A stretch of 64,000 bases of DNA from Nocardioidaceae bacterium (GTDB lineage Bacteria > Actinomycetota > Actinomycetes > Propionibacteriales > Nocardioidaceae). The translations under genes were made by a program, and so were the position numbers. The notes below the pieces were generated by a model, which saw nothing but the letters and a program-made list of their open reading frames with translations, was not told the origin of the DNA and searched no databases. Positions 1-64,000 of this stretch are shown piece after piece. The stretch is taken from positions 2,901,827-2,965,826 of the forward strand of contig CP076053.1 of NCBI GenBank assembly GCA_018672315.1. The letters run 5' to 3'. Each line of letters opens with the position of its first letter. The stretch's first letter is position 1.

Positions 1-725
1 AAGAGACGGAACGCGAGCACGGGCAGCGGCTCGGGGTAGGCACGCCCCAGCAGCCACGCCACCTCGTAGTTGCCGACGGTGTAGACGAAGACGATCAGCC
101 CCGAGGCGCCGACCGCCGGGAGTGAGGCCGGCACCAGCACCCGTCGCCACCGCTGCCACGGCGTCGCCCCGAGCGCAGCCGCCGTCTCGGTGCGCGCGAC
201 GTGGGTGGCACCGAGCGCCGCGACGACGACGAGGGCGACGAAGGCCGACTCCTTCCACGCGAACTCCAGCACCGTCGCGACCGGCCACGGACCACCGACG
301 AGCCGAGGCCAGCCGGCCGACGCAGGCAACCCGGCGGCGCCGGCGACCCGCTCGGCCAGGCCGGCATCGCGCAGGAGCAGACCCGTGGAGGCGGCGCCGA
401 CCAGGTGGGGGAGAGCCAGCACCACGACGGCCACGGCGCGTACGAGCCGCACCCCGGGACCGGCGGCGAGCACCAGCGACCCGACGGCCAGACCGATGGC
501 GCACGCCACCACGGTCGAGGCGGTGGCGATCACCAGCGTCTCGCGGACGCCCAGCAGCAGGTCGGTGCCGCTGAGCCGCCAGCCTGCCAGCGAGGCCTCC
601 GGAGCGCCGACGAGCGGCATCAGCCCGAACGAGGTGAGGACCACCAGGCCCATCCCGACACCCGCGATCGCCAGCACCGCCGCCAGGGACGGGGTCGCCC
701 GCAGCAGGTCGCGGTGGTCGGTCAC
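1..725 (-). CDS. ABC importer permease (YnjC-like), partial
   Basis: Membrane permease of a binding-protein-dependent ABC importer, cut off by the window edge after about 241 codons. The GTG start follows the stop of the binding-protein gene by 7 bp, so the two are one operon. The translation begins VTDHRDLLRATPSLAAVL, has alternating hydrophobic helices, and carries an EAA-type loop (AAALGATPWQRWRRVLVP) at about residues 180-205 where the ATPase would dock. The neighbour resembles YnjB, so a YnjC-like permease fits; YnjC is a long two-domain permease, so roughly half may lie outside. The ATPase gene is expected beyond the edge. The substrate cannot be read from the sequence. Confidence 0.8.
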   Translation of the reverse strand, partial: MTDHRDLLRATPSLAAVLAIAGVGMGLVVLTSFGLMPLVGAPEASLAGWRLSGTDLLLGVRETLVIATASTVVACAIGLAVGSLVLAAGPGVRLVRAVAVVVLALPHLVGAASTGLLLRDAGLAERVAGAAGLPASAGWPRLVGGPWPVATVLEFAWKESAFVALVVVAALGATHVARTETAAALGATPWQRWRRVLVPASLPAVGASGLIVFVYTVGNYEVAWLLGRAYPEPLPVLAFRL

Positions 726-732
726 TGGTGAG

Positions 733-1986
733 TCACGAGGTCTCGGCGAGGACCTGGCGGCGCCAGCCCTCGTCCAGCGGGCCGACCCACCCGGAGCCGA
801 GCTCGGGCTGGGCGTTCTCGCTGAGCTCCTCGTACGGCGGCAGCACCGTCGAGGCGGGCAGGTCCTCGAAGAGGGCCCGCTGCGCGGGCGAGAGCAGGTC
901 GAGGTCGAGCACGGTGAACTGTCCCCAGACCGACGGGTCGGCCTTCGCAGCCTGCTGCTCGGGGCTGAGGGCGAGGTTCGCGACGACCATCGCGCCGGCC
1001 CGGTCCTGCGCGCTGGCCGGGAGCCCGAGGAAGCTCGCGTTGCCCACGGTGCCCTCCTCGAAGGTCAGGATCTCGGTCGTCTCGGGCAGGGTGCCCTCGG
1101 CGACGAGCTGCTCGAGTGTCGCGGGGCCGTACGTCATCGTCACGTCGACCTCGCCGTCGGCGAAGAGTCGGTTGAGCTCCTGCTCGTCACGGGGGTACGT
1201 GGTGCCCTCACGCCACAGGCTGGGCGCCACCTCGCGCAGGCGGTCGAACAGCGCGGGGGAGAGGTCGTCGTACGCGGCCTGGTCGAACTGCGCCGGGACC
1301 TCCTCGACGCCGCCCGCGGTGGCGTACAGGACCTCGCGCAGGAACACCGAGCCCGTGAAGTCCGGCGGCGCGGGATAGGTGAAGCGGCCGGGGTTGGCCT
1401 CCGCCCACGCGAGCAGGCCGAGCAGGGACGTCGGCGGGTCGTCCATGCGCGCGGAGTCGTGGACGAAGGTGAACTGCGCCTTGTGCCAGGGCGACTCGCA
1501 CCCGTCGACCGGCACGCCGAAGTCGCTGGTCACGAGCGGGTCGTCGGCAGCGACGTACTGGCGGTTGGGCAGGTCCTCGGCCCAGCCGCACAGCCAGGCG
1601 TCGGCCTGGCGGCCGGTGGCGAAGTTGTCGCCGTTGACCCAGACGAGGTCGACGGCCCCGTCCGTACGCCCCGCGGCGTTCTCGGCGAGCATCCGGCGGA
1701 TCGCTTCGCCGGTGTCGGCGACGGGGACACGACGCAGCTCGACCCCCAGGTCGGCGGCGGCCGGGGCGAGCACGTCGTCGACGTAGGCGTTGCCGGCGTC
1801 GTCGCCGCCGAACATCCACAGGTCCACCGTCTGCCCGTCGGCCTCGGCGAGCACCTCGCTCCACGGGCGGTCGCCGGACGCCTGCGTCGTCGGCCCCTCG
1901 ACGGGTCCGGCGCAAGCGCTCAGGACAAGGCCGCCGGCGCAGACCGCAGCGACGAGAGCGGTCCGGCGGGCCCGTGGGTTGGTCAC
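733..1986 (-). CDS. ABC transporter substrate-binding lipoprotein (YnjB-like)
   Basis: Extracytoplasmic binding protein of the importer whose permease follows. 417 residues. The N-terminus has an arginine-rich n-region, a hydrophobic core and a lipobox ending LVLSAC with the lipidated cysteine at residue 25, so it should be anchored to the outer face of the membrane. The body has the layout of the YnjB family (COG4134, related to spermidine/iron-type binding proteins): DLWMFGGDDAGNAYVDD near the N-terminus, DLVWVNGDNF in the first lobe and VDVTMTYGPA in the second. Ligand is unknown. It reads divergently from the CDP-alcohol phosphatidyltransferase gene, with about 32 bp between the two starts. 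Confidence 0.85.
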   Translation of the reverse strand: MTNPRARRTALVAAVCAGGLVLSACAGPVEGPTTQASGDRPWSEVLAEADGQTVDLWMFGGDDAGNAYVDDVLAPAAADLGVELRRVPVADTGEAIRRMLAENAAGRTDGAVDLVWVNGDNFATGRQADAWLCGWAEDLPNRQYVAADDPLVTSDFGVPVDGCESPWHKAQFTFVHDSARMDDPPTSLLGLLAWAEANPGRFTYPAPPDFTGSVFLREVLYATAGGVEEVPAQFDQAAYDDLSPALFDRLREVAPSLWREGTTYPRDEQELNRLFADGEVDVTMTYGPATLEQLVAEGTLPETTEILTFEEGTVGNASFLGLPASAQDRAGAMVVANLALSPEQQAAKADPSVWGQFTVLDLDLLSPAQRALFEDLPASTVLPPYEELSENAQPELGSGWVGPLDEGWRRQVLAETS

Positions 1987-2018
1987 GCTGGGACGGTAGC
2001 CGTGCGAGGCTCATCGAC

Positions 2019-2756
2019 GTGCTCGACGCTCCCGTACGCCGCGTGATCGGCCCCACCCTCGACGCGATCGCCGCGCGCCTGGACCGCCCCGCCCTCACCC
2101 CGGACCGCCTCACGCTTGCGGGACTCGCGGCCGGGCTCACCTCGGCCGGCCTGGCCGCCGCGACGCTGTGGACCCCTGCGCTCGTGCTCTGGGTCGCCTC
2201 GCGGGTGCTGGACGGCCTCGACGGACCGCTGGCCCGACGGCGTGCCTCAGCCATCTCGGCCACCTCGGCGACCGCGGACGACACGGGCGACACGGGCGAC
2301 ACGGGCGACGTCATCGACCACGACTCCGACGCGGGAGGCTTCCTCGACCTGACCTGCGACTTCGTCAGCTACGCCGCCGGCGTCGTCGGGGTCGCGGTCG
2401 GCGTGCAGGTCGCCGGCACCGGGGGTGGCACCGGTGGTGGCCTGGTCGATCTGTGGCCGTTCCTCGCGGTGCTGGTGGCCTACTACCTCAACGGCACGTC
2501 GTTCCTGGCGTTCTCCTCGATCGCCGAGCGCACCGGGCACCGGCTCGACGACGGCCGGTCCTTCAGCTTCCTGGGAGGTCTCGCCGAGGGCACCGAGACC
2601 GTCCTGGTGCACAGCCTGTGGCTGCTGCTGCCGGCGTACGCACCCGAGATCGCGTGGGTGTGGGCGGTCGTCGTCGGGATCAGCGCGACGCAGCGGGTGG
2701 TCGGCGGGTACCGCACGCTGCGCGGTCCGGTCGACGGCCCGGTCAGCGGTCGCTGA
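2019..2756 (+). CDS. CDP-alcohol phosphatidyltransferase family protein
   Basis: Integral membrane enzyme of the family that transfers a phosphatidyl group from CDP-diacylglycerol to an alcohol in phospholipid synthesis. 245 residues from the GTG chosen here; an in-frame start at 1974 would overlap the divergent gene. The signature D-x2-D-G-x2-A-R is present as DGLDGPLAR (Asp 65 and 68) and the second half G-x3-D-x3-D as GGFLDLTCD (Asp 110 and 114). The two halves are normally 8-9 residues apart; here 32 residues lie between them, including a DTG triplet repeat. All metal-binding aspartates are kept, so it may be active. The alcohol substrate is unknown. The 3' end overlaps the convergent reductase gene by 14 bp. 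Confidence 0.8.
   Translation: MLDAPVRRVIGPTLDAIAARLDRPALTPDRLTLAGLAAGLTSAGLAAATLWTPALVLWVASRVLDGLDGPLARRRASAISATSATADDTGDTGDTGDVIDHDSDAGGFLDLTCDFVSYAAGVVGVAVGVQVAGTGGGTGGGLVDLWPFLAVLVAYYLNGTSFLAFSSIAERTGHRLDDGRSFSFLGGLAEGTETVLVHSLWLLLPAYAPEIAWVWAVVVGISATQRVVGGYRTLRGPVDGPVSGR
2281..2307 (+). repeat. Three perfect 9-bp tandem copies inside the phosphatidyltransferase gene
   Basis: ACACGGGCG occurs three times head to tail and encodes an Asp-Thr-Gly repeat in the inserted segment of the catalytic motif. A perfect in-frame microsatellite could change length by slippage without shifting frame. Confidence 0.9.
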
Positions 2757-4212
2757 CGCGGTCCCGAGCCCGCAACCACAGCCGTCGCCCGCGGCTCGCA
2801 CCCTTCAGGGCGCGGGAGACCACGGCTCCCTCGAGCGTGCGACGCAGGTCGTCGGTGGTCGCGCTCCAGATGCCGTCGTTGTAGGTCGGGTAGGGGTGGA
2901 TCACCCCGGCCAGGCCGGAGATCTTCACGCCCTGGGAGACCGCCAGCGAGACCTCGCCGAGCGACTCCCCGGCGCGGGGGCCGACGACCGTGCCGCCGCG
3001 GATGCGCCCGCGGCGGTCGACGACGAGGCGTGAGAACCCGGCGGTCTCGCCCTCGGCGACCGCCCGGTCGACCTCGGCGTGGCGGGTGGTCAGGGTGCGC
3101 CACCCCGACGGCAGGTCGTGGGTGGGTGCCCCGACGGCGGCGACCTCGGGGTGGGTGTAGGTGACGCGGGGGACCACGTCGGTGACAGACCGCTTCAGGC
3201 CGAGTGCGGCGTTGCTGCCGGCGGTCGACCCGTGCACCCCGGCGACGTGGGTGAACTGTGGCCCGCCCGTGACGTCCCCGGCGGCGAGGATGCGCGGGTT
3301 GGAGCTGCGCAGCGTCTCGTCGACGACCACGAACCCGCGCTCGTCGGTCTCGACGCCGACGCGGTCCAGGTCCAGGTCGCCCGTGCGCGGCGTACGCCCC
3401 AGGGCCACCAGCACCCGGTCGTGGGCGACGGTGCTGCCGTCGGCGAGCGTGACGCCCGTGGCGTCGACACGGGTCGCGGCCTGCCCGAGGCGTACGTCGA
3501 CACCGTCCGCGACGAGGGCGTCGGCCACGACGGCGGCGGCGTCGGGGTCCTCGGCGCCGAGCAGGCGCGACTCCACCTCGACCAGCGTGACGGTCGACCC
3601 GAGTCCGGCGAAGGCCTGGGCGAGCTCGCAACCGATCGGGCCACCGCCCAGCACGGTGAGTCGGGAGGGAAGCTCCGCGAGGTCCCAGACGGTCTCGCTG
3701 GTCAGCGGGTCGGCGTCGGCGAGACCCTCGATCGGTGGCAGGGCCGGCGAGGCCCCGGTCGCGATCACGGCCTGCAGGAACCGGGCGGTGCGACCGGAGA
3801 CGTCGGCCTCGCCGGGGCCGGTGAAGCGCACCCGCCCGGGGCGTACGACCGCGCCGGTCGCCTCGAGCGACTCCTGGTCGTCGTCGGGGGCGATGGCGGT
3901 GACCGTGTCGCGCACGCGGTCCATGGCGGTGTCGAAGTCGGCGCCGGAGCGGGCGGCGGCGAGCAGGGTCTTGGACGGCACGCAGCCGGTGAACAGGCAG
4001 TCCCCGCCCAGCCGTCCGGACTCCACGACCAGCACGTGCGCGCCCATGCGGGCGGCGGTCTTCGCGGCGACCAGGCCGGCGGTGCCGCAGCCGACGACGA
4101 GCACGTCCCAGACGCGGTCGTCCTCACGCTGCCGCGAGGGACCGGAGGGCCGGTTCAGTCGCTGCAGGACGCGGGACCGGGCATCGGCGCGGGTGTCGCT
4201 GGAGACCGTCAT
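2743..4212 (-). CDS. FAD-dependent pyridine nucleotide-disulfide oxidoreductase
   Basis: Cytoplasmic flavoenzyme of the dihydrolipoamide dehydrogenase/mercuric reductase family. 489 residues. After a 35-residue N-terminal extension comes the FAD Rossmann motif VVGCGTAGLVAAKTAARMG, then the redox disulfide GGDCLFTGCVPSKTLL, the NAD(P) motif LGGGPIGCELAQAFAGLG near residue 185, and the FAD-binding ILAAGDVTGG. The C-terminal dimerisation region contains GLAGVIHPYPTYNDGIW; the His-Pro pair keeps the general-base His, but the usual following Glu is replaced. There is no N-terminal HMA domain and no C-terminal Cys pair, so mercuric reductase is unlikely. No E2 subunit genes are adjacent; the physiological disulfide substrate is unknown. 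Confidence 0.85.
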   Translation of the reverse strand: MTVSSDTRADARSRVLQRLNRPSGPSRQREDDRVWDVLVVGCGTAGLVAAKTAARMGAHVLVVESGRLGGDCLFTGCVPSKTLLAAARSGADFDTAMDRVRDTVTAIAPDDDQESLEATGAVVRPGRVRFTGPGEADVSGRTARFLQAVIATGASPALPPIEGLADADPLTSETVWDLAELPSRLTVLGGGPIGCELAQAFAGLGSTVTLVEVESRLLGAEDPDAAAVVADALVADGVDVRLGQAATRVDATGVTLADGSTVAHDRVLVALGRTPRTGDLDLDRVGVETDERGFVVVDETLRSSNPRILAAGDVTGGPQFTHVAGVHGSTAGSNAALGLKRSVTDVVPRVTYTHPEVAAVGAPTHDLPSGWRTLTTRHAEVDRAVAEGETAGFSRLVVDRRGRIRGGTVVGPRAGESLGEVSLAVSQGVKISGLAGVIHPYPTYNDGIWSATTDDLRRTLEGAVVSRALKGASRGRRLWLRARDRVSDR

Positions 4213-4239
4213 GGCTCGATCCTGCCCCGCGGCCCGACC

Positions 4240-4971
4240 TCAGATCGCGCAGGTGCCACCGGAGCAGTCCGGACCGTGCTCGTGGTGCGCGCTGTCGGCT
4301 GGTCCGGCCGCGCTCGGGACGGTCTGGCGCGCTTCGGCGTGCGCTGTCTGCAGCACCTCGAGGATCCGCTCGGCGGGCTGGGCGCCGTTGATCGCGTACG
4401 CCCGGTCGACGACGAAGAAGGGCACGCCGCTGCAGCCGAGCTCGTACGCGGTCTCCTCCTCGGTGCGCACGTCCTCGCCGTAGGTGTCGGCCGAGAGCAC
4501 CGCGGAGACCTCGTCGTCGTCCAGGCCGGCCTCGACGCCGAGGCGGCGCAGCTCGTCGAGGTCGCTCATCAGGACGCCCTCGGTGAGGTAGGCACGCATG
4601 AGCCGCTCCTTGACCTCGGCCCCCAGTCCCCGGGCGCGCCCGAGGTGCAGCAGCCGGTGGGCGTCGAAGGTGCTGCCCGGCCGCACCTTGTCGAAGCGCA
4701 GGTCGAGCCCGGCCTCGAAGCCGGTCATCGTCATCTGGTCGAGCATGGCCTGCGCCTTGTCGTGGCTGGCGCGGTACTTCGAGGCGAGCATCTGCACGTA
4801 GTCGCCCTCCCGCTCGGCCGGGGCCTGCGGGTCCAGCTCGAAGGAGCGGAAGACGACCTCGACCTCCGCGTCGGGCTGTGCCTCGCCGAACTGGGCGAGG
4901 GCGCTCTCGAGGTGGCGCTTGCCCACGTAGCACCACGGGCAGGCGATGTCGGACCAGACGTCGATACGCAT
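4240..4971 (-). CDS. FrnE/DsbA-family oxidoreductase
   Basis: Thioredoxin-fold protein of the cytoplasmic FrnE group (COG2761). 243 residues. The N-terminus MRIDVWSDIACPWCYVGKRH carries the CPWC active site at about residues 11-14; the helical insertion and the cis-Pro loop CSGVPFFVVDRAYAINGAQP follow, as in the family. There is no signal peptide, so it acts in the cytoplasm. The C-terminal tail HHEHGPDCSGGTCAI contains three His and two Cys, a possible metal or second redox site seen in many FrnE homologues. The start is the ATG giving the canonical family N-terminus; open frame continues upstream but crosses a palindromic element. Natural partner unknown. Confidence 0.88.
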   Translation of the reverse strand: MRIDVWSDIACPWCYVGKRHLESALAQFGEAQPDAEVEVVFRSFELDPQAPAEREGDYVQMLASKYRASHDKAQAMLDQMTMTGFEAGLDLRFDKVRPGSTFDAHRLLHLGRARGLGAEVKERLMRAYLTEGVLMSDLDELRRLGVEAGLDDDEVSAVLSADTYGEDVRTEEETAYELGCSGVPFFVVDRAYAINGAQPAERILEVLQTAHAEARQTVPSAAGPADSAHHEHGPDCSGGTCAI

Positions 4972-5010
4972 GAGGACCTCAACAGCGCGGACGCCTCCGA
5001 TGTTCCGTGC

Positions 5011-5112
5011 CGCCCCCTGAACGCCCGCACCTGCGGGCTTCCGGGTGCATGTGCGGCGTTGCAAGCCCGCGCATGCACGGGAACGCCCGCATCTGCGGGC
5101 GTTCAGGGGGGC
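5011..5112. repeat. ~100-bp near-perfect palindrome between two minus-strand genes
   Basis: The whole segment reads almost the same as its reverse complement: CCCCCTGAACGCCCGCA at the left and TGCGGGCGTTCAGGGGG at the right, a centre around TTGCAAGC, and an internal pair GTGCATG (5045) / CATGCAC (5072). The right end alone holds a perfect 10-bp hairpin with loop ATCT (5081-5104) and a close copy lies at 5019-5038. It could be a terminator of the upstream gene, a cruciform or a REP/MITE-like mobile palindrome. Confidence 0.85.
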
Positions 5113-5129
5113 GGGAGAGCGGGGAGCCG

Positions 5130-5681
5130 TCAGGCCACGTGGCTGTGACGCGTACGAGCAGCGTCGCGCCGCTCGTCGAGCCGGTGCACCGACGCGGGCG
5201 CGCCGACGATGCCGTCCGCGACGAGGGACTCGTACGGCTCGAGGTGGATGAGCTCCATCCGCAGGGCGAAGGCCCGCTCGTGCGCGTCGTCCTCGGTGGG
5301 GCACAACTCCACGTGGCGCACCGCGCCGCCCACGACCAGCTGCACCGGCCACTCGCCGCGGCTGCGTCGGCGTTGCTTCACCAGCGGCAGCACGGCCAGC
5401 GCGATGAGCAGCTCGAGGAGCGCCGGCACCAGCAGCACGAGCACCCCGACGAGCCCGACCAGGCGCAGGACCCAGTGCACCGGCCGCCGCCAGCCCGTCG
5501 GCCAGCGGCCCACGGCCCGGTCGGCCAGGCAGTCCGCCAGAGTCGGGGTCACCCGGCGCCGCCAGGGGAGCACCGCACGGCGCACGTACGCCACGTCGAC
5601 CTCGTCGCTGGTGAGCGCAGGCATCCACACCTCGCCGCAGCAGCCGTGCGCTCGGCGGCGCGGCAGCACGATCTCGCTCAT
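5130..5681 (-). CDS. Hypothetical membrane protein
   Basis: 183 residues, family not recognised. The N-terminal third is soluble and contains a Cys pair (HGCCGEVWMPALTSDEVDVAYVRRAVLPWRRR, given in part). A hydrophobic stretch of roughly 30 residues (WVLRLVGLVGVLVLLVPA and the following LLELLIALAVLPL) could be one long or two short membrane helices. The C-terminal 75 residues are charged and contain GEWPVQLVVGGAVRHVELC. The ATG start is followed by MSEIVLPRRR. It is separated from the downstream FrnE gene by the large palindrome and is divergent from rnhA. No function is proposed. Confidence 0.65.
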   Translation of the reverse strand: MSEIVLPRRRAHGCCGEVWMPALTSDEVDVAYVRRAVLPWRRRVTPTLADCLADRAVGRWPTGWRRPVHWVLRLVGLVGVLVLLVPALLELLIALAVLPLVKQRRRSRGEWPVQLVVGGAVRHVELCPTEDDAHERAFALRMELIHLEPYESLVADGIVGAPASVHRLDERRDAARTRHSHVA

Positions 5682-5753
5682 CGGACCCCCTCGGATGTGA
5701 CACCACTCATACCCGCCGCGAGCCCGGCCTCACCCGTGATCGGTTGAATCCTT

Positions 5754-5759
5754 TACGTT
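5754..5759 (+). promoter_or_regulatory. Putative -10 box for a leaderless rnhA transcript
   Basis: TACGTT sits 6 bp before the GTG start of the RNase H gene and there is no Shine-Dalgarno sequence, which fits transcription starting at the start codon. No convincing -35 element is visible. Confidence 0.35.
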
Positions 5760-5765
5760 CTGCCG

Positions 5766-6359
5766 GTGCCCCCACGCCGACCCACCTCCCGCGTCCGTCC
5801 GCGGACGCAACGCCCCGCGATGCCGGTCCCCGCCGGAGCCGTCACCGTCTTCACCGACGGCGCGTGCGCGGGCAATCCCGGTCCCGGCGGCTGGGCGTGG
5901 GCGCGGGACGAGCAGACCTTCGGCCGGGGCCACGAGCCCGGCAGCACGAACCAGCGCATGGAGGTGCGGGCCGCGTACGAGGCCGTGCTGGCCCACCCCG
6001 GCCCGCTGCTGGTGGTCAGCGACTCCACCTACGTCGTGAACTGCTTCCGTGACGGCTGGTGGCGCGGCTGGTTGAGCCGTGGCTGGCTCAACTCCGCCAA
6101 GCAGCCGGTGGCCAACCGTGACCTGTGGGAACCGTTCGTCGCGGAGTTCCGACGCCGGCAGACCGAGGGGCCGGTGGCGTTCGGCTGGGTCAAGGGGCAC
6201 TCCGGCAACGCGATGAACGACCTGGTCGATCGGCTCGCCGTCGAGGCCAGCAGGGACGTCTCGCTCGCCGATGCCGGGCTGATGCACGCGGCGGGGCGGG
6301 CCGAGTCCGTACGCGAGACACCGGACGAGGGCGAGGACCAGCAGGCGGGCCTCTGGTAG
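5766..6359 (+). CDS. rnhA: Ribonuclease HI
   Basis: Degrades the RNA strand of RNA-DNA hybrids in the cytoplasm. 197 residues from the GTG start; an internal ATG at 5820 would give 179. The four carboxylates of the active site are visible: Asp in FTDGACAGNPGPGGW, Glu in NQRMEVRAAYEAV, Asp in VVSDSTYVVN and Asp in MNDLVDRLAV. The GWVKGHSGNAMND segment is the usual handle/active-site His region. A C-terminal tail of about 40 residues (ending EGEDQQAGLW) extends beyond the fold. The GTG was preferred because a -10-like box lies 6 bp upstream, but neither candidate start has a ribosome site, so this is uncertain. Confidence 0.88.
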   Translation: MPPRRPTSRVRPRTQRPAMPVPAGAVTVFTDGACAGNPGPGGWAWARDEQTFGRGHEPGSTNQRMEVRAAYEAVLAHPGPLLVVSDSTYVVNCFRDGWWRGWLSRGWLNSAKQPVANRDLWEPFVAEFRRRQTEGPVAFGWVKGHSGNAMNDLVDRLAVEASRDVSLADAGLMHAAGRAESVRETPDEGEDQQAGLW

Positions 6360-6378
6360 CCACCCGGCGTGGCGGCGC

Positions 6379-6858
6379 TCAGAGGACCAGCGACACCACC
6401 GCGACGAGCGCGACGACCGCGACGACGAGGGCGAGCACCAGCGGCAGGAACGCGACCAGCACGGCCGCGGCGACGTACCCCACGGTCGGCCCCCGTCCGT
6501 GGATGGCGCCGGCGGTCCCCGACTCCAGGGACTCGCTCAGGAGCCGCGAGTTCTTGCGGTGCGCCCGGTGCACCACGTCGGCGGCGTCGCCGACGAGCGG
6601 CACGAGCCCGAGCAGCGCGTCGACGATGATGTTCCACCCCATGCGCCCCAGCACAGGGACCGGGACGCGGGAGCGCACCGCGTCGGTGAGGATGATGCTG
6701 GACACGGCCGAGCCGGCGAGGTCGCCGATGCCCGGGACCAGTCCGATGACGGGGTCGAGCCCGATCGTCAGTCGTGTTCCGGGGACGCGTACGGCCTCGT
6801 CCATCACCCGCGCCAACCGCTGGTGACGGGCGCGGCGCTTCTCCAGCTCGGGGGTCAC
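6379..6858 (-). CDS. DUF4112 domain membrane protein
   Basis: 159-residue protein of the DUF4112 family, function unknown. The hallmark segment LDPVIGLVPGIGDLAGSAVSS occurs around residues 35-55, followed by a second related stretch DALLGLVPLVGDAADVVHRAHRKN. The C-terminal 40 residues are a hydrophobic run of Ala, Val and Leu that should span the membrane once or twice. It is convergent with rnhA (19 bp between stops) and divergent from the aldo/keto reductase gene. Nothing in the context suggests a role. Confidence 0.8.
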   Translation of the reverse strand: MTPELEKRRARHQRLARVMDEAVRVPGTRLTIGLDPVIGLVPGIGDLAGSAVSSIILTDAVRSRVPVPVLGRMGWNIIVDALLGLVPLVGDAADVVHRAHRKNSRLLSESLESGTAGAIHGRGPTVGYVAAAVLVAFLPLVLALVVAVVALVAVVSLVL

Positions 6859-6960
6859 GGAGCCGTCCTACCCGCGCGTGGGTGTCCTGACCGGTCCGTA
6901 CGGCATCTCGGACAGCGTCCTCGGGTGTCGTACGCACCGTCGAACGGGCAGGAGCACCCC

Positions 6961-8025
6961 ATGAGCAACGAATCGACCGACACCACGACCATGGAGTACC
7001 GCCCCCTGGGTCGCACGGGCACGAGCGTCTCGCGCCTGACGCTCGGCACCATGACGTTCGGCGCGGAGAGCGATGAGTCCGTCGCGCACGCCCAGCTGGA
7101 CCGGTTCTGCGAGGTCGGCGGCACCCTCGTCGACACCGCCGACGTCTACAGCGCCGGGGTGTCGGAGGAGATCATCGGCCGCTGGCTGGCCGACCGGCCC
7201 CGTGAGGTCACCGACCAGGTGGTGGTCGCGTCGAAGGGACGCTTCCCGATGGGGGAGGGGCCGAATGACGTCGGCCTCTCACGCCGGCACCTCACCCGTG
7301 CGCTCGACGCGTCGCTGCGGCGACTCGGGGTGGAGCAGATCGACCTCTACCAGGTGCACGCCTGGGACCCGTTGACGCCGCTGGAGGAGACCCTGCGGTT
7401 CCTCGACGACGCGGTGCGCCGCGGGAAGATCGCGTACGCCGGCCTGTCGAACTTCACCGGGTGGCAGCTGCAGCGCGCCGTCTCCATGAGCGAGGCGATG
7501 GGTCTGGAGGTGCCGGTGACGCTGCAACCGCAGTACAACCTGCTCGTCCGCGAGATCGAGTGGGAGATCGTGCCCGCGGCCGAGGCGAACGGTCTCGGTC
7601 TGCTGCCCTGGAGCCCGTTGGGTGGGGGGTGGCTGACGGGCAAGTACTCCCGCGACGAGCGACCCACCGGTGAGACCCGTCTGGGCGAGGACCCGGACCG
7701 CGGTGTCGAGGCGTACGACCGGCGCTCCACCCAGCAGCGCACCTGGGACGTGGTCGACGCGGTCCAGGCCGTCGCGGAGGAGACGGGCGCGTCGATGGCG
7801 CAGGTCGCGCTGGCCTGGCTCGCCGACCGCCCCGCGGTGACCTCGGTGATCCTCGGTGCGCGCACGGTCGAGCAGCTCGAGGACAACCTCGGCGCGGCCT
7901 CGCTGCACCTCAGCGAGGAGCACACCGCGCGGCTCGACGCGGCCAGCGACCCGCAGCCCGCCGACTACCCGTACGGCGGGCCCGGCACCGAGCAGCGCAG
8001 CCGCAGGATCGAGGGCGGCCGCTGA
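6961..8025 (+). CDS. Aldo/keto reductase
   Basis: NADPH-dependent cytoplasmic oxidoreductase with a TIM-barrel fold. 354 residues. The start MSNESTDTTTMEYRPLGRTG has a GGAG ribosome site 7 bp upstream; a second Met at residue 11 begins the conserved core. Catalytic tetrad visible: Asp and Tyr in DTADVYSAG, Lys in VVVASKGRFP, His in LYQVHAWD. LQPQYNLLVREIEWEI and LPWSPLGGGWLTGKY form the substrate side, and VTSVILGARTVEQLEDNL is the C-terminal cofactor-binding stretch. It resembles the AKR groups near YajO/Gfo-type ketone reductases. Substrate not inferable. Confidence 0.9.
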   Translation: MSNESTDTTTMEYRPLGRTGTSVSRLTLGTMTFGAESDESVAHAQLDRFCEVGGTLVDTADVYSAGVSEEIIGRWLADRPREVTDQVVVASKGRFPMGEGPNDVGLSRRHLTRALDASLRRLGVEQIDLYQVHAWDPLTPLEETLRFLDDAVRRGKIAYAGLSNFTGWQLQRAVSMSEAMGLEVPVTLQPQYNLLVREIEWEIVPAAEANGLGLLPWSPLGGGWLTGKYSRDERPTGETRLGEDPDRGVEAYDRRSTQQRTWDVVDAVQAVAEETGASMAQVALAWLADRPAVTSVILGARTVEQLEDNLGAASLHLSEEHTARLDAASDPQPADYPYGGPGTEQRSRRIEGGR

Positions 8026-8051
8026 CGCCCGCACGACCCCGGCGGCGCCCG

Positions 8052-8090
8052 GCGGTGGATCCGGTCCACGAGGTGGCCTCGATCCACCGC
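8052..8090. terminator. Bidirectional hairpin between convergent genes
   Basis: Perfect 10-bp arms GCGGTGGATC (8052-8061) and GATCCACCGC (8081-8090) enclose a loop that can pair further (GGTCCAC/GTGGCC). No T-tract. It lies between the convergent aldo/keto reductase and sigma-factor genes. A direct repeat GACCTCGAGGGG follows (twice, about 8094-8124). Confidence 0.6.
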
Positions 8091-8158
8091 GGAGACCTCG
8101 AGGGGGCGCGGGGACCTCGAGGGGCTCGTCGGCTCGCGTGACGCGTGGGGATCGGGTA

Positions 8159-9271
8159 TCAGGCCTGCAGCGGCACGATCGTCGCGACCTGCTCCGCGGT
8201 GAGCACCGAGGGGAGTCCGGCTGCCGCGAACAGGTCGGGTCCGAAGAACGCGACGACGTGATCGATCAGCGGGCGCTCGTCCGCTGCGGTGCCGGCGTCG
8301 AGGTCCAGCACGTGCAGCTGGAACGGCACGAACACGTCCTGGCGCCCCGACCCGGCGGCGGCGGGGTCGACGTTCGCGGCGTCGACCAGGGCGCTCTCGC
8401 GCATGTACAGCCCGAACGCGGGCTGACCGTTGCAGCTGGTCGGCAGCATCGGCATGTCGTGCGTCTGCCCGGGACACTGTCCGCTGACGAGACCGGCGAT
8501 GGTGGCCGGGCCGGCGTACCAGCCCTCCCACGGCGGCATCTCCCACACCGCGTCGGCAGTGAGCAGGGAGGCGAGGGCATCGACGTCCTTGCGCCAGAAG
8601 GCCTCGACGTACGCGCGCAGCATCTGCTCCTGCCGCGCGGTGAGCGGGCCGGGTGCGGTGTCCGCGTCGGGCCCGACCTTCTCCAGCGTCGCGTGGGCGC
8701 GCTGCAGCGCACTGTTGACCGCGGCGACCGTGGTGTCGAGGGCCGCCGCGGTCTCGGCGGCGCTCCACCGCAGCACGTCGCGCAGCACGAGGACGGCCCG
8801 TTGACGCGCGGGCAGGTGCTGCAGGGCGGCGACGAAGGCAAGGCGTACGCCGTCGTTGGTGACCGCCACCTCGCCCGGATCCACGGGCGCGACCATCGCG
8901 TCGGGCAGGGGGCCGAGCCACTCGATCTCGCGGGCGACCAGGGGCGCGTCGGCAGGCAGCGACGGAGCGCCCAGACCGGTGGGCAGCGGCCGTCGGTCCC
9001 GGCCCTCGATGTTCGTCAGGCAGACGTTGGTGGCGATGCGGTAGAGCCACGTACGCACCGACGAACGGCCCTCGAACCTCTGACGCGACCTCCACGCCCG
9101 CAGGTAGGTCTCCTGCACCAGGTCCTCGGCCTCGGCCGGTGAGCCGACCATGCGGTAGCAGTGGGCCAGCAGCTCGCGACGGTGCGGGGCGACGAGGGCC
9201 TCGAAGTCCGCGTCGAGGTCCACCTCGGGACGGGCCACGGGGGCCGCACGGGTCTCGGAGCTCTGCGTCAT
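8159..9271 (-). CDS. RNA polymerase sigma-70 factor with SnoaL-like C-terminus (TIGR02960-type)
   Basis: Extracytoplasmic-function type sigma factor, 370 residues. Region 2 is seen in HCYRMVGSPAEAEDLVQETY and RSSVRTWLYRIATNVCL; region 4 in LPARQRAVLVLRDVLRWSAAE followed by the helix-turn-helix TVAAVNSALQRA. The last 170 residues form a SnoaL/NTF2-like domain beginning near MLRAYVEAFWRKDVDALASLL, which in this class replaces a separate anti-sigma factor and controls activity in cis. The start at 9271 has an exact AGGAGG ribosome site; the longer open frame upstream is not used. No anti-sigma gene is adjacent, as expected. Targets are unknown. Confidence 0.88.
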   Translation of the reverse strand: MTQSSETRAAPVARPEVDLDADFEALVAPHRRELLAHCYRMVGSPAEAEDLVQETYLRAWRSRQRFEGRSSVRTWLYRIATNVCLTNIEGRDRRPLPTGLGAPSLPADAPLVAREIEWLGPLPDAMVAPVDPGEVAVTNDGVRLAFVAALQHLPARQRAVLVLRDVLRWSAAETAAALDTTVAAVNSALQRAHATLEKVGPDADTAPGPLTARQEQMLRAYVEAFWRKDVDALASLLTADAVWEMPPWEGWYAGPATIAGLVSGQCPGQTHDMPMLPTSCNGQPAFGLYMRESALVDAANVDPAAAGSGRQDVFVPFQLHVLDLDAGTAADERPLIDHVVAFFGPDLFAAAGLPSVLTAEQVATIVPLQA

Positions 9272-9347
9272 GGGGTCCTCCTGGGGGGAGCGTACGAACT
9301 TCTGCCCGTGTCGACCACCGTCGAGGTGCGGACTCATCGGCGGCTCG

Positions 9348-9353
9348 TAGTGT
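9348..9353 (+). promoter_or_regulatory. Putative -10 box for a leaderless transcript
   Basis: TAGTGT lies 6 bp before the GTG start of the LOG-family gene; no ribosome site is present. The identical hexamer occurs 7 bp before the starts at 41490 and 45544 (minus strand). Confidence 0.45.
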
Positions 9354-9359
9354 CGTGGC

Positions 9360-9938
9360 GTGACCGACCCCGATCGTGCTGCGACGTCCGTGCTCGTCTT
9401 CTGTGGTTCCCGGGCCGGTGAGGACCCCGCGTACGCCCGGGCCGCCGCGTCGCTCGGACGCGAGATCGCCGCGCGCGGCCTGCGGGTGGTCTTCGGTGGC
9501 GGTCGTGTCGGCCTGATGGGGGAGGTCGCGGACGCCGCGCTGGCCGCCGGAGGCGAGGTGGTCGGTGTGATCCCGCAGCACCTGGAGGACCGCGAGGTGG
9601 CCCACGAGTCGCTGACCGGGCTCGAGGTCGTGGGGTCGATGCACGAGCGCAAGGCACGGATGTACGAGCTGGCCGACGCCGTCGTCGTGCTCCCGGGCGG
9701 GTTCGGCACGCTCGACGAGCTCTTCGAGACGCTGACCTGGAACCAGCTCGGCCTGCACCGCGTGCCCGTCGGGCTGCTCGACGTGGCCGGCTACTGGGCG
9801 CCGCTCGTGCAGGTGCTGGACGCGAGCGTGACGGCGGGCTTCGTCGACGCCGCGAACCGGGACGCGGTCATCACACGCTCCGAGGTCGGAGACCTGCTCG
9901 ACAGCCTGCTCGACGGGCTGCTCGGCGGGCGCGACTGA
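9360..9938 (+). CDS. LOG-family nucleoside 5'-monophosphate phosphoribohydrolase
   Basis: 192-residue protein of the LOG/TIGR00730 family. Members hydrolyse (cytokinin) riboside 5'-monophosphates to the free base and ribose 5-phosphate; many bacterial members act on AMP-like nucleotides. Signature VVLPGGFGTLDELFETLTWNQ is complete, with the preceding MHERKARMYELADA supplying the catalytic Arg, and FGGGRVGLMG forms the phosphate loop. Start is GTG (VTDPDRAATSVLVFCGSRAG), apparently leaderless. It is divergent from the sigma-factor gene and is followed 52 bp downstream by an acyl-CoA ligase. Older annotations call such proteins lysine decarboxylases, which is incorrect. Confidence 0.9.
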   Translation: MTDPDRAATSVLVFCGSRAGEDPAYARAAASLGREIAARGLRVVFGGGRVGLMGEVADAALAAGGEVVGVIPQHLEDREVAHESLTGLEVVGSMHERKARMYELADAVVVLPGGFGTLDELFETLTWNQLGLHRVPVGLLDVAGYWAPLVQVLDASVTAGFVDAANRDAVITRSEVGDLLDSLLDGLLGGRD

Positions 9939-9990
9939 ACGTCGCGTCGCGCCCCTTGCCAGCCGGGACCGGTCGTGAGGTGATGGGCCG

Positions 9991-11550
9991 ATGACCGCGT
10001 CCAGCCACCACCGCGCACCCCTGACGCCGACCGCGTTCCTCGACCGCGCGGCGGAGGCGTTCGCCGACCGGGTCGCCGTCGTCGACGGTGGGCAGCGCTG
10101 GACGTACGCCGAGCTGCGCGACCGCGCCGCACGCCTGGCCGGCGGGCTGGCGGCACTGCCGTCGGTCGAGGAGGGTCGACCGGTGGCCGTGCTGGCGCCG
10201 AACTCGCACGTGCTGCTCGAGGCCCACTACGGCGTGCCCTGGTCGGGCGTGCCGCTGGTCGCGCTGAACACACGGCTCGGGCGACGTGAGATGAGCTACA
10301 TCCTGGGTCACTGCCGGGCCGGTGTGCTCATCCGCGACGCGTCCTTCGCCGGCCTGGTCGAGGAGTCGGTCGCGGAGCTCGAGGACCCCCCGCGGGTGAT
10401 CGACGCCGGCGAGGCGTACGAGGCCCTGCTCGCCGACGCGGAGCCGGTGACGGGGTCCGACGACCTCGACGAGGAGGGAGTGCTCAGCATCAACTACACC
10501 TCCGGCACGACGGGCTCGCCGAAGGGCGTCATGTACCAGCACCGCGGGGCGTACCTGCAGGCCCTGGCGATGGTCGGCCACTTCGCGTTGAGCCCCCGCA
10601 GCGTGCACCTGTGGACGTTGCCGATGTTCCACTGCAACGGCTGGTGCTTTCCCTGGGCGGTCACCGCGGCGGGCGGGACGCACGTGTGCCTGCCGGCCGT
10701 CGACCCCACTGAGGTGTGGCGCCTGCTGCGGGCCGAGGGCGTCACGCACCTCGAGGGCGCCCCGACGGTGCTGTCGATGATCGCCCATGCCGAGGAGGCC
10801 TCACCGCTGGACCGGCCGGTGAGCATCGCGACCGGGGGAGCGCCGCCCTCGCCGGCGATCCTGCGCCGCATGGCCGAGCTCGGCTTCGATGTCACCCATC
10901 TCTACGGGCTGACCGAGACGTACGGGCCGGCGCTGGTGTGCGAGTGGCTGCCCGAGTGGGACGGCGCGGACGACCGCGAGGTGGCACGCCTGAAGTCGCG
11001 CCAGGGGATCGGCAACATGGTCTCGCTGCGCCCTCGCGTCGTCGCCGACGACGGCACCGACGTGCCCGCCGACGGCGAGACGATGGGCGAGATCGCCATG
11101 GCCGGCAACAACGTGATGCTGGGATACCTCGACGACGAGGAGGCGACGGCCGCGGCCGTGCCGGACGGGTGGTTCCGCACCGGCGACGTCGGCGTGATGC
11201 ACCCCGACGGCTACCTCGAGCTGCGCGACCGCAGCAAGGACGTGATCGTCTCCGGCGGGGAGAACATCGCCTCCGTCGAGGTCGAGCACGTCATCGCCGA
11301 CCTCGACGGCGTCATCGAGGTGGCGGTGGTCGGCTCCCCGCACGAGAAGTGGGGCGAGGTGCCCGTGGCGTACGTCGCGCTCGAGCCGGGCGCCGAGGTG
11401 ACCGAGCAGCAGGTGATCGAGCACGTGCGCGCCGAGATCGCGCACTTCAAGGCCCCGCACCAGGTCGTGTTCGGGGACCTGCCGAAGACGTCGACCGGCA
11501 AGACGCAGAAGTACGTGCTGCGTGAGCGGGCGGACGACTCGCCCCACTGA
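9991..11550 (+). CDS. AMP-binding acyl-CoA synthetase
   Basis: Adenylate-forming ligase activating a carboxylic acid to its CoA thioester. 519 residues, full length for the FadD/DmdB-like group. Phosphate loop YTSGTTGSPKG near residue 172, HCNGW and YGLTETYGP of the acyl pocket, GWFRTGDVGVMHPDGYLEL with the hinge DRSKDVIVSGGENI, and the catalytic lysine in PKTSTGKTQKYVLRE at the C-terminus. The HCNGWCFPW segment and overall length match medium-chain and 3-methylmercaptopropionyl-CoA ligase relatives, so a short or medium-chain acid is likely. Start ATG has a GAGGTG ribosome site. Downstream is a drug exporter with its own promoter region. Confidence 0.9.
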   Translation: MTASSHHRAPLTPTAFLDRAAEAFADRVAVVDGGQRWTYAELRDRAARLAGGLAALPSVEEGRPVAVLAPNSHVLLEAHYGVPWSGVPLVALNTRLGRREMSYILGHCRAGVLIRDASFAGLVEESVAELEDPPRVIDAGEAYEALLADAEPVTGSDDLDEEGVLSINYTSGTTGSPKGVMYQHRGAYLQALAMVGHFALSPRSVHLWTLPMFHCNGWCFPWAVTAAGGTHVCLPAVDPTEVWRLLRAEGVTHLEGAPTVLSMIAHAEEASPLDRPVSIATGGAPPSPAILRRMAELGFDVTHLYGLTETYGPALVCEWLPEWDGADDREVARLKSRQGIGNMVSLRPRVVADDGTDVPADGETMGEIAMAGNNVMLGYLDDEEATAAAVPDGWFRTGDVGVMHPDGYLELRDRSKDVIVSGGENIASVEVEHVIADLDGVIEVAVVGSPHEKWGEVPVAYVALEPGAEVTEQQVIEHVRAEIAHFKAPHQVVFGDLPKTSTGKTQKYVLRERADDSPH

Positions 11551-11608
11551 GCCGTGTCGCGACCGGCGTGACCGCCGTGACCGGGTGATCGGGCGTCGAG
11601 GAAATGAA

Positions 11609-11640
11609 TTGGCGACCGCGTCGGTTGTCGAGGACAATCT
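11609..11640 (+). promoter_or_regulatory. Putative promoter with overlapping palindromic operator for the MFS gene
   Basis: An AT-richer patch in the 186-bp gap holds TTGGCG (11609-11614) and, 18 bp later, GACAAT (11633-11638), a plausible -35/-10 pair. The palindrome TTGTC-GAG-GACAA (11625-11637) overlaps the -10, a position suited to a repressor. No regulator gene is adjacent. Confidence 0.35.
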
Positions 11641-11736
11641 TCTGGGCGGACCGATGAGTCGGCACCAGTCGACCGGTCGTCCCTCCTCGGACGGCCGTCC
11701 CGGTCCCCGTTCCGCCACGCAGTCACGAGGTCACGC

Positions 11737-13215
11737 ATGTCAGTCCCCACCCGCGACACCGTCGCGCTCCACCCCGACGAAGCAGTGGGGTCCCCGTACG
11801 CCGTGCTGCGGTGGCTCGTCGTCGCCGCCTTCGTGGTGATCCTGAACGAGACCGTGATGGTCAACGCGATCCCGCGCCTGATGGTGCAGTTCGAGGTCAG
11901 CGAGTCGGCGGCCCAGTGGCTCTCGACGGCGTTCATGCTGACGATGGCCGTCGTGATCCCGGCGACGGGATGGTTCCTGCAGCGGTTCACCACGCGCCAG
12001 GCGTTCGCGGCGGCGATGGGCACCTTCATCGCGGGCACCGTGCTCGCCGCGGCGGCGCCGACCTTCGGTGTCCTGATCGCGGCGCGGGTGGTGCAGGCCT
12101 CCGGCACCGCGGTGATGATCCCGCTGCTGATGACCACCCTGATGACCATCGTCCCGGCGCATGACCGTGGTCGCGTCATGGGCAACGTCACCCTGGCGAT
12201 CTCGGTGGCCCCGGCGCTCGGTCCGACGGTCGCGGGCGTCGTGCTGCAGGTGGCGTCGTGGCGCTGGCTGTTCCTGGTCATGCTCCCCATCGCGGTGGCG
12301 ATCGCCGTCGTGTCGCTGCGCAAGCTCACCGATGTCGGCGAGACGAAGCCCGGCTCGCTCGACGTCCCGAGCCTCGTGCTCGCCGCTCTCGGGTTCGGTT
12401 CGCTCGTCTTCGGTCTCTCCGCGCTGGGTCCCGAGGCCTCCTCGCCGGTCCCGCCGTGGATGCTCATCGTCGCCGGGCTGGCCGTCGTCGGCGGGTTCGC
12501 CTGGCGCCAGCAGAGCCGCGTACGCCACCCGAACGGGCCGCTGCTCGACCTGCGCACGCTCGCGTACGCCACCTACAGCAAGGCCATCGTGCTGCAGGCC
12601 TTCGCGTTCCTGACGCTGATGGGCGCCATGATCCTGCTGCCGCTGACGCTGCAGGACCTGCGTGGACTGTCTCCGCTCGCGACCGGTCTGCTGGTCGCCC
12701 CGGCCGGACTCGCCATGGGTCTCGCGGGCCCGCGGGTGGGCCGCGCGTACGACCGCGTCGGCGCCCGCCCGCTGATGGTGCCGGGCTCGATCGCGGTCGT
12801 CGTCGGGCTCGCAGGCCTGAGTCTGCTGGCCGCGTCCGGCCCGCTGCCGTTGGTCGTCGGGGCGCACCTGGTGCTGATGATCGGTCTCGCGTGCCTGATG
12901 ACGCCGGCGTTCACCCTCGGGCTCGGGGCGCTCCCGCAGCCGCTGTACTCCCACGGCTCGTCGCTGCTGGGCACGGCCCAGCAGGTCGCAGCGGCGCTCG
13001 GCACGGCCGTGTCGATCCTGGTGCTGTCGGCCCGCAGCGCCTCGCTCTCCGCGGGCGGCGCGTCGCCGGACGACGCGTACGCCGGGGGCGTGGCGTGGGC
13101 CTTCGGTGCCGCCGCGGTGCTCGGACTGATCACGATCGCGTTGGCGGTGTCGATGCCGAACCGCCCGAGCTCGGACGCCGAGCACTCCGCCGGCGCACCT
13201 GTCGCCGCTCACTGA
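11737..13215 (+). CDS. MFS multidrug exporter, DHA2 (EmrB/QacA) family
   Basis: Proton-coupled efflux permease of the inner membrane, 492 residues, consistent with the 14-helix DHA2 group. The first helices contain VVAAFVVILNETVMVNAIPRL with the conserved N-E-T, followed by motif A region GWFLQRFTTRQAF, and motif C-like ISVAPALGPTVAGVV in helix 5, diagnostic of exporters. The C-terminal tail is polar. Start: ATG at 11737 (MSVPTRDTVALHPDE); no good ribosome site is visible. Expression may be controlled by the palindrome about 100 bp upstream. Substrate unknown. Confidence 0.9.
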   Translation: MSVPTRDTVALHPDEAVGSPYAVLRWLVVAAFVVILNETVMVNAIPRLMVQFEVSESAAQWLSTAFMLTMAVVIPATGWFLQRFTTRQAFAAAMGTFIAGTVLAAAAPTFGVLIAARVVQASGTAVMIPLLMTTLMTIVPAHDRGRVMGNVTLAISVAPALGPTVAGVVLQVASWRWLFLVMLPIAVAIAVVSLRKLTDVGETKPGSLDVPSLVLAALGFGSLVFGLSALGPEASSPVPPWMLIVAGLAVVGGFAWRQQSRVRHPNGPLLDLRTLAYATYSKAIVLQAFAFLTLMGAMILLPLTLQDLRGLSPLATGLLVAPAGLAMGLAGPRVGRAYDRVGARPLMVPGSIAVVVGLAGLSLLAASGPLPLVVGAHLVLMIGLACLMTPAFTLGLGALPQPLYSHGSSLLGTAQQVAAALGTAVSILVLSARSASLSAGGASPDDAYAGGVAWAFGAAAVLGLITIALAVSMPNRPSSDAEHSAGAPVAAH

Positions 13216-13289
13216 GCGGGGCCTCAGGTCGAGTCACGCGACTGATCTGGGGCTGTGCGACTGGCCGGGCGAGCGATCGCGCAGACGGC

Positions 13290-14285
13290 TTAGGTCGGGT
13301 CAAAGACCCGCGCGAGATGCGCCTCGGTGAGTTCGTGGGCTTTGACCGCATGCAGGGCAACGTCGGCTTTGAGTGTGTTGCCGCGAAGTGTCGACCGGCA
13401 TACAAGAGCGCGTCCTGACGACTCTGCCTTTCGTACGAGGGGCAGGAAGTTCTCGGTCTGGGTCTTCGAAAGCACACCAACCTGCTCGCCATCGATATCG
13501 ACGGCGACCAATTCCACTTGGGAGCGAGGCCGCACCTCGGTTAGAGACCGAAGAGTGGCTGCCAATGTCATCTCAGTTCCGTAGCGGCCGAGCAGTTGCT
13601 CAAGATGCGGCATGTGCTCTTCCTCGCGAGTTACTTGGATCGTTGAACCTGGCGGCAGGACCACGCAGCCCGATGGTCGCGGGTTCGGACACTCGAGTTG
13701 TGAAGAGTCCGGCAGTGACAACGTGACTCGCGCCCACGTGTCCTGATCGTCCGCTCGTAGCCACTGGCGCGACGGGACTCGAAGCTCACCGCGCGGTAGC
13801 GCGGCGATTGGCCGGTGGTAGACCTTCGCATCTCCGCGTTCCATGTAGCCGACATGCAACTGGTCCACGAAGACGGCCACCGCACGCGGGTCGAAAGGAT
13901 TCTTCGGGTCGGGCACCAGAACTGCGTCGAGTCGGATCTCAGACCCCGATGGCGAAACGTTGCTGTGTCTCCTGAACAGCTCGCGCAGACTTGCTGATCG
14001 GTACCACTCACCGGCGACCTCGAACTGGGCGGTCCTCGGAGACCAGGCCTCGTCGGCCTCGCCGGACGGACTCGGAGGCACGTGGTCACCCACCACTATG
14101 CGAGGCGTCTTTCGGAGCTCCCTTGGCTCGCCTCGGGACGCGTAGTCGCGTCGCACGGACTGCTCGATGCCGTCACGGAGTTCGGATCGTGCCCGCGGCT
14201 CTTTGCTAGAGGTCTCGCCCCGCCTCGCTCTGAGAAGCAGCCATGCGATGCCCACGATGAGCAGGAGCCCGAGAATGGTTTCCAT
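13290..14285 (-). CDS. HIRAN-domain protein with N-terminal membrane anchor
   Basis: 331 residues. The start METILGLLLIVGIAWLLLRAR gives one membrane helix, then a charged linker (to about 75), then a HIRAN domain at roughly 85-180 recognisable from FEVAGEWYRSASLRELF and the core LVPDPKNPFDPRAVAVFVD with HVGYMERGDA. HIRAN domains bind DNA 3' ends or stalled-fork DNA, usually attached to helicases or nucleases; here none is attached. The C-terminal 150 residues are unassigned. Codons and base composition are clearly less GC-rich than the neighbours (many A/T third positions), suggesting acquisition. An upstream in-frame start at 14408 is possible but would put the helix in the middle. Confidence 0.7.
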   Translation of the reverse strand: METILGLLLIVGIAWLLLRARRGETSSKEPRARSELRDGIEQSVRRDYASRGEPRELRKTPRIVVGDHVPPSPSGEADEAWSPRTAQFEVAGEWYRSASLRELFRRHSNVSPSGSEIRLDAVLVPDPKNPFDPRAVAVFVDQLHVGYMERGDAKVYHRPIAALPRGELRVPSRQWLRADDQDTWARVTLSLPDSSQLECPNPRPSGCVVLPPGSTIQVTREEEHMPHLEQLLGRYGTEMTLAATLRSLTEVRPRSQVELVAVDIDGEQVGVLSKTQTENFLPLVRKAESSGRALVCRSTLRGNTLKADVALHAVKAHELTEAHLARVFDPT

Positions 14286-14291
14286 GGACAC

Positions 14292-14305
14292 ATCTTGCAC
14301 AAGAT
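14292..14305 (-). promoter_or_regulatory. Short palindrome just upstream of the HIRAN gene start
   Basis: ATCTTG-CA-CAAGAT ends 6 bp before the start codon on the minus strand, in the low-GC patch. It could be an operator or a hairpin covering the ribosome site. No further evidence. Confidence 0.3.
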
Positions 14306-14448
14306 CGATGACATTCTGCAGCCGTGAGACGCCGCCAAGTTGAAGTGCTGGACGCGCGAGGGTCGGCTGGCTTACTGATCGCGCAGCACTCAGCAAAGAG
14401 GCAGTCAAGGTCGACGTGGAGCTCGGGCACCGGGCGCAGAATGAAGGC

Positions 14449-15675
14449 GTGGGCTCTTACCGACCGCGGGGGAAACGATCGTTGCGGCTTCTCATCGTCA
14501 CCGTGCTGCCTGCTCTCGTTGTGACAGCTTGTACTCGGAGTTCTGAGCAACACGGCGGTGACGAGAGCGCCCTGTACACCTGGTACGAGCAGACCGACCG
14601 GGCAGTCTCCACCTCGGGAGCCCCCGATCCGGTCGCGGCGCGCACGTGGGCGCTGGCGTGGTGGGCCGCCGACCGGGCGGTAGACCGGGCGGTCGAGGGC
14701 GAGGAGGACGGGGCGTTCGTCGATGCCGCGGTGGCACGGGCGGTGCACGACGTGCTGGTCGCCGTCGTCCCCGAACGACGCGCACGCCTCGACGCGGCGC
14801 TGGACCCCGACGCGGACGAGGTCGGTGAGGCAGCCGGAGCGACGGCTGCGGCAGAGGTCCTGGCCGAGCGCTCCGAGGACGGGTTGGACCGTGACTCCGC
14901 CGAGGGTCCGTTCGATCTGCCGCCGCCGCAGCCCGGGGTGTGGCGTCCGACCCCACCCGGTGACCTCACGCCGCGTCAGGTCGGGGTGGCGACGGCGACA
15001 CCGTTCATCCTCGAGTCGCCCGACCAGCTCCGCCCGGGTCCGCCGCCGCAGCCGGGCACGGAGCGCTACCGCCGCGACCTGGCGGAGGTGCGCGACCTCG
15101 GCAGCGCCGACAGCGCCTCGCGTACGCCGGAGCAGACCGAGGTCGGGCTGTTCTGGGCCGGCTCGGAGCTGGCCGTGCAGGTGGACCTGGTGGAGGAGGC
15201 CATGCGGGCGGCGGAGGTCTCGACCGTCGAGGGCGTCCGTCTGCTGTCCGCGTTCCACCGCATCACTGCCGACGCCGAGATCGCGGTGTTCGACGCGAAG
15301 TACACCTACCTCGGCTGGCGTCCTGTCACCGCAATCCGCGTGGACGGCGACGGTGACCCGCGTACGCCGCGGGTGCCCGGCTGGGAGCCGCTGATCGGCA
15401 CGCCACCGCACCCGGAGTACCCCAGCGCCCACACCGTGTACGCCGCCGCCGGGGCCGCGGTGCTCGAGCACTTCCTCGGCCCCGAACCTGCCGCGCCGTT
15501 GGAGATCCCGGGCACCAGGACCGGGGACACGGTGCGGACCTACACGAGCTGGCAGCAGTCGGTCACCGAGAACGAGGACGCGCGGGTGTGGGCGGGTATC
15601 CACCTGCGCACGAGCGACGAGGTCGGCTCGAAGCTTGGGCGGCGGGTGGCTGCGTACGCACTCGCGCGCCTGTGA
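14449..15675 (+). CDS. Vanadium-dependent haloperoxidase/PAP2-related lipoprotein
   Basis: 408 residues. The N-terminus VGSYRPRGKRSLRLLIVTVL leads to a lipobox LVVTAC, so it is exported and lipid-anchored. The vanadate/phosphate pocket of the haloperoxidase-PAP2 superfamily is complete: Lys and Arg spaced by seven in KYTYLGWRPVTAIR, Ser and His in PEYPSAHT, and Arg and His spaced by six in RVWAGIHLRT. The Gly of the usual PSGH is Ala here. Residues are as in vanadium chloroperoxidase-like proteins; it may be a haloperoxidase or an acid phosphatase, which sequence alone does not separate. The GTG start is preferred because it begins a clean signal peptide; a start at 14416 also exists. Confidence 0.8.
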   Translation: MGSYRPRGKRSLRLLIVTVLPALVVTACTRSSEQHGGDESALYTWYEQTDRAVSTSGAPDPVAARTWALAWWAADRAVDRAVEGEEDGAFVDAAVARAVHDVLVAVVPERRARLDAALDPDADEVGEAAGATAAAEVLAERSEDGLDRDSAEGPFDLPPPQPGVWRPTPPGDLTPRQVGVATATPFILESPDQLRPGPPPQPGTERYRRDLAEVRDLGSADSASRTPEQTEVGLFWAGSELAVQVDLVEEAMRAAEVSTVEGVRLLSAFHRITADAEIAVFDAKYTYLGWRPVTAIRVDGDGDPRTPRVPGWEPLIGTPPHPEYPSAHTVYAAAGAAVLEHFLGPEPAAPLEIPGTRTGDTVRTYTSWQQSVTENEDARVWAGIHLRTSDEVGSKLGRRVAAYALARL

Positions 15676-15723
15676 CGCTCGCGCCTGCTGTCTCCCGGCG
15701 ACCTCGGCGGGCATCATCTGCCC

Positions 15724-16116
15724 ATGCGTCTCGCATCAGTCCCGGTCCCGCACGTCGGCGAGCAGCCGAACCCGCTGTTCCCGGTCTGGGCCGAGATCCT
15801 CGTGCAGCTGCTGCTCCTCGCGATCCTGGTCGCGGTCGTCGTCTTCGTCGTGCGACTCGTGGTCCGGCGTACGCGGCCTGTCAGCGGAGCGGCCGGGGTC
15901 GACGAGGGACTCGGTTCACTGACGCACGAGCAGGCGTACGAGGCGGCGTACCGCTTCATCGTGGACCGCTCGAGGGCCGGCGACAGCGTCGCCGACCTCG
16001 CCGCATCGATGCAGCCGATCCGTGACGTCTACGAGGACCAGAGCACGGACGTGCGGGCGGCGTGGCAGCGCGCCGTCGAGGAGACCACGCGGTCGGACCC
16101 GCTGCCGCGACCGTGA
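15724..16116 (+). CDS. Hypothetical single-helix membrane protein
   Basis: 130 residues, not assigned to a family. One strong membrane helix (EILVQLLLLAILVAVVVFVV, residues about 24-43) followed by arginines, then an acidic soluble domain with EQAYEAAYRFIVDRSRAGDSV and ASMQPIRDVYEDQSTDVRAA. The pattern suggests a cytoplasmic helical domain on an N-out anchor. It is 48 bp downstream of the haloperoxidase-like gene on the same strand, so they may be cotranscribed. CATCAT lies 6 bp before the ATG. The 3' end abuts a decayed minus-strand gene. Confidence 0.6.
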   Translation: MRLASVPVPHVGEQPNPLFPVWAEILVQLLLLAILVAVVVFVVRLVVRRTRPVSGAAGVDEGLGSLTHEQAYEAAYRFIVDRSRAGDSVADLAASMQPIRDVYEDQSTDVRAAWQRAVEETTRSDPLPRP

Positions 16117-16412
16117 GATCAGCGCGCCGACGCGGGTGACAGGGCCCCTCTCGGACTCCGCGGTGGCCTCCTCGATCCGCTTCTTCAGCTGCTTCGACGT
16201 GAGGTCACCCGCCTCGTCCTCGAGCACCGGCTTCGCGACACCCAGACCGCTGAGGATCGCCAGCAGCGTCGCATCGGTCGCGAGGGGCTGCCCGCCCCGC
16301 AGGACCGTACGCAGCCGCTCGCGCACTTGCCGTTCCGGCGACGGGTCGACCACGGGCGCCGCGCGGGCACCAGCCCGAGGAACCGCTTCGCCTCGACCTC
16401 GACGATCCCATC
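16117..16412 (-). pseudogene. GPP34-family (Golgi phosphoprotein 3-like) gene remnant
   Basis: Reading the minus strand, one frame gives IVEVEAKRFLGLVPAR (about 16406-16359) and the next gives DPSPERQVRERLRTVLRGG then DATLLAILSGLGVAKPVL (about 16350-16200). Put together these follow the C-terminal half of actinobacterial GPP34 proteins, which have LGLFPRTRWP, DP-PE--LRERL and a TAALIALL-type helix. A frameshift falls between the two parts, the N-terminal domain is missing, and the second frame runs into the plus-strand gene without a natural end. It lies 15 bp after the MMPL gene stop. I read it as a decayed fragment; a sequencing error cannot explain the missing N-terminus. Confidence 0.5.
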
Positions 16413-16427
16413 GAGTCCCGTGCAGCC

Positions 16428-18551
16428 TCACCTCGTGGCAGCCGGCACCCTCAGCGGCTTCGCGAGCCACCCGGGGATCGTCCAGTTCGCACGGCCCAGC
16501 ACGCCCACGAGCGCGGGCGCCAGCACGCCCCGCACGATCACGGCGTCGATCGCGATGCCGAGCGCCAGGGTTGTCGCCAGCACCTTCACCTCGATCGCGG
16601 GCACCGTGGAGAGGGCGATGAAGGCGAAGAACAGGATCAGTGCCGCGGACGTCACCAGCCGACCGGTGTTCGCCATGCCCTCGACCACGGCACGGTCCGT
16701 CGCCTCGCGGCCGTCGGGGACGGCGGACGACCCCGCACCGGTGGCGGTGAGGTCGTCGTACTCCTCGCGCATCCGGGAGAGCAGGAACACCTCGTAGTCC
16801 ATCGAGAGCCCGAAGAGGAACGCGAAGGCTGCCACCGGCACCCAGATCGTCACGGCCCCGGTCGCCGACTGTCCGAAGAGCAGCTCCGAGCCGATGCCGT
16901 GCTGCCAGATCAACACGGTCAGGCCGTACGCCGCCGCCAGCGAGATGACGTTCAGAGCCAGCGCCTTGATCGGCAGCCACAGCGACTTCAGGGCCCGTGC
17001 GAGCAGCAGGAACGTCACGATCGCGACCCCGAGAACCACCCAGACCGCGTTGTCGTAGACGGCCGCGATGTAGTCGACGTCCTCGGCGGGACTGCCGCCC
17101 ACCTCGGCATCGATCGTGCCGTCGGCCGAGAGCGTGCGGATCCGGTCGAGCGTCTCCCGCCCGGCGGAGGTCGTCGGGTCGTCGGCACCCCACACCTGGA
17201 GCAGGCGGCTTCCCTCGATCCGCCACGCGGGCCCCTCGGGGGCGGCCACGGCAGCGACCCCCTCGACCGAGGAGACCCGGTCGCGTACGGCGCTCACGTC
17301 CTGGGTCGGGACCAGCAGCTCGGTCGGGCGGACGGCGCCCACGGGCACCCCGTCCTCGATCGCACCGCTGAGCGCGCTCGCCGCGGGTGCCGAACCCGTC
17401 AGGCTGCTCAGCTGGGCACTCCCGAGGGTGATCCCGAGCGCCGGGGCCGCCATCGCGAGCAGGACGCCGACGGAGCCGATGATCGCAAGCCACCGGTGGC
17501 GCAGCACTCGCCGCGCGACCCCCGCCCACAGTCGGCTGCGGGTCGTCGCCGCCGAGCGACGTGGCCAGCTGAGCCTCGGGCCCACGGCGCTGAGGAGGGC
17601 CGGCACGAGCGTCAGCGAGACCCCCACGCTGAGCAGCGGGATCAGCAGCCCGCCGAGGCCGATGCTCCGCAGGAACGGGATCGGGACGATCACCAGCGCA
17701 GCGAGGGAGATGGCCACGGTCGTGCCGCTGAAGAGCACGGCGCGCCCGGCCGTACGCAAGGACTCGCGCACGGCCTCGTCGTTGGCGAGACCCCTGCTGC
17801 GCTCCTCGCGCCACCGCGTCACCACGAGCAGTGAGTAGTCGATGGCCACGCCCAGGCCGATGAGGGCGATCAGGTACTCCACCACGGCCGAGACGTCGGT
17901 CAGGTAGGTCAGCCCGAGGAGGGCCAGGAAGGTCCCCAGGATCGACACCGCGGCGACCAGCAGGGGCACCCCCGCCAGCAGGGACCCGAAGACCAGCGCC
18001 AGCACCACCAGCGCACCGATGGCGCCGATCGCCACCTCGACGACCAGGCCTCGGTCGTCACCGCCGCCCTCCTGCAGCAGCGTGAAGCCGGTGAGCGCCA
18101 CGGTCGTCCCGTCCCCACTCGCCTGGGAGGCGATCTGCTCCAGCGCCGGCAGCGCCTCGGCGTACGGGGACGGACCCGGCGTCACCGGGGGATAGGCCAC
18201 GACGACGGTTGTGGCGGGATCGGGGGACAGGCCGGTCGCTCCCGGGTCGTCCGGCGTCACCACCCGGCTGCCGGGCACGGCCCGTGCCGCCGCCTCGGCC
18301 ACCTGACCTGCGGTGCCCGCTGCGTCGTCGCCCTCCACGACGAGCAGCAGCGGGTCGTTGAGACCGCCGCTGCCGAAGTCCTCCACGATCCGCTGGTTGA
18401 CCTCGTACGCCTCCTGACCGGGGAGGGCGAAGTCGTAGGACAGCCGGTCGACGGTCGTCGAGGCGGTGGCGCCACCTGCCACGGCGATTAGCAGCCAGCC
18501 GATGGCCACGAGCAGGCGGTGGCGCAGGACGAGGTCGGTCAGTCGGGTCAC
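16428..18551 (-). CDS. MMPL/RND-family membrane exporter
   Basis: Large inner-membrane transporter of the MMPL family, which move lipids or hydrophobic drugs using the proton gradient. 707 residues from the GTG at 18551. Topology is the family's duplicated one: helix 1 (HRLLVAIGWLLIAVAGGATA), a large outer domain to about residue 165, a helix bundle with the motif IALIGLGVAIDYSLLVVTRWREE, a second outer domain, then a second bundle with FLFGLSMDYEVFLLSRMREEY. The Asp-Tyr pairs in both are the proton-relay residues. The GTG start has a TGGAGA ribosome site, while an ATG at 18587 lies inside the operator shared with the divergent MarR gene, so 18551 is preferred. Confidence 0.85.
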   Translation of the reverse strand: MTRLTDLVLRHRLLVAIGWLLIAVAGGATASTTVDRLSYDFALPGQEAYEVNQRIVEDFGSGGLNDPLLLVVEGDDAAGTAGQVAEAAARAVPGSRVVTPDDPGATGLSPDPATTVVVAYPPVTPGPSPYAEALPALEQIASQASGDGTTVALTGFTLLQEGGGDDRGLVVEVAIGAIGALVVLALVFGSLLAGVPLLVAAVSILGTFLALLGLTYLTDVSAVVEYLIALIGLGVAIDYSLLVVTRWREERSRGLANDEAVRESLRTAGRAVLFSGTTVAISLAALVIVPIPFLRSIGLGGLLIPLLSVGVSLTLVPALLSAVGPRLSWPRRSAATTRSRLWAGVARRVLRHRWLAIIGSVGVLLAMAAPALGITLGSAQLSSLTGSAPAASALSGAIEDGVPVGAVRPTELLVPTQDVSAVRDRVSSVEGVAAVAAPEGPAWRIEGSRLLQVWGADDPTTSAGRETLDRIRTLSADGTIDAEVGGSPAEDVDYIAAVYDNAVWVVLGVAIVTFLLLARALKSLWLPIKALALNVISLAAAYGLTVLIWQHGIGSELLFGQSATGAVTIWVPVAAFAFLFGLSMDYEVFLLSRMREEYDDLTATGAGSSAVPDGREATDRAVVEGMANTGRLVTSAALILFFAFIALSTVPAIEVKVLATTLALGIAIDAVIVRGVLAPALVGVLGRANWTIPGWLAKPLRVPAATR

Positions 18552-18563
18552 GGTGTCTCCAGG

Positions 18564-18603
18564 ATGTGTAAGGAACTTGATACCCATCAGGCACCTTACA
18601 CAT
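18564..18603. promoter_or_regulatory. Inverted-repeat operator between MMPL exporter and MarR regulator
   Basis: Perfect 10-bp arms ATGTGTAAGG (18564-18573) and CCTTACACAT (18594-18603) separated by 20 bp, in an AT-rich island between the two divergent starts. Each arm could be one half-site or part of a separate regulator site. The right arm would cover the -35 region of the marR-like gene, fitting autorepression. Confidence 0.75.
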
Positions 18604-18616
18604 GGTGACGGACGCC

Positions 18617-18622
18617 TAAACT
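18617..18622 (+). promoter_or_regulatory. Putative -10 box of leaderless marR-like transcript
   Basis: TAAACT lies 6 bp before the ATG start with no ribosome site between, next to the operator arm. Confidence 0.4.
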
Positions 18623-18628
18623 GCCGAC

Positions 18629-19081
18629 ATGGCCGAGCGTGCAGCGGGATGGAGCGGCGGGGACCCCGACGACCTCACCTCCTTGACCCTGATCCGCGTC
18701 TCGCTCGTCTTCAGACGCGTCTTCACCGAGACGCTCGCGCCGTTCGACCTCCCACCTCAGCACTTCAGCGTCCTGCTGCACCTGGTGCAGAAGCCCGGAC
18801 GGAGCCAGGCCGATCTCGCCCGCGAGGTGCTGGCGACGCCGCAGTCGGTCGGCGAGCTCCTCCGTGGGATGGAGGAGAGCGGTCTGGTCGAGCGCACCCC
18901 GCCCGAGGGGCGCGGACTCCCTGCACGCGTGTACGCCTCCGAGCGCGGGCGCGCGCTGCTCGAGGAGGTGACCCCCCACGTCCTCGCTGCCTTCTCCGCG
19001 GAGTCGCTGGGCCTCCCGGAGTCGACGTACGAGCGACTCAACGGCGACCTCCACACGATCCTGCACGCCCTCGGCGGGTGA
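18629..19081 (+). CDS. MarR-family transcriptional regulator
   Basis: 150-residue winged-helix regulator. The dimerisation helix covers the first 45 residues (LTSLTLIRVSLVFRRVFTETL), the recognition helix-turn-helix is QADLAREVLATPQSVGELLRG, and the wing follows with GLVERTPPEGRGLPARVYAS. MarR proteins are usually repressors released by small lipophilic ligands. Divergent placement from an MMPL exporter across a perfect inverted repeat strongly suggests that it represses the exporter and itself, and that the exported compound or a relative is the ligand. The ATG start appears leaderless. Confidence 0.88.
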   Translation: MAERAAGWSGGDPDDLTSLTLIRVSLVFRRVFTETLAPFDLPPQHFSVLLHLVQKPGRSQADLAREVLATPQSVGELLRGMEESGLVERTPPEGRGLPARVYASERGRALLEEVTPHVLAAFSAESLGLPESTYERLNGDLHTILHALGG

Positions 19082-19153
19082 GCCGCCCCGCGATCCGTGC
19101 CCGGGGTGGGACGGGTCCCTAACCTGGGGCGAAGAGGTGACGCGAGGGGGGTG

Positions 19154-19600
19154 GTGCACGTGCTGCGGGTCCTGCTCCCGATGCTGCTCGTCAGCGGCGT
19201 CCTCTTCGCGCTCGTGTGGCTCGCCGGCGACGTCTCCCACGCCGTGCGTACGCGACGCCGTGCTCGTCGCGACGAGCAGCTCGCGCAGCAGACACAGGCG
19301 CGTACGGAGAGCGAGACGACAGCGATCGGGCGATCCCGGGACTCGCTGCGGCGGGCCCGCGAGGCACGGGTCTACGACCAGGTCGCCGACCTGCTGCAGC
19401 AGCCCGACCTCGACCTCCTCCCCGAGCGCCAGGTCGCCGACGTGCTCACGGCGGTGGAGGACCTGCAGGCCACTGGGACGACCGACGGTGCCGCGTCGGC
19501 CGAGCTGCGCGACGCGGCCCTGCTGCACGCCGAGACCGTGGTCGGTACGGCAGCGCGGGACCTGCGTGCCGCGCGCCTCGTCGGGGGCGACGACGACTGA
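19154..19600 (+). CDS. Hypothetical membrane-anchored coiled protein
   Basis: 148 residues, family not recognised. One N-terminal membrane helix (VLRVLLPMLLVSGVLFALVW) followed by a very basic stretch (RTRRRARRDEQLAQQTQ), then a mostly helical cytoplasmic region with EARVYDQVADLLQQPDLDLL and VADVLTAVEDLQA. GTG at 19154 is chosen because GAGG lies 6-7 bp upstream; starts at 19097 and 19151 are alternatives. It sits 73 bp after the marR-like gene and 61 bp before nuoA on the same strand. No function can be given. Confidence 0.6.
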   Translation: MHVLRVLLPMLLVSGVLFALVWLAGDVSHAVRTRRRARRDEQLAQQTQARTESETTAIGRSRDSLRRAREARVYDQVADLLQQPDLDLLPERQVADVLTAVEDLQATGTTDGAASAELRDAALLHAETVVGTAARDLRAARLVGGDDD

Positions 19601-19661
19601 GGAGGGTCCCTCTCTGGCGCGGGACGCATGATCGCCTGCCGGGTCGCGGTACACAGGGGCC

Positions 19662-20015
19662 GTGCCCGATGCCTTCCCCGCCCTCGCGCTGCTGCTGACG
19701 GTGGTCGCGACGGCCATCGCGGGCGTACGTCTCACGGGGCGTGGGCTCGCGGTCGGCGACGGTCCGCTGCCGGTGCTGCCGTACACCTCCGGACATCTCC
19801 CGACCCAGCACGCACTGAGCCGGTACCACGCGCGCTGGTACGCGGGTTCCGTGGTCTTCCTCGCCTTCGACGTCGAGATGCTGTTCATGTATCCCTGGGC
19901 CGTCGTCGTCGCCGACCTGGGGCCCGGTGCGGTGGTCGAGATGTTCGGCTTCCTCACCCTGGTGCTTCTCGCGGTCCTGTGGGCACGCCGGGAGGGGGCG
20001 TTGTCATGGGCCTGA
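19662..20015 (+). CDS. nuoA: Complex I-like subunit NuoA
   Basis: Three-helix membrane subunit of the complex I family, 117 residues. The diagnostic loop and helix RYHARWYAGSVVFLAFDVEM continue into LFMYPWAVVV; the conserved Asp and Glu of FDVE, which lie close to the quinone site in true complex I, are both present. GTG start, with a TACACA box 6 bp upstream. First gene of a tight eight-gene operon; its last 10 bp overlap the next gene. The subunits that would dock on it in a normal enzyme (NuoB, C, D) are absent or reduced to a relic, so its partner surface is unclear. Confidence 0.85.
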   Translation: MPDAFPALALLLTVVATAIAGVRLTGRGLAVGDGPLPVLPYTSGHLPTQHALSRYHARWYAGSVVFLAFDVEMLFMYPWAVVVADLGPGAVVEMFGFLTLVLLAVLWARREGALSWA

Positions 20016-21022
20016 CCGACCGTCTCCTCACCGGGCTGCGTGACGCCGGCACCGCGCGTCCGCACGTGCTGCTCGTCGAGCTTCCGGGGGGACGTGGCGT
20101 GCGCCGTGCGGTCGAGGACGCGCTCGACGAACGCGGCTGGCCGCGGGCGGTCAGCCCCGGCGCCGCCGACGTGCTGCTGCTCGCCGGCGAGGTCGGCGAC
20201 CCGCTGCTCCCGTACGTCGACCGCGTCCACGCCCAGCTGCCGGGACCGGCCGCACGCATCGCGGTGAGCGACCCGGCAGACGTGGACGACGCCCTCGACC
20301 GGAGCCGGGTCCACCTCGGCCACGCCGAGAGGCAGGCCGCGGCATCGAGGACGCGACCGGATCCGAGTTGGGTGCACCGCGCCGAGGACGAGCCGGCCGA
20401 GCCCGGTCCCATGGCTCCGTCCGGCATTCCCCTCGCCGGGGGCGCCGAGGACCGCGACGATCTCGAGATGGACGCGCTGCACGTGCCCCTGGGTCCCGTG
20501 CTCCCGCACTGGCCGGCCGGACTCGTCCTGCACTCGGAGCTCCACGGCGACGTGGTCGCCGATGTCCGGGTGGCACGGTTCGGTCACGACGTCCCGCCGC
20601 GGGACGCAGGGGAGGCGACCGCCCGCGTGCTCGACGCCGCCTCCCACGTGCTGGCGCTCGCCGGCGACGACCGCAGGGCCCTGCGGGTGCGGAGCCTGCG
20701 CCGCCGGGTGCTCGCTGACGTCACCGGCACCCGCGCGCAGACCCGCGTCGACCTGGCACGCCTCGAGCAGACCTTCCGGTCGCGACTGGTCGCACGGTCT
20801 CTCGGTGACCCGGCCCTCGCCGTCGCCGACCTGCTCGCCGGCACGCGCGGACCGCACGCGCCGATGCCGGATGTGCTCTCCGCGGAGGGCCTCCGTGAGG
20901 CGGTCGTCGGACGTGACGTCGGCGAGGTGCGTCTGCTCGTCGCCGCGCTGTCGCCCCGTCTGCGGAGCGAAGCGCCGGCCACATCGTCGGGTGGCCCCCG
21001 CCCGGGGGCGGGCGTGGCATGA
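20006..21022 (+). CDS. NuoB/NuoD-like relic protein lacking Fe-S ligands
   Basis: 338 residues in the place where nuoB, C and D normally sit. Residues about 18-90 follow NuoB: SPGAADVLLLAGEVGDPLLP then RVHAQLPGPAARIAVSD matches the NuoB pattern SP-qaDl-ivAG-V---m-P---Q-yDQmP-P-wv--mG-CA, but every cluster cysteine is gone. Residues about 155-195 (VPLGPVLPHWPAGLVLHSEL, then HGDVVADVRVARFG) follow the NuoD start (GPqHPs-hG-lrl-lel-Ge-V). The remainder has no recognised relatives. There are no cysteines at all in the protein, so it cannot carry N2. It probably caps the membrane arm on the cytoplasmic side. The stop overlaps nuoH by 4 bp. These relationships are from reading, not from a search. 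Confidence 0.6.
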   Translation: MGLTDRLLTGLRDAGTARPHVLLVELPGGRGVRRAVEDALDERGWPRAVSPGAADVLLLAGEVGDPLLPYVDRVHAQLPGPAARIAVSDPADVDDALDRSRVHLGHAERQAAASRTRPDPSWVHRAEDEPAEPGPMAPSGIPLAGGAEDRDDLEMDALHVPLGPVLPHWPAGLVLHSELHGDVVADVRVARFGHDVPPRDAGEATARVLDAASHVLALAGDDRRALRVRSLRRRVLADVTGTRAQTRVDLARLEQTFRSRLVARSLGDPALAVADLLAGTRGPHAPMPDVLSAEGLREAVVGRDVGEVRLLVAALSPRLRSEAPATSSGGPRPGAGVA

Positions 21023-21951
21023 CCCTGCTCGCCGCCGTCGGCCTCGTCGCGGCCACCCTCACGCTCGCATGGCTCTCGGCGGCCACGGGGGTGGCGTACG
21101 CCGGCGGGTCGCGGAGCACCGCGCTCCGTGCCCCCGCGTACGAGAGCGCCCGCCTGCTGCGGCAGCGTCGGCGCCGCACGGTGGACGCCGACCGGCTCCT
21201 GCTCACCCTCGCGGTGGTCGGGCTGTTCCCGATCGCGGTGCTCATGGCGGCACTCGTCCCGTTCGGCGACGGTCCCGCCGCGGCGACCCTGCTCGTCAGC
21301 GGCATCGGCATCGTGTGGATCAACGCGTTCGACGTCACCGTCTGGGCGCTGGTCTGGTTGCTGGGCTGGGGACCGAACGCCGCGTCGGGCCTGGTGGGCG
21401 GCTACCGCTTCCTCGCCCAGGCGCTGGCCTACGAGCTGCCGTTGATGTTCGCGCTCACCGCACCCGCCATCGCAGCGGGCAGCCTCGACCTGCGGGTCGT
21501 CGCCGACGCGCAGACGGTGCCGTACGCGCTGTGGATGCCGGTCGCGTTCGCGGCCTACTGCCTCGGCGTGCTCGGCTTCAGCCTCCGAGGACCCCTGGCC
21601 TCGCCGACCACGCCCGACATCGACGGCGGCGTGCTCGCCGAGCTGTCCGGCACCGACGCGCTGCTGGTCCGGGCCGGCCGCCACGCCCTGCTGGGCGCCG
21701 GGGCCCTGGCGGCGGTGCCGTTGTTCCTGGCCGGGGGATCGGGGCCGCTGCTCCCGGCGCCGGTGTGGGTGCTCCTCAAGGCTGCGGCGCTCACCGCCGC
21801 CCTGGCCTGGGTGGCGAGCCGCGTCCCTGCCGTGCGTCCCGACCGTCTCTTCGCCGTCGCCTGGACGTGGCTGCTGCCCGCGGTGCTCGTGCAGCTCCTC
21901 GTCGTCTCGGTCGTCGCGCAGGCGGGGTTGACCGCAGCAGGAGGCCGCTGA
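21019..21951 (+). CDS. nuoH: Complex I-like subunit NuoH
   Basis: Multi-helix subunit homologous to the one that forms the base of the quinone chamber. 310 residues. GGYRFLAQALAYELPLMFAL is the conserved helix 5 segment (A-YE-P). The cytoplasmic loop that in the true enzyme reads like PFDLPEAE-ELV-GY--EYSG is strongly degraded to TTPDIDGGVLAELSGTDALL, retaining few acidic residues, and the N-terminal loop is arginine-rich (RLLRQRRRRTVDADR). This suggests the quinone funnel or the contact to NuoD has changed. Start overlaps the previous gene by 4 bp (ATGA). Confidence 0.8.
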   Translation: MTLLAAVGLVAATLTLAWLSAATGVAYAGGSRSTALRAPAYESARLLRQRRRRTVDADRLLLTLAVVGLFPIAVLMAALVPFGDGPAAATLLVSGIGIVWINAFDVTVWALVWLLGWGPNAASGLVGGYRFLAQALAYELPLMFALTAPAIAAGSLDLRVVADAQTVPYALWMPVAFAAYCLGVLGFSLRGPLASPTTPDIDGGVLAELSGTDALLVRAGRHALLGAGALAAVPLFLAGGSGPLLPAPVWVLLKAAALTAALAWVASRVPAVRPDRLFAVAWTWLLPAVLVQLLVVSVVAQAGLTAAGGR

Positions 21952-22532
21952 TGCAGGTGACCGATGCCGGACTCCTCACCCACCTCGCGTACGCCGCCCT
22001 CGCCCTCACCGCGGTCGCCGCGGGTGTCGCGGTGTTCGTGGTGGACTCCATGGCCCGAGCGACCTGGGCGCTCGGCACCTCGTTCGTGTGCGTCGGACTC
22101 GCGCTGGTGCTGATGGGACAGAGCTACCTCGGCGTGATCACCGTGCTGATGATGGTCATGGAGATGGCGGTCATGGCGGTCTACATGCAGATGTTCATGG
22201 GCATGAACCCCGCCCTCATGCCGATGAGCATGGTGCACTCCCACCGCACGGCGGTCCTCGCGGGCGTCGGCACCTTCGCCGCGCTCGCTGCCGCCGCCCT
22301 GCTGATCCCGTGGCCCGACCGCCGGACGACGCCGCTCAGCTCCCCGGACGCCGACGTCACCGCCGCGATGGGCCGCGACATCATGGGCGCCCACGAGCTC
22401 GTCATGCTCGCCGTCGGACCGGTCATGGTCGCCACCGTCGTCGTCGGCGTGGTGCTCAGCGTGCGCGGCAGCCGGTACGACCGGCTCGGCGACGACCTCG
22501 ACCTCGACCCGGACCGGAAGGCGCACCGATGA
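21951..22532 (+). CDS. nuoJ: Complex I-like subunit NuoJ, methionine-rich
   Basis: 193 residues, assigned to NuoJ by position between nuoH and nuoK and by helix pattern (helix 3 GQSYLGVITVLMMVMEMAVM). The stretch from about residue 65 to 95 is unusually rich in methionine (about 13 Met in 31 residues, for example AVYMQMFMGMNPALMPMSM, then VHSHR), unlike typical NuoJ, where this helix carries VYAGAI-VLFLFV. The tail is polar and acidic (DRLGDDLDLDPDRK). GGAGG lies 9 bp before the ATG, which overlaps the nuoH stop by one base. Confidence 0.7.
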   Translation: MQVTDAGLLTHLAYAALALTAVAAGVAVFVVDSMARATWALGTSFVCVGLALVLMGQSYLGVITVLMMVMEMAVMAVYMQMFMGMNPALMPMSMVHSHRTAVLAGVGTFAALAAAALLIPWPDRRTTPLSSPDADVTAAMGRDIMGAHELVMLAVGPVMVATVVVGVVLSVRGSRYDRLGDDLDLDPDRKAHR

Positions 22533-22831
22533 CCCTGGAGACCGTGCTGCTCACCGCCGCTGCGCTGATCGGCGTCGGGGTGTACGGCGCCATGTCCCAA
22601 CAGGTCGTCGTGATGGTGATGATGGGCATCGAGCTGGCCGTTGCGGGGGTGCTGCTGGCCCTGGGCGGTCTGTGGTGGTTCACCAGTCCCGATGTGTCGC
22701 TCCAGACGCTCGGGCTGGTCGTGCTGGCCGCGATGACCGTCGAGATGGCCACGGGATTCGCGGTCGCCACCCTCCTGCACCGTCGCGACGGCACCGACAT
22801 GACCGACATGGCGGCAGGCCTGCATGAGTGA
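22529..22831 (+). CDS. nuoK: Complex I-like subunit NuoK
   Basis: Three-helix antiporter-related subunit, 100 residues, the usual length. Both intramembrane glutamates used in the proton path are present: MMGIELAVAGVLLALG in helix 2 and AAMTVEMATGFAVA in helix 3. ATGA overlap with nuoJ and an 8-bp overlap with nuoL show translational coupling. The retained glutamates argue that proton translocation, or at least charge movement, is still selected for in this module. Confidence 0.85.
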   Translation: MTLETVLLTAAALIGVGVYGAMSQQVVVMVMMGIELAVAGVLLALGGLWWFTSPDVSLQTLGLVVLAAMTVEMATGFAVATLLHRRDGTDMTDMAAGLHE

Positions 22832-24689
22832 GTCCGTGATGCGCGCCGGCCGGGCGGGACCGGCCCTCCCGCTGCTCGGAGCAGCGCTCGCGGCGCTCAT
22901 CGGTCTTCTCCTCCTCACGGCGGTCGCGGCGCAGGTCGTGGAGGGCCGACCGCCCGTACGCGTCGGGTGGGCGTTCTCGTCGATCGCCGACGTCGACCTG
23001 GTCCTGACGTCCTCCGGGCCCGGTGCGTACACCGCGTGGCTCGCCCCGCTGGTGGCGCTGGTGACCGCGACATGCCTCGTGGTCGCCTCCGTCCGCCCGG
23101 AGCTGTGTCGTCCGCGCTTCGTCGTGCTGATGCTCGCTTTCATGGTCGCCGCGCTGGTGACGGTGCTGGCCACGAACCTGCTCACCCTGCTTCTCGCGTG
23201 GGAGCTGATGGGGGCGGCGTCCTGGGCGCTGATCGGCTACCGATGGGCGGGCCGGAGCGTCGAGGCCGGCGCAGCGTCGCACGGTGCGCTCACCGCGTTC
23301 CTCACCACCCGCGCCGGGGACCTCGGCCTGTACGTCGCGGTCGGTGCCGCCGTGGCCGGCGGGGTCACCGGACTGCGGCTGGACGACCTCGCGGCCGCCA
23401 GTCCGGGCTGGCGCCACGTCATCGCCGCCGGCGTGCTCGTCGCGGCGCTTGGCAAGGCCGCGCAGCTGCCGTTCAGCTTCTGGCTGCGCCGGGCGATGGC
23501 CGGGCCGGCCCCGGTGTCGGCCCTGCTGCACTCCGCGGCGATGGTCGCGCTGGGCACGTACCTGCTGCTGCGTCTGTCCCCGCTGCTCGAGGCCGTCGGC
23601 TGGGCCGCCACGGCCACTGCCTGGCTGGGTGTGCTCACCGCGATCGCCCTCGGGGCCGTCGCGGTCGCACAGGACGACCTCAAGGACCTGCTCGCCGCCT
23701 CCACCGCCGCCCAGCTCGGCTTCGTCGTGCTCGCGGCCGGCGTGGGTGCCACCGGTGCCGGCACCGCCCACCTCCTCGTGCACGCCTGTGTGAAGGCGAC
23801 CCTGTTCCTGCTCGCGGGGCTGTGGCTGTGGCAGGCGGGCTCGCGGCGGCTCAGCGACCTCGTGGGTGTGGCACGGCGTACGCCCGGCCTCACCCGCGTC
23901 TCTCTCGTCGCGCTGCTCGCGCTCGGGGGGCTGCCCCCGCTCGGCCTGTGGTTCACCAAGGACGCGGTGCTCCACGAGGCCGACCGGTCACCGGCCGGGT
24001 CCGCCCTGGCCGTCGCCGGTCTCGTGGCGGCCGGCCTGGCCGCGGCGTACGTCGCTCGGGTGCTCGGGGTCCTCTTCCAAGGACCCGGACCCGAGGACGT
24101 CGACCTGCCGGGTGAGCCCCGCGTCGTCGTGATGCTGCGACCGCTCGTGCTTCTCGGCGCTCTCGGAGGGGTGCTGCTCGTGCCGGCCGTCGCGACCGCG
24201 CTGCCCGGGCGTCCGCCCTCCCTCGGGGCGCCCCTGGAGCTGGCGCTCTCGGCCGGCCTGGTGCTGCTCGTGCTGGTCCTCGTCTTCATCGCCGAGGCCG
24301 CTGCGCCCGCGCAGCCGCGACGCTGGCGACGGACCGTGGCGGGAGGACTGCTCAGTGACTGGCTCGGCCTCGAGCGGCTCGCCCACACTGTGGTCGTACG
24401 CCCCACCCTCGCCGTGGCCGGAGGTCTGGCCCGCCTCGACGACCGCGTGCTGGCCCGAGGCGTCGACGCCGCCGCACCGCTCACACGCCGTCTGGCCCGC
24501 GCGACCGGGCGGGCCGACGTCGCAGGCGTGGACGGTGTCGTACGCCTCGTCGACGCCGGCGCCCGAGCGGCCTCGCGGCAGGTGCGCCGCCCCCAACGCA
24601 CCGGACAGCTGCACCACTACTACGCCCAGCTCGTGCTCGTGCTCGGCCTCGGCGGGTTCGCCGCCGTCGTCGCCGCGCTGCTGACCTGA
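22824..24689 (+). CDS. nuoL: Complex I-like subunit NuoL (antiporter-type)
   Basis: 621 residues, full length including the lateral helix region. Key residues of the antiporter fold are kept: Glu in LTLLLAWELMGAASWALIGY, Lys in AALGKAAQLPFSFWLRRAM with GPAPVSALLHSAAMV, a broken-helix Lys in LVHACVKATLFLLAG, and FTKDAVLHE near residue 375. The C-terminal 150 residues include the segment that would form the long lateral helix and a final membrane anchor (VLVLGLGGFAAVVAALL). Compared with Mrp antiporter MrpA, no fused MrpB-like domain is seen. Together with nuoM and nuoN this makes three antiporter-type pumps. Confidence 0.88.
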   Translation: MSESVMRAGRAGPALPLLGAALAALIGLLLLTAVAAQVVEGRPPVRVGWAFSSIADVDLVLTSSGPGAYTAWLAPLVALVTATCLVVASVRPELCRPRFVVLMLAFMVAALVTVLATNLLTLLLAWELMGAASWALIGYRWAGRSVEAGAASHGALTAFLTTRAGDLGLYVAVGAAVAGGVTGLRLDDLAAASPGWRHVIAAGVLVAALGKAAQLPFSFWLRRAMAGPAPVSALLHSAAMVALGTYLLLRLSPLLEAVGWAATATAWLGVLTAIALGAVAVAQDDLKDLLAASTAAQLGFVVLAAGVGATGAGTAHLLVHACVKATLFLLAGLWLWQAGSRRLSDLVGVARRTPGLTRVSLVALLALGGLPPLGLWFTKDAVLHEADRSPAGSALAVAGLVAAGLAAAYVARVLGVLFQGPGPEDVDLPGEPRVVVMLRPLVLLGALGGVLLVPAVATALPGRPPSLGAPLELALSAGLVLLVLVLVFIAEAAAPAQPRRWRRTVAGGLLSDWLGLERLAHTVVVRPTLAVAGGLARLDDRVLARGVDAAAPLTRRLARATGRADVAGVDGVVRLVDAGARAASRQVRRPQRTGQLHHYYAQLVLVLGLGGFAAVVAALLT

Positions 24690-24694
24690 GCCGT

Positions 24695-24718
24695 CCCGAC
24701 CCCGACCCCGACCCCGAC
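24695..24718 (+). repeat. Four CCCGAC hexamers between nuoL and nuoM
   Basis: CCCGAC repeated four times in the 41-bp spacer, the only non-overlapping larger gap in the operon. Probably slippage-derived; no role is evident. Confidence 0.8.
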
Positions 24719-24730
24719 CCAAGGACCCGC

Positions 24731-26254
24731 GTGCTGACCCTGCTCATCGCCTGGCCGCTCCTCGCCGGCGCGCTGCTGCTCCTCCCGGGCATCCCCGACC
24801 GCGCCGCGCGCCGTCTCTTCGTGCTCGCGGCCGCGATCGAGGTCGTCGTCGCGGGCGTCGTGTGGGCCACCTACGACTCCCCGGCGCCGGGGGCCCTGTC
24901 GCACGAGATCGACGTGCCGTGGATCCCCGGCCTCGACGCGGGCTACCACGTCGGTGTCGACGGGCTCTCCCTCCCGCTCGTGCTGATGACGGTCGTGGTG
25001 GTCGCCGCCTGCGCCGTGCACACGCTGGCCGAGGACCACCGTCCCGCGAGGCTCGCAGCACTGCTCCTGGCGCTCGAGGGCGTCACCGTGGGCGTCTTCG
25101 TCGCCGCCGACCTGCTGCTCTTCTTCGTGTTCTTCGACCTCTCGCTGGTCGCGACCTACCTCGTCATCCTCGGCTGGGGCCACGGACCCGCCGACCGCGT
25201 CGCCCGCAGCGCGGTGCGCTTCTTCCTCTACACCTTCCTGGGGTCGCTGGCGATGCTGGTGGGGTTCGCGGCGCTGTTCGCCGCCAGCGACCCGCACACC
25301 TTCGACATGGTCGCGCTCGCCGCCGACCCGCCGTTCCAGGGCAGCGGCGCCCTCGGCGCCGCGGCCCTCGGCGCGGTGCTGCTGGGGCTGGCGATCAAGA
25401 CCCCGACGTTCCCCTTCCACACCTGGCTGCCACCGGCTCACACCGACGCCCCGACCGTCGGGTCCGTGGTGCTCGCCGCGGTGCTGCTGAAGACGGGCAC
25501 GTACGGCTTCGTCCGCATCGCGATGCCGATGTTCCCCGAGGCCTGGCGCGCGTGGGCGCCCGTGCTGCTGGTCGTCGCCATCGTCTCGGTGCTCTGGGGA
25601 GCTCTGGTCGCCCTCGCCCAGACCGACCTGAAGCGGATGGTCGCGTACACCTCGGTCAACCACATGGGCTACGTGCTGCTCGGACTCGCCGCAGCAGGGT
25701 TTCTCGGGGGTGCGCTCGACGGCGAGGCAGCCGAGGAGGCCCGCGCCGTCGCCGTGACCGGGGCGGTCGTCCTGATGGTGAGCCACGGCCTGCTCACCGG
25801 TGCGATGTTCCTGCTGGCGGGCGCGCTGTGGGACCGCCGCGACGGCTCGGCGGACCCGTACGACCTCCACGCGTACGGGGGTCTCGCCCGACTCACCCCG
25901 CGCTTCTCGGTGCTGCTGGCGGTCGCGGCGTTCGGATCGCTCGGGATCCCCGGCATGAGCGGGTTCGTCGGCGAGGTGCAGGTCTTCGCCGGGTCCCTGG
26001 CGACCGCGCCGTGGGCGGCGCTGGCGGTGCTCGGGATCCTCGTCACCGCCGCCCTGATGCTGCGCGCCCTGCACCTGCTGCTGGCCGGCGCCCCCGGTGG
26101 GAGGTCCACGGGCCTGACAGACCTGACGGCACGGGAGTACGCGCCGGTCGGTGCGCTCCTGGCCCTCTCGGTCGCCATCGGCGTGCTCCCGGGTCCGCTG
26201 GTGGCCGTGATCGAGCCCGCCGCCTCCGCCGTCGCGGCGTACGTGGCCCGGTGA
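24731..26254 (+). CDS. nuoM: Complex I-like subunit NuoM (antiporter-type)
   Basis: 507 residues, normal length. YHVGVDGLSLPLVLMT is the family N-terminal signature. The helix 5 segment reads LLLFFVFFDLSLVATYLVIL: the almost invariant Glu (W-E) is Asp here. Helix 7 AIKTPTFPFHTWLPPAHTDA keeps its Lys and HAD-like loop, and VAYTSVNHMGYVLLGL follows the discontinuous helix. GMSGFVGEVQVF is the C-terminal signature. GTG start with AAGGA 6 bp upstream. The Glu-to-Asp change is conservative but rare in proton-pumping NuoM and deserves note. Confidence 0.87.
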   Translation: MLTLLIAWPLLAGALLLLPGIPDRAARRLFVLAAAIEVVVAGVVWATYDSPAPGALSHEIDVPWIPGLDAGYHVGVDGLSLPLVLMTVVVVAACAVHTLAEDHRPARLAALLLALEGVTVGVFVAADLLLFFVFFDLSLVATYLVILGWGHGPADRVARSAVRFFLYTFLGSLAMLVGFAALFAASDPHTFDMVALAADPPFQGSGALGAAALGAVLLGLAIKTPTFPFHTWLPPAHTDAPTVGSVVLAAVLLKTGTYGFVRIAMPMFPEAWRAWAPVLLVVAIVSVLWGALVALAQTDLKRMVAYTSVNHMGYVLLGLAAAGFLGGALDGEAAEEARAVAVTGAVVLMVSHGLLTGAMFLLAGALWDRRDGSADPYDLHAYGGLARLTPRFSVLLAVAAFGSLGIPGMSGFVGEVQVFAGSLATAPWAALAVLGILVTAALMLRALHLLLAGAPGGRSTGLTDLTAREYAPVGALLALSVAIGVLPGPLVAVIEPAASAVAAYVAR

Positions 26255-26258
26255 CGCG

Positions 26259-27758
26259 ATGACGGGTCCGGACGAGAGCGGACTGCTGGGCGCTGTGCTG
26301 GTGCTGCTGCCCGAGGTGGTCCTCGTGGTCGGAGCGGTGGGCTGTCTCGTGCTGGGCTCGTGGACGCCCCGGCGCCGGCTGCGCCGGTTGTCGTGGACCG
26401 CGACAGCGGTCGTCGTCGTCTCGGCGACCGCGACGCTGGTGCAGCTGCTCGCGGCCGACGACGTCCGTGGTCCTGCGGTCATGGGCACGGTCGAGATCGA
26501 CGCCCTCAGCGGTGGGGCGAGGCTCGCCGTGGCCGGGTCGCTGATCGTGCTGCTGGCGATGGCACGTCGCGAGGCACCGACCGATCCGCGTGCCGCCGAG
26601 GTCGCCGTGCTCCTCCTCCTCGGCGGCGCCGGTGCCCAGCTGCTGGCCCTGGCGACCGATCTCTCGGTGCTGCTCCTCGCCTTCCTGCTGGCATCCATCC
26701 CGCTCTACGGTCTGCTCGCACTCACTCCTCCGTCGGAGGGCACCGGACAGAGCGATCGCGCCGGACGTACCGCCGAGGCGACGGTGAAGACCTACCTCCT
26801 CGGAGCGCTCGCCGGCGTGCTCATGATGCTCGGTGTCGTGATCACCGCCGGGGTCGCCGGGGGCACGACGTACGGCGTCGTGGCCGGCGCCGACGACGTG
26901 CCGCCCGCGGCGCTCGCCCTCGGGTTGGTGCTGGTGCTGACCGGCCTGCTCTTCAAGGCAGGCGCCCCGCCGCTGCACCCGTGGCTCCCCGACGCCGTGA
27001 CGGGATGCTCGACGACGGCCGGTGCCTTCGCCACCACGGTGCCCAAGCTGGGCGCGGTCGTCGCCGTCGGTCGACTCGGGGAGTCATTCGCAGGCACCGG
27101 AGCGCTGCCCGTCCCCGCGATCGTCGGCGTCGTGGCCGTGACCGCGATGGCCTGGGGCAACCTCGCTGCTCTGACACAGCGCGACGTCCGCCGACTGCTC
27201 GCCTGGTCGACGATCGGACAGACCGGCTTCCTGCTCGCCGGTGCCGCGGCACTGTCGACGAACGCGCCGGGGTCGGCAGGCACGTCCGTCACGGCGGCGC
27301 TGGCGGCCGACGCGCTGGCCGTCTACCTGCCGGCCTACGCGGCGGCGAACCTGACATGCTTCGCGGGGCTCCTCGCCTGCCCGCCACGTGGCTCACTGGA
27401 GGACTGGCAGGGGGCCGGGCGTACGCGGCCGGGGGTCGTGGCCGCCCTCGGCATCGGCCTGCTCGCCCTGGTGGGTACACCGCCCGCCGGCGTGCTCGTC
27501 GGCAAGTCCCTCGTTCTCGCGGCGACATGGGATCCGCTCCCGTGGGTGGCGGTCGGGCTGGTGGTGACCAGCGTGGTCAGTCTGGCGTACTCGCTGCGCT
27601 GGTTCGGCGCCTGCCTGGCGCCGGGCCCGGACGGTGGGTCGCCGAGCCACGCGTCCGATGAGACGGCGGGGACGCCACGCATGCTCCTGCTCACCACCGC
27701 TGCGGCTGCGGTCGTCGTCGGGCTCGGCGCCGGTCCGATCCTCGCCCTGACGGGTTGA
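26259..27758 (+). CDS. nuoN: Complex I-like subunit NuoN (antiporter-type)
   Basis: 499 residues. Recognised by LFKAGAPPLHPWLPDAVTGC with the conserved Lys, VPKLGAVVAVGRL, LAWSTIGQTGFLLAG and VGTPPAGVLVGKSLVL. In helix 5, where other NuoN proteins have an -E-LSLPLYAL motif, this one reads LLLAFLLASIPLYGLLAL with no acidic residue, so the central glutamate of this channel is missing. Last gene of the module; the stop is followed 68 bp later by the alpha/beta hydrolase with its own ribosome site. Confidence 0.85.
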   Translation: MTGPDESGLLGAVLVLLPEVVLVVGAVGCLVLGSWTPRRRLRRLSWTATAVVVVSATATLVQLLAADDVRGPAVMGTVEIDALSGGARLAVAGSLIVLLAMARREAPTDPRAAEVAVLLLLGGAGAQLLALATDLSVLLLAFLLASIPLYGLLALTPPSEGTGQSDRAGRTAEATVKTYLLGALAGVLMMLGVVITAGVAGGTTYGVVAGADDVPPAALALGLVLVLTGLLFKAGAPPLHPWLPDAVTGCSTTAGAFATTVPKLGAVVAVGRLGESFAGTGALPVPAIVGVVAVTAMAWGNLAALTQRDVRRLLAWSTIGQTGFLLAGAAALSTNAPGSAGTSVTAALAADALAVYLPAYAAANLTCFAGLLACPPRGSLEDWQGAGRTRPGVVAALGIGLLALVGTPPAGVLVGKSLVLAATWDPLPWVAVGLVVTSVVSLAYSLRWFGACLAPGPDGGSPSHASDETAGTPRMLLLTTAAAAVVVGLGAGPILALTG

Positions 27759-27826
27759 ACCGGCGGGCAGGCAGTCGCGTGAAAGGCTCGGAGGGTTCTG
27801 TCCCCGCCCGAGCGAGGAGCCCACCC

Positions 27827-28873
27827 GTGCCCGTCACCACCGTCCGCCTCGGGGGCCGCCCCGACCAGCCGCTGCTGCTGCTCGGTCCCGCCGCGGGCAC
27901 CTCGGTGCAGGCGCTCTGGACGGCTGCGGCGAGGCTGCTGGCGACGCACTTCCAGGTGGTCGGGTGGGACCTGCCCGGTCACGGCTCGAACCTGCGCCCA
28001 CCGCCGGGGCACGACGGGACGTACCCGACCATGTCCCTGGACGGACTGGCACGCGACGTGCTCGACGCCCTCGACCGGCTGCTCGACACCGCGCCCGGCG
28101 CACGTCCCACGCCGGTGCACTACGCAGGGCACGGCATCGGTGGCGCCGTCGGGCTCAAGATCGCACTGGACCGTCCGCCGCAGGTCGCGAGCCTCGCGAT
28201 GCTCGGCTGCTGCCTGGAACCGGGCGGCGACGTGCTCGCGCTCGACCCGCGCGACCCCGGGATGAGCGCCCGCATCGAGCGCGACCATCCGCGCGTCGCC
28301 GCGTCCCTGCGGGCAGCGGCGGACCGGGTCGACGTCGACGCGGTGCTGGCGGTCCGATGGGCTCACAGCCGCATCGACCTGCGCGCGCGGCTGGGTGACC
28401 TCCGCCTGCCCGTGCTCGCCGTGCACGGCGCGCAGGACCCGCTGTGCTCCGCCGACAGCGTCGCGACGGTGCTCGCCGAGACCGGCGCCGCCGGCTCGGG
28501 CAGGGCGCGGACCGAGGTGCTGGAGGGCGTCGGACACCTGCCCGCTGCGGAGGCGCCCGAGGCCGTCGCCGCCCTCGTCCGCGACCACGCCCTCGGGCTG
28601 GAGCCGCTGGACGAGCAGACACCCGTGCCGGGCAGCGACAGTCCGCTCGACCCGGTCACCGAGGCGCTGGTGCTGCTCGCGCTCGCCGCCGGTCGACGCG
28701 GCTCGACGGGCGAGGACGGCGCCCGGGCGGTGCTCGGCGCCTCACGGGCAGCGGTACGTGCCGGCGCGGCTGTGCCCGCGGTGGCACGCACGCTGAGCCT
28801 GGCCTGGGGTGACCGGGACGCCGACGGTCGACTGACCGCCAAGGTCACCCGCATGCTCGAGGCCGACCGCTGA
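27827..28873 (+). CDS. Alpha/beta-hydrolase fold protein lacking the nucleophile serine
   Basis: 348 residues with GAGGAG 7 bp before the GTG start. The fold is clear: VVGWDLPGHGSN after strand 4, an elbow region VHYAGHGIGGAVGLKIAL, LPVLAVHGAQDPLCSADS with the acid residue, and VLEGVGHLPAAEAPEAVAAL with the catalytic His. The nucleophile position in the elbow G-x-S-x-G-G is Gly 103 (GHGIGG), so a serine-hydrolase mechanism is not possible. A C-terminal domain of about 80 residues (after 265) contains VLLALAAGRR and AVLGASRAAVRAG, resembling the carboxymuconolactone-decarboxylase-like tail of PcaD fusions only vaguely. Possibly a binding or cofactor-independent enzyme role. Confidence 0.7.
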   Translation: MPVTTVRLGGRPDQPLLLLGPAAGTSVQALWTAAARLLATHFQVVGWDLPGHGSNLRPPPGHDGTYPTMSLDGLARDVLDALDRLLDTAPGARPTPVHYAGHGIGGAVGLKIALDRPPQVASLAMLGCCLEPGGDVLALDPRDPGMSARIERDHPRVAASLRAAADRVDVDAVLAVRWAHSRIDLRARLGDLRLPVLAVHGAQDPLCSADSVATVLAETGAAGSGRARTEVLEGVGHLPAAEAPEAVAALVRDHALGLEPLDEQTPVPGSDSPLDPVTEALVLLALAAGRRGSTGEDGARAVLGASRAAVRAGAAVPAVARTLSLAWGDRDADGRLTAKVTRMLEADR

Positions 28874-29526
28874 GCGCCGTCGCGCGGCGGCGGACGGGCC
28901 CCGTCCTCGTCGGGATCGCCGTCGCCGGGGTCGCCCTGTTCTGGGTCGGGGTCGTGACGGCCGGGGCCACCGAGCCGGGCTACCGCCCGGCGCAGCAGTA
29001 CCTCTCCGAGCTCGCCGCCCGCGACTCCGGCGTCGCCCCGTGGGCCATCGGCGCCTTCCTCGCCAGCGCGACCGCCCACGCGGCGGGGGCGGTCGCCCTG
29101 TGGCGGGCTCGTGCGCGTGCGGCCGCCGCAGCGCTCGGCGCGGCGGCGCTCGCGGTGATCGGGATCGCTGGGTTCCGGCTCTCGGGGAGCGGCGCCGGCG
29201 ACGTGCTCGACACCCTCCACGCGGCCTCGGTGGTCGCCTACCAGGTGGCGTGGGTGCTCGCCGTCGTCGCCTGGGGGAGGGCACGTACGGCGACACCCCT
29301 CGCCGTCGCCCTCGCCGTCGCAGTCGTCGTCGCGGTGACGTCCACCGTGCTGCTGGTGCTCTCGCTGGGCGACTCGACCGGCGTGCCGGGTGTGCTGCAG
29401 CGCTGCTGGGTGGTGGTCGACCAGGCCTGGCTCCTGGTGGCGACCCTGATCGCGACCCGGCTCGCGACCCGGCTCGCGACGCGGGTCACGCAGGGCTCGC
29501 GGCCTCCAGCAGGTCCTGCTCGATGA
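28870..29526 (+). CDS. DUF998-like membrane protein (probable CTG start)
   Basis: 218 residues if begun at the CTG that overlaps the previous stop as CTGA; the first ATG/GTG/TTG in frame is GTG 28954, which would delete the first membrane helix (PVLVGIAVAGVALFWVGVVT) just before the family-like motif GYRPAQQYLSELAARDSG. Five to six helices follow. DUF998 proteins are six-helix membrane proteins of unknown role. The 4-bp overlap implies translational coupling to the hydrolase gene. The 3' end overlaps the convergent RecQ gene by 41 bp and encodes a repeated ATRLATRLATRV tail. Confidence 0.6.
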   Translation: MSAVARRRTGPVLVGIAVAGVALFWVGVVTAGATEPGYRPAQQYLSELAARDSGVAPWAIGAFLASATAHAAGAVALWRARARAAAAALGAAALAVIGIAGFRLSGSGAGDVLDTLHAASVVAYQVAWVLAVVAWGRARTATPLAVALAVAVVVAVTSTVLLVLSLGDSTGVPGVLQRCWVVVDQAWLLVATLIATRLATRLATRVTQGSRPPAGPAR

Positions 29527-31072
29527 CCACCCGACGCGCCAGGGTCTTGTAGCCGGCGCCCTCGAAGAGGACGGTCACCTTCTTCTCGTCCGAGGCCGTC
29601 ACCGTGCCGATGCCGAACTCCTCGTGCGTCACCTGCTCGCCCACACCCCAGTCGAGGTCGCCGGCCACCTCCGCGACCTCGTACGCCGTGCCGGCCTCAC
29701 AGGTGTCGCAGTTGCCGCAGGGCTCAGACTCCTGCCCGAAGTAGCCGAGCAGGAACGCTGCCCGGCACGCCTCCGTCTCGGCGTACTCCCGCACCATCGC
29801 GACGCGCGACTCCGCCATCTCGCGCTCGGCCTCGGCGGCCGCCTGGACCCCCTCGACACCGTCGGGCAGGTCGTCGGCCGCGGCTTGCTCCGCGAGGCGT
29901 ACGACCCGCGCCGCCGTCCGCTGCCCGACATCGGGCTCCTCGGCGGAGTCGGTGGCCTCCAGCACCTCGGTCACGGTCTCGGCGTCGGGCACCGCGGCCA
30001 GGAAGAACCGGCTGGTGGCGTGGTCCTCGGGACGGTAGACGAGGTCCACCGAGGCGGGGTCCCCGTCGCGGCCGGCCCGGCCGATCTCCTGGAAGTAGGT
30101 GTCGAGTGAGTCGGTGACCTCGGCGTGGACCACGAAACGCACGTCCGGCTTGTCGATGCCCATCCCGAAGGCCGAGGTCGCGACCATGACCTGGACGGTG
30201 TCGTCGCGGAACGCGGCGTGCGCCTCCTCGCGAGCCGTGCGCGACATCCCGCCGTGGTAGACGGCGGCCGTGCGCCCCTCCTCCTCCAGCCGGGCCGCGA
30301 ACTCCTCCGCGGAGGCGCGGGTGCGGCAGTAGAGCAGGCCCTGCCCGTGCTCGCCGTGCGCCAGCACGAGCTCGACGACCCGGTCCGCCTGCCGGTCGGC
30401 ATCAGGCTCGCGGTGCACGGCCAGGTGCAGGGTCGGGCGGGAGAGGTCCGCCTGCACCAGCAGGTGGTCGGTCAGGCCCAGCGAGTGTTCGATGTCGCGG
30501 CGCACCGGGGGAGCCGCCGTCGCGGTCATCGCCACGAAGGGCGCGTCCCCCAGGGCGCGGAGGCGGTCGCCCACCTCGAGGTAGTCGGGCCGGAAGTCGT
30601 GGCCCCACTGGGACACGCAATGCGCCTCGTCGACGCAGACCAGGCCGGGCGGGCACGCCTCCAGGGCCTCGCGGACCTCGTCGTTGTCGAGCTGCTCGGG
30701 CGCGAGGAAGCAGACATCGAGGTCGCCGGCGCACAGGCGCGCCAGGGTCTCCCGGCGCTGGGCCGCCTTCTCGGCCGAGGAGATCCGGTACGCCGCCTGC
30801 CCCGCCTCGCCCAGGTGGTGCATCTGGTCGGCCTGCAGCGCGAGCAGCGGGGACACCACCAGCGTCCACCCCTCGCGCAGGGCACCTGCCAGGGCGTACA
30901 CCAGGGACTTGCCCGAGCCGGTGGGCGCCAGCACGAGCGCGTCGCGGCCCGCGACGAGCGCGTCGACCGCCTCCGCCTGCCAGGGATGGAGCTCCTCGAC
31001 GCCGAAGCGGGGGAGGAGGGAGTCGATGGCGTCGTCGCGGTTGTCTGTATCGATTCGGGAGGGGTCGCTCAC
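29486..31072 (-). CDS. recQ: RecQ-family ATP-dependent DNA helicase
   Basis: 3'-5' superfamily 2 helicase for DNA repair, 528 residues. Walker A APTGSGKSLVY at about residue 50, DEAH box VCVDEAHCVSQWGHDFRP with the RecQ aromatic loop, TATAAP motif III, and motif VI QEIGRAGRDG. The zinc subdomain is present: a Cys in EACRAAFLLGYFG followed by CGNCDTC. After it comes a shortened C-terminus with EFGIGTVTASDEKKVTVLFE, a beta-rich piece resembling the UvrD/RecQ-C tail rather than a full winged helix, and no HRDC domain. The gene is monocistronic by position, between convergent and divergent neighbours. Confidence 0.88.
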   Translation of the reverse strand: MSDPSRIDTDNRDDAIDSLLPRFGVEELHPWQAEAVDALVAGRDALVLAPTGSGKSLVYALAGALREGWTLVVSPLLALQADQMHHLGEAGQAAYRISSAEKAAQRRETLARLCAGDLDVCFLAPEQLDNDEVREALEACPPGLVCVDEAHCVSQWGHDFRPDYLEVGDRLRALGDAPFVAMTATAAPPVRRDIEHSLGLTDHLLVQADLSRPTLHLAVHREPDADRQADRVVELVLAHGEHGQGLLYCRTRASAEEFAARLEEEGRTAAVYHGGMSRTAREEAHAAFRDDTVQVMVATSAFGMGIDKPDVRFVVHAEVTDSLDTYFQEIGRAGRDGDPASVDLVYRPEDHATSRFFLAAVPDAETVTEVLEATDSAEEPDVGQRTAARVVRLAEQAAADDLPDGVEGVQAAAEAEREMAESRVAMVREYAETEACRAAFLLGYFGQESEPCGNCDTCEAGTAYEVAEVAGDLDWGVGEQVTHEEFGIGTVTASDEKKVTVLFEGAGYKTLARRVVIEQDLLEAASPA

Positions 31073-31115
31073 GCGGCCCCGCTACCCGAGCGGTTCCTGT
31101 GACACGCTCACGACC

Positions 31116-32657
31116 ATGCGTGCGCCACGTGTCCTAGGTCTCCCGGGTCGCCCAGGTCCCATGGATGCCCTCGGTCCGCTGCTGCACGGCGGCCTCACGG
31201 CCGTGGCGGCCCTGGGCGCCGCCGAGGCGGCCGCCTGGTGGACGGGTGCCGACTCGCCCGTCGACGACGCAGCGCGCATCGCCGTCGATCTCTCGCCCCA
31301 TGCCGTGGTGGAGGAGACCGTGCGGCGACTCGGCACGGCCGACAAGCCCGCCGTACGCGCCTCGGCGGCCCTCGGCGTCGGCGCGGCGCTGGCGCTCGCC
31401 CACTCGCGCGGCACCGCACGCCGCCTGGGCTCGGTCGGTGCGCTGGTCGGCCTCGACGCGTACGCCGCGCGGCGCCACGCGCCCCGACGCACGCCCCGGG
31501 CGCACATGGCCGTCGGGGGAGCAGCGGGCGCCACCGCGCTCGCCGTGCACGGCCTCGGCGCCGTCCCGGCCGCGCTGACGGCGGCAGCGGGCGCGACCGC
31601 CTGGCGTGTCACGCACCGGGCCCGCGCCACCCGCCTCGAGGGGGCCGACGCCCGGCTGCAGGCGACCCCGCTCACCGCCGACGAACCCCTGGCGCCTCTG
31701 GACGACGGTGCGCACCGGTGGCCCGGTCTCGAGCCGCTCCCCACGACGGCGGACGCTCTCTTCGCCACCGACGTGAACCTGCGCCCACCGCTCGTGGACG
31801 CCGCGACCTGGCGCCTGCGCGTGACCGGGCACGTCGAGCGCGAGCTGGACCTCGACCTCGCCTCGCTCGAGGCCCTGGGCACCGTCGAGGCCGACGTGGC
31901 GCTGGTGTGCATCCACACCCGGCCGGGGTGGTTGCGACAGGGCACACCCCGCTGGGTCGGCGTGCCGCTCCGGCGGGTCCTCGAGGCGGCCGGCGTGATG
32001 CCCGGGGCGGTGGACCTGCGCTCGGTCGCGGTCGACGGCTTCGCCATGCGGCACGGCATCGGCCAGGTGCGGGCCGGGGACGCCTTGGTCGTGATCGGCA
32101 TGGACGGGCACCGCCTCACGCCTGCGCACGGGGCGCCCGCCCGGTTGCTCGTGCCCGGCCTCTACGGCCAGTACGCCGGCGTCAAGTGGCTGACCGAGCT
32201 GCAGGTCACCGACGCCCGGGCCTCGTTCTACTGGGAGTCACGCGGCTTCCCCGTGGCCGTGCAGGGCGTACGCCCCTCCAGCCGCATCGACGCCGTCGGC
32301 GGCGTCCGCGTGCCGGTCGGCCGCGACGGGCGTACCCGCGGCGGTGCCGCCGGGACGCTGCGGGTCGGCGGGGGACGTACCGCGATCGTCGGCAGCGCCT
32401 GGGCGCCGTGCCACGACGGTGTGGGCGTGGTCGAGGTCCGCGCGGACGAGGGCACCTGGCGTCCGGCCGAGCTCGCGGGACAGATCTCGCCGTACGCCCA
32501 ACGCCGCTGGCGGGTCGTGCTCGACCTGGAGGCGGGCGACCACGAGCTGCAGGTGCGGATGCGCGCCGCCGACGGCACGGTCCAGGCCGTCGAGCCGTCC
32601 GCACCGGGAATGACCGGCGCCACGGGCCTGCACCGGCTGCGGGTGCGCACCTCCTGA
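31116..32657 (+). CDS. Membrane-anchored sulfite-oxidase-like molybdopterin protein
   Basis: 513 residues. The first 170 contain about four membrane helices (for example AALGVGAALALAHS and AAGATALAVHGLGAVPAALT), then an oxidoreductase molybdopterin-binding domain at roughly 215-370: TDVNLRPPLVDAATWRL, GHVERELDLDLASLEAL, ALVCIHTRPGWLRQG with the candidate Mo-ligand Cys, WVGVPLRRVLEAAGV, and GQYAGVKWLTELQVTD. The end is an Ig-like dimerisation domain as in sulfite oxidases. The Cys context differs from the CAGNRR of true sulfite oxidase, so the substrate is probably different. No cytochrome partner or Tat motif is visible. Confidence 0.83.
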   Translation: MRAPRVLGLPGRPGPMDALGPLLHGGLTAVAALGAAEAAAWWTGADSPVDDAARIAVDLSPHAVVEETVRRLGTADKPAVRASAALGVGAALALAHSRGTARRLGSVGALVGLDAYAARRHAPRRTPRAHMAVGGAAGATALAVHGLGAVPAALTAAAGATAWRVTHRARATRLEGADARLQATPLTADEPLAPLDDGAHRWPGLEPLPTTADALFATDVNLRPPLVDAATWRLRVTGHVERELDLDLASLEALGTVEADVALVCIHTRPGWLRQGTPRWVGVPLRRVLEAAGVMPGAVDLRSVAVDGFAMRHGIGQVRAGDALVVIGMDGHRLTPAHGAPARLLVPGLYGQYAGVKWLTELQVTDARASFYWESRGFPVAVQGVRPSSRIDAVGGVRVPVGRDGRTRGGAAGTLRVGGGRTAIVGSAWAPCHDGVGVVEVRADEGTWRPAELAGQISPYAQRRWRVVLDLEAGDHELQVRMRAADGTVQAVEPSAPGMTGATGLHRLRVRTS

Positions 32658-32667
32658 GCCCCGGGCG

Positions 32668-32673
32668 TACGCT
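32668..32673 (+). promoter_or_regulatory. Putative -10 box of leaderless purU transcript
   Basis: TACGCT lies 8 bp before the GTG start and no ribosome site is visible. The hexamer is part of GCGTACGC-like strings that are frequent in this genome, so specificity is low. Confidence 0.25.
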
Positions 32674-32681
32674 CGGGCGCC

Positions 32682-33521
32682 GTGACGCACGTGCTGACGC
32701 TCTCCTGCCCCGACCGGCCCGGCATCGTCGCCGCGGTCTCCGCCGCGCTGGCCGAGGCCGGGGGCAACATCACCGCCAGCCAGCAGTTCGGGTCCGACAC
32801 CGGCACCTTCTTCATGCGGGTGGAGGTCGAGCTGGAGGGCGACGCACCCCGGGGAGTGCGCGAGCGGCTCGGCGGCGTGGGGGAGTCGTACGCCATGAGC
32901 TGGGACCTCGTCGAGGCCGCTGCTCGCCCCCGGGTGCTGGTCATGGTGAGCTCGTACGGGCACTGCCTCAACGACCTGCTCTTCCGCGCCTCGACCGGGG
33001 CCCTGCCCATCGAGGTGGTGGGTGTGGTGTCCAACCACGAGACGTTCGCAGGCATGGCCGCGAATCACGACGTGCCCTTCCACCACGTGCCGGTGACCCG
33101 CGGGACCAAGCCCGAGGCCGAGGCCCGGCTCAAGCAGATCGCCGCGGACTCCGGCACGGACCTGCTGGTGCTCGCCCGCTACATGCAGATCCTCAGCGAC
33201 GACCTCTGCCGGCACTTCGCCGGTCGCGCGATCAACATCCACCACTCGATGCTGCCGAGCTTCAAGGGCGCGAAGCCCTACCACCAGGCGCACGCGCGGG
33301 GCGTCAAGCTGGTCGGCGCGACGGCGCACTACGTCACCGCCGACCTCGACGAGGGCCCCATCATCGAGCAGGAGGTGGCACGCGTCGACCACTCCAAGGA
33401 CGTCGAGGAGCTCGTGGCGATCGGGCGCGACACCGAGTGCCAGGCGCTCGCGCGCGCGGTGCGCTGGCACGCCGAGCGGCGGGTGCTGCTCGACGGGTCG
33501 CGCACGGTCGTCTTCCGCTGA
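32682..33521 (+). CDS. purU: Formyltetrahydrofolate deformylase
   Basis: Hydrolyses 10-formyltetrahydrofolate to formate and tetrahydrofolate, balancing one-carbon pools. 279 residues, the normal size. N-terminal ACT domain (VLTLSCPDRPGIVAAVSAAL) followed by the formyltransferase fold: VVGVVSNHETF, LVLARYMQIL, and the catalytic triad region INIHHSMLPSFKGAKPYHQA with Asn and His plus Asp in ATAHYVTADLDEGPII. GTG start. It follows the molybdoprotein gene by 24 bp but has its own -10-like box. Confidence 0.93.
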   Translation: MTHVLTLSCPDRPGIVAAVSAALAEAGGNITASQQFGSDTGTFFMRVEVELEGDAPRGVRERLGGVGESYAMSWDLVEAAARPRVLVMVSSYGHCLNDLLFRASTGALPIEVVGVVSNHETFAGMAANHDVPFHHVPVTRGTKPEAEARLKQIAADSGTDLLVLARYMQILSDDLCRHFAGRAINIHHSMLPSFKGAKPYHQAHARGVKLVGATAHYVTADLDEGPIIEQEVARVDHSKDVEELVAIGRDTECQALARAVRWHAERRVLLDGSRTVVFR

Positions 33522-33540
33522 GAGGCCCAACCGTCACAAA

Positions 33541-33561
33541 TCCGTGAAGTTCGCTCACGGA
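33541..33561. terminator. Hairpin after purU
   Basis: TCCGTGA-AGTTCGC-TCACGGA, 7-bp perfect stem and 7-nt loop, beginning 20 bp past the purU stop. No T-tract; could end purU transcription. Confidence 0.45.
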
Positions 33562-33665
33562 CGTCCCCTCCGGCCGTACGCTGCAGCATCGCCTTGTCCC
33601 TCTTGCGTCTCGCTGACGGGGGTCGGCGTCGGCGTGAACATCGCTGGTCACCAGCAGGAGGTCAC

Positions 33666-34997
33666 ATGTCAGTCTTCGCATCCGCTACGCCGCGGCGACC
33701 CCGTGGCACCCGCACCACCCGTTCGACGCTGGTGGCCGCTGCTGCCGGCGCCCTCGTCGCACCCATGATGCTCGCCGGGCCCGCTGCGGCGGAGTCGGCC
33801 GACGGCGTGCGGGTCACCCTCGACGAGCTCGCCCGCAGCCAGGGCGCACCGGCCGCCTCGGCGCGAACGTCGCGCATCCCGCTCGCCGCGGCCGCCGCGG
33901 CGATGGGGTCGCGCATCTCGGGCAACGCCGTCGTCGGGTCGGGCCGCAGCGCCGCCTCCTACCTGTGCACCACGCAGTTCCCGAACCGCTCCGCGAACGA
34001 CGTCGTGGGCACCCGCGGCAACACCGAGGACGTGCTCGAGCTCGGCGCGGTCACGACCAACAACCGGTCCAACCGCATCAACGGCAACAGGGCCGTGACC
34101 TCGCGCGCCGCGGCCGCCGACATCGAGCTCGGCGGCGGGGCCGTGGTCATCGAGGGGCTGACCTCCTTCTCGCGCGTCATCGACACGCCCCGCGGGTTCC
34201 AGCTGCGCAGCAAGGTCGACATCGCCGCACTGGAGATCGCGGGCCAGCGCATCCCGATCAACCTCGGCTCCGGCAAGCAGACCCTGCCCGTCCCGGGATT
34301 GGGCACCCTGACCTTCAACGACGTGCGTCGGGTGAACCGCAAGAACAAGGGCCTGGTGCGGACGTCCGCCCTGGTCGCGGACTTCGCCGACGGCACCAAG
34401 GTGCAGCTCGTCCGCTCCAAGGCGCGCTTCGACCGCCAGCCCGACGGCGTCTTCCGCGGCGGCGCCTGGGGGTCGGAGATCGACGTCGCCGGCATCCTCG
34501 GCAGCGGCAAGACCGCCTTGGTCCCGATGCCGTGCGCGGGCACCAACGGCCAGCTGAACACCAACGACACCGTCGAGGCCGGTCTGCCCGGCGTGCTCGA
34601 CGCCGGTGTGCAGGAGTCGGCGGTGCGTACGCGCACCTACCGCAACGGCAACGGCGAGGGCACCGCCTTCAACCGGGTCGCCGAGGTCAGCCTCGGCGGC
34701 GGCGCGCTGGAGATCGCCGCGCTGGAGTCCTTCGCGCTCGTCGTCCGCGCTCCTGGCGGCAAGGTCGTGCGCAAGCGCTCGTTCTCGACCATCGGCAGCA
34801 TCACCGCCGGCGGTCAGACCTTCGAGGCGCCGGACCCGGGCCAGTCCCTGGAGATCCCCGGTGTCGCGACCCTCACCGCCGGGCTCGTGCAGGAGCAGCG
34901 CCGCGGCGTGAAGGTCGTCGCCCTGCAGGTCGAGCTGCTCGACGGTCAGGGCGCGACGGTCGACCTCGGGGTCAGCCGGGTCTTCGCCCGTCGCTGA
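33666..34997 (+). CDS. Secreted protein with two related beta-rich domains (choice-of-anchor P-like)
   Basis: 443 residues. AGGAGG 5 bp before the ATG. The signal peptide (RSTLVAAAAGALVAPMMLAG, cleavage around PAAAE) exports it. Two halves share a pattern: the first with GGGAVVIEGLTSFSRVIDTP, IPINLGSGKQTLPVPGLGTL and VQLVRSKARF; the second with GGGALEIAALESFALVVRAP, GGQTFEAPDPGQSLEIPGVA and VDLGVSRVFA. Each half also has one Cys near its start (SYLCTTQFPN; MPCAGTNGQ). This internal duplication is seen in actinobacterial surface proteins of the choice-of-anchor P type. There is no sorting signal or C-terminal helix, so it is probably free or held by other wall components. Confidence 0.7.
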   Translation: MSVFASATPRRPRGTRTTRSTLVAAAAGALVAPMMLAGPAAAESADGVRVTLDELARSQGAPAASARTSRIPLAAAAAAMGSRISGNAVVGSGRSAASYLCTTQFPNRSANDVVGTRGNTEDVLELGAVTTNNRSNRINGNRAVTSRAAAADIELGGGAVVIEGLTSFSRVIDTPRGFQLRSKVDIAALEIAGQRIPINLGSGKQTLPVPGLGTLTFNDVRRVNRKNKGLVRTSALVADFADGTKVQLVRSKARFDRQPDGVFRGGAWGSEIDVAGILGSGKTALVPMPCAGTNGQLNTNDTVEAGLPGVLDAGVQESAVRTRTYRNGNGEGTAFNRVAEVSLGGGALEIAALESFALVVRAPGGKVVRKRSFSTIGSITAGGQTFEAPDPGQSLEIPGVATLTAGLVQEQRRGVKVVALQVELLDGQGATVDLGVSRVFARR

Positions 34998-35039
34998 GGT
35001 CCCCGCTGCATCACCACCGCATCACCGCCGCACCGCACC

Positions 35040-35076
35040 GCTCTCGCCCGTCGCTGACCCAGCGGCGGGCGAGAGC
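35040..35076 (+). terminator. Strong 17-bp hairpin downstream of the secreted-protein gene
   Basis: Left arm 35040-35056 and right arm 35060-35076 pair over 17 bp with a single G-T mismatch and an ACC loop (core CTCTCGCCCG/CGGGCGAGAG). No T-tract. The left arm repeats 14 bases found at the very end of the coding sequence (34984-34997). Confidence 0.75.
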
Positions 35077-35359
35077 CGTCTCGGCAGCGCGCCCCGGGGT
35101 GGCGAGTTCGTCGGCGAGGGTGGTCGGACGCTACACTCGGCGCACCGTCTTTCGTTCAAGCGTCGCTGCACGTGCCTGCGTACGCCGAAAGACTCCGCCG
35201 CACCCGCACCCTGGGAGCCAACCGGGCCGGGCGGCGAGTCTCTGGCCGCGCTGCAGGCGTCCGGTGCGACGTCGAGAGACGCACGGCCGCACCCGCGGCC
35301 ACCGAATCGACGACAGCCGGGCTCGCTCGTGACGAGGGCGTGCCCGCGCAGGGGGACCC
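35077..35359 (+). promoter_or_regulatory. Promoter and long structured leader of the SNF2 gene
   Basis: The 34998-35359 gap (362 bp) holds no gene. TACACT (35132-35137) is a good -10; the best -35 is weak (TTCGTC, 19 bp away). Transcription from about 35144 would give a leader of some 215 nt containing inverted repeats GTCTTTCG (35147-35154) / CGAAAGAC (35186-35193). A GGGGGA ribosome site precedes the ATG. I recognise no known riboswitch. Confidence 0.4.
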
Positions 35360-37513
35360 ATGGCTCAATCCGGCTCGCGCAACCGCGGCGCCCAGCGTCA
35401 GCGCCGCAACGGTCGACCGTTCGACAACGAGGGCATCATCCCGGTGCTCGCGAAGGCGGTGCGTGAGGTGGAGTCGGCCGTCCAGCGCGGCTCGGTGATG
35501 CCGTCGGTGCGTACGAAGTACCAGGTCATCGCCATCCTCGCCCGCGAGGAGCGGCTCCGGGTGAAGGCCGACACCGAGGTCAGCGAGTCCCAGCGCGGAG
35601 AACAGCTCAAGCGGCTAGACGGCATCGCCACGATCCTGGCGAAGACCGCGGCCCGTGACAGCACGCTGTTCACGCTGCTCGACGCCGACGCCGAGATCTC
35701 CGAGCACGCGGTCGCGTTGAAGCGGCAGATGATGACGGCCGCCGGCATGGCTGCACCGGAGGAGTCAGCGGCTTCCGTCGACGACGCCGCGGTGGTGGTC
35801 AGCGAGCGACGTGCCTTCCCGGCCTCCGTCCGCGCCCGGATGCTGTCGCGGCCGTTCCGCCTCCCGGACTACTCCGCGCCCACGCCGCCGGAGCACAACG
35901 GCCACGGCCTGCTGTCGGGGTGGGAGCTCCTCGGTCCGCTCTACCGCGCCTTCGAGGAGGCCAGCAGCGGTCAGTCCGCCTGCATGGAGCTGCCGGAGCC
36001 GGACGCCGTGCAGCTGGGGTCCGACCAGCCGATGATGGCCCACCAGGCCCGTCTGGTCGCCGCTGTCGAGGGCGGTCACCGCACGTTCCTGCTCGCCGAC
36101 GAGCCCGGCCTCGGCAAGACCGCCCAGGCACTGCTGGCCGCGCGTGCCGCCGGCGCGTTCCCCCTGCTGGTCGTGGTGCCGAACGTCGTGAAGACGAGCT
36201 GGGCCCGTGAGGCCGCCCTGTGGGCGCCCGGGCGCCGCGCCACCGTCATCAACGGCGACGGCGACGACATGGACGGTTTCGCCGACATCGTCATCATCAA
36301 CTACGAGGTACTCGACCGGCACGCCCACTGGTTGGGCGACCTCGGTTTCGCGGGGATGGTCGTCGACGAGGCCCACTTCGTGAAGAACAAGTCCTCGCAG
36401 CGCTCCCAGCTGGTGCTGGCGCTCGCGGACAAGATCCGGCGGCGTACGGCCCGCCCGCTGATGATGGCGCTGACCGGCACCCCGCTGATCAACGACGTCG
36501 AGGACTTCCAGGCCATCTGGGAGCTGCTCGGCTGGATCGACGACAAGAAGCCCCGCCCCCAGCTCATGCACGCGCTGGAGGAGAAGGGCTTCACGCCGGC
36601 CGACCACGGGTTCTACCCGGCCGCCCGCAGCACCGTGATCGACCTCGGCATCGTACGGCGTCGCAAGGTCGACGTCGCCCAGGACATCCCGGCGCGCCGC
36701 GTCGCGGACCTGCCCGTGGAGCTCGACGGTGAGGTCGGGCGGTCCATCCGTCAGGCCGAGGCGGAGCTGGCGCAGCGCATGGTCGAGCGCTACGACGTGG
36801 CGCTCGCCAACCGTGCTGCCGGCGCGGGTGCTCGCGGCACGATCGACCTGGACCTCGTCCGCCGCGTCGCGGCCTGGGAGCGGGAGGACCAGGAGGCCTC
36901 CAGCGGCGAGAACGTGTTCGGCATGATGCGCAGGCTGGGCTCGGCGAAGGCCGGGCTGGCGGCGGACTACGCCGTGCAGCTGGCCGGCAACGTCGGCAAG
37001 GTCGTCTTCTTCGCCAAGCACGTCGACGTGATGGACACCGCCGAGGAGGTCGTACGCCGCCGCGGCATGAAGTCGGTCTCGATCCGCGGCGACCAGAGCC
37101 GGGCCGCTCGCGAGGAGGCGATCCGGTCCTTCACCGAGGACCCTGACGTCGCGGTGATCGTCTGCTCGCTGTCGGCCGCGGGCGTCGGTCTGAACCTGCA
37201 GGTCGCCTCCAACCTCGTGCTCGCGGAGCTCTCGTGGACCGCCGCCGAGCAGACCCAGGCGATCGACCGGATCCACCGCATCGGTCAGTCGGAGCCGGTC
37301 ACCGCCTGGCGCGTGATCGCCGCGCACACGATCGACACCAAGATCGCCGAGCTCATCGACTCCAAGGCGGGTCTCGCCGCCCGGGCGCTCGACGGGTCGG
37401 ACGAGGAGGTCGGCTCCTCGGCCGACGTGCAGACCGAGGCGCTGGTGGCGCTGCTGACCGAGGCGCTGGAGCGTCGCGTGCAGCAGCCCTCCAGGCGCAC
37501 CCGCCGCCTCTGA
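35360..37513 (+). CDS. SNF2-family DEAH-box ATPase
   Basis: 717 residues. The C-terminal 500 residues form an SNF2 motor: Walker A DEPGLGKTAQALLAARA at about 250, DEAH VVDEAHFVKNKSSQ, ALTGTPLINDVEDF, a helical spacer, and the second RecA lobe with VVFFAKHVDVMD, CSLSAAGVGLNLQ and QAIDRIHRIGQ. SNF2 enzymes translocate on double-stranded DNA to move or remodel bound proteins. The N-terminal 230 residues are basic at first (GSRNRGAQRQRRNGRPFDNEG), then helical with VRTKYQVIAILAREERLRVK; I do not recognise this part. There is no attached nuclease and no methylase or restriction gene nearby, so a phage-defence role is not supported. Confidence 0.85.
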   Translation: MAQSGSRNRGAQRQRRNGRPFDNEGIIPVLAKAVREVESAVQRGSVMPSVRTKYQVIAILAREERLRVKADTEVSESQRGEQLKRLDGIATILAKTAARDSTLFTLLDADAEISEHAVALKRQMMTAAGMAAPEESAASVDDAAVVVSERRAFPASVRARMLSRPFRLPDYSAPTPPEHNGHGLLSGWELLGPLYRAFEEASSGQSACMELPEPDAVQLGSDQPMMAHQARLVAAVEGGHRTFLLADEPGLGKTAQALLAARAAGAFPLLVVVPNVVKTSWAREAALWAPGRRATVINGDGDDMDGFADIVIINYEVLDRHAHWLGDLGFAGMVVDEAHFVKNKSSQRSQLVLALADKIRRRTARPLMMALTGTPLINDVEDFQAIWELLGWIDDKKPRPQLMHALEEKGFTPADHGFYPAARSTVIDLGIVRRRKVDVAQDIPARRVADLPVELDGEVGRSIRQAEAELAQRMVERYDVALANRAAGAGARGTIDLDLVRRVAAWEREDQEASSGENVFGMMRRLGSAKAGLAADYAVQLAGNVGKVVFFAKHVDVMDTAEEVVRRRGMKSVSIRGDQSRAAREEAIRSFTEDPDVAVIVCSLSAAGVGLNLQVASNLVLAELSWTAAEQTQAIDRIHRIGQSEPVTAWRVIAAHTIDTKIAELIDSKAGLAARALDGSDEEVGSSADVQTEALVALLTEALERRVQQPSRRTRRL

Positions 37514-37514
37514 C

Positions 37515-37650
37515 CGCGAGGGGTCACTTCCCGCGAGGGGTCACTTCCGGCGAGGGGTCACTTCCGGCGAGGGGTCACTTCCGGCGAGGGGTCACTTCCG
37601 GCGAGGGGTCGGTTCTCGCGAGGGGTCACTCCTGGCGAGGGGTCGGTTTC
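37515..37650 (+). repeat. Eight direct copies of a 17-bp repeat
   Basis: Units of 17 bp begin immediately after the SNF2 stop: CGCGAGGGGTCACTTCC (twice), GGCGAGGGGTCACTTCC (three times), then three degenerate copies, ending at 37650. The array runs toward an opposite-orientation array of the same family. It is not CRISPR-like because there are no spacers. Confidence 0.92.
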
Positions 37651-37670
37651 GGTAATCGAGAGGCGTCGTG

Positions 37671-37761
37671 GCGCGAGAATCGACCTCTCGCGAAGACTGA
37701 CCTCTCGCGAGAATCGACGTCTCGCGAAGATTGACCTCTCGCGAGAGGTGACCTCTCGCGA
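37671..37761 (-). repeat. Inverted array of the same 17-bp repeat family
   Basis: Four full 17-bp units (37685, 37702, 37719, 37736) plus partial copies at each end, such as CTCTCGCGAGAGGTGAC. Reverse-complemented and rotated they read CGCGAGAGGTCACCTCT, close to the unit of the first array, so the two arrays are mirror images. It ends at the stop codon of the convergent FAD-oxidase gene. Confidence 0.85.
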
Positions 37762-39306
37762 TCAGGGGGTGGTCGTACGGCGAGGGTTGGCGACCATCAC
37801 GCCAGCCACGCCCGGCGAGTCCGCCACGGGGGGCGACCCGTCGAGCTCTCCGGCCGCCCGGATCTCGACGAGGTCGTGGGGCAGCGTCGGCGGCAGCACG
37901 GCCCCGGGGTTGAGGATGCCTCGCGGATCCAGCGCCTGCTTCAGCGCGACCGAGGCTGCGTACGCCCCGTCGTCGAGCTCGGTCCGCAGCCAGTCGCGCT
38001 TGAGACGCCCCACGCCGTGCTCGCCCGTGACCGTGCCGCCGAGATCCAGGGCGGCGCGCGTGACGGCGTCGAACGCCCGCCTCATCGCGGCGACCGAGGC
38101 CGGGTCGGACGCATCGTGGATGAGGGTCGGGTGCATGTTGCCGTCGCCGGCGTGACCGAAGACGCCGATGGTGAGACCGGTGTCGGCGGCGATGCGTTCG
38201 ACGGCCTCGAGCAGGGCGACGACGCGCCCGCGCGGCACGCACACGTCGTCGAGCAGCCAGTCCCCGAGCACCTCCAGCGCGGGCAGGGCCTGGCGGCGCG
38301 CCTCCATCAGCGCCGCGGACTCCACCGCGTCGTCGGAGACGACGACCTCCGCGCCGACCTTCTCGCAGAGTCCGGCCGCGCGGGCGATGGTGGCGTGACC
38401 CCCGGCGTCATCGGCCTGGGCCAGCAGCATGGCGGCGGGCTCGCCGAGGTCCATGCCGGTGTGCGCGGCCACCGCGCGCAGGGTGGTGCGGTCGAGCACC
38501 TCCAGGGCCGACAGGGACACACCGTCGTGCACGAGGGCCTCCACGGCCTCTCCGGCTCGCCCGAGGGAGTCGAACGACGCCACCAGCGTCATCGGGGTCT
38601 GCGGCGCGGGCACGAGGCGTACGGTCACCTCGGTCACCACGGCGAGCGTGCCCTCGGAGCCGACGAGCAGCGAGGTCAGGTCGTAGCCGGCGACGCCCTT
38701 GGCCGTACGCCGCCCGGTGCGCAGCACCGTGCCGTCGGCGAGCACGGCCTCCAGCGCGAGCACGTAGTCGCCGGTGACGCCGTACTTGACGCAGCACATG
38801 CCGCCCGCGTTCGTCGCCACGTTGCCGCCGATCGTCGACCAGGCGAGCGAACCGGGATCGGGCGGGTAGAAGAGCCCGGCGGCGGCAGCGGCCGTACGCA
38901 GCTCGGCGGTCACCACGCCCGGCTGGGCGACGGCGAGGCGCTCGAGCGGGTCGACCTCGACGGTGCCGGTCATGCGACGGGTCGAGAGCACGACGCCGTC
39001 GACCCGGGCGGTGGCCGCGGCGCCGAGTCCGGACCCGGCGCCGCGGGTCACCACGGGCACGTCGCCCTCGTACGCCAGCCGCAGCATCCTCGAGACGTCC
39101 GCGGTGGTGCGGGGGAGCAGGACCAGGGCCGGGGGACCGAGCAGCGCGGCCTCCGCGGGCTCCGACGACGTGAGGAGCGAGGGCGGCACCTCGTCGCGGG
39201 CGTAGGACCCGAGCAGGTCCTCGTCGTCGACGAGCAGGGCGCGGTCCAGCTCCGCGAAGACGGCGCGTACGCGCTCCCGGGCGGCACCGCGCTGCTCGGG
39301 GGTCAT
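37762..39306 (-). CDS. FAD-linked oxidase, GlcD/D-lactate dehydrogenase type
   Basis: Flavoprotein oxidising a 2-hydroxy acid, 514 residues. The PCMH FAD domain is at about 60-235 with VVTRGAGSGLGAAAT and IGGNVATNAGGMCCVKYG; the C-terminal oxidase domain contains the active-site segment GVFGHAGDGNMHPTLIHD with the catalytic His, and DPRGILNPGAVLPP at the end. These fit glycolate oxidase subunit GlcD or D-lactate dehydrogenases. No Fe-S partner gene (GlcF) lies beside it, so it is likely a single-chain enzyme. It is followed by the ABM gene upstream on the same strand with 7 bp between, suggesting cotranscription. Confidence 0.88.
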   Translation of the reverse strand: MTPEQRGAARERVRAVFAELDRALLVDDEDLLGSYARDEVPPSLLTSSEPAEAALLGPPALVLLPRTTADVSRMLRLAYEGDVPVVTRGAGSGLGAAATARVDGVVLSTRRMTGTVEVDPLERLAVAQPGVVTAELRTAAAAAGLFYPPDPGSLAWSTIGGNVATNAGGMCCVKYGVTGDYVLALEAVLADGTVLRTGRRTAKGVAGYDLTSLLVGSEGTLAVVTEVTVRLVPAPQTPMTLVASFDSLGRAGEAVEALVHDGVSLSALEVLDRTTLRAVAAHTGMDLGEPAAMLLAQADDAGGHATIARAAGLCEKVGAEVVVSDDAVESAALMEARRQALPALEVLGDWLLDDVCVPRGRVVALLEAVERIAADTGLTIGVFGHAGDGNMHPTLIHDASDPASVAAMRRAFDAVTRAALDLGGTVTGEHGVGRLKRDWLRTELDDGAYAASVALKQALDPRGILNPGAVLPPTLPHDLVEIRAAGELDGSPPVADSPGVAGVMVANPRRTTTP

Positions 39307-39313
39307 CGCACGC

Positions 39314-39640
39314 TCAGTCCTCGACGGCCATCTCGCCGAGCTGGCTCCATCCCTGCTGGTCGACCTCGGTGGAGACGATGTCGGGCGTACGCGAGAGGTA
39401 CTGCGGCAGCTCTCGCGTGGCCTTCTCGAAGTGCTCGGAGTTCACGTGGGCGGCCCCGGCGTCGCCGTCGCGGAACGCCTCGGTGAGCAGGTAGACGTCC
39501 GGGTCCTCCACCGAGCGCGCCCACTCGAACCACAGACAGCCGTCCTCGGCGTTGCAGGCCTGCGTGAACTCCCGGGAGAGCTCGGGCCAGTCGTCGGCGT
39601 GCTCGGGCTTGACGGGGAACTTGGCGGTGATGAAGATCAT
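39314..39640 (-). CDS. Antibiotic biosynthesis monooxygenase (ABM/YgiN-like) domain protein
   Basis: 108 residues, a single ferredoxin-like ABM domain. MIFITAKFPVKPEHADDWPE is the first strand and helix, CNAEDGCLWFEWARSVEDPD the middle, and EAFRDGDAGAAHVNSEHFEK the His-containing helix typical of the family. Such small dimeric proteins act as cofactor-free quinol monooxygenases or heme/stress proteins. It precedes the FAD-linked oxidase in the same direction with only 7 bp between, so it is probably cotranscribed; whether it acts on the same substrate is unknown. Confidence 0.85.
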   Translation of the reverse strand: MIFITAKFPVKPEHADDWPELSREFTQACNAEDGCLWFEWARSVEDPDVYLLTEAFRDGDAGAAHVNSEHFEKATRELPQYLSRTPDIVSTEVDQQGWSQLGEMAVED

Positions 39641-39696
39641 CCGCCGAACCTAGCCCCCCGGCAGCTCACCGACCAGACCGAGGTCCCGTCGTGACG

Positions 39697-40365
39697 TCAG
39701 CTCACGCCGTCGGCGGCGAGCACACGTCGGACCTCGCGGGTGTCCACCCACTGGCCGATGACGCCGAGCAGCGCCGCGACGAGCACGACACCCGTCACGA
39801 CAGACGGCGACCGGTCGGACCCGAGCAGTGACGACCCGAAGATCCAGGCGGCGAGCACGGGGAGTCCGAAGGCCAAGGAGATCACTTGCCGACGGGTGTC
39901 GCTCGAGCTCTCCAGCTGGTCCTCCAGCTGCTGACGCGCCCCGGTGGGTCGGGATCCGATGCGCCACAGCAGGTAGTTGCCGCCCGCGAGCAGCAGCGAC
40001 AGGATCCCCAGGACGACGGAGAGGCCGACGGGCACGCGGGTGAAGAGCATCGCCACGATGCTGATCGCGAAGAGTCCCGCAGCCAGCACGTTCACGGCGA
40101 TGTTCACGCCCAGAGGGATCTTCAGGTGCTTCGGCATCTCGCCGAAGGAGCGGCGACCCCGGGCCACGTCCGCGGCCGAGGCCTGGCCACGGGCACGCCT
40201 CCACATCGGCACGACGGCGACGGCGAACAGCGTCAAGCCGATGGCGATGAGTCCGAACCCGACCCCGGACGGTCCTCCTCCCGACTGCAGAGCCAATCCT
40301 CCCGCCAGCGGTCCGAGCGCGAGACCCACCAGCACGCGTTGCCAGTTCATCGTGGTGCTGTGCAT
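39697..40365 (-). CDS. Hypothetical membrane protein
   Basis: 222 residues with five to six membrane helices: VLVGLALGPLAGGLALQ, GLIAIGLTLFAVAVVPMW, GVNIAVNVLAAGLFAISIVA, VGLSVVLGILSLLLAGGNYL, ISLAFGLPVLAAWIFG and VVTGVVLVAALLGVIG. The cytoplasmic loops are basic and contain ADVARGRRSFGEMPKHLKIP and ARQQLEDQLESSSDTRRQ. No known family recognised. The start may be the ATG at 40350 (MNWQRV) rather than 40365. It stands alone between the ABM and patatin genes, all on the same strand. Confidence 0.6.
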   Translation of the reverse strand: MHSTTMNWQRVLVGLALGPLAGGLALQSGGGPSGVGFGLIAIGLTLFAVAVVPMWRRARGQASAADVARGRRSFGEMPKHLKIPLGVNIAVNVLAAGLFAISIVAMLFTRVPVGLSVVLGILSLLLAGGNYLLWRIGSRPTGARQQLEDQLESSSDTRRQVISLAFGLPVLAAWIFGSSLLGSDRSPSVVTGVVLVAALLGVIGQWVDTREVRRVLAADGVS

Positions 40366-40417
40366 GCGTACCGGTGTTCCCGGGGCCGCTGCGGCGACAC
40401 CCTCGGGGTACGCCGGC

Positions 40418-41416
40418 TCATCCCTCGCGCCGGTTGCGGAACCTCTCCTTGTACGCCTCCCAGTCCCACCGCGCGAGGAACGACTCCGCCGAGCTGCGGC
40501 CCCCCTCGAGCAGCCGTTCCTTGTCGGCGTCGGAGAGCCGGAAGTCCACCGGGTTCACCCCCGAGGTGTCGACACGGATGGTGCGGGCCGCCACCCAGGG
40601 CAACGAGAGCCGCGCCTGGTCGCGCCCGACGAGCGTGGTGGTCACCAGGTCCGACAGCAGCGCCAGGGGTCCGCCGCCGGGCACCAGGTTCAGCACCGGC
40701 AGCAGCGCGGGTCCGTCGGCAGGCAGGTCGGGCACGAGCTTGATCCCGAACGTCGGCCACCGCGGCGGCCGCGGACCGGTGCGGTCGAGCACGTCGATCG
40801 GGAAGTTCGACAGCACCCCGCCGTCGACCAGCGTGGAGGTCGTGCCGTCCGCCGCGGTCAGGCTCGCGGGCTCGAAGAAGAAGGGGATGGCCGTCGAGGC
40901 GCGTACGGCGTCGGCGACGGGCTGCTCGTCGGGGTCGAGGCCGTAGACGCGCTGGTAGTCCCACGGCAGCCGCACCAGCAGGCCGCGGGTCACGTCGGTG
41001 ACGGTGACGACGAGCTTCCACCGCTCCTCCAGCGGCGCCTCGTCGCCGCCGCGGCGCAGGTCGCCGAAGGTGACGACACCACGCTCGGCGAGCACGTCGC
41101 CGACGAACTCGTGCAGCCAGTCGCCCTCGTACACGCCGTCGTCGAGGAGCAGCGAGGCGATGGGTCCGAGCACGGGCACCCGGTCCACGAGCGACCGGTC
41201 CGTGAAGCGCCGGAAGTCGGTCTCCCGCATCAGCTCGACCATGCGCGCGGCCGGCATGCCGGCCGCGACCAGGGCCCCGACCAGGGAGCCGACGCTCGAC
41301 CCGGCGACGCGCTCGAAGTCGTACCCGGCGCGCTCGAGCTCGTCGATCACCCCTACGTGCCCGATGCCGAGGACGCCGCCGCCCTCCATGACGAGATCCG
41401 CACGCAAGCCGCTCAC
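40418..41416 (-). CDS. Patatin-like phospholipase
   Basis: Serine lipid acyl hydrolase with a Ser-Asp dyad, 332 residues. The oxyanion loop is EGGGVLGIGHVGV at residue 11, the nucleophile elbow GSSVGSLVGALVAAG near residue 40, and the catalytic Asp in VDGGVLSNFPIDVLD near residue 216. This matches the bacterial RssA/YchK-type patatins. No signal peptide, so it acts on the cytoplasmic membrane face. Divergent from the monooxygenase gene, with about 73 bp between the starts. Confidence 0.9.
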   Translation of the reverse strand: MSGLRADLVMEGGGVLGIGHVGVIDELERAGYDFERVAGSSVGSLVGALVAAGMPAARMVELMRETDFRRFTDRSLVDRVPVLGPIASLLLDDGVYEGDWLHEFVGDVLAERGVVTFGDLRRGGDEAPLEERWKLVVTVTDVTRGLLVRLPWDYQRVYGLDPDEQPVADAVRASTAIPFFFEPASLTAADGTTSTLVDGGVLSNFPIDVLDRTGPRPPRWPTFGIKLVPDLPADGPALLPVLNLVPGGGPLALLSDLVTTTLVGRDQARLSLPWVAARTIRVDTSGVNPVDFRLSDADKERLLEGGRSSAESFLARWDWEAYKERFRNRREG

Positions 41417-41476
41417 CGGGCGAAACTATCCAGAGCCGGCCTGGGCGCAGCGCAGGCGCGACGACCTCGCCGTGGG

Positions 41477-41482
41477 TAGTGT
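41477..41482 (+). promoter_or_regulatory. Putative -10 box of leaderless monooxygenase transcript
   Basis: TAGTGT ends 7 bp before the GTG start; no ribosome site. Same hexamer and spacing as upstream of the STAS gene at 45544. Confidence 0.45.
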
Positions 41483-41489
41483 CCGCCCC

Positions 41490-42977
41490 GTGACCACGAA
41501 GCTGCGGGCCCTGATCATCGGTGCCGGATTCGGCGGCCTCTCCGCCGCGAAGGCGTTGCGAGACACCGGCGTCACCGACATCACCATCCTCGAGCGGAGC
41601 ACCGACGTCGGCGGGGTGTGGCGCGACAACACCTATCCGGGCGCCGCGTGCGACGTCCCCTCGGACCTCTATTCCTGGTCATGGGCCCCGCACGCGGGCT
41701 GGCGGCGGCGCTACGGGACGCAGACGGAGATCTTCGCCTACATCCGGCGCACCGCCCAGGAGCAGGGATTCACCGACCTCGTCCGCTTCGGCGCGCAGGT
41801 CGACCGGCTGGAGTGGGACGCCGAGCAGGCGACCTGGACGGCGACCCTGGCCGACGGCAGCACCGAGACGGCCGACCTGGTGGTCACCGCGGTCGGTCAG
41901 CTCTCCAACCCCCGGCTGCCCGACATCCCCGGGCACGAGACCTTCGCCGGGCCCGCCATGCACACCGCGACCTGGGACCACTCGGTCGACCTGACCGGCA
42001 AGCGCGTCGTGTGCGTGGGCACGGGCGCCTCCGCCATCCAGGCGGTGCCGCGCATCGCACCGGCGGCCGAGCACACCACGGTGCTGCAGCGCACCCCGCC
42101 GTACGTCGTCCCCAAGCCCGATACCGAGTACGGCGCCGCGGCCTACCTCGCCCGCCGCGACGATCGCGTCATCAAGGCCGCCCGCAGCACGGTCTTCTGG
42201 GTCACCGAGGTCTTCAACCAGGCCCTGGTCGGCGACCGCCGGGTCGACGACGCGGTGATCCGCGCCATCCGTACGTCGTGGTGGCTGCACCTGCGTCGCT
42301 CGGTCAGCGACCCCGCCCTCCGCAAGGCGCTGACACCCGACTACCCGATCGGTTGCAAGCGGCTGCTGTTCTCCTCCGAGTGGTACCCGACGCTCGACCG
42401 TGACGACGTCGACCTCGTCACCGAGGGCGTGACCGGGGTCGAGCCCGAGGGCGTACGCCTCGCCGACGGCCGCCTCGTCGAGGCCGACGTGCTGGTGTGG
42501 GGCACCGGCTTCGCCGCCACCGACTTCCTCGCCGGCATCGAGGTCGTGGGCGCCGAGGGCGTGAAGCTCCACGACGACGTGTGGGACGACGGCGCGTGGG
42601 CGCACCTCGGGGTGACCGTGCCCGGCTTCCCCAACCTGTTCATGATCTACGGCCCGAACACCAACCTGGGGGGCTCCTCGATCATCACGATGCTGGAGGC
42701 GCAGGCCGGGTACGCCGCGCAGGTCGCTCGTCGTATCGCCGAGGGCCGGGCCGATGCGTACGAGGTGCGCGAGCACGTGGCCCGCCACTACGACACCGAG
42801 ATGCAGGAGCGGCTCAACGACTCGGTGTGGAACGCGTGCACGAGCTGGTACAACGACGGCTCGCGCATCACTACGAACTGGCCCGGCATCGTCGAGGAGT
42901 ACGTCGACCGTCTCGCCGAGGTCGACGAGTCCGACCTGGTCGCGCACCACCCCGCGGCGGCGCGAGCGCGTGACTGA
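41490..42977 (+). CDS. Baeyer-Villiger-type flavin monooxygenase
   Basis: NADPH- and FAD-dependent enzyme that inserts oxygen into ketones to give esters or lactones. 495 residues. FAD motif [17 protein letters not shown], the ATG-like loop [18 protein letters not shown], and the Baeyer-Villiger fingerprint F-x-G-x3-H-x3-W-D as [12 protein letters not shown] near residue 155. The NADP motif [14 protein letters not shown] follows, and [11 protein letters not shown] near residue 340. The fingerprint separates it from simple N-hydroxylating flavin monooxygenases. The 3' end overlaps the haloalkane dehalogenase gene by 8 bp, so both are translated from one mRNA. Ketone substrate unknown. Confidence 0.9.
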
Positions 42978-43926
42978 GGTGGGCGGGCCCACCCAGCCGG
43001 CGCCGGGGGTGCTGCGTACGCCCCCGACCAGGTTCGAGGGCCTGCCCGACTACGACTTCGCGCCGCACTGGACCGGCGTCAGCGCAGGAGACGGTGCGAT
43101 GGCGCGGGTGCCGATGCGGATGCACCACGTCGAGCAGGGGCCCGCCGACGGGCCGGTCGTGCTCATGCTGCACGGCGAGCCGAGCTGGAGCTATCTCTAC
43201 CGCCACATGGTGCCGGCCTTCGCCCGTGAGGGCTTCCGTGCCATCGCCCCGGACCTCATCGGCTTCGGCCGGTCGGACAAACCGACGCACAGGTCGGCCT
43301 ACACCTACCAGGCCCACGTCGACTGGGTCCGCGACTGGTTCGACGCCCACCAGCTCACCGACGTCACCCTCGTGTGCCAGGACTGGGGGTCGCTGATCGG
43401 CCTCCGTCTGGTCGGCGAGCTGCCCGAGAGGTTCGCCCGGGTCGTCGTCGCCAACGGCTTCCTGCCGACCGCGGAGCGCGGCACCCCGCTCGCTTTCGAC
43501 CTGTGGCAGGCGGCGTCGAGGTTCTCACCGGTCTTCCCCGCCGGCCGCATCGTCGCCCTCGGCACGAAGCGCCCTCTGTCCCGCGGTGAGCGCGCGGCGT
43601 ACGACGCTCCCTTCGGCAACCGCGCCAGCCAGGCGGGTGCGCGGGTCTTCCCCTCGCTGGTGCCGACCGAGGAGAGCGATCCCGCCGTGCCGGCCAACCG
43701 CGAGGCGTGGCGGGTGCTGGGGCAGTGGGACAAGCCGTTCCTCACGCTGTTCGGTTGCCACGACCCGATCCTGGGTCGGGCGGACCGTCCGCTGCAGCAG
43801 CACGTGCCGGGTGCCGCAGGTCAGCCGCACGGTCGGCTGGACGGCTCGCACTTCGTGCAGGAGGACTGCGGGCTCGAGATCGTCGAGCGGACGGTCTCCT
43901 GGATCCGCGGCAGCGGCCCCGTCTGA
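42970..43926 (+). CDS. Haloalkane dehalogenase
   Basis: Alpha/beta hydrolase that replaces a halogen on an alkane with hydroxyl. 318 residues from GTG. The halide-binding and oxyanion loop [13 protein letters not shown], nucleophile elbow [13 protein letters not shown] with Asp 138 and halide-binding Trp 139, acid Asp in [13 protein letters not shown] and base His in [11 protein letters not shown] are all present. Aspartate nucleophile plus adjacent Trp distinguishes it from esterases and epoxide hydrolases, and the acid position is that of the HLD-I subfamily. Translationally coupled to the Baeyer-Villiger monooxygenase. An alternative start lies upstream inside that gene but would not add conserved sequence. 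Confidence 0.88.
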
Positions 43927-43953
43927 CTCAGGCGCCTGACTCCGCCGCCTGAC

Positions 43954-44628
43954 TCAGCCGGCAGACGGCGTGACGTCGGCGGCCGGGGGGTCGAGCGCGA
44001 GGAACAGCTGGGTGGTCAGGTCGAACGCGCGGACGGCCTCCTCGACGACCTCGTCCGCCTCCCGGGCACGCAGCGCCGCTGCGTCGAGACCCTCGCGGTA
44101 GCGGCGCAGGAAGGGCACGGTGCTCGGCCGCCCGTGGCGGGTCGATTCGGCCACGGCGGAGAAGTCGTAGAAGGCCACCCCGTCGTGCCCGGCCGTACGC
44201 AGCGCCGAGGCCACGACCTGGCCGCCGGAGAGGTCGCCGAGGTAGCGCACGTAGTGGTGGGCGAGGAGGCGGTGGGGCGCCGAGCGCGCCACGTGCTCGA
44301 GCCGGTCGACGTACGCGATCGTCGCGGCCCGCACCGCCGGTGTCTCCGCCGGCTCCCCCCATCGCGCCAGGTCCGCCCGCAGCGCGCTCAGACGCTGTAG
44401 GCCGGGGTCGTGCACGACCGCGATCGCGGGGTGGGAGACGTGGGCCGCCACGGCATCCTCGAGTGCCGCGTAGATCTCGGTCAGGGCCGCCAGGTACGCC
44501 GCGTACGTGGCGCGTCTCACGCGTCCGGTCGCGAGGGTCGCGGCCCACCCCGTGGACTCCGCCGTACGGTGCGCCGTCGCGGTTGCCTGTCGCAACCGCG
44601 CGGCCAGTGGCTGAGCCGTCACGAGCAC
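43954..44628 (-). CDS. Biliverdin-producing heme oxygenase
   Basis: Opens heme to biliverdin, CO and iron. 224 residues, normal size. The proximal heme ligand His is in ATATAHRTAESTGW near residue 20, and the distal helix is HHYVRYLGDLSGGQVVASAL with the flexible GDLSGG motif. This is the canonical bacterial HmuO/BphO fold. Its neighbours include a bacteriophytochrome 1.1 kb away, which needs biliverdin as chromophore, so supply of that pigment is a likely role besides iron recovery. GTG start at 44628; a second GTG two codons later is possible. Divergent from the RsbW-like gene. Confidence 0.9.
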   Translation of the reverse strand: MLVTAQPLAARLRQATATAHRTAESTGWAATLATGRVRRATYAAYLAALTEIYAALEDAVAAHVSHPAIAVVHDPGLQRLSALRADLARWGEPAETPAVRAATIAYVDRLEHVARSAPHRLLAHHYVRYLGDLSGGQVVASALRTAGHDGVAFYDFSAVAESTRHGRPSTVPFLRRYREGLDAAALRAREADEVVEEAVRAFDLTTQLFLALDPPAADVTPSAG

Positions 44629-44644
44629 CTCGGTAGTTGATCGT

Positions 44645-44650
44645 TTGACA
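44645..44650 (+). promoter_or_regulatory. Possible -35 element for the RsbW-like gene
   Basis: A consensus TTGACA stands in the AT-rich gap between the heme oxygenase and RsbW-like genes. No hexamer at 16-18 bp is convincing as a -10 (TCAGTC region), so the promoter class is uncertain; an overlapping GTTT hints at an alternative sigma factor but does not prove it. Confidence 0.3.
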
Positions 44651-44717
44651 TCTGTGTGGCGATAGTTTCAGTCCGTAAGGGTGTGTGGTCGCCCAGTGCT
44701 CGGGAAGATTCAAGATC

Positions 44718-45131
44718 ATGCCGCCAGTCGTGACGTCCGGACAGGCGAAGGAGGAGCACCGCCTTCCCTTCGCCCCGCCGTCGACCGTCAAGGCGCGCAA
44801 CCTGCTCGACGACTTCGTCCGCGCCGCCTCGCTGTCGCACCGCTGTCAGCAGGAGGCGACCATCGTGCTCGGCGAGCTCGTGTCGAACGCGTTGGACCAC
44901 GGGTCCCCGATGCCCGGCGACTGCTTCACGGTGGAGTTCTCGCGTACGCCCGAGGGCCTCACACTCTGCGTGACCGACGGCGGCTCCCACGCTGCGCCGC
45001 GGGTCCGGGTCGTCAACGCCGGCCCGTACGCCGCCCGGGGCCGCGGGCTCGCCATGGTGCAGGCGCTCTGCGCCGAGTGGAAGGTCGACCAGGAGACCGG
45101 GACCCGGGTCATGGCGACCCTGAGCTGCTGA
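44718..45131 (+). CDS. RsbW/SpoIIAB-like ATP-binding anti-sigma kinase
   Basis: 137 residues from ATG 44718 (a GTG at 44685 would add 11). One GHKL ATPase domain: N box IVLGELVSNALDHGSP, G1 VTDGGSHAAPRV and G2 RGRGLAMVQALCAEW. In partner switching such proteins bind a sigma factor and phosphorylate a STAS antagonist; many actinobacterial single-domain versions are called regulatory ATP-binding proteins. The sigma factor it would hold is not encoded here. Its stop is separated from the STAS gene by a bidirectional hairpin, and heme oxygenase is divergent on the other side. Confidence 0.8.
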   Translation: MPPVVTSGQAKEEHRLPFAPPSTVKARNLLDDFVRAASLSHRCQQEATIVLGELVSNALDHGSPMPGDCFTVEFSRTPEGLTLCVTDGGSHAAPRVRVVNAGPYAARGRGLAMVQALCAEWKVDQETGTRVMATLSC

Positions 45132-45164
45132 CGCGAGGCGACCGAGGGGTCCGCAGACGCGACA

Positions 45165-45196
45165 ACACCCGGTGCCGCGTCGGCGGGACCGGGTGT
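45165..45196. terminator. Bidirectional hairpin between kinase and STAS genes
   Basis: ACACCCGGT (45165-45173) and ACCGGGTGT (45188-45196) form a 9-bp stem with a 14-nt loop, between the convergent RsbW-like and STAS genes. No T-tract. Confidence 0.65.
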
Positions 45197-45214
45197 CGTG
45201 CTGGACGGAGGCGC

Positions 45215-45544
45215 TCAGGCGCTCGCGTCCGCCGTGCCCTCGCGGGACTCCTTGAACGGGATGGCGCAGATCGTGAGCACCCGCTGCGGTACCGAGCCGG
45301 GCTTCGCGACGAGGTCGAGCGTCGTGCCCTTCTCGTGGGCCGCAGCCAGCGCCTTGGCGATGACGCCGACGGCGACACTGGGGAAGTAGTCGACGTCGGA
45401 GAGATCGATCGTCAGGTCCTTCGAGTGGTCCTCGGAGTGCTCGGCGATCAGGTTGCGCAGCTCGATGACTGCGTCGTACTCGACGGAACCGTGGAGGACC
45501 AGGGTGTCTCCGTCGAGCTCGGAGGTGAAGGGGCGTTCAAGCAT
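45215..45544 (-). CDS. STAS-domain anti-sigma factor antagonist
   Basis: 109 residues, one STAS domain (RsbV/SpoIIAA fold). FTSELDGDTLVLHGSVEYDA starts the sheet; LTIDLSDVDYFPSVAVGVIA holds the helix with the candidate phosphorylation serine (FPSVAVG, in place of the common DSSGLG). If Ser is phosphorylated by the neighbouring kinase and dephosphorylated by the adjacent PP2C protein, the three form a partner switch. ATG 45544 is preferred over GTG 45553 because TAGTGT lies exactly 7 bp upstream, the leaderless pattern seen elsewhere in this window. Its promoter faces that of the phytochrome gene. Confidence 0.8.
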   Translation of the reverse strand: MLERPFTSELDGDTLVLHGSVEYDAVIELRNLIAEHSEDHSKDLTIDLSDVDYFPSVAVGVIAKALAAAHEKGTTLDLVAKPGSVPQRVLTICAIPFKESREGTADASA

Positions 45545-45551
45545 GCCGCCC

Positions 45552-45557
45552 ACACTA
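45552..45557 (-). promoter_or_regulatory. Putative -10 box of leaderless STAS transcript
   Basis: TAGTGT on the minus strand, 7 bp before the ATG at 45544, without a ribosome site. Confidence 0.45.
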
Positions 45558-45684
45558 GACGGGCCACCCCAGGCTCGTCACCCGGGTCGCCCACGTCGAC
45601 GTACGCCGCATTCTGGACCACCCCTGCGGAGGGTGGCAACGCACGAAGGACGGCTCCCTCCGTGCGCGGACGACACCTGTCGGG

Positions 45685-45690
45685 CACTAT
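45685..45690 (+). promoter_or_regulatory. Possible -10 box of the phytochrome gene
   Basis: CACTAT in the 200-bp gap between the divergent STAS and phytochrome genes. No clear -35. A nearby inverted repeat CCACCC (45618-45623) / GGGTGG (45631-45636) could be an operator. Confidence 0.3.
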
Positions 45691-45754
45691 GGCGTCACGA
45701 GGCGGACGTTTCGACGTCCGGCCCCTCGCAGACCGCCCCGCCCCCGACCGACGG

Positions 45755-48055
45755 ATGTCCATGACCCTGCCCCCCTCGCCGCACGCACCGGCGCATCCGG
45801 GGGTCGACCTGTCGAGCTGCGAGAACGAGCCGATCCACATCCCGGGTGCGGTGCAGCCGCACGGGGTGCTCCTGGCGCTGGACCCCGTCGACATGCGCGT
45901 GGTGATGGCCTCGCAGAACACCGACGACATGCTCGGGATGCCCGTCGACCGTGCCATCGGGGCCGACGTGGTCGACCTGATCGGCACCGGACTGGCGGAC
46001 CAGATCCGGCACCACGTCGCCCAGGGGCTGCTCGCGGAGTCCCTGGTCGTCGTGCTGGGCCCGATGCCACGGTCCGACGGGACCGAGCTGCGCGGGCGCC
46101 TCACCGGGTGCGAGGTCGACGTCTCCGTCCACGAGGCCGACGGCCTGCTGGTCGTGGAGCTCGAGGAGTTCGGCCGGCCGCGCAGCGTGCTGCTGTCCTA
46201 CCAGTCCGCACGCGGCGCGATGGACCGGCTCTCCTCGGCCCCCGACATCGAGGAGCTGGCACGTCGACTCGCCGTCGAGGTGCGCGACCTCACCTTGTTC
46301 GACCGGGTGATGGTCTACCGCTTCGACGCGGAGTGGAACGGCGAGGTGGTCGCCGAGACGGCTCGTGAGGACCTCGAGCCCTTCCTCGGCCTGCGTTATC
46401 CCGCCAGCGACATCCCCGCCCAGGCGCGGCGGCTCTACACCGTGAACTGGACCCGCCTGATCGCCGACGTGGACTACGAGCCCGTGCCCGTCGACCCGCT
46501 GGTCGGCCCCCGCACCGGTCGACCCCTGGACATGTCGCGGTCCTCGCTGCGCAGCGTCTCCCCGGTGCACCTGGAGTACCTGCGCAACATGGGCGTCACG
46601 GCGTCGATGTCGGTCTCCCTGGTGCACAACGACCGGCTGTGGGGCCTGGTGGCCTGCCACCACTACTCCGGACCCCACCGCCCCAGCCAGGACGCCCGTG
46701 CGGCCGCGGAGTTCCTGGGCCAGGTCGCCTCCGGCGAGTTCGCCGAGCGGGAGTCCGCCGCGAGCCGCATCGACATGCTCGAGGCCAGCAGCGTGCTCTC
46801 GCGCATCACGAGCCGTCTCGCCCGTGACCCCCGCTCGCTCTCGGCCGCGATGGTCGAGGACCCCGAGATCCTCGCGCTCGTGGGAGCCAGCGGTGTCGCG
46901 TGCCTCAGCGAGGGTGCCCTGCGCACCGCTGGTGAGGTGCCCGACGACGAGGTCCTGCTCGACCTCGGCGAGCAGCTGTGCGCGCTGGCCGAGGCCGGCC
47001 GGCAGGACGGTGCCGAACAGTTCGCGCCGGTCGCCACCGACAACCTGGTGAGTCTCGTGGACACCGTCGGCGACGTCGCCGCGGGGGCGTTGCTCATCAA
47101 CCCGGGTCCCGGGTGGTGGCTGATGTGGCTGCGGCCGCCGTACGTGCGCGAGGTCACCTGGGCCGGCAACCCCGCCCTCAGCAAGACGCCCACGCAGGCC
47201 GAGGACGGGTCCGTACGCCTCTCCCCGCGCAAGTCCTTCGAGCAGTGGTCCGAGCTGGTGCGCGATCGCAGCGAGCCCTGGTCGAGCACCGCCATGGACA
47301 TCGCCGAGTCGCTGCAGACCCACCTCGTCAGCGTCATGCTCAAGCGCTCGCGGGAGCAGGTCATGGTGGCCCAGTCCCTCCAGCAGAGCGTCGTGGCGGA
47401 GTGGTCCTCGCAGCTCCGCGGCCTCGACGTCGCCGTCCGCTACACCCCGGCGACCTCCTACCAGCTCGGTGGCGACTGGTGGGACCTGGTCGACCTCGAC
47501 GGCGACCGGGTCGCTCTCGTGATCGGTGACGTCGCCGGGCACGGTGTCAGCGCGGTCGCCGCCATGACCCAGGTGCGCGCCGCCCTGCGCGCCTACCTCT
47601 TCGCGGGCATCGACGTCGCCGAGGCCTTCGACCACCTCGACCGCCTCATGGCGCGCACGTTCGACGCACGGGTGGCCTCGGCCTGCGCCGTGGTGCTCGA
47701 TCGCGGCACGCGCATGGCCCGCATCGTCAACGCGGGACACCCCCCGCCGGTGATCTGCGGCCAGATCGAGCTGCCGTCGCTGAAGCAGCTCATCAGTCGA
47801 CCGGTGCTCGGCCTGGGCATGGGCACGACCACGCCGCTGGACGTACGGCTGCCCGAGGGTGCCTCGATGGTGCTCTACACCGACGGGCTCGTCGAACGAC
47901 GCGGCGAGGACCTGCTGCGCAACATCGAGCGGCTGCGCGCGACGGCCTGCGCCGGCCCCGGGGGTCGGGACCTGGAGTCCTGGCTCGAGACGCTCGTCGA
48001 GGTGAACCCGGGGGAGACCGACGACGACACCACCGTCGTCGCCTTCGCTCTCTGA
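45755..48055 (+). CDS. bphP: Bacteriophytochrome with PP2C/SpoIIE phosphatase output
   Basis: Red/far-red photoreceptor with a serine phosphatase effector, 766 residues. PAS domain at 17-120 with SSCENEPIHIPGAVQPHG, in which Cys 22 is the usual biliverdin-attachment cysteine. GAF domain with the hallmark PASDIPAQARRLY and SPVHLEYLRNMGVTAS with the conserved His. PHY domain to about 540 with SPRKSFEQWSE of the tongue. Then a SpoIIE/PP2C domain from about 550: SYQLGGDWWDLVDLDGD, VIGDVAGHGVSAVAAMT, NAGHPPPVI, LYTDGLVERR and DDDTTVVAF supply the metal-binding Asp residues. There is no histidine kinase domain. Cytoplasmic. Context (heme oxygenase, STAS, kinase) suggests light-dependent dephosphorylation of the antagonist. 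An upstream extension of the open frame has no phytochrome similarity. Confidence 0.9.
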   Translation: MSMTLPPSPHAPAHPGVDLSSCENEPIHIPGAVQPHGVLLALDPVDMRVVMASQNTDDMLGMPVDRAIGADVVDLIGTGLADQIRHHVAQGLLAESLVVVLGPMPRSDGTELRGRLTGCEVDVSVHEADGLLVVELEEFGRPRSVLLSYQSARGAMDRLSSAPDIEELARRLAVEVRDLTLFDRVMVYRFDAEWNGEVVAETAREDLEPFLGLRYPASDIPAQARRLYTVNWTRLIADVDYEPVPVDPLVGPRTGRPLDMSRSSLRSVSPVHLEYLRNMGVTASMSVSLVHNDRLWGLVACHHYSGPHRPSQDARAAAEFLGQVASGEFAERESAASRIDMLEASSVLSRITSRLARDPRSLSAAMVEDPEILALVGASGVACLSEGALRTAGEVPDDEVLLDLGEQLCALAEAGRQDGAEQFAPVATDNLVSLVDTVGDVAAGALLINPGPGWWLMWLRPPYVREVTWAGNPALSKTPTQAEDGSVRLSPRKSFEQWSELVRDRSEPWSSTAMDIAESLQTHLVSVMLKRSREQVMVAQSLQQSVVAEWSSQLRGLDVAVRYTPATSYQLGGDWWDLVDLDGDRVALVIGDVAGHGVSAVAAMTQVRAALRAYLFAGIDVAEAFDHLDRLMARTFDARVASACAVVLDRGTRMARIVNAGHPPPVICGQIELPSLKQLISRPVLGLGMGTTTPLDVRLPEGASMVLYTDGLVERRGEDLLRNIERLRATACAGPGGRDLESWLETLVEVNPGETDDDTTVVAFAL

Positions 48056-48112
48056 CATCCCGGATCCTGGGCACCGGAATCGCCGCCGTGGGCGTTCTGC
48101 GACGATGAGCGC

Positions 48113-49306
48113 GTGAAGGCCCTGCTGCTCGAGAACATCCACCCGCACGCGTACGACATCCTCACCGGCGCCGGCATCGAGGTCGAGACCGCCGAGGGCG
48201 CGCTGGACACCGACGAGCTGGTCGCCGCCCTGCAGGGTGTCTCACTGCTCGGCATCCGCTCCAAGACCCAGGTCACCGCCGAGGTGGTCGCGAACGCCCC
48301 CGACCTGATGGCCATCGGCGCGTTCTGCATCGGCACCAACCAGATCGACCTCGCCGCAGCCGCCGGGGCGGGCGTCGCGGTCTTCAACGCGCCCTACTCC
48401 AACACCCGCTCGGTGGTGGAGATCGCGATCGCCGAGATCATCGCGCTCGCGAGGCGGCTCACCGACCGCAACAAGGCGCTTCACGAGGGCGTGTGGGACA
48501 AGTCCGCGTCGGGCAGCCACGAGGTGCGCGGGCGCGCCCTCGGCATCGTCGGCTACGGCAACATCGGCAGCCAGCTCTCGGTCGTGGCCGAGATGCTCGG
48601 CATGCAGGTCTACTTCTACGACACCGAGGAGAAGCTGGCGCTCGGCAACGCCCGCCGCTGCGCCTCGCTCGACGAGCTGCTCGGCAAGGTCGACACGGTG
48701 ACGTTGCACGTGGACGGCCGGGAGGGCAACGCCGGCATCTTCGGGGCCGAGCAGTTCGCCACGATGCGGCCCCGGTCGATCTTCCTCAACCTCTCGCGCG
48801 GGTTCGTGGTCGAGCACCAGGCGCTGCACGACAACCTGGTCTCCGGTCACCTCGCCGGAGCGGCCGTCGACGTGTTCCCCGAGGAGCCCAAGTCGCGCGG
48901 TGACCGGTTCAGCTCGCCGCTCATCGGTCTGCCCAACGTGATCCTGACCCCTCACATCGGCGGCAGCACCGAGGAGGCCCAGGAGGACATCGGGCGCTTC
49001 GTCGGCGGCAAGCTGCGCGACTACGTGGGCGAGGGCAACACCGCCCTCTCGGTCAACCTGCCGCCGCTGCAGCCGGGGCGGCAGGGCGCCGTCCGCATCG
49101 CCCACGTGCACCGCAACACCCCGGGCGTGCTGGCACACCTGAACCAGCTCTTCGCGAAGTACGGCACCAACATCGACGCCCAGCAGCTCGCCACGCGCGG
49201 CACGCAGGGCTACGCGGTCACCGACGTGCACGAGGTCTCCGAGGACCTGCTCACCGAGCTGTCGCAGCACCCGGACACGATCCGGCTGCGCGTGCTGGGC
49301 GCCTGA
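48113..49306 (+). CDS. serA: D-3-phosphoglycerate dehydrogenase
   Basis: Catalyses the first step of serine synthesis from 3-phosphoglycerate using NAD. 397 residues, the E. coli-type length with a C-terminal ACT domain. Start GTG with GACGAT 6 bp upstream. NAD motif GIVGYGNIGSQLSVVAEMLG at about 150, catalytic Arg in LNLSRGFVVE, Glu in DVFPEEPKSRG and His in LTPHIGGSTEEA; the ACT domain is at 330-397 (HVHRNTPGVLAHLNQLF), where serine feedback is expected. It sits between the two PP2C signalling genes, apparently by chance; 57 bp separate it from the phytochrome gene. Confidence 0.92.
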   Translation: MKALLLENIHPHAYDILTGAGIEVETAEGALDTDELVAALQGVSLLGIRSKTQVTAEVVANAPDLMAIGAFCIGTNQIDLAAAAGAGVAVFNAPYSNTRSVVEIAIAEIIALARRLTDRNKALHEGVWDKSASGSHEVRGRALGIVGYGNIGSQLSVVAEMLGMQVYFYDTEEKLALGNARRCASLDELLGKVDTVTLHVDGREGNAGIFGAEQFATMRPRSIFLNLSRGFVVEHQALHDNLVSGHLAGAAVDVFPEEPKSRGDRFSSPLIGLPNVILTPHIGGSTEEAQEDIGRFVGGKLRDYVGEGNTALSVNLPPLQPGRQGAVRIAHVHRNTPGVLAHLNQLFAKYGTNIDAQQLATRGTQGYAVTDVHEVSEDLLTELSQHPDTIRLRVLGA

Positions 49307-49308
49307 GG

Positions 49309-51411
49309 TCAGGCCCCGGCCGCGCGCAGGCCGGGGAGCGTGCCGGCCTGCGCACCCCCTGGGGGACCTGCGGGGCCCAGGCATGCCACCAGCACAGCCA
49401 CGTCGTCCTGCCAGTCTGCTCGGGCGTGCAGCTCCTCGAGCCAGGTCTCCCAGGCGCCCTCGTCACCGAGTCGTCGCGCCTCCTCGGCGACAGTCTCCGC
49501 GCGCCGCGCGAGCGCCTGCATGCCCTGGTCGAGGTCCTTCGCGCGCGACTCCACGACACCGTCGGTGTAGAGCACCAGCCCCGCGACCTCCTCGATCGGC
49601 ACCCAGTGCTCGCTGCGCGGGCCGCTCACCAGACCGATCGGCGGTGAGCCCCCGTGCTCGACGAACCCGGCGCGGCCGTCCGCGTCGATCAGCAGGCCCG
49701 GCGGGTGCCCCGCGCGGGCGATGCCGACCTCGCCGCGCCGGCGGTCGACCAGCGCGTAGACGACGGTGATGATCTCGTCGGGCCGCAGGTCGACGATGCC
49801 GGTGTCGAGCATGTCGAGCGCCGCACCCGGGTCGAGGTGCAGTGAAGCCGCCGTGCGCAGGGCCGTCCGCGCCTGGCCCATCACGGCGGCCGCTCGCCAT
49901 CCCTTGCCCATGACGTCGCCGACGACGAGGACGACACGGTCCTCATCGACCGCGATGGTGTCGAACCAGTCGCCGCCGACCTCGTGACCCACGGTGACGG
50001 GCCGGTAGACCGCGTGCAGCGTCAGACCGGCGACCGCTGTGGGGCGACCCGGGCGGATCGAGGCCTGCAGGGTGGCCGACGCCGCGGCGACGGTCTCGTA
50101 CGCCCGGCCGCGGGACAGCGCCAGCGCCGTCTGGTCGACCAGGGCGGTCAGGAAACGCACGTCGTACGGAGTCCACGTGCGGCCGGTCTCCGCGACCAGC
50201 ACCAGGTGCCCCAGCAGCCGGTCCTCGGCGCGCAGCGCCAGCACGGCGTACGCCCGACCCGTCCCGGGGCCGTCGTCGTCGGCCACCAGACCCACGGGGT
50301 CGCTGAAGACCGGCGCGTGCAGGGGCTCGGATCCACCGTGGCGGTCGACGAGCTGCCGGGCGTACGTCGGGAGTCCGGGTGTCGCCGCCCCGGAGACGTC
50401 GCGGGCGGCGGGGACCACGTGCGCGTCGAGGGCCCGCGTGCCGGAGACGGCCAGGCGTGAGGCCGTCTCGCAGACGTCGGGAACGGTCAGCGCCTCGGAC
50501 AGCTCACGGGCGGCGTCGAGCAGCCGGCGGCTGAGACCGTCCGCGACCTCGAGCTCCCCGTCGCGGCGGCTGAGCTCGCGGCGCGTCCAGATCTCACCGC
50601 TGACCAGGGAGGCGATCAGCCACCACAGGCTGCCGGCGGCGAGCACGACGTAGGTGGAGGTGCGGAGCGTGAGGCCGGCCCACCACAGGTGGGAGTAGAC
50701 CTCGTCGGCCGCGGCGAGCACCAGCAGACCGAGCGCGGAGAGCACCAGGGCGACCGCAGCCCAGCCGTGCAGCCCCGAGGTGAGCCGCGCCCGGGGGCGG
50801 ACCCAGGCGGCCGTCACGCCGAGGGTGACCAGGGCGACGGCGACGGCGAGACCTCGCATGAGCGGGGTGATCGCGAGACCGTCGAAGAGTGCGGGTAGCG
50901 GCACGACGCCGCTGACGAGCACGGCGCTGCCGACGATGCCGGCGGTCAGCACCACGGGGAGCAGGCGCATGGGCAGGCGCAGGGCCTCCAGGACGACGCC
51001 GACGGCGAGTGACAGGTGGGAGGTCAGCGTCAGGGCCGCCTGCGCGTCGCTGGCTGCACCCAGGGTGCCCGCGACCTCGACGAGCTCGCGCGAGAGCAGC
51101 ATCATGCACAGGGCCGACGCGGCGACGCCGAGGCCCACGGCGAACCATCCCAGGCGCGGGTCGCCGAAGGCCCGGGCGCACGACCCGACCACGGCGACTG
51201 CCACCAGGGCGCACAGCGGAGGCGCGGTCAGCAGGACCACGGCGATCGAGCCGCGCGGCTGCCACGTCGCGCCGGCGGCGACGGCCACCAGCGCCGCGAG
51301 CAGCAGCGAGACCAGCAGGGTCGGGGCGAGGTGCAGCTCGACGGCGGGACGCGCCCCCGGCGCGCCACGGCCGCCGACGCCCGGGGGCGCCGGGGTCGGC
51401 GGCTCCCTCAT
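49309..51411 (-). CDS. Membrane PP2C/SpoIIE phosphatase with GAF-like sensor
   Basis: 700 residues. About eight membrane helices in residues 28-270 form an unrecognised MASE-like sensor, followed by a short coiled region (RRDGELEVADGLSRRLLDAA), a GAF-like domain around 310-450 (YAVLALRAEDRLLGHLVLVA), and a PP2C domain from about 460: VGHEVGGDWFDTIAVDED, LVVGDVMGKGWRAAAVMG, RAGHPPGLL, VLYTDGVVESR and WQDDVAVLVA. The metal-binding Asp residues are kept. It would dephosphorylate STAS proteins in response to a membrane or soluble signal; one neighbouring STAS is 45215-45544, others may exist elsewhere. Convergent with serA (2 bp between stops). Confidence 0.85.
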   Translation of the reverse strand: MREPPTPAPPGVGGRGAPGARPAVELHLAPTLLVSLLLAALVAVAAGATWQPRGSIAVVLLTAPPLCALVAVAVVGSCARAFGDPRLGWFAVGLGVAASALCMMLLSRELVEVAGTLGAASDAQAALTLTSHLSLAVGVVLEALRLPMRLLPVVLTAGIVGSAVLVSGVVPLPALFDGLAITPLMRGLAVAVALVTLGVTAAWVRPRARLTSGLHGWAAVALVLSALGLLVLAAADEVYSHLWWAGLTLRTSTYVVLAAGSLWWLIASLVSGEIWTRRELSRRDGELEVADGLSRRLLDAARELSEALTVPDVCETASRLAVSGTRALDAHVVPAARDVSGAATPGLPTYARQLVDRHGGSEPLHAPVFSDPVGLVADDDGPGTGRAYAVLALRAEDRLLGHLVLVAETGRTWTPYDVRFLTALVDQTALALSRGRAYETVAAASATLQASIRPGRPTAVAGLTLHAVYRPVTVGHEVGGDWFDTIAVDEDRVVLVVGDVMGKGWRAAAVMGQARTALRTAASLHLDPGAALDMLDTGIVDLRPDEIITVVYALVDRRRGEVGIARAGHPPGLLIDADGRAGFVEHGGSPPIGLVSGPRSEHWVPIEEVAGLVLYTDGVVESRAKDLDQGMQALARRAETVAEEARRLGDEGAWETWLEELHARADWQDDVAVLVACLGPAGPPGGAQAGTLPGLRAAGA

Positions 51412-51494
51412 GCTGACGAGCGTGCCACGATCCGGCCGTCCCGTCGCGCGAATGCGACGCGAGACCTGAGGAATCCGCCACCCGCCGGACGTAC

Positions 51495-51533
51495 GAGGAC
51501 CCCGTCGGGAGCCTGGCTCCTGACGGGGTCCTC
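51495..51533 (-). terminator. 17-bp hairpin downstream of wrbA
   Basis: GAGGACCCCGTCGGGAG (51495-51511) pairs with CTCCTGACGGGGTCCTC (51517-51533) with a single wobble and a 5-nt loop, 30 bp past the wrbA stop on the minus strand. Confidence 0.75.
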
Positions 51534-51563
51534 GGGGTCGCGCCGCTCAGCGACGCTGCTCGA

Positions 51564-52163
51564 TCAGCCGGCGAGCTTGCCCGCGAAGCGCACCACGCGC
51601 TGCGCGAGGTGGGTCAGCGCGTCGTTGGTCGGGTCCTCCAGCGGTGCGTCGTTGTTGGCCCCGGTGACGTGCCCGACGCCGTAGGGGTTGCCGTCGACGA
51701 ACTTGAGGCCGTCGGTGTAGCCGGGCGCGACGATGACACCACCCCAGTGCATGAAGGTCGTGTACAGCGAGGTCAGGGTCTGCTCCTGGCCGCCGTGCAG
51801 GGTCTGGCTCGAGGTGAAGCCCGCATACGCCTTGTCGGCGAGCTTGCCCTGGCCCCACTCGCCGCCGAGCTGGTCGATGAACTGCTTCAGCTGGGAGGAG
51901 ACGTTGCCGAAGCGGGTCGGCGTGCCCATGATGACGCCGTCGGCCCAGACGATGTCGTCGGCGGTCGCCTCGGGCTCGTCGGCCACGGCCTCCCGGTGGG
52001 CCTTCCAGGCCGGCTGGCCCTCGACGATGTCGGCGGGCGCCAGCTCGGCGACGTGGCGCAGGCGCACCTCGGCGCCGGCGGCCTCGGCCTCGGCGGCGAC
52101 CTTGCGTGCCATGGCGTCGACAGTGCCGGTGGCGGAGTAGTAGATGACGGCGAGCTTGGTCAT
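51564..52163 (-). CDS. wrbA: NAD(P)H:quinone oxidoreductase, WrbA type
   Basis: FMN-binding flavodoxin-like enzyme reducing quinones by two electrons, protecting against redox cycling. 199 residues, normal size. FMN loop VIYYSATGTVDAMARKVAAE at the N-terminus, PTRFGNVSSQLKQFIDQLGG in the centre, and LHGGQEQTLTSLYTTFMHWG with the His typical of WrbA. AGGAGG 7 bp before the ATG. A palindrome overlaps the likely promoter about 40 bp upstream, suggesting local repression relieved by quinones or electrophiles. The gene stands alone on the minus strand. Confidence 0.92.
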   Translation of the reverse strand: MTKLAVIYYSATGTVDAMARKVAAEAEAAGAEVRLRHVAELAPADIVEGQPAWKAHREAVADEPEATADDIVWADGVIMGTPTRFGNVSSQLKQFIDQLGGEWGQGKLADKAYAGFTSSQTLHGGQEQTLTSLYTTFMHWGGVIVAPGYTDGLKFVDGNPYGVGHVTGANNDAPLEDPTNDALTHLAQRVVRFAGKLAG

Positions 52164-52199
52164 GCGGTGATGCCTCCTGGGCGTCGGGAACGCTGCGTG

Positions 52200-52213
52200 G
52201 TTTAACGTAAAAC
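52200..52213 (-). promoter_or_regulatory. Operator-like palindrome in the wrbA promoter
   Basis: GTTTAACGTAAAAC (plus strand) is a near-palindrome around ACGT (two mismatches), in an AT-rich patch. On the minus strand it contains TACGTT, a possible -10 for wrbA. Such sites are typical of HxlR/MarR-type regulators; no regulator gene is adjacent. Confidence 0.45.
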
Positions 52214-52265
52214 TACCCTACCGGGTCCGGCTCACACGTCACAGCGCACGTCAGGCGGGCGTGCC

Positions 52266-52271
52266 TAGGCT
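52266..52271 (+). promoter_or_regulatory. Putative -10 box before the AAA ATPase gene
   Basis: TAGGCT lies 7 bp before the ATG. A GGGAG stretch also lies in that interval, so either a leaderless start or a very short leader is possible. Confidence 0.35.
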
Positions 52272-52278
52272 CGGGAGC

Positions 52279-53658
52279 ATGAACCGTCCTGCCACTGTGG
52301 GTGCCCTGCGCGACGCGGGCTACACGCCGCGCACCGTCAAGGAGGAGATCCGCGCGAACCTCGTGGCGGCGCTGGCCGAGGGCCGTGACGCCTTTCCCGG
52401 CATCGTGGGTCTCGAGGACACCGTGCTGCCTCGCCTGGAGAGCGCGCTGCTCGCCGGCCACGACTTCGTGCTCCTCGGGGAGCGTGGACAGGGCAAGACG
52501 CGACTGATGCGTACGCTCACCGGTCTGCTCGACGAGGTCGTGCCGGTCGTCGAGGGCTGCGAGATCAACGACGACCCGCTGGACCCGCACTGCGGGCGCT
52601 GCGCCCGGCTGGCCGCCGAGCTCGGCGACGAGCTCCCGGTGGCCTGGTGGGCCCGCGAGGACAGGTACGTCGAGAAGCTGGCCACCCCCGACACCTCGGT
52701 CGGCGACCTCGTCGGCGACGTCGACCCCGTGAAGGTGGCCGAGGGACGCACCCTCGGTGACCCCGAGACCGTCCACTACGGGCTGCTGCCGCGCACCAAC
52801 CGCGGCATCTTCGGCATCAACGAGCTGCCCGACCTCGCCGAGCGGATCCAGGTCGCGATGTTCAACGTGCTCGAGGAGCGCGACATCCAGGTGCGCGGCT
52901 ACTCCCTGCGCCTGCCCGTCGACGTGCTGCTGGTGGCGAGCGCGAACCCCGAGGACTACACGAACCGCGGACGCATCATCACGCCGCTGAAGGACCGCTT
53001 CGGCGCCGAGCTGCGCACGCACTACCCCGAGGAGGTCGCGCAGGAGGTCGCGCTGATCTCCCAGGAGGCGGACCTCGTGGCCGAGGTGCCCGCGCACCTG
53101 CTGGAGGTCGTCGCACGGCTGGTCCGTGCGCTGCGTGAGTCACCCGCGGTCGACCAACGTTCCGGCGTGAGCGCCCGCTTCGCGATCGCGGCCGCCGAGG
53201 GCGTCGCCGCCTCGGCGCTGCGTCGCGCCGCACGGACGGGGGAGGCCGAGCCCGTCGCGCGCGTCGGCGACGTCGCCGCCGTGCTGCCGATGCTGCTGGG
53301 CAAGGTCGAGTTCGAGTCCGGGGAGGAAGGCCGTGAGAGCGACGTCGTCTCGCACCTGCTGCGCGTCGCGGTCGCGGAGACCTTCCGCGAGCACCTCGCC
53401 GGCACCGACCTGACCGCCTTCGTCCAGCTCTTCGCCGAGGGAGACACCGTTGAGACCGGCGAGCTCGTCCCGGCCGCCGAGCTGCTGGCCCAGGCCGGCG
53501 AGCTGCCCGGCCTCGCCGGCGTGCTCGAGCGACTGGGCGAGGAGGAGGCGAGCCAGGGTCTCGCCGCCGCGGCGGTCGAGCTGGTCCTCGAGGGACTGCA
53601 CCTGACCCGGCGCATCGACAAGGCGTCGGTGGCGGGTCGCTCGGTCTACGGGGTCTGA
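52279..53658 (+). CDS. MoxR/magnesium-chelatase-like AAA+ ATPase
   Basis: 459 residues. Walker A LLGERGQGKTRLMRT near residue 70, sensor 1 in LLVASANPEDYTNRGRI, arginine finger region ITPLKDRFGAELRTHYP. In the Walker B position the text is IFGINELPDL, with Asn in place of the usual Asp; this appears to be a trait of the subfamily. A Cys cluster (CEINDDPLDPHCGRC) near residues 100-115 could bind a metal. Such ATPases act with a von Willebrand A partner to remodel or load cofactors into targets, as in MoxR and ChlI/ChlD. The VWA gene follows after 9 bp. Confidence 0.85.
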   Translation: MNRPATVGALRDAGYTPRTVKEEIRANLVAALAEGRDAFPGIVGLEDTVLPRLESALLAGHDFVLLGERGQGKTRLMRTLTGLLDEVVPVVEGCEINDDPLDPHCGRCARLAAELGDELPVAWWAREDRYVEKLATPDTSVGDLVGDVDPVKVAEGRTLGDPETVHYGLLPRTNRGIFGINELPDLAERIQVAMFNVLEERDIQVRGYSLRLPVDVLLVASANPEDYTNRGRIITPLKDRFGAELRTHYPEEVAQEVALISQEADLVAEVPAHLLEVVARLVRALRESPAVDQRSGVSARFAIAAAEGVAASALRRAARTGEAEPVARVGDVAAVLPMLLGKVEFESGEEGRESDVVSHLLRVAVAETFREHLAGTDLTAFVQLFAEGDTVETGELVPAAELLAQAGELPGLAGVLERLGEEEASQGLAAAAVELVLEGLHLTRRIDKASVAGRSVYGV

Positions 53659-53667
53659 GGCACCTCC

Positions 53668-55659
53668 GTGGCAGGCTCCTCCCGCTACCGCTACGGCCCC
53701 TGGAACGACGGGCCGGACCCGCTCGCGCCCCCGTACGACCTGCGCGCCGCCCTCGACGAGCTCGGTGAGGACGTGCTCGCCGGACGCTCGGTGCGCGAGG
53801 CGATCGCCGACCTGCTGCGGCGTGGCCTCGACGGTCGGCGCGGGCTCGACGACCTCGCGGCCCGCGTACGCCGCATGAAGAAGCAGGCCCGCCGCCGCGG
53901 TGACCTCGGCGGCACCCTGGACCAGGTGCGCGCCGCCCTCGACCAGGCGCTGGCGACCGAGCGCGACGCGCTCGCCGCCGACGACGGCGAGGACGCCCGG
54001 TGGCAGGAGATGGAGCTCGCCACCCTCCCCGACGACGTCGCGGGCGCCGTCCGAGGGCTGCGCGAGTACGACTGGGCCTCCGCGGAGGCACGGGAGACCT
54101 ACGAGCAGATCACGCGGATGCTCACCACGCAGGTGCTGGACGCGCAGTTCGCCGGCATGGCGCAGGCGCTCGCCGACCCCGATCCTCAGGCGATGGCCGC
54201 GGTCAAGGACATGCTCGCCGACCTCAACGCGCTGCTCGCGAAGCACGCCCGCGGGGAGGACACGCACGCCGACTTCGACGACTTCATGGAGCGGCACGGC
54301 GAGCTGTTCCCCGAGCAGCCCGAGACCGTCGACGAGCTGATCGACGCGCTGGCGCGACGGCAGGCGGCCGCCGATCGGCTGATGAGCTCGTTGAGCAGCG
54401 ACCAGCGCGACCAGCTGCAGCAGCTCATGGCCGAGGCGATGAGCGATCCCGACCTCGCCTCGCAGATGAGCCAGCTCGGTGACAACCTGCGGTCGCTGCG
54501 TCCCGGGCTGAACCGCGGACCCGCCCGGGGGGTCGGTCAGGGGCAGGGTCAGGGCGAGAGCCTGGGCTACAGCGACGCCGTCGAGGCGCTGGCCGACCTC
54601 GCCGACCTCGAGGCACTCGAGCAGGCACTCGAGGGACAGGGTCCGGGCGAGGACCCGTTCGGTCCGCCCGGTGGCCCGGGCAGCCTCGACGACGTCGACG
54701 TGGAGGCTCTGGAGCGTCAGCTGGGGGCCGAGGCGGTCCGTGACCTCGAGGCGCTGCGTCGTCTCGAGGGCGAGCTCGAGCGGCAGGGCTACCTCTCCCG
54801 CGGCGCGGACGGGGCGCGGCTGACACCGCGGGCCGTGCGCCGCCTGGGGCAGTCCGCGCTGCGTACGGTGTTCGCCCAGCTGGAGGCCTCGGGGTCCGGG
54901 GACCACCGCGACCGGCGCCCGGGTGCCGCGGACGAGGCGACCGGCACCACCCGGGCGTGGCAGTTCGGTGACGAGCAGCCCATCGACACCGTGCGTACGG
55001 TCTCCAACGCGCTGCTGCGCGGCGAGGGGCTGCCCGCCAGGCTGCACGTGGACGACTTCGAGATCCGTGAGACCGAGCGGCGCACCAGCGCAGCGGTGGC
55101 CCTGTGCGTGGACCTGTCGTTCTCGATGGTCAACGAGGGCCGCTGGGGCCCGATGAAGCAGACCGCGCTGGCGCTCTCGCACCTCGTCTCGACCCAGTTC
55201 CGGCAGGACGCCCTGCAGATCATCGGGTTCGACCGCACCGCCCGCCGGCTCGACGCGGTGCAGCTCGCCGAGGTCGAGCCCGAGTGGGTGCAGGGCACGA
55301 ACCTCCAGCACGCCCTGATGCTCGCCAGGCGGCACCTGCGACGCCATCCCGACGCCGAGCCGGTGGTGCTCGTGGTGACCGACGGCGAGCCCACCGCCCA
55401 CCTGACCGGCGACGGCCACCCGTTCTTCATGTGGCCCTCGACTCCGGAGACGGTCCGCGCGACCGTCGCGCAGGTCGACGACGTCGTCCGGGCGGGCGCG
55501 ACGCTGAACTTCTTCATGCTGGGCGAGGACCCGGGCCTGCGTCGCTTCGTCGACGCGATGGCCCGCCGCGCCGGCGGACGGGTGCTGAGCCCGGACGTCG
55601 ACCGGCTGGGGGAGTACGTCGTCGCCGACTACCTCCGCGCCCGCCGCGGTCGGCGCTGA
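53668..55659 (+). CDS. VWA-domain protein, partner of the AAA ATPase
   Basis: 663 residues. N-terminal 450 residues are mostly helical and acidic, with repeated short helices (ARDLEAL-like EAVRDLEALRRLEGELERQG) and a Gly/Gln-rich linker (GVGQGQGQGESLGY). The VWA domain is at about 465-650: MIDAS start ALCVDLSFSMVNEGRW, Thr in GTNLQHALMLARRHL and Asp in LVVTDGEPTAHL, all metal ligands kept. GTG start. No signal peptide or membrane helix. With the ATPase it forms a MoxR-VWA-type chaperone pair; its target is unknown and no obvious client operon is adjacent. Confidence 0.85.
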   Translation: MAGSSRYRYGPWNDGPDPLAPPYDLRAALDELGEDVLAGRSVREAIADLLRRGLDGRRGLDDLAARVRRMKKQARRRGDLGGTLDQVRAALDQALATERDALAADDGEDARWQEMELATLPDDVAGAVRGLREYDWASAEARETYEQITRMLTTQVLDAQFAGMAQALADPDPQAMAAVKDMLADLNALLAKHARGEDTHADFDDFMERHGELFPEQPETVDELIDALARRQAAADRLMSSLSSDQRDQLQQLMAEAMSDPDLASQMSQLGDNLRSLRPGLNRGPARGVGQGQGQGESLGYSDAVEALADLADLEALEQALEGQGPGEDPFGPPGGPGSLDDVDVEALERQLGAEAVRDLEALRRLEGELERQGYLSRGADGARLTPRAVRRLGQSALRTVFAQLEASGSGDHRDRRPGAADEATGTTRAWQFGDEQPIDTVRTVSNALLRGEGLPARLHVDDFEIRETERRTSAAVALCVDLSFSMVNEGRWGPMKQTALALSHLVSTQFRQDALQIIGFDRTARRLDAVQLAEVEPEWVQGTNLQHALMLARRHLRRHPDAEPVVLVVTDGEPTAHLTGDGHPFFMWPSTPETVRATVAQVDDVVRAGATLNFFMLGEDPGLRRFVDAMARRAGGRVLSPDVDRLGEYVVADYLRARRGRR

Positions 55660-55678
55660 GGGCACGGGGGCGCGAGGG

Positions 55679-56512
55679 ATGCCCGAGGGCGACAGCGTCT
55701 GGAAGCTCGCGCGGCGGCTCGACCCCGCGTTGGTGGGTCAGCAGATCACGCGCAGCCGGCTGAACGTGCCCCGCCACGCGACCGCGGACCTGGCCGGCCG
55801 CACCGTGCTCGAGCACGCCACCCACGGCAAGCACCTGCTGACCCGGCTGTCCGAGGGGCTCACGCTGCACACGCACCTGCGGATGGAGGGGTCCTGGACC
55901 GTCACCGGTCCCGGCAAGCGGCTCCCGCGTCGGATCGTGCCGGACGTACGCGTCGAGCTGGCGGTGGCCAGCGGGCGCACGGCGTACGGGCTCTCGCTCC
56001 CGGTCGTCGAGCTCGTCGAGACGGCGCACGAGGACCGGGTGGTCGGCCACCTGGGCCCCGACCCGTTGCACGAGGACTTCGACCTGACGACGGCGGCCTC
56101 GCGACTGGCCTCGGAGCCCGGGGTGCCGGTGGTCTCGGCACTCCTGGACCAGCGCAAGGTCGCCGGCTTCGGCAACCTGTGGGCCAACGAGCTGTGCTTC
56201 CTGCGGGGACTGAGCCCGTGGACGCCCGTCGGCGAGGTCGACACCGAGGGGCTCGTACGGCTGGGCGCGAAGGCGCTGCGGCGCTCGGCACGTGTCCCCG
56301 GCGCGTACCAGGTCACCACCGGCGACACACGACGCGGGGAGAACCACTACGTCTCGGGCCGCAACCGCCGGCCGTGCCTGCGGTGCGGCACGACGATCCG
56401 GCAGGTCAAGGAGCTGCCGAACGACCCGGCCAACCGGGTCACGTGGTGGTGTCCGTCGTGCCAGCCCGGTCCCGGTCCCGAGGCACGCGTCCCGACAGCA
56501 CGGAGCCGTTGA
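55679..56512 (+). CDS. nei2: Fpg/Nei-family DNA glycosylase (Nei2-like)
   Basis: Base-excision repair glycosylase/AP lyase removing oxidised pyrimidines. 277 residues. N-terminus MPEGDSVWKLARRLDPAL has the catalytic Pro 2 and Glu 3 in the Nei (not Fpg) form. The helix-two-turn-helix is in QRKVAGFGNLWANELCFLRG, and the C-terminal zinc finger CLRCGTTIRQVK with WWCPSCQ is complete. The gene follows the VWA gene by 19 bp and may be cotranscribed. It ends 7 bp before a convergent flagellar-cluster gene. Confidence 0.92.
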   Translation: MPEGDSVWKLARRLDPALVGQQITRSRLNVPRHATADLAGRTVLEHATHGKHLLTRLSEGLTLHTHLRMEGSWTVTGPGKRLPRRIVPDVRVELAVASGRTAYGLSLPVVELVETAHEDRVVGHLGPDPLHEDFDLTTAASRLASEPGVPVVSALLDQRKVAGFGNLWANELCFLRGLSPWTPVGEVDTEGLVRLGAKALRRSARVPGAYQVTTGDTRRGENHYVSGRNRRPCLRCGTTIRQVKELPNDPANRVTWWCPSCQPGPGPEARVPTARSR

Positions 56513-56519
56513 CGGACCG

Positions 56520-56909
56520 TCAGGGGGTCGTGCGACCGATGCTCGCGGCGTCGTCACGGGCCTGACCTTCAGCCGTCGGGGCCTCGCGCGGAGCCGGCAC
56601 AGGGGGCGCGGACGACTGCTCGCCGGCCTCGGACTGCTCGGACTGCTCGTTCTGCTCCGCCTCCTGCAGGGCCTTGCGCACCTCGCGCTCGGCCAGCAGC
56701 AGGTCGCGTACGCGGCGCTCGGTCTCCAGCCGCGTGGGGAAGAGCAGGTCGACCACGAGGCTGACGACCACCCAGGTGACCACCCAGATGATCAGGAAGC
56801 GGGTGAGGGCGACGTCCAGCGGGGCGGTCCGCGCGACGAGCGACTGGTAGAAGACGGGACCGGTGAGCAGCGTCGCCGCGGCGACGACCTGCGGGGAGAA
56901 GGGGCTCAC
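56520..56909 (-). CDS. Small membrane protein translationally coupled to flhA
   Basis: 129 residues, family not recognised. GTG start overlaps the flhA stop as GTGA. Hydrophobic N-terminus (SPFSPQVVAAATLLTG), a strong membrane helix FLIIWVVTWVVVSLVVDLLF at about 40-60, then a charged coiled region (RRVRDLLLAEREVRKALQEAEQ) and a disordered tail. The coupling suggests a role in flagellar assembly, possibly as an accessory of FlhA or the export gate, but nothing in the sequence proves it. Confidence 0.65.
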   Translation of the reverse strand: MSPFSPQVVAAATLLTGPVFYQSLVARTAPLDVALTRFLIIWVVTWVVVSLVVDLLFPTRLETERRVRDLLLAEREVRKALQEAEQNEQSEQSEAGEQSSAPPVPAPREAPTAEGQARDDAASIGRTTP

Positions 56910-58960
56910 GGGGCGCCCACCGCCGCCCGGCCGGAGACGACGCCGAGACCCTGGACCTGGCCGGCGCCGACGAGCTCCTGGTAGGAGAGCACGGGGAGAC
57001 GGTCGTGCACGGGGGCGATCATGCGACGCACCGCTGCCCGCAGTGACGGTGCGCAGACCAGCACGGGGCGGATGCCGGCGTTCTCGGCCTCGGTGACCAG
57101 CCGACCGAGCTCGCCGATCACCCCGGTGCCGGTGTCGGGGTCCAGGGCCACCACGGGCCCCATCTCGGTGGGCCGCAGGGCCTCGAGCATCTGCTGCTCC
57201 AGGAGCGGTTCGAAGCTCAGCACGTGCACGACTCCGTTCGTGAGGTACGGCGCGACGACGGCGGGTCCGAGGCTGCTGCGGGCGGCCTCCACGAGGGAGT
57301 CCAGCTCCTTGGTGTGGGCGGCCCGCAGGCTCAGTGCCTCGTAGATGCGGACGAGGTCCCGCACCGAGACCCCCTCGGCGAGCAGCGCCTGCAGCACGCG
57401 CTGCACCTCGCCGAGGCTCAGCTGCGCCGGGGTGAGCTCCTCGACGACGACGGGGTGGCTGCGCTTGACCACGTCGGTGAGCAGACGGACGTCCTCGCGG
57501 CCCAGCAGCCGGGCTGCGTGCGTGGTGACGACCTCGGCGAGGTGCGTCGTGATGACCGACCCCCGGTCGACCACGGTGGCGCCGGAGAGCTCGGCCTGGC
57601 TGCGCAGCTCGGCGGGGATCCACTTGGCCTCCAGGCCGAACACCGGCTCGGTGGTCGACTCACCGGGCAGGGCGCCGAGGAAGTCGCCGATCGCGAGCAG
57701 GGTGCCGCGCGGTGCCTCGCCGCGGGCGACCTCGATGCCGAAGAGCTTGATGGCGTACGTGCGGGAGGGCAGCTCGAGGTTGTCGCGCGTACGCACCGGC
57801 GGCACCACGATGCCGATGTCGCCCGCGACCTTGCGGCGCAGCGCCTTGACCCGGTCCAGGAGGTCGCCCCCGGCGTCGGTGTCGACGAGGTCGATGATGT
57901 CGGCGGAGAGCTCGAGCCCCAGCGGGTCGACCTGGATGTCGGCGGCGAGCTGCTCGGGGGAGTCGGGGTTCGGGCGGTCCGCGTCCGGTGGCCCGAGCTC
58001 GGGCGTCTGCCCGGTGGGTCTGCTCGTCTTGTCGGGGGTGCGGGTGGAGAGCACCAGCATCGCGCCGCCGGCGAGGATGAAGGGCAGCTTCGGCATGCCC
58101 GGGATCAGGCACAGCAGCAGGGCCGCGGATCCGGCGATCCGCAACGGCTGCTGGTTGGCCAGCACCTGACGCATGATGTCCGAGCCCATGTCGTCGTCGG
58201 CGACCGAGCGCGTGACGACCAGGCCGGTGGCCACCGAGAGCAGCAGCGCAGGGATCTGGGAGACCAGACCGTCGCCGACGGTGAGCAGGGCGTAGGTGTT
58301 CATGGCCTCGCCGAAGCTGAGGCCGTTGCTGACCACACCGACCGCGAACCCGCCGAGCAGGTTCACGATCGTGATGATGATGGCGGCGATGGCATCGCCC
58401 TTGACGAACTTCGAGGCGCCGTCCATCGCACCGTAGAAGTCGGCCTCGGCGTGCACCTCGCTGCGGCGACGGCGTGCCTCGTCCTCGTCGATGAGACCGG
58501 AGTTGAGGTCGGCGTCGATGGCCATCTGCTTGCCGGGCATCGCGTCGAGGGTGAAGCGCGCGCCGACCTCGGCGACCCGGCCGGCGCCGTTGGTGATGAC
58601 GACGAACTGGATGACCAGCAGGATGGAGAAGACGATCAGACCGACGATGAGCGAGCCGCCGATGACGAAGTGGCCGAAGGTGTCGATGACCTTGCCGGCG
58701 TAGCCGTCGAGCAGCACCAGCCTGGTGGCCGACACGTTGAGCGAGAGCCTGAACAGCGTCATCACCAGCAGCACGGCCGGGAACGCCGCGAAGTCCAGCG
58801 GCCGGTGCACGAACATCGCCGTGAGGAGCACCAGCAGCGACCCGACGATGTTCACGGCGATGAGCAGGTCGAGCAGGTACGCGGGCAGCGGCACCACCAG
58901 CATGACGACGATCAGCACGATGCCGAGGGGGATCCCGAGCTGGGTGATCCGCTTCTGCAT
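56906..58960 (-). CDS. flhA: Flagellar export gate protein FlhA
   Basis: Core of the flagellar type III export apparatus, in the membrane under the basal body. 684 residues, normal size. Eight helices in the first 320 residues, with the FHIPEP-like signature region LLDGYAGKVIDTFGHFVIGG, GARFTLDAMPGKQMAIDADL and MDGASKFVKGDAIAAIIITI. The soluble C-terminal domain with VVAPYLTNGVVHVLSFEP docks export chaperones. The ATG giving MQKRITQLGIPLGIVLIVVM was chosen; an in-frame start at 59047 would add a Pro-rich leader without family support. 141 bp separate it from flhB. Confidence 0.93.
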   Translation of the reverse strand: MQKRITQLGIPLGIVLIVVMLVVPLPAYLLDLLIAVNIVGSLLVLLTAMFVHRPLDFAAFPAVLLVMTLFRLSLNVSATRLVLLDGYAGKVIDTFGHFVIGGSLIVGLIVFSILLVIQFVVITNGAGRVAEVGARFTLDAMPGKQMAIDADLNSGLIDEDEARRRRSEVHAEADFYGAMDGASKFVKGDAIAAIIITIVNLLGGFAVGVVSNGLSFGEAMNTYALLTVGDGLVSQIPALLLSVATGLVVTRSVADDDMGSDIMRQVLANQQPLRIAGSAALLLCLIPGMPKLPFILAGGAMLVLSTRTPDKTSRPTGQTPELGPPDADRPNPDSPEQLAADIQVDPLGLELSADIIDLVDTDAGGDLLDRVKALRRKVAGDIGIVVPPVRTRDNLELPSRTYAIKLFGIEVARGEAPRGTLLAIGDFLGALPGESTTEPVFGLEAKWIPAELRSQAELSGATVVDRGSVITTHLAEVVTTHAARLLGREDVRLLTDVVKRSHPVVVEELTPAQLSLGEVQRVLQALLAEGVSVRDLVRIYEALSLRAAHTKELDSLVEAARSSLGPAVVAPYLTNGVVHVLSFEPLLEQQMLEALRPTEMGPVVALDPDTGTGVIGELGRLVTEAENAGIRPVLVCAPSLRAAVRRMIAPVHDRLPVLSYQELVGAGQVQGLGVVSGRAAVGAP

Positions 58961-59101
58961 GGAGGGCCTCTCGCGAGCACGTTCCGGCGGCGCCGTCCGT
59001 GGCGCGGGTCGACACCCTCCTGGCGTCCCCGGGCCGATCGGCCCCACGGCGGGGGACCTGAGGGGAACGTCCCGGTCAGTTCAGGTGATGACGTCAGGTG
59101 C

Positions 59102-60292
59102 TCAGGCGCGGTGGGCGCCGGGGCGCGGGCGGGGCGGGGCCGCGCCGGGCGTACGCCGCCTGCGTCGTGCCGCGTCGGCCACCTCGGGGAGGTCGGTGAC
59201 CGCCGCTCGCGGTCGCGGTGTGTCGTGGGTGCCGCCCCGTGCGCCTCGCTGCCGTCGGCTGATCACGAAGGCCAGCACCTGCGCCACCGCGACGAAGAGC
59301 TCGGCGGGCACCTCCATGCCCACCTCCGTCGAGCGGTACAGCGCCCGGGCGAGGGGGACGTCGCGCACCATCGGCACGTCGTGGTCGGCCGCGCGCTCGC
59401 GGATCCGGGCCGCGACGATGCCGGCGCCGCGGGCGACCACCTTCGGGGCGCCTGCGTCCTGCTCGTAGCGCAGCGCGACGGCGACGTGCGTCGGGTTGAC
59501 CAGCACGACGTCGGCGTCTGCGACCGAGGCCATCATGCGGTTGCGCGACATGGCGATCTGACGGCTGCGGCGCGCTCCCTTGAGCATCGGGTCGCCCTCG
59601 GACTGCTTGTTCTCCTGCTTCACGTCGTGCTTGCTCATGCGGGTCTGCTTCAGCGTGCGACGGCGCATCACCGCGTAGTCGGCTGCCGCGAGGACGAGCG
59701 CCGCGAGGGCCACGGTGCGCAGGAGGCGCAGCGACATGTCGCCGGTGCCGGCGATGACGTCGGTCGTGGTCCGGAGCTGTCCGACGGTGTCCATGGACCC
59801 CTTGGCGATGAACCAGACCACGAGGCTGAGCACCGAGGCCTTCGCCAGCACCTTCACGCCCTCCCACGCCGCGTGGGGGCCAAAGACCCGCTTCAACCCC
59901 TGCAGGGGGTCGAGCTTCTTCAGGCTCGGCTTCACGGCCTTGGAGGCGACGTAGAAACCACCCTGGGACAGCGCGGCGGCCACCGCGACGAGCAGCACGA
60001 TGGCGCCCAGCAGGACGAGCACGACCAGGGCGTGCTGCAGGCCCTGGCCGACGAGCAGCAGGGCCTCCTCGGCCGAGACCTCGGTGGATCGGCGGAGGCT
60101 GGAGACGGTCATCTCGGTCAGCCGCGCCATCTCCCGGGGCACGAGCACCGGTGCCAGGAGCGCCACGACGAGCACGGAGGCCCAGCCGCCGAACTCCGGG
60201 GTCCGGGCGACCTGCCCTTCCTTGCGTGCCTCCTTCTTGCGCTTCGGGGTCGGTGCCTCGGTCTTCTCCCCGGTCGCGTTCTTGTCGGCCAT
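59102..60292 (-). CDS. flhB: Flagellar export switch protein FlhB
   Basis: Export gate component that switches substrate specificity from hook to filament. 396 residues. Basic N-terminus (TEAPTPKRKKEARKEGQV), four membrane helices to about residue 210, then the cytoplasmic domain with the autocleavage motif in VVLVNPTHVAVALRYEQD (Asn-Pro-Thr-His). A Pro/Arg-rich tail of about 60 residues follows. The start overlaps the fliR stop by one base, so the two are coupled. Confidence 0.93.
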   Translation of the reverse strand: MADKNATGEKTEAPTPKRKKEARKEGQVARTPEFGGWASVLVVALLAPVLVPREMARLTEMTVSSLRRSTEVSAEEALLLVGQGLQHALVVLVLLGAIVLLVAVAAALSQGGFYVASKAVKPSLKKLDPLQGLKRVFGPHAAWEGVKVLAKASVLSLVVWFIAKGSMDTVGQLRTTTDVIAGTGDMSLRLLRTVALAALVLAAADYAVMRRRTLKQTRMSKHDVKQENKQSEGDPMLKGARRSRQIAMSRNRMMASVADADVVLVNPTHVAVALRYEQDAGAPKVVARGAGIVAARIRERAADHDVPMVRDVPLARALYRSTEVGMEVPAELFVAVAQVLAFVISRRQRGARGGTHDTPRPRAAVTDLPEVADAARRRRRTPGAAPPRPRPGAHRA

Positions 60293-61059
60293 CAGCCCGC
60301 CCCCGCCATGGTGGCCATCGCCTCGAGGGCGAGGTCGGTGAGCCGCTGGATCGCGGGGGACAGCGCCGGGAAGGACAGGCCGAGGAGCAGCAGGGTCAGC
60401 CCGATCTTCATCGGGAACATGACGTTGAGCGCGTTGAGCTGCGGGGCGATCTTCGTCAGCAGCGCCAGTCCGAGGTCGGCGACGAACAGCACGCCGATCA
60501 ACGGCAGGGCGATCTGCACCGCGACGGCGAAGAACGTGGTGAAGGCGGTGATGAGCAGGCCGGGCCCGCCGACGGGCCCGGGGTTCACGCCGAGCGGGAG
60601 CGCGTCGAAGGTGGTCAGCAGTCCACCGATGACGAGCAGGTGACCCCCTGTGGCGAAGAGCAGGATGATCGCGAGCTGCTGGTGGAAGCGCCCGAACACC
60701 GAGGTCTGGTTCATGCCGAGGGGGTCGAAGCCCTGGGCGAGCGAGAAGCCTCCGAAGAGGTCGACGAGGCTGCCGGCGGCGGCGACGGCGGCGAAGATCA
60801 GCGCGGTGACGTAGCCCATCGCCAGGCCGATCAGCACCTGCGTGGCGGAGTTGAGCAGCAGCGCGAACGGCCCGGTCTCGATGGTCCCGTCGGCGAGACC
60901 GGGAGCGACGGCGAAGGCGAGGCCCAAGGAGAGCACCGCCTTCACGGTCGGTGGCACCGAGCGCCCCGCGAACGGCGGCACGACCGCGAGCCAGGCCACG
61001 ATGCGCAGGCTGGCGAGCAGGTAGGCGATCAACGGCTCGCCCGCGACGGTGAGGACCAC
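60292..61059 (-). CDS. fliR: Flagellar export protein FliR
   Basis: Membrane component of the export gate, 255 residues. Six hydrophobic segments: IAYLLASLRIVAWLAVVPPF with the conserved Phe-Ala-Gly-Arg after it, VLSLGLAFAVAPG, VLIGLAMGYVTALIFAAVAAAG, and SLVDLFGGFSLAQGFDPLGM with the conserved D-P loop. GTG start. It follows fliQ after 25 bp on the minus strand and overlaps flhB by one base. Confidence 0.92.
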   Translation of the reverse strand: MVLTVAGEPLIAYLLASLRIVAWLAVVPPFAGRSVPPTVKAVLSLGLAFAVAPGLADGTIETGPFALLLNSATQVLIGLAMGYVTALIFAAVAAAGSLVDLFGGFSLAQGFDPLGMNQTSVFGRFHQQLAIILLFATGGHLLVIGGLLTTFDALPLGVNPGPVGGPGLLITAFTTFFAVAVQIALPLIGVLFVADLGLALLTKIAPQLNALNVMFPMKIGLTLLLLGLSFPALSPAIQRLTDLALEAMATMAGAG

Positions 61060-61084
61060 GACTCGACCCGGCTGCTGCTAGGCC

Positions 61085-61354
61085 TCAGCCGAGCAGGGAA
61101 GGGACCCGCTCGAACAGGTCGTTGGTGAAGTCGATGAGCGTCTGCAGCATCCAGTTGCCCGAGATCATCAGGGCGACGCCGACACCGATGAGCTTCGGGA
61201 CGAAGGCGAGGGTGAACTCCTGGATCTGGGTCATCGCCTGGAACAGGGAGACGGCGAAGCCGATCACCAGCGAGGTGACCAGGATGGGAGCCGACAGCTT
61301 CATCACGACCATCATCGTCTGCAGGGCGATCGCGAGGACCTCGGTGTCAGTCAT
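61085..61354 (-). CDS. fliQ: Flagellar export protein FliQ
   Basis: 89-residue two-helix component of the export gate. ETVLAIALQTMMVV-like start (TDTEVLAIALQTMMVVMKLSA) and the conserved helix VTSLVIGFAVSLFQAMTQIQ followed by EFTLAFVPKLIGVG, the family signature. Gap of 8 bp after fliP. Length and motifs are fully typical. Confidence 0.93.
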   Translation of the reverse strand: MTDTEVLAIALQTMMVVMKLSAPILVTSLVIGFAVSLFQAMTQIQEFTLAFVPKLIGVGVALMISGNWMLQTLIDFTNDLFERVPSLLG

Positions 61355-61362
61355 CGCCCCGC

Positions 61363-62229
61363 CTACCCGTAGCTCGCCACGATCGAGCCGACCACCAGGC
61401 CCCAGCCGTCGACGAGCACGAAGAGCAGCAGCTTGAACGGCAGCGACACCATCACCGGAGGCATCATCATCATGCCCAGGGCCATCAGGGCCCCGGCCAC
61501 GACGATGTCGATGACCAGGAACGGGATGAACACGATGAAGCCGATCGTGAAGGCGGCCTTGAGCTCGGACAGGACGAAGGCCGGCACCAGCGTCGTCAGG
61601 CCCACGTCGGCGCGGTCGTCGGGCAGCTCCCGGTCCGCCACGTTGGTCAGGAGCAGGAGCTCTTCGTCACCGGTCTGGGCGAGCATGAACGTACGCAACG
61701 GCTGGACGCCTGCCTCGAAGGCCTGCTGGGCGGTCATGTCACCGGCGAGGTAGGGCTGCAGACCGACGTCGTTCACCGCCGAGAGCACCGGCGCCATGAT
61801 GAACAGCGAGAGGAACAGCGCGAGGCCCGCGAGCACCTGGTTGGGCGGTGTCTGCTGCAGCCCGAGCGCGTTGCGGGTCAGGCCCAGCACCACGAAGATC
61901 TTGGTGAAGCTGGTGCAGGTCAGCACGATCGCCGGCAGCAACGACAGCAACGTGAGTGTCAACAGCACGGTGACGGAGTTGCTGGGGGAGTCCGTGAGGC
62001 CGTCGAAGTTGATGACGACCCCGTCGCCGCCACCGGTGGTGGCGCCCCCGGTCGGTCCGGCGGGGCCGCCGGGGCCTCCCGGCCGGGCGGGGTCCAGCTC
62101 GTCGGCGTACGCCGTGCCCGCGAACGGCGCCCCGGACACCACGAGCACCGCCGCGACCCCGAGGGCGGCGGCGGTGCGTCGGAGGTGCCGGGACGGCGCG
62201 GCGGTCGTCACGGTGGGAGGGCTGGTCAC
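61363..62229 (-). CDS. fliP: Flagellar export protein FliP
   Basis: 288 residues. Has a cleavable signal peptide (ALGVAAVLVVSGAPFAGTAYA), as FliP proteins do, then a Gly/Pro-rich spacer and the conserved gate: LLSLLPAIVLTCTSFTKIFV, LGLQQTPPNQVLAGLALFL and, at the end, MALGMMMMPPVMVSLPFKLL. The Met-rich loop is part of the export-gate gasket. Start overlaps fliO by 4 bp. Confidence 0.93.
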   Translation of the reverse strand: MTSPPTVTTAAPSRHLRRTAAALGVAAVLVVSGAPFAGTAYADELDPARPGGPGGPAGPTGGATTGGGDGVVINFDGLTDSPSNSVTVLLTLTLLSLLPAIVLTCTSFTKIFVVLGLTRNALGLQQTPPNQVLAGLALFLSLFIMAPVLSAVNDVGLQPYLAGDMTAQQAFEAGVQPLRTFMLAQTGDEELLLLTNVADRELPDDRADVGLTTLVPAFVLSELKAAFTIGFIVFIPFLVIDIVVAGALMALGMMMMPPVMVSLPFKLLLFVLVDGWGLVVGSIVASYG

Positions 62230-62738
62230 GAGGCGCGTCGTCCCCCCTCGGCACGACGCTTGCCCGCCCCGTTCGTGGGCCGGGCGGCGGGGCCACGGAC
62301 GCCGAGCGCCTGCTTGGCCGCCTGCCAGGTGGCAGGGGAGAGGACGGAGCCGGACAGGGCACCGGCCGGTGCACGCTCGGCCCGACGAGCGGTGGTCGCT
62401 GCGGTGGTCGCTGCGGCAGCGTCGGCCGCGGGCAGCTCGGATGAGGCCGCCCGCGGCTCGGGCACGGTGACCCGGCGGGCGGTCACGGTCTCGAGGTCGA
62501 CCGCGTCGAGCTCGGTGACGAGGCTGATCTGCTGCTCGGTGGCACCGAGCACGAGCACCCGGCCGGCCACGTCGACGACCGTGAGGGAGGACGTGCGGCT
62601 CAGCGGCTGCCGGTGGAGCACCGTCACGAGGCCGTCGGACGAGCCGGAGAAACGGCGTGCGCCCAGCCGGGTCAGCACCAGCAGGAGACCGACGACGACG
62701 GCGAGGCTCGCGACCAGGCGGAGGAGCAGCTCGATCAC
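62226..62738 (-). CDS. fliO: Flagellar assembly protein FliO
   Basis: 170 residues, a single N-terminal membrane helix (IELLLRLVASLAVVVGLLLV) followed by a small beta-barrel-like domain with VLHRQPLSRTSSLTVVDVAG, VLVLGATEQQISLVTELD. FliO helps FliP to assemble and is the least conserved of the set; identification rests on this pattern and its place between fliN and fliP. The C-terminal 90 residues are Ala/Arg-rich and probably disordered. Confidence 0.85.
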   Translation of the reverse strand: MIELLLRLVASLAVVVGLLLVLTRLGARRFSGSSDGLVTVLHRQPLSRTSSLTVVDVAGRVLVLGATEQQISLVTELDAVDLETVTARRVTVPEPRAASSELPAADAAAATTAATTARRAERAPAGALSGSVLSPATWQAAKQALGVRGPAARPTNGAGKRRAEGGRRAS

Positions 62739-62741
62739 GAC

Positions 62742-63623
62742 TCAGACCGCCGTGCGGGTCTCGACGATCTCGGTGATGCGCAGGCCGAAGTCCTCGTCGA
62801 CCACGACGACCTCGCCCCGGGCGATCAGGCGACCGTTGACCAGCAGGTCCGCGGGTGCACCGGCAGCGCGGTCGAGCTCGACGACCGCACCCGGCGCGAG
62901 ACCGAGCAGGTCGCGCACGGCGAGACGGGTACGTCCGAGCTCGACGGTCACCTCCATGTCCACGCCGTGCAGGAGCTCGATGCCGCGTCGTTGCTGCGGG
63001 GGCACGGGCCCTCCCTGGTGGTAGACGGGTCGGGTCAGCGGGGGTTCGTCTCGCGCTTCGTACGCATCGCGAGGCTGGGGGTCGGTGGCGGATCCGGCGT
63101 CGGCGAGGGGCACGGCTGCGGCCGCCCCCTCATGCTGGGTCGCCTCGCCGGGGGAGAGCGCGTCGACCGGCGCCGGCCGCGGCAGCCGGCGTCGCTCGAC
63201 GGCCCCGTCGAGCACGGGCCTCGGCACGGCCAGGGCCGCGACGAATCCGTCGCCGATCAGGGGCACCACGGTGAAGTCGCCGCCCAGGTCGCTGACGACG
63301 AGGGCGAGCTCGGTGTCACGGACCTCCGCGACGTCGACCCGCAGGTGCGCGGTCGCGGCGTCGAGCGCGGGACGGACCGCGGCCGGCAGGTCCATGCCGG
63401 TGAGGTCGGACTGGCTGACGGCCTCGATGAGCTCCTCGGCGACGAGCACCGCGATCCGGCCCAGGTCCGTCTCGGCGAGCACCGCGGCGGAGAAGGGCGC
63501 GACGACGTGCTCGGTGCCGGGCTGGGCGCCGGCGACGGTGAGCTCCTCGGAGGAGGGCAGGACCGAGGCGAGCTGCTCGGCGGCCTCCACGCACAGCGCG
63601 AGGGCCTTCTCGGGATCGGTCAC
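62742..63623 (-). CDS. fliN: Flagellar motor switch protein FliN with N-terminal domain
   Basis: C-ring protein of the flagellar motor, 293 residues, longer than the 130 of enteric FliN. The SpoA domain is at about 210-285 ([20 protein letters not shown], then [20 protein letters not shown]). Residues 1-140 ([20 protein letters not shown] and [20 protein letters not shown]) look like a CheC/FliY-type N-terminal domain, linked by a disordered segment. This two-part arrangement is common in actinobacteria and Gram-positive motors. Overlaps fliM by 4 bp. Confidence 0.85.
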
Positions 63624-64000
63624 GGGGTCTCCTCCGGGTCGGGGACGACGAGGGCGGCGAGGCGGCGGCCGTGGGCGCCTGGACGCACGCTGGCGAGCAC
63701 GACGTCCTCGACGACCAGGTCGAGGGGACGGTCGGCGTGGTGGGCCAGGCGGAGCACCGTCCCGGGCTCGAGACCGCTGAGCACTGCGGGATCGGTCGGG
63801 GTGCCGGACAGCTGCACGGTCGCGGTCACGGGGACCTCCTCGAAGGTGGCGCCCACCAGCTCGGCGGCGTTGGCTCGTTGGGCGCGCTCGCGCTCGGAGG
63901 CCGGGGCGGGAGCCGCGGCCTTCGCCAGCGCCGGCAGCACCGAGCTGAAGGGGAGGCAGACCGTCATGACCGCACCGACGTCGCCGACGTGCACGTCCAG
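63620..64000 (-). CDS. fliM: Flagellar motor switch protein FliM, C-terminal part
   Basis: Partial; the frame is open at the window end, so the N-terminal and middle domains lie outside. About 126 residues visible. [20 protein letters not shown] is the end of the CheC-like middle domain and [20 protein letters not shown], then [20 protein letters not shown], forms the SpoA domain that pairs with FliN. Position directly before fliN with a 4-bp overlap supports the call. It receives CheY signals in motile bacteria. Confidence 0.85.

Follow-up and report, generated by a model that had tools for sequence, protein, structure and literature searches.

A conserved actinobacterial derivative of complex I without redox-site ligands, a candidate proton-driven copper transporter

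An eight-gene cluster conserved across Actinomycetota

In the window, by which we mean the whole stretch of 64,000 nucleotides that was analysed, positions 19662-27758 hold eight co-directional genes on the forward strand in the order A-BD-H-J-K-L-M-N, as judged from open reading frames and Pfam/NCBIfam profiles. A nuoA-like gene (19662..20015; PF00507, 2.6e-20; conservation over 105-106 sequences) precedes BD (20006..21022), a nuoH-like gene (21019..21951; PF00146, 8.8e-32; PDB alignment), a nuoJ-like gene (21951..22532; PF00499, 2.7e-7, just under the cut-off; family alignment), a nuoK-like gene (22529..22831; PF00420, 3.7e-8; family conservation) and the genes for three antiporter-like subunits similar to NuoL (22824..24689; PF00361, 8e-44), NuoM (24731..26254; TIGR01972, 5.9e-127, above cut-off) and NuoN (26259..27758; TIGR01770, 8.8e-60). 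The family identities of A, H, J, K, L, M and N are backed by PDB matches as well. Five of the seven junctions overlap and the other two are gaps of 41 bp (L/M) and 4 bp (M/N), in keeping with the tight coupling described in the initial annotation. None of the eight genes encodes NuoC, E, F, G or I or any other Fe-S protein. With subunits A, H and J to N present and the redox subunits absent, the initial reading of a membrane pump without an electron-input domain holds. The genes are currently annotated as NADH dehydrogenase, a label that misleads metabolic reconstruction.

The eight-gene set is a conserved family of the Actinomycetota (106 loci examined, 97 distinct). Gene content and order are identical in every complete locus, and since they recur in about 100 loci besides that of the window, the cluster is more than a chance arrangement. 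NuoC, NuoI and the NADH module EFG are absent from all clusters examined. Genome contigs were scanned with an alignment of an actinomycete subset, the family-wide alignment having no sufficiently conserved stretch, so that the named loci lean towards the branch of the window. One of them (L129), from a metagenome-assembled genome labelled Acidobacteria, sits on a short contig, which may be a contaminant. The cluster is also carried on actinobacterial plasmids. A scan of viral contigs with BD gave no relative, and a viral origin was rejected. We found no description of the family in the open-access literature, and copper goes unmentioned in a 2025 survey of complex I variants (PMC12361115).

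The source genome carries a second copy of the cluster. It also has the separate complete nuo operon that the initial annotation had suggested looking for, with 14 genes, A to L on L012 and M and N on L151. The cluster thus does not supply one half of a split enzyme, and completion by distant nuo genes was rejected as an explanation.

The BD fusion and the loss of redox sites

BD is present in every copy of the cluster as a NuoB-NuoD fusion. Its profile matches NuoB at 1.1e-9, and long members match NuoD at 4e-24 and MbhL at 2.5e-23. The AlphaFold model of the window protein (pLDDT 89.3, pTM 0.86) comprises a NuoB-like domain of residues 1-119 (20006..20362), also delimited by profile alignment and similar to NuoB chains with a VIA-align Z of about 10, and a shortened NuoD-like domain of residues 144-325 (20435..20980), which aligns with mycobacterial NuoD (8e9g_D) at Z 12.2 (rmsd 2.8, 170 aligned). 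Foldseek with the same protein gave nothing under 1e-3, and the 50 matches listed were all NuoB chains. The initial annotation took this gene for a relic. Instead, it encodes what is, as modelled, a folded and conserved apo NuoB-NuoD fusion, homologous to both parents by profile and structure, with the NuoD part shortened in the branch of the window.

Respiratory complex I requires four cysteine ligands for cluster N2, and these are missing from BD: the CysCys of the NuoB-like domain is replaced by PGG, the segment with the last two cysteines is deleted, and the window protein has zero cysteines. Likewise, the family has GPxLPxWPAGL or GPLFPGLPGG in place of GPxHPxxHG, the quinone-site histidine motif of NuoD. 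The NuoD-like domain is without conserved cysteines, and thus without the Ni-Fe ligands needed by a hydrogenase, and in the family alignments the folded domains of BD share no conserved set of metal ligands. NuoH keeps R130, E139 and E208, while the acidic residues of its TM5-6 quinone/E-channel loop (about residues 187-208, 21577-21642) are mostly lost. The proposal in the initial annotation that electrons enter from another donor is disfavored by the family-wide loss of the N2 ligands and the NuoD quinone histidines. A variant of this idea is that copper bound to BD replaces the Fe-S chain and hands the electrons of Cu(I) to quinone, with protons being pumped upon cuprous oxidation. Fe-S clusters are copper-sensitive, and retention of the Q-module pair as a folded fusion (AlphaFold, VIA-align) would suit such an enzyme. 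However, the losses in NuoD and NuoH, the folded domains devoid of a conserved ligand set and the low complexity and variability of the His/Met linker that joins them make this very improbable.

Methionines, metal-binding sequence and copper genes

TM3 of NuoJ carries a ladder (M67-H96, 22149..22238) in which M67, M68, E71, M72, M75, M79, M83, M85, M92, M94 and H96 are invariant (103-104/104 in the family alignment). M68, M72, M75, M79 and M83 share one face of the helix, inside an arc of 80 degrees. The ladder is absent from canonical NuoJ, represented by 12-13 aligned loci and the NuoJ of the source genome's own complex I, where the same place reads like IVYAGAIMVLFLFVIML. NuoK has family-invariant M29, M31, M32, M69 and M73 and retains E35 and E72; NuoA retains the FDVE motif and has invariant H56, M73, M76, M94 and RYHxRWY (105-106 sequences); in both subunits the invariant methionines sit beside conserved glutamates. 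The proton path is well preserved. NuoL keeps its pump Lys, Glu and His, including the TM5 Glu, NuoM keeps K223, K254 and E415, and NuoN keeps three pump Lys. Overall, the proton-path Glu and Lys of K, L, M and N are about 90-100% conserved, save the TM5 Glu of NuoM, mostly Asp in the family and Asp in the window, and that of NuoN, which is lost (Leu). The initial statement that these residues are intact in NuoK and NuoL is borne out by E35 and E72 of the former and the TM5 Glu and Lys of the latter.

Metal-binding sequence is also found in BD. The linker between its domains (20363..20434) is low-complexity and variable and usually rich in His and Met; over 106 proteins, these residues make up 10.7% and 5.4% of the linker and 2.1% and 1.3% of the remainder of BD. 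It contains the heavy-metal-binding domain HMBD (PF19335) in one branch (L059-L061, three members tested), and in the L050-L058 group it has Met and almost no His. Most members thus have metal-binding sequence of their own in the form of HMBD or a His/Met linker, besides the NuoJ ladder. In the window copy, the segment from residue 95 to the DRDDL motif has just 3 His and 1 Met, a reduced linker that leaves the ladder as the only such sequence.

Unbiased clustering of neighbors over the 97 distinct loci returned CsoR (29), CopA (26), DUF305 (24), multicopper oxidase (11), DUF326 (10) and HMA/CopZ (7), along with the thiol-redox proteins TlpA (9) and CcdA (7). CsoR lies within about 10 kb of the cluster in 10 of 22 genomes versus 0.28 expected (P about 7e-13), and 24 of the 31 neighboring CsoR-like proteins show the copper-type C-x24-H-x3-C pattern. 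For instance, copZ-copA is immediately upstream of the cluster on the Curtobacterium plasmid pC1a. A multicopper oxidase takes this place on a plasmid of Arthrobacter FB24, which also encodes a sulfocyanin-like cupredoxin, and in a Pseudonocardia autotrophica plasmid CsoR is divergent from the cluster with DUF305 downstream. The second copy in the source genome has a copper-type CsoR and a multicopper oxidase alongside. In many loci the available flank has no recognized copper gene, some of these contigs being short. The association with copper regulators, pumps and oxidases thus holds for the family but not for the window copy, which has no copper gene within 10 kb; the copper link is visible in its relatives only.

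The copy in the window is a paralogue that evolves fast; it retains the Met ladder and is devoid of linker features and copper neighbors. Its NuoM has accumulated 0.55 changes per column versus 0.28 for the paralogue in the same genome, and NuoJ position 149 is Glu where 102 of 103 family members have Met. Given that the linker is lost although the Met path is kept, this copy may be less copper-dedicated. Both its rate and the shortened NuoD part could point to a partial nuo operon that degenerates without a function of its own. Yet the frames are intact, gene order is strict, plasmids spread the cluster, and the Met, Lys and Glu residues are near-invariant across the phylum. Degeneration is therefore largely excluded for the family as a whole, and we give it hardly any credence.

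Two other readings accept a link to copper. In the first, the BD linker would sense copper and gate an Mrp-like H+/cation exchange, or a controlled proton leak, by L, M and N, protecting pH or the proton motive force (PMF) during copper stress while copper itself is not carried. The pump residues of L, M, N and K, the subunits shared with Mrp antiporters (Mrp chains are among the PDB matches of NuoL), the lack of a periplasmic copper partner among the eight genes and the copper-gene context all fit. However, the invariant Met in a transmembrane helix and the Met near each E-channel Glu are left unexplained and, as a cytosolic-linker sensor would not need them, count against this possible but rather unlikely scheme. 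In the second, the PMF would bring Cu(I) into the cell or to its outer face for the loading of cupro-oxidases or multicopper oxidases, as the neighboring multicopper oxidases, TlpA, CcdA and the FB24 cupredoxin might suggest. In contrast, the surrounding CsoR, CopA and Csp-like DUF326 are signs of copper in excess, and the prediction for the metal-rich linker is a cytosolic position. Import or cuproprotein loading thus seems doubtful.

Proposed function and relation to known systems

We favor the reading, at a probability of roughly 0.6, that the cluster encodes a conserved redox-dead derivative of complex I serving as a PMF-coupled, copper-dedicated Cu(I) transporter. The loss of electron carriers, the gain of a Met helix and copper-binding sequences, and the recurrent copper-resistance neighbors suggest that it is probably a proton-driven copper transporter rather than a respiratory enzyme. 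At slightly better than even odds, complex I has been turned here into such a transporter by loss of the redox chemistry and by rebuilding of the E-channel as a Met-lined path, a class of which no member has been described in the complex I/Mrp superfamily. BD would sit on the cytosolic face, placed as in complex I, and its linker might gather Cu(I) from CopZ or free copper. The ion would then cross the membrane via a Met/Glu path through J, K and A at the site of the E-channel of complex I, with L, M and N coupling its passage to proton movement. In this scheme the methionines of J, K and A would line one continuous path, the structure predictions having covered single chains. Alternatively, helices this rich in Met could be sites for Ag(I), or they could act in gating and conduct nothing. 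Given the copper-resistance genes around it, Cu(I) more likely leaves the cell, driven by protons flowing in, which would make the complex by analogy a functional counterpart of CusA. Both transport and its direction are inferred. Precedents are the transmembrane Met relay beside the proton relay of CusA (PMC8092243) and the Met triads of Ctr1 (PMC6437178). Among the three options of the initial annotation, a cation channel or novel partner comes closest, although the copper link and the Met-rich NuoJ helix were missing from it.

The way in which complex I links peripheral-arm chemistry to distant proton pumping in the membrane has long been an open question. In this family, evolution did away with the chemistry and kept the membrane arm, and the coupling helix NuoJ TM3 gave way to a Met ladder. 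If the complex does move copper, it would be a natural experiment in which the antiporter arm is seen to work with a different process, whether as the driving or the driven part, and it would offer a testable system for the coupling mechanism. Such a complex would also be a copper pump of a new kind, PMF-driven and spread on plasmids among soil and clinical actinobacteria.

Compared with respiratory complex I, the cluster has homologous A, H, J, K, L, M and N in canonical order, B and D in fused form, and the proton-path Lys and Glu of K, L, M and mostly N. It differs in lacking C, E, F, G, I, the N2 ligands and the NuoD quinone His and in having the NuoJ TM3 Met ladder and copper neighbors. 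Ehr complexes likewise combine a NuoD-like subunit without Ni-Fe cysteines with an ion-pumping membrane arm, and the match of long BD to MbhL is a likeness to group 4 hydrogenases and MBH. Unlike Ehr and these hydrogenases, the cluster keeps NuoA and separate J, K, L, M and N, fuses B and D, has copper features and is without a ferredoxin-like (NuoI) Fe-S subunit. With Mrp antiporters it shares antiporter-like subunits and a NuoK-like subunit without redox chemistry; however, it has NuoA, NuoH and BD, its subunit M falls inside the NuoM family, and MrpB, E, F and G are absent among the eight genes. The RND Cu(I)/Ag(I) exporter CusA, a single-subunit trimer of Gram-negative bacteria, is without homology to the cluster, and the proposed likeness is one of analogy only, a PMF-driven Met relay beside proton-relay residues (PMC8092243). 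Finally, a DabA-like gene is absent from the eight genes and the conserved neighbors identified, in contrast to the DabAB and NDH-1MS CO2 uptake complexes, although the weak PDB matches of NuoL include DabB2. These complexes do offer a precedent for complex I-type subunits that serve a purpose other than NADH oxidation.

Gene content of the cluster and loss of redox chemistry

The window covers positions 2,901,827 to 2,965,826 of a single-contig genome of 3.6 Mb and contains, at 19662-27758, eight co-directional and mostly overlapping genes that encode NuoA, a 338-residue cysteine-free protein (here BD), NuoH, NuoJ, NuoK, NuoL, NuoM, and NuoN. NuoC, -E, -F, -G, and -I have no gene among the eight, which agrees with the initial annotation of a set of membrane subunits lacking the peripheral arm. 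Following its suggestion to look for a separate complete nuo operon, we found all 14 genes elsewhere in the genome, A to L on one stretch (L012) and M and N on another (L151), with B, C, D, E, F, G, I, J, M, and N confirmed by Pfam and A, H, K, and L by similarity. The window cluster is therefore not the NADH dehydrogenase of the cell.

The second gene had been read as a relic, but profiles, Pfam, and structural superposition identify BD as a NuoB-NuoD fusion. The profile built from 67 BD members matched NuoB/PSST chains in the PDB (profile positions 4-83; 1.1e-9), and a profile of longer members matched NdhH/NuoD/MbhL best (4e-24 to 2e-23) and also NuoB (3.5e-10). Pfam detected the 49-kDa domain in seven members. 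On the AlphaFold model of the window BD (pLDDT, 89.3; pTM, 0.86), Escherichia coli NuoB superposes at residues 1-112 (Z, 10.2) and mycobacterial NuoD at residues 147-323 (Z, 12.2). All 50 Foldseek matches listed for this model were NuoB chains, none of them below an E value of 0.001; a long BD member matched NuoD structurally at 3.6e-14. The NuoD part is nearly full length (apo-NuoD) in the branch comprising loci L059-L066 and shortened in that of the window. In L059-L062, L064, and L066, the BD gene combines this apo-NuoD with a heavy-metal-binding domain (HMBD), and this branch may be a step on the way from complex I to the shortened BD of the window.

The CysCys pair that holds Fe-S cluster N2 is replaced in BD, the segment with the last two cysteines is deleted, and the NuoD motif GPxHPxxHG has become GPxLPxWPxGL or GPLFPGLPGG. 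To judge from these sequences, the redox chemistry of NuoB and NuoD is gone, and most of the quinone-loop acids of NuoH are lost as well. It had been suggested that the module may take electrons from another donor, but with the N2 cysteines and the NuoD histidine motif lost, no known route remains by which electrons could enter.

Distribution and copper gene neighborhood

With a profile of BD, further clusters were found across the Actinomycetota. A scan of named genomes gave 184 relatives (80 retained), in Cryobacterium, Mycobacterium, Pseudonocardia, Amycolatopsis, Streptomyces, Micromonospora, Arthrobacter, Nocardiopsis, and other genera. Named homologues such as those of Nocardioides aequoreus and Aeromicrobium suggest that the nearest relatives of the window's genome belong to the Nocardioidaceae. 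Wherever the locus is not cut by a contig end, the same eight genes occur in the constant order A-BD-H-J-K-L-M-N. The family is unevenly distributed, occurring in 5 of 98 close relatives, and is also plasmid borne (15 plasmid records). In a NuoM tree it forms one clade, with moderate support (UFBoot, 90; SH-aLRT, 76), apart from other NuoM proteins, including the genome's own. On a Rhodococcus pyridinivorans plasmid (L232, 11666-19942), the eight genes stand alone between two IS3-family transposases as self-contained mobile cargo.

The initial annotation also proposed a search for conserved neighbors, and clustering of all neighboring ORFs, with no families chosen beforehand, placed copper genes foremost. 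Among 97 distinct loci, the commonest were CsoR (29), CopA-type P-ATPase (26), DUF305 (24), a BNR-repeat lipoprotein with an HVHGLGV motif, annotated as "F510_1955 family glycosylhydrolase" (13; for example, L108:19928-20812, L011:5550-6440, and L148:11729-12640), and ArsR (12), followed by an ABC-type cluster named from sequence only (12), multicopper oxidase (11), a His/Met-rich membrane protein that matched no Pfam family (11; L113:8103-9059 and 10 other loci), DUF326 (10), TlpA (9), CcdA (7), and HMA/CopZ (7); these counts are lower bounds since flanks are often short. CsoR occurs 53 times in 22 cluster-bearing genomes and lies within about 10 kb of the cluster in 10 of them, versus 0.28 expected (P, about 7e-13). 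The copper-type C-x24-H-x3-C pattern is present in 24 of 31 neighboring CsoR-like proteins. The DUF305 protein CopM binds copper and is involved in copper resistance (PMC4335983).

The association is clearest on plasmids. In Curtobacterium pC1a, copZ-copA lies 82 bp upstream of nuoA on the same strand; on Arthrobacter FB24 plasmid 1, cupredoxin, DUF305, BNR lipoprotein, and multicopper oxidase genes run into nuoA; and in Mycobacterium avium pHP17a, a heavy-metal ATPase and an HMA protein are encoded upstream. Pseudonocardia autotrophica has divergent CsoR, CopZ, and CopA genes, with DUF305 downstream. Near the eight genes of some carriers, such as Gordonia and the IS3-flanked Rhodococcus, no recognized copper genes were found. 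In the branch of L050, L052, L053, and L055, an ArsR-type regulator directly upstream of nuoA takes the place held by CsoR in other branches, so the inducing metal or the sensor may differ there.

The window copy and its paralogue

A second full copy lies near 1.69-1.70 Mb of the same genome (on stretch L011, positions 1684001-1704000), beside a CsoR with the C-x24-H-x3-C pattern and a multicopper oxidase. A Mutator-family (IS256-type) transposase on the minus strand (L011, 4172-5467) adjoins these two genes and a BNR lipoprotein, which suggests that this copper cluster was once mobile. The two copies are sisters in the NuoM tree (100/99), and that of the window evolves faster (branch length, 0.55 versus 0.28). 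It retains the Met ladder, the E-channel glutamates, and the pump lysines; its BD linker is among the poorest in His/Met (3 His, 1 Met), its NuoJ has Glu at position 149, and no copper gene was found within 10 kb. It is preceded by a MarR-type regulator (18629-19081) and a gene for a small membrane-type protein and followed by an alpha/beta hydrolase (27755-28873) overlapping the end of nuoN; in the neighbor clustering, neither the regulator nor the hydrolase matched neighbors of other clusters. The window copy probably represents a paralogue that has diverged from its copper-associated counterpart, and our analysis is least certain about the role of the window copy itself.

Metal-binding signatures and a proposed transport function

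Across 106 BD proteins, the interdomain linker contains 10.7% His and 5.4% Met, compared with 2.1% and 1.3% in the remainder, as exemplified by repeated MDHGG in L089 and L122. Pfam found the HMBD in BD of L059-L061 (best, 9.5e-15), and its motif can also be seen in L062, L064, and L066. Transmembrane helix 3 (TM3) of NuoJ is the complex I helix that bears the pi-bulge at the coupling site. In the family it reads LMMVMEMAVMAVYMxMFMGMNPALMPMSMVH, and NuoJ M34, M67, M68, M72, M75, M79, M83, M85, M92, M94, E71, and H96 are conserved in 103 to 104 of 104 sequences; canonical NuoJ mostly has V/I/Y/A/L/T at the ladder positions. M68, M72, M75, M79, and M83 share one helix face, within 80 degrees. 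NuoK has invariant M29, M32, M69, and M73 beside conserved E35 and E72, and NuoA has M73, M76, M94, and H56 close to conserved E72. The proton-path residues of NuoK and NuoL, described initially as intact, are so across the family: NuoK E35 and E72 are kept, and the pump lysines and histidines of NuoL, as of NuoM, are 96 to 100% conserved. The NuoN lysines are 90 to 99% conserved, and its TM5 Glu is lost.

What remains would be a membrane arm whose proton paths are intact and a cytosolic cap bearing predicted copper-binding sequences, with the methionine ladder located where complex I couples cap to pumps. Given these features and the precedents of CusA and Ctr1, the complex is most likely a proton-coupled Cu(I) transporter. 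The chief rival explanation is a copper-gated proton/cation antiporter, in which copper would control ion exchange. For the Cu(I) transporter, we infer copper binding, flux, and coupling from the observed anatomy, conservation, and genomic context of the family; export would be the more likely direction, given the resistance context of the neighboring genes.

Public annotation lists the genes as NADH-quinone oxidoreductase subunits and BD as "hypothetical" or "DUF4779," and the open-access literature searched yielded no published description of the complex. Homology places it in the complex I superfamily, but the features tested show that it is neither complex I nor a hydrogenase nor Mrp, and its subunits set it apart from Ehr. 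Ctr1 selects Cu(I) via methionine triads (PMC6437178). The nearest functional precedent for the proposed combination of a Met relay and a proton path is CusA, where a methionine relay runs alongside a proton relay and one point mutation affecting the network of methionines can be enough to eliminate transport of the metal (PMC8092243).
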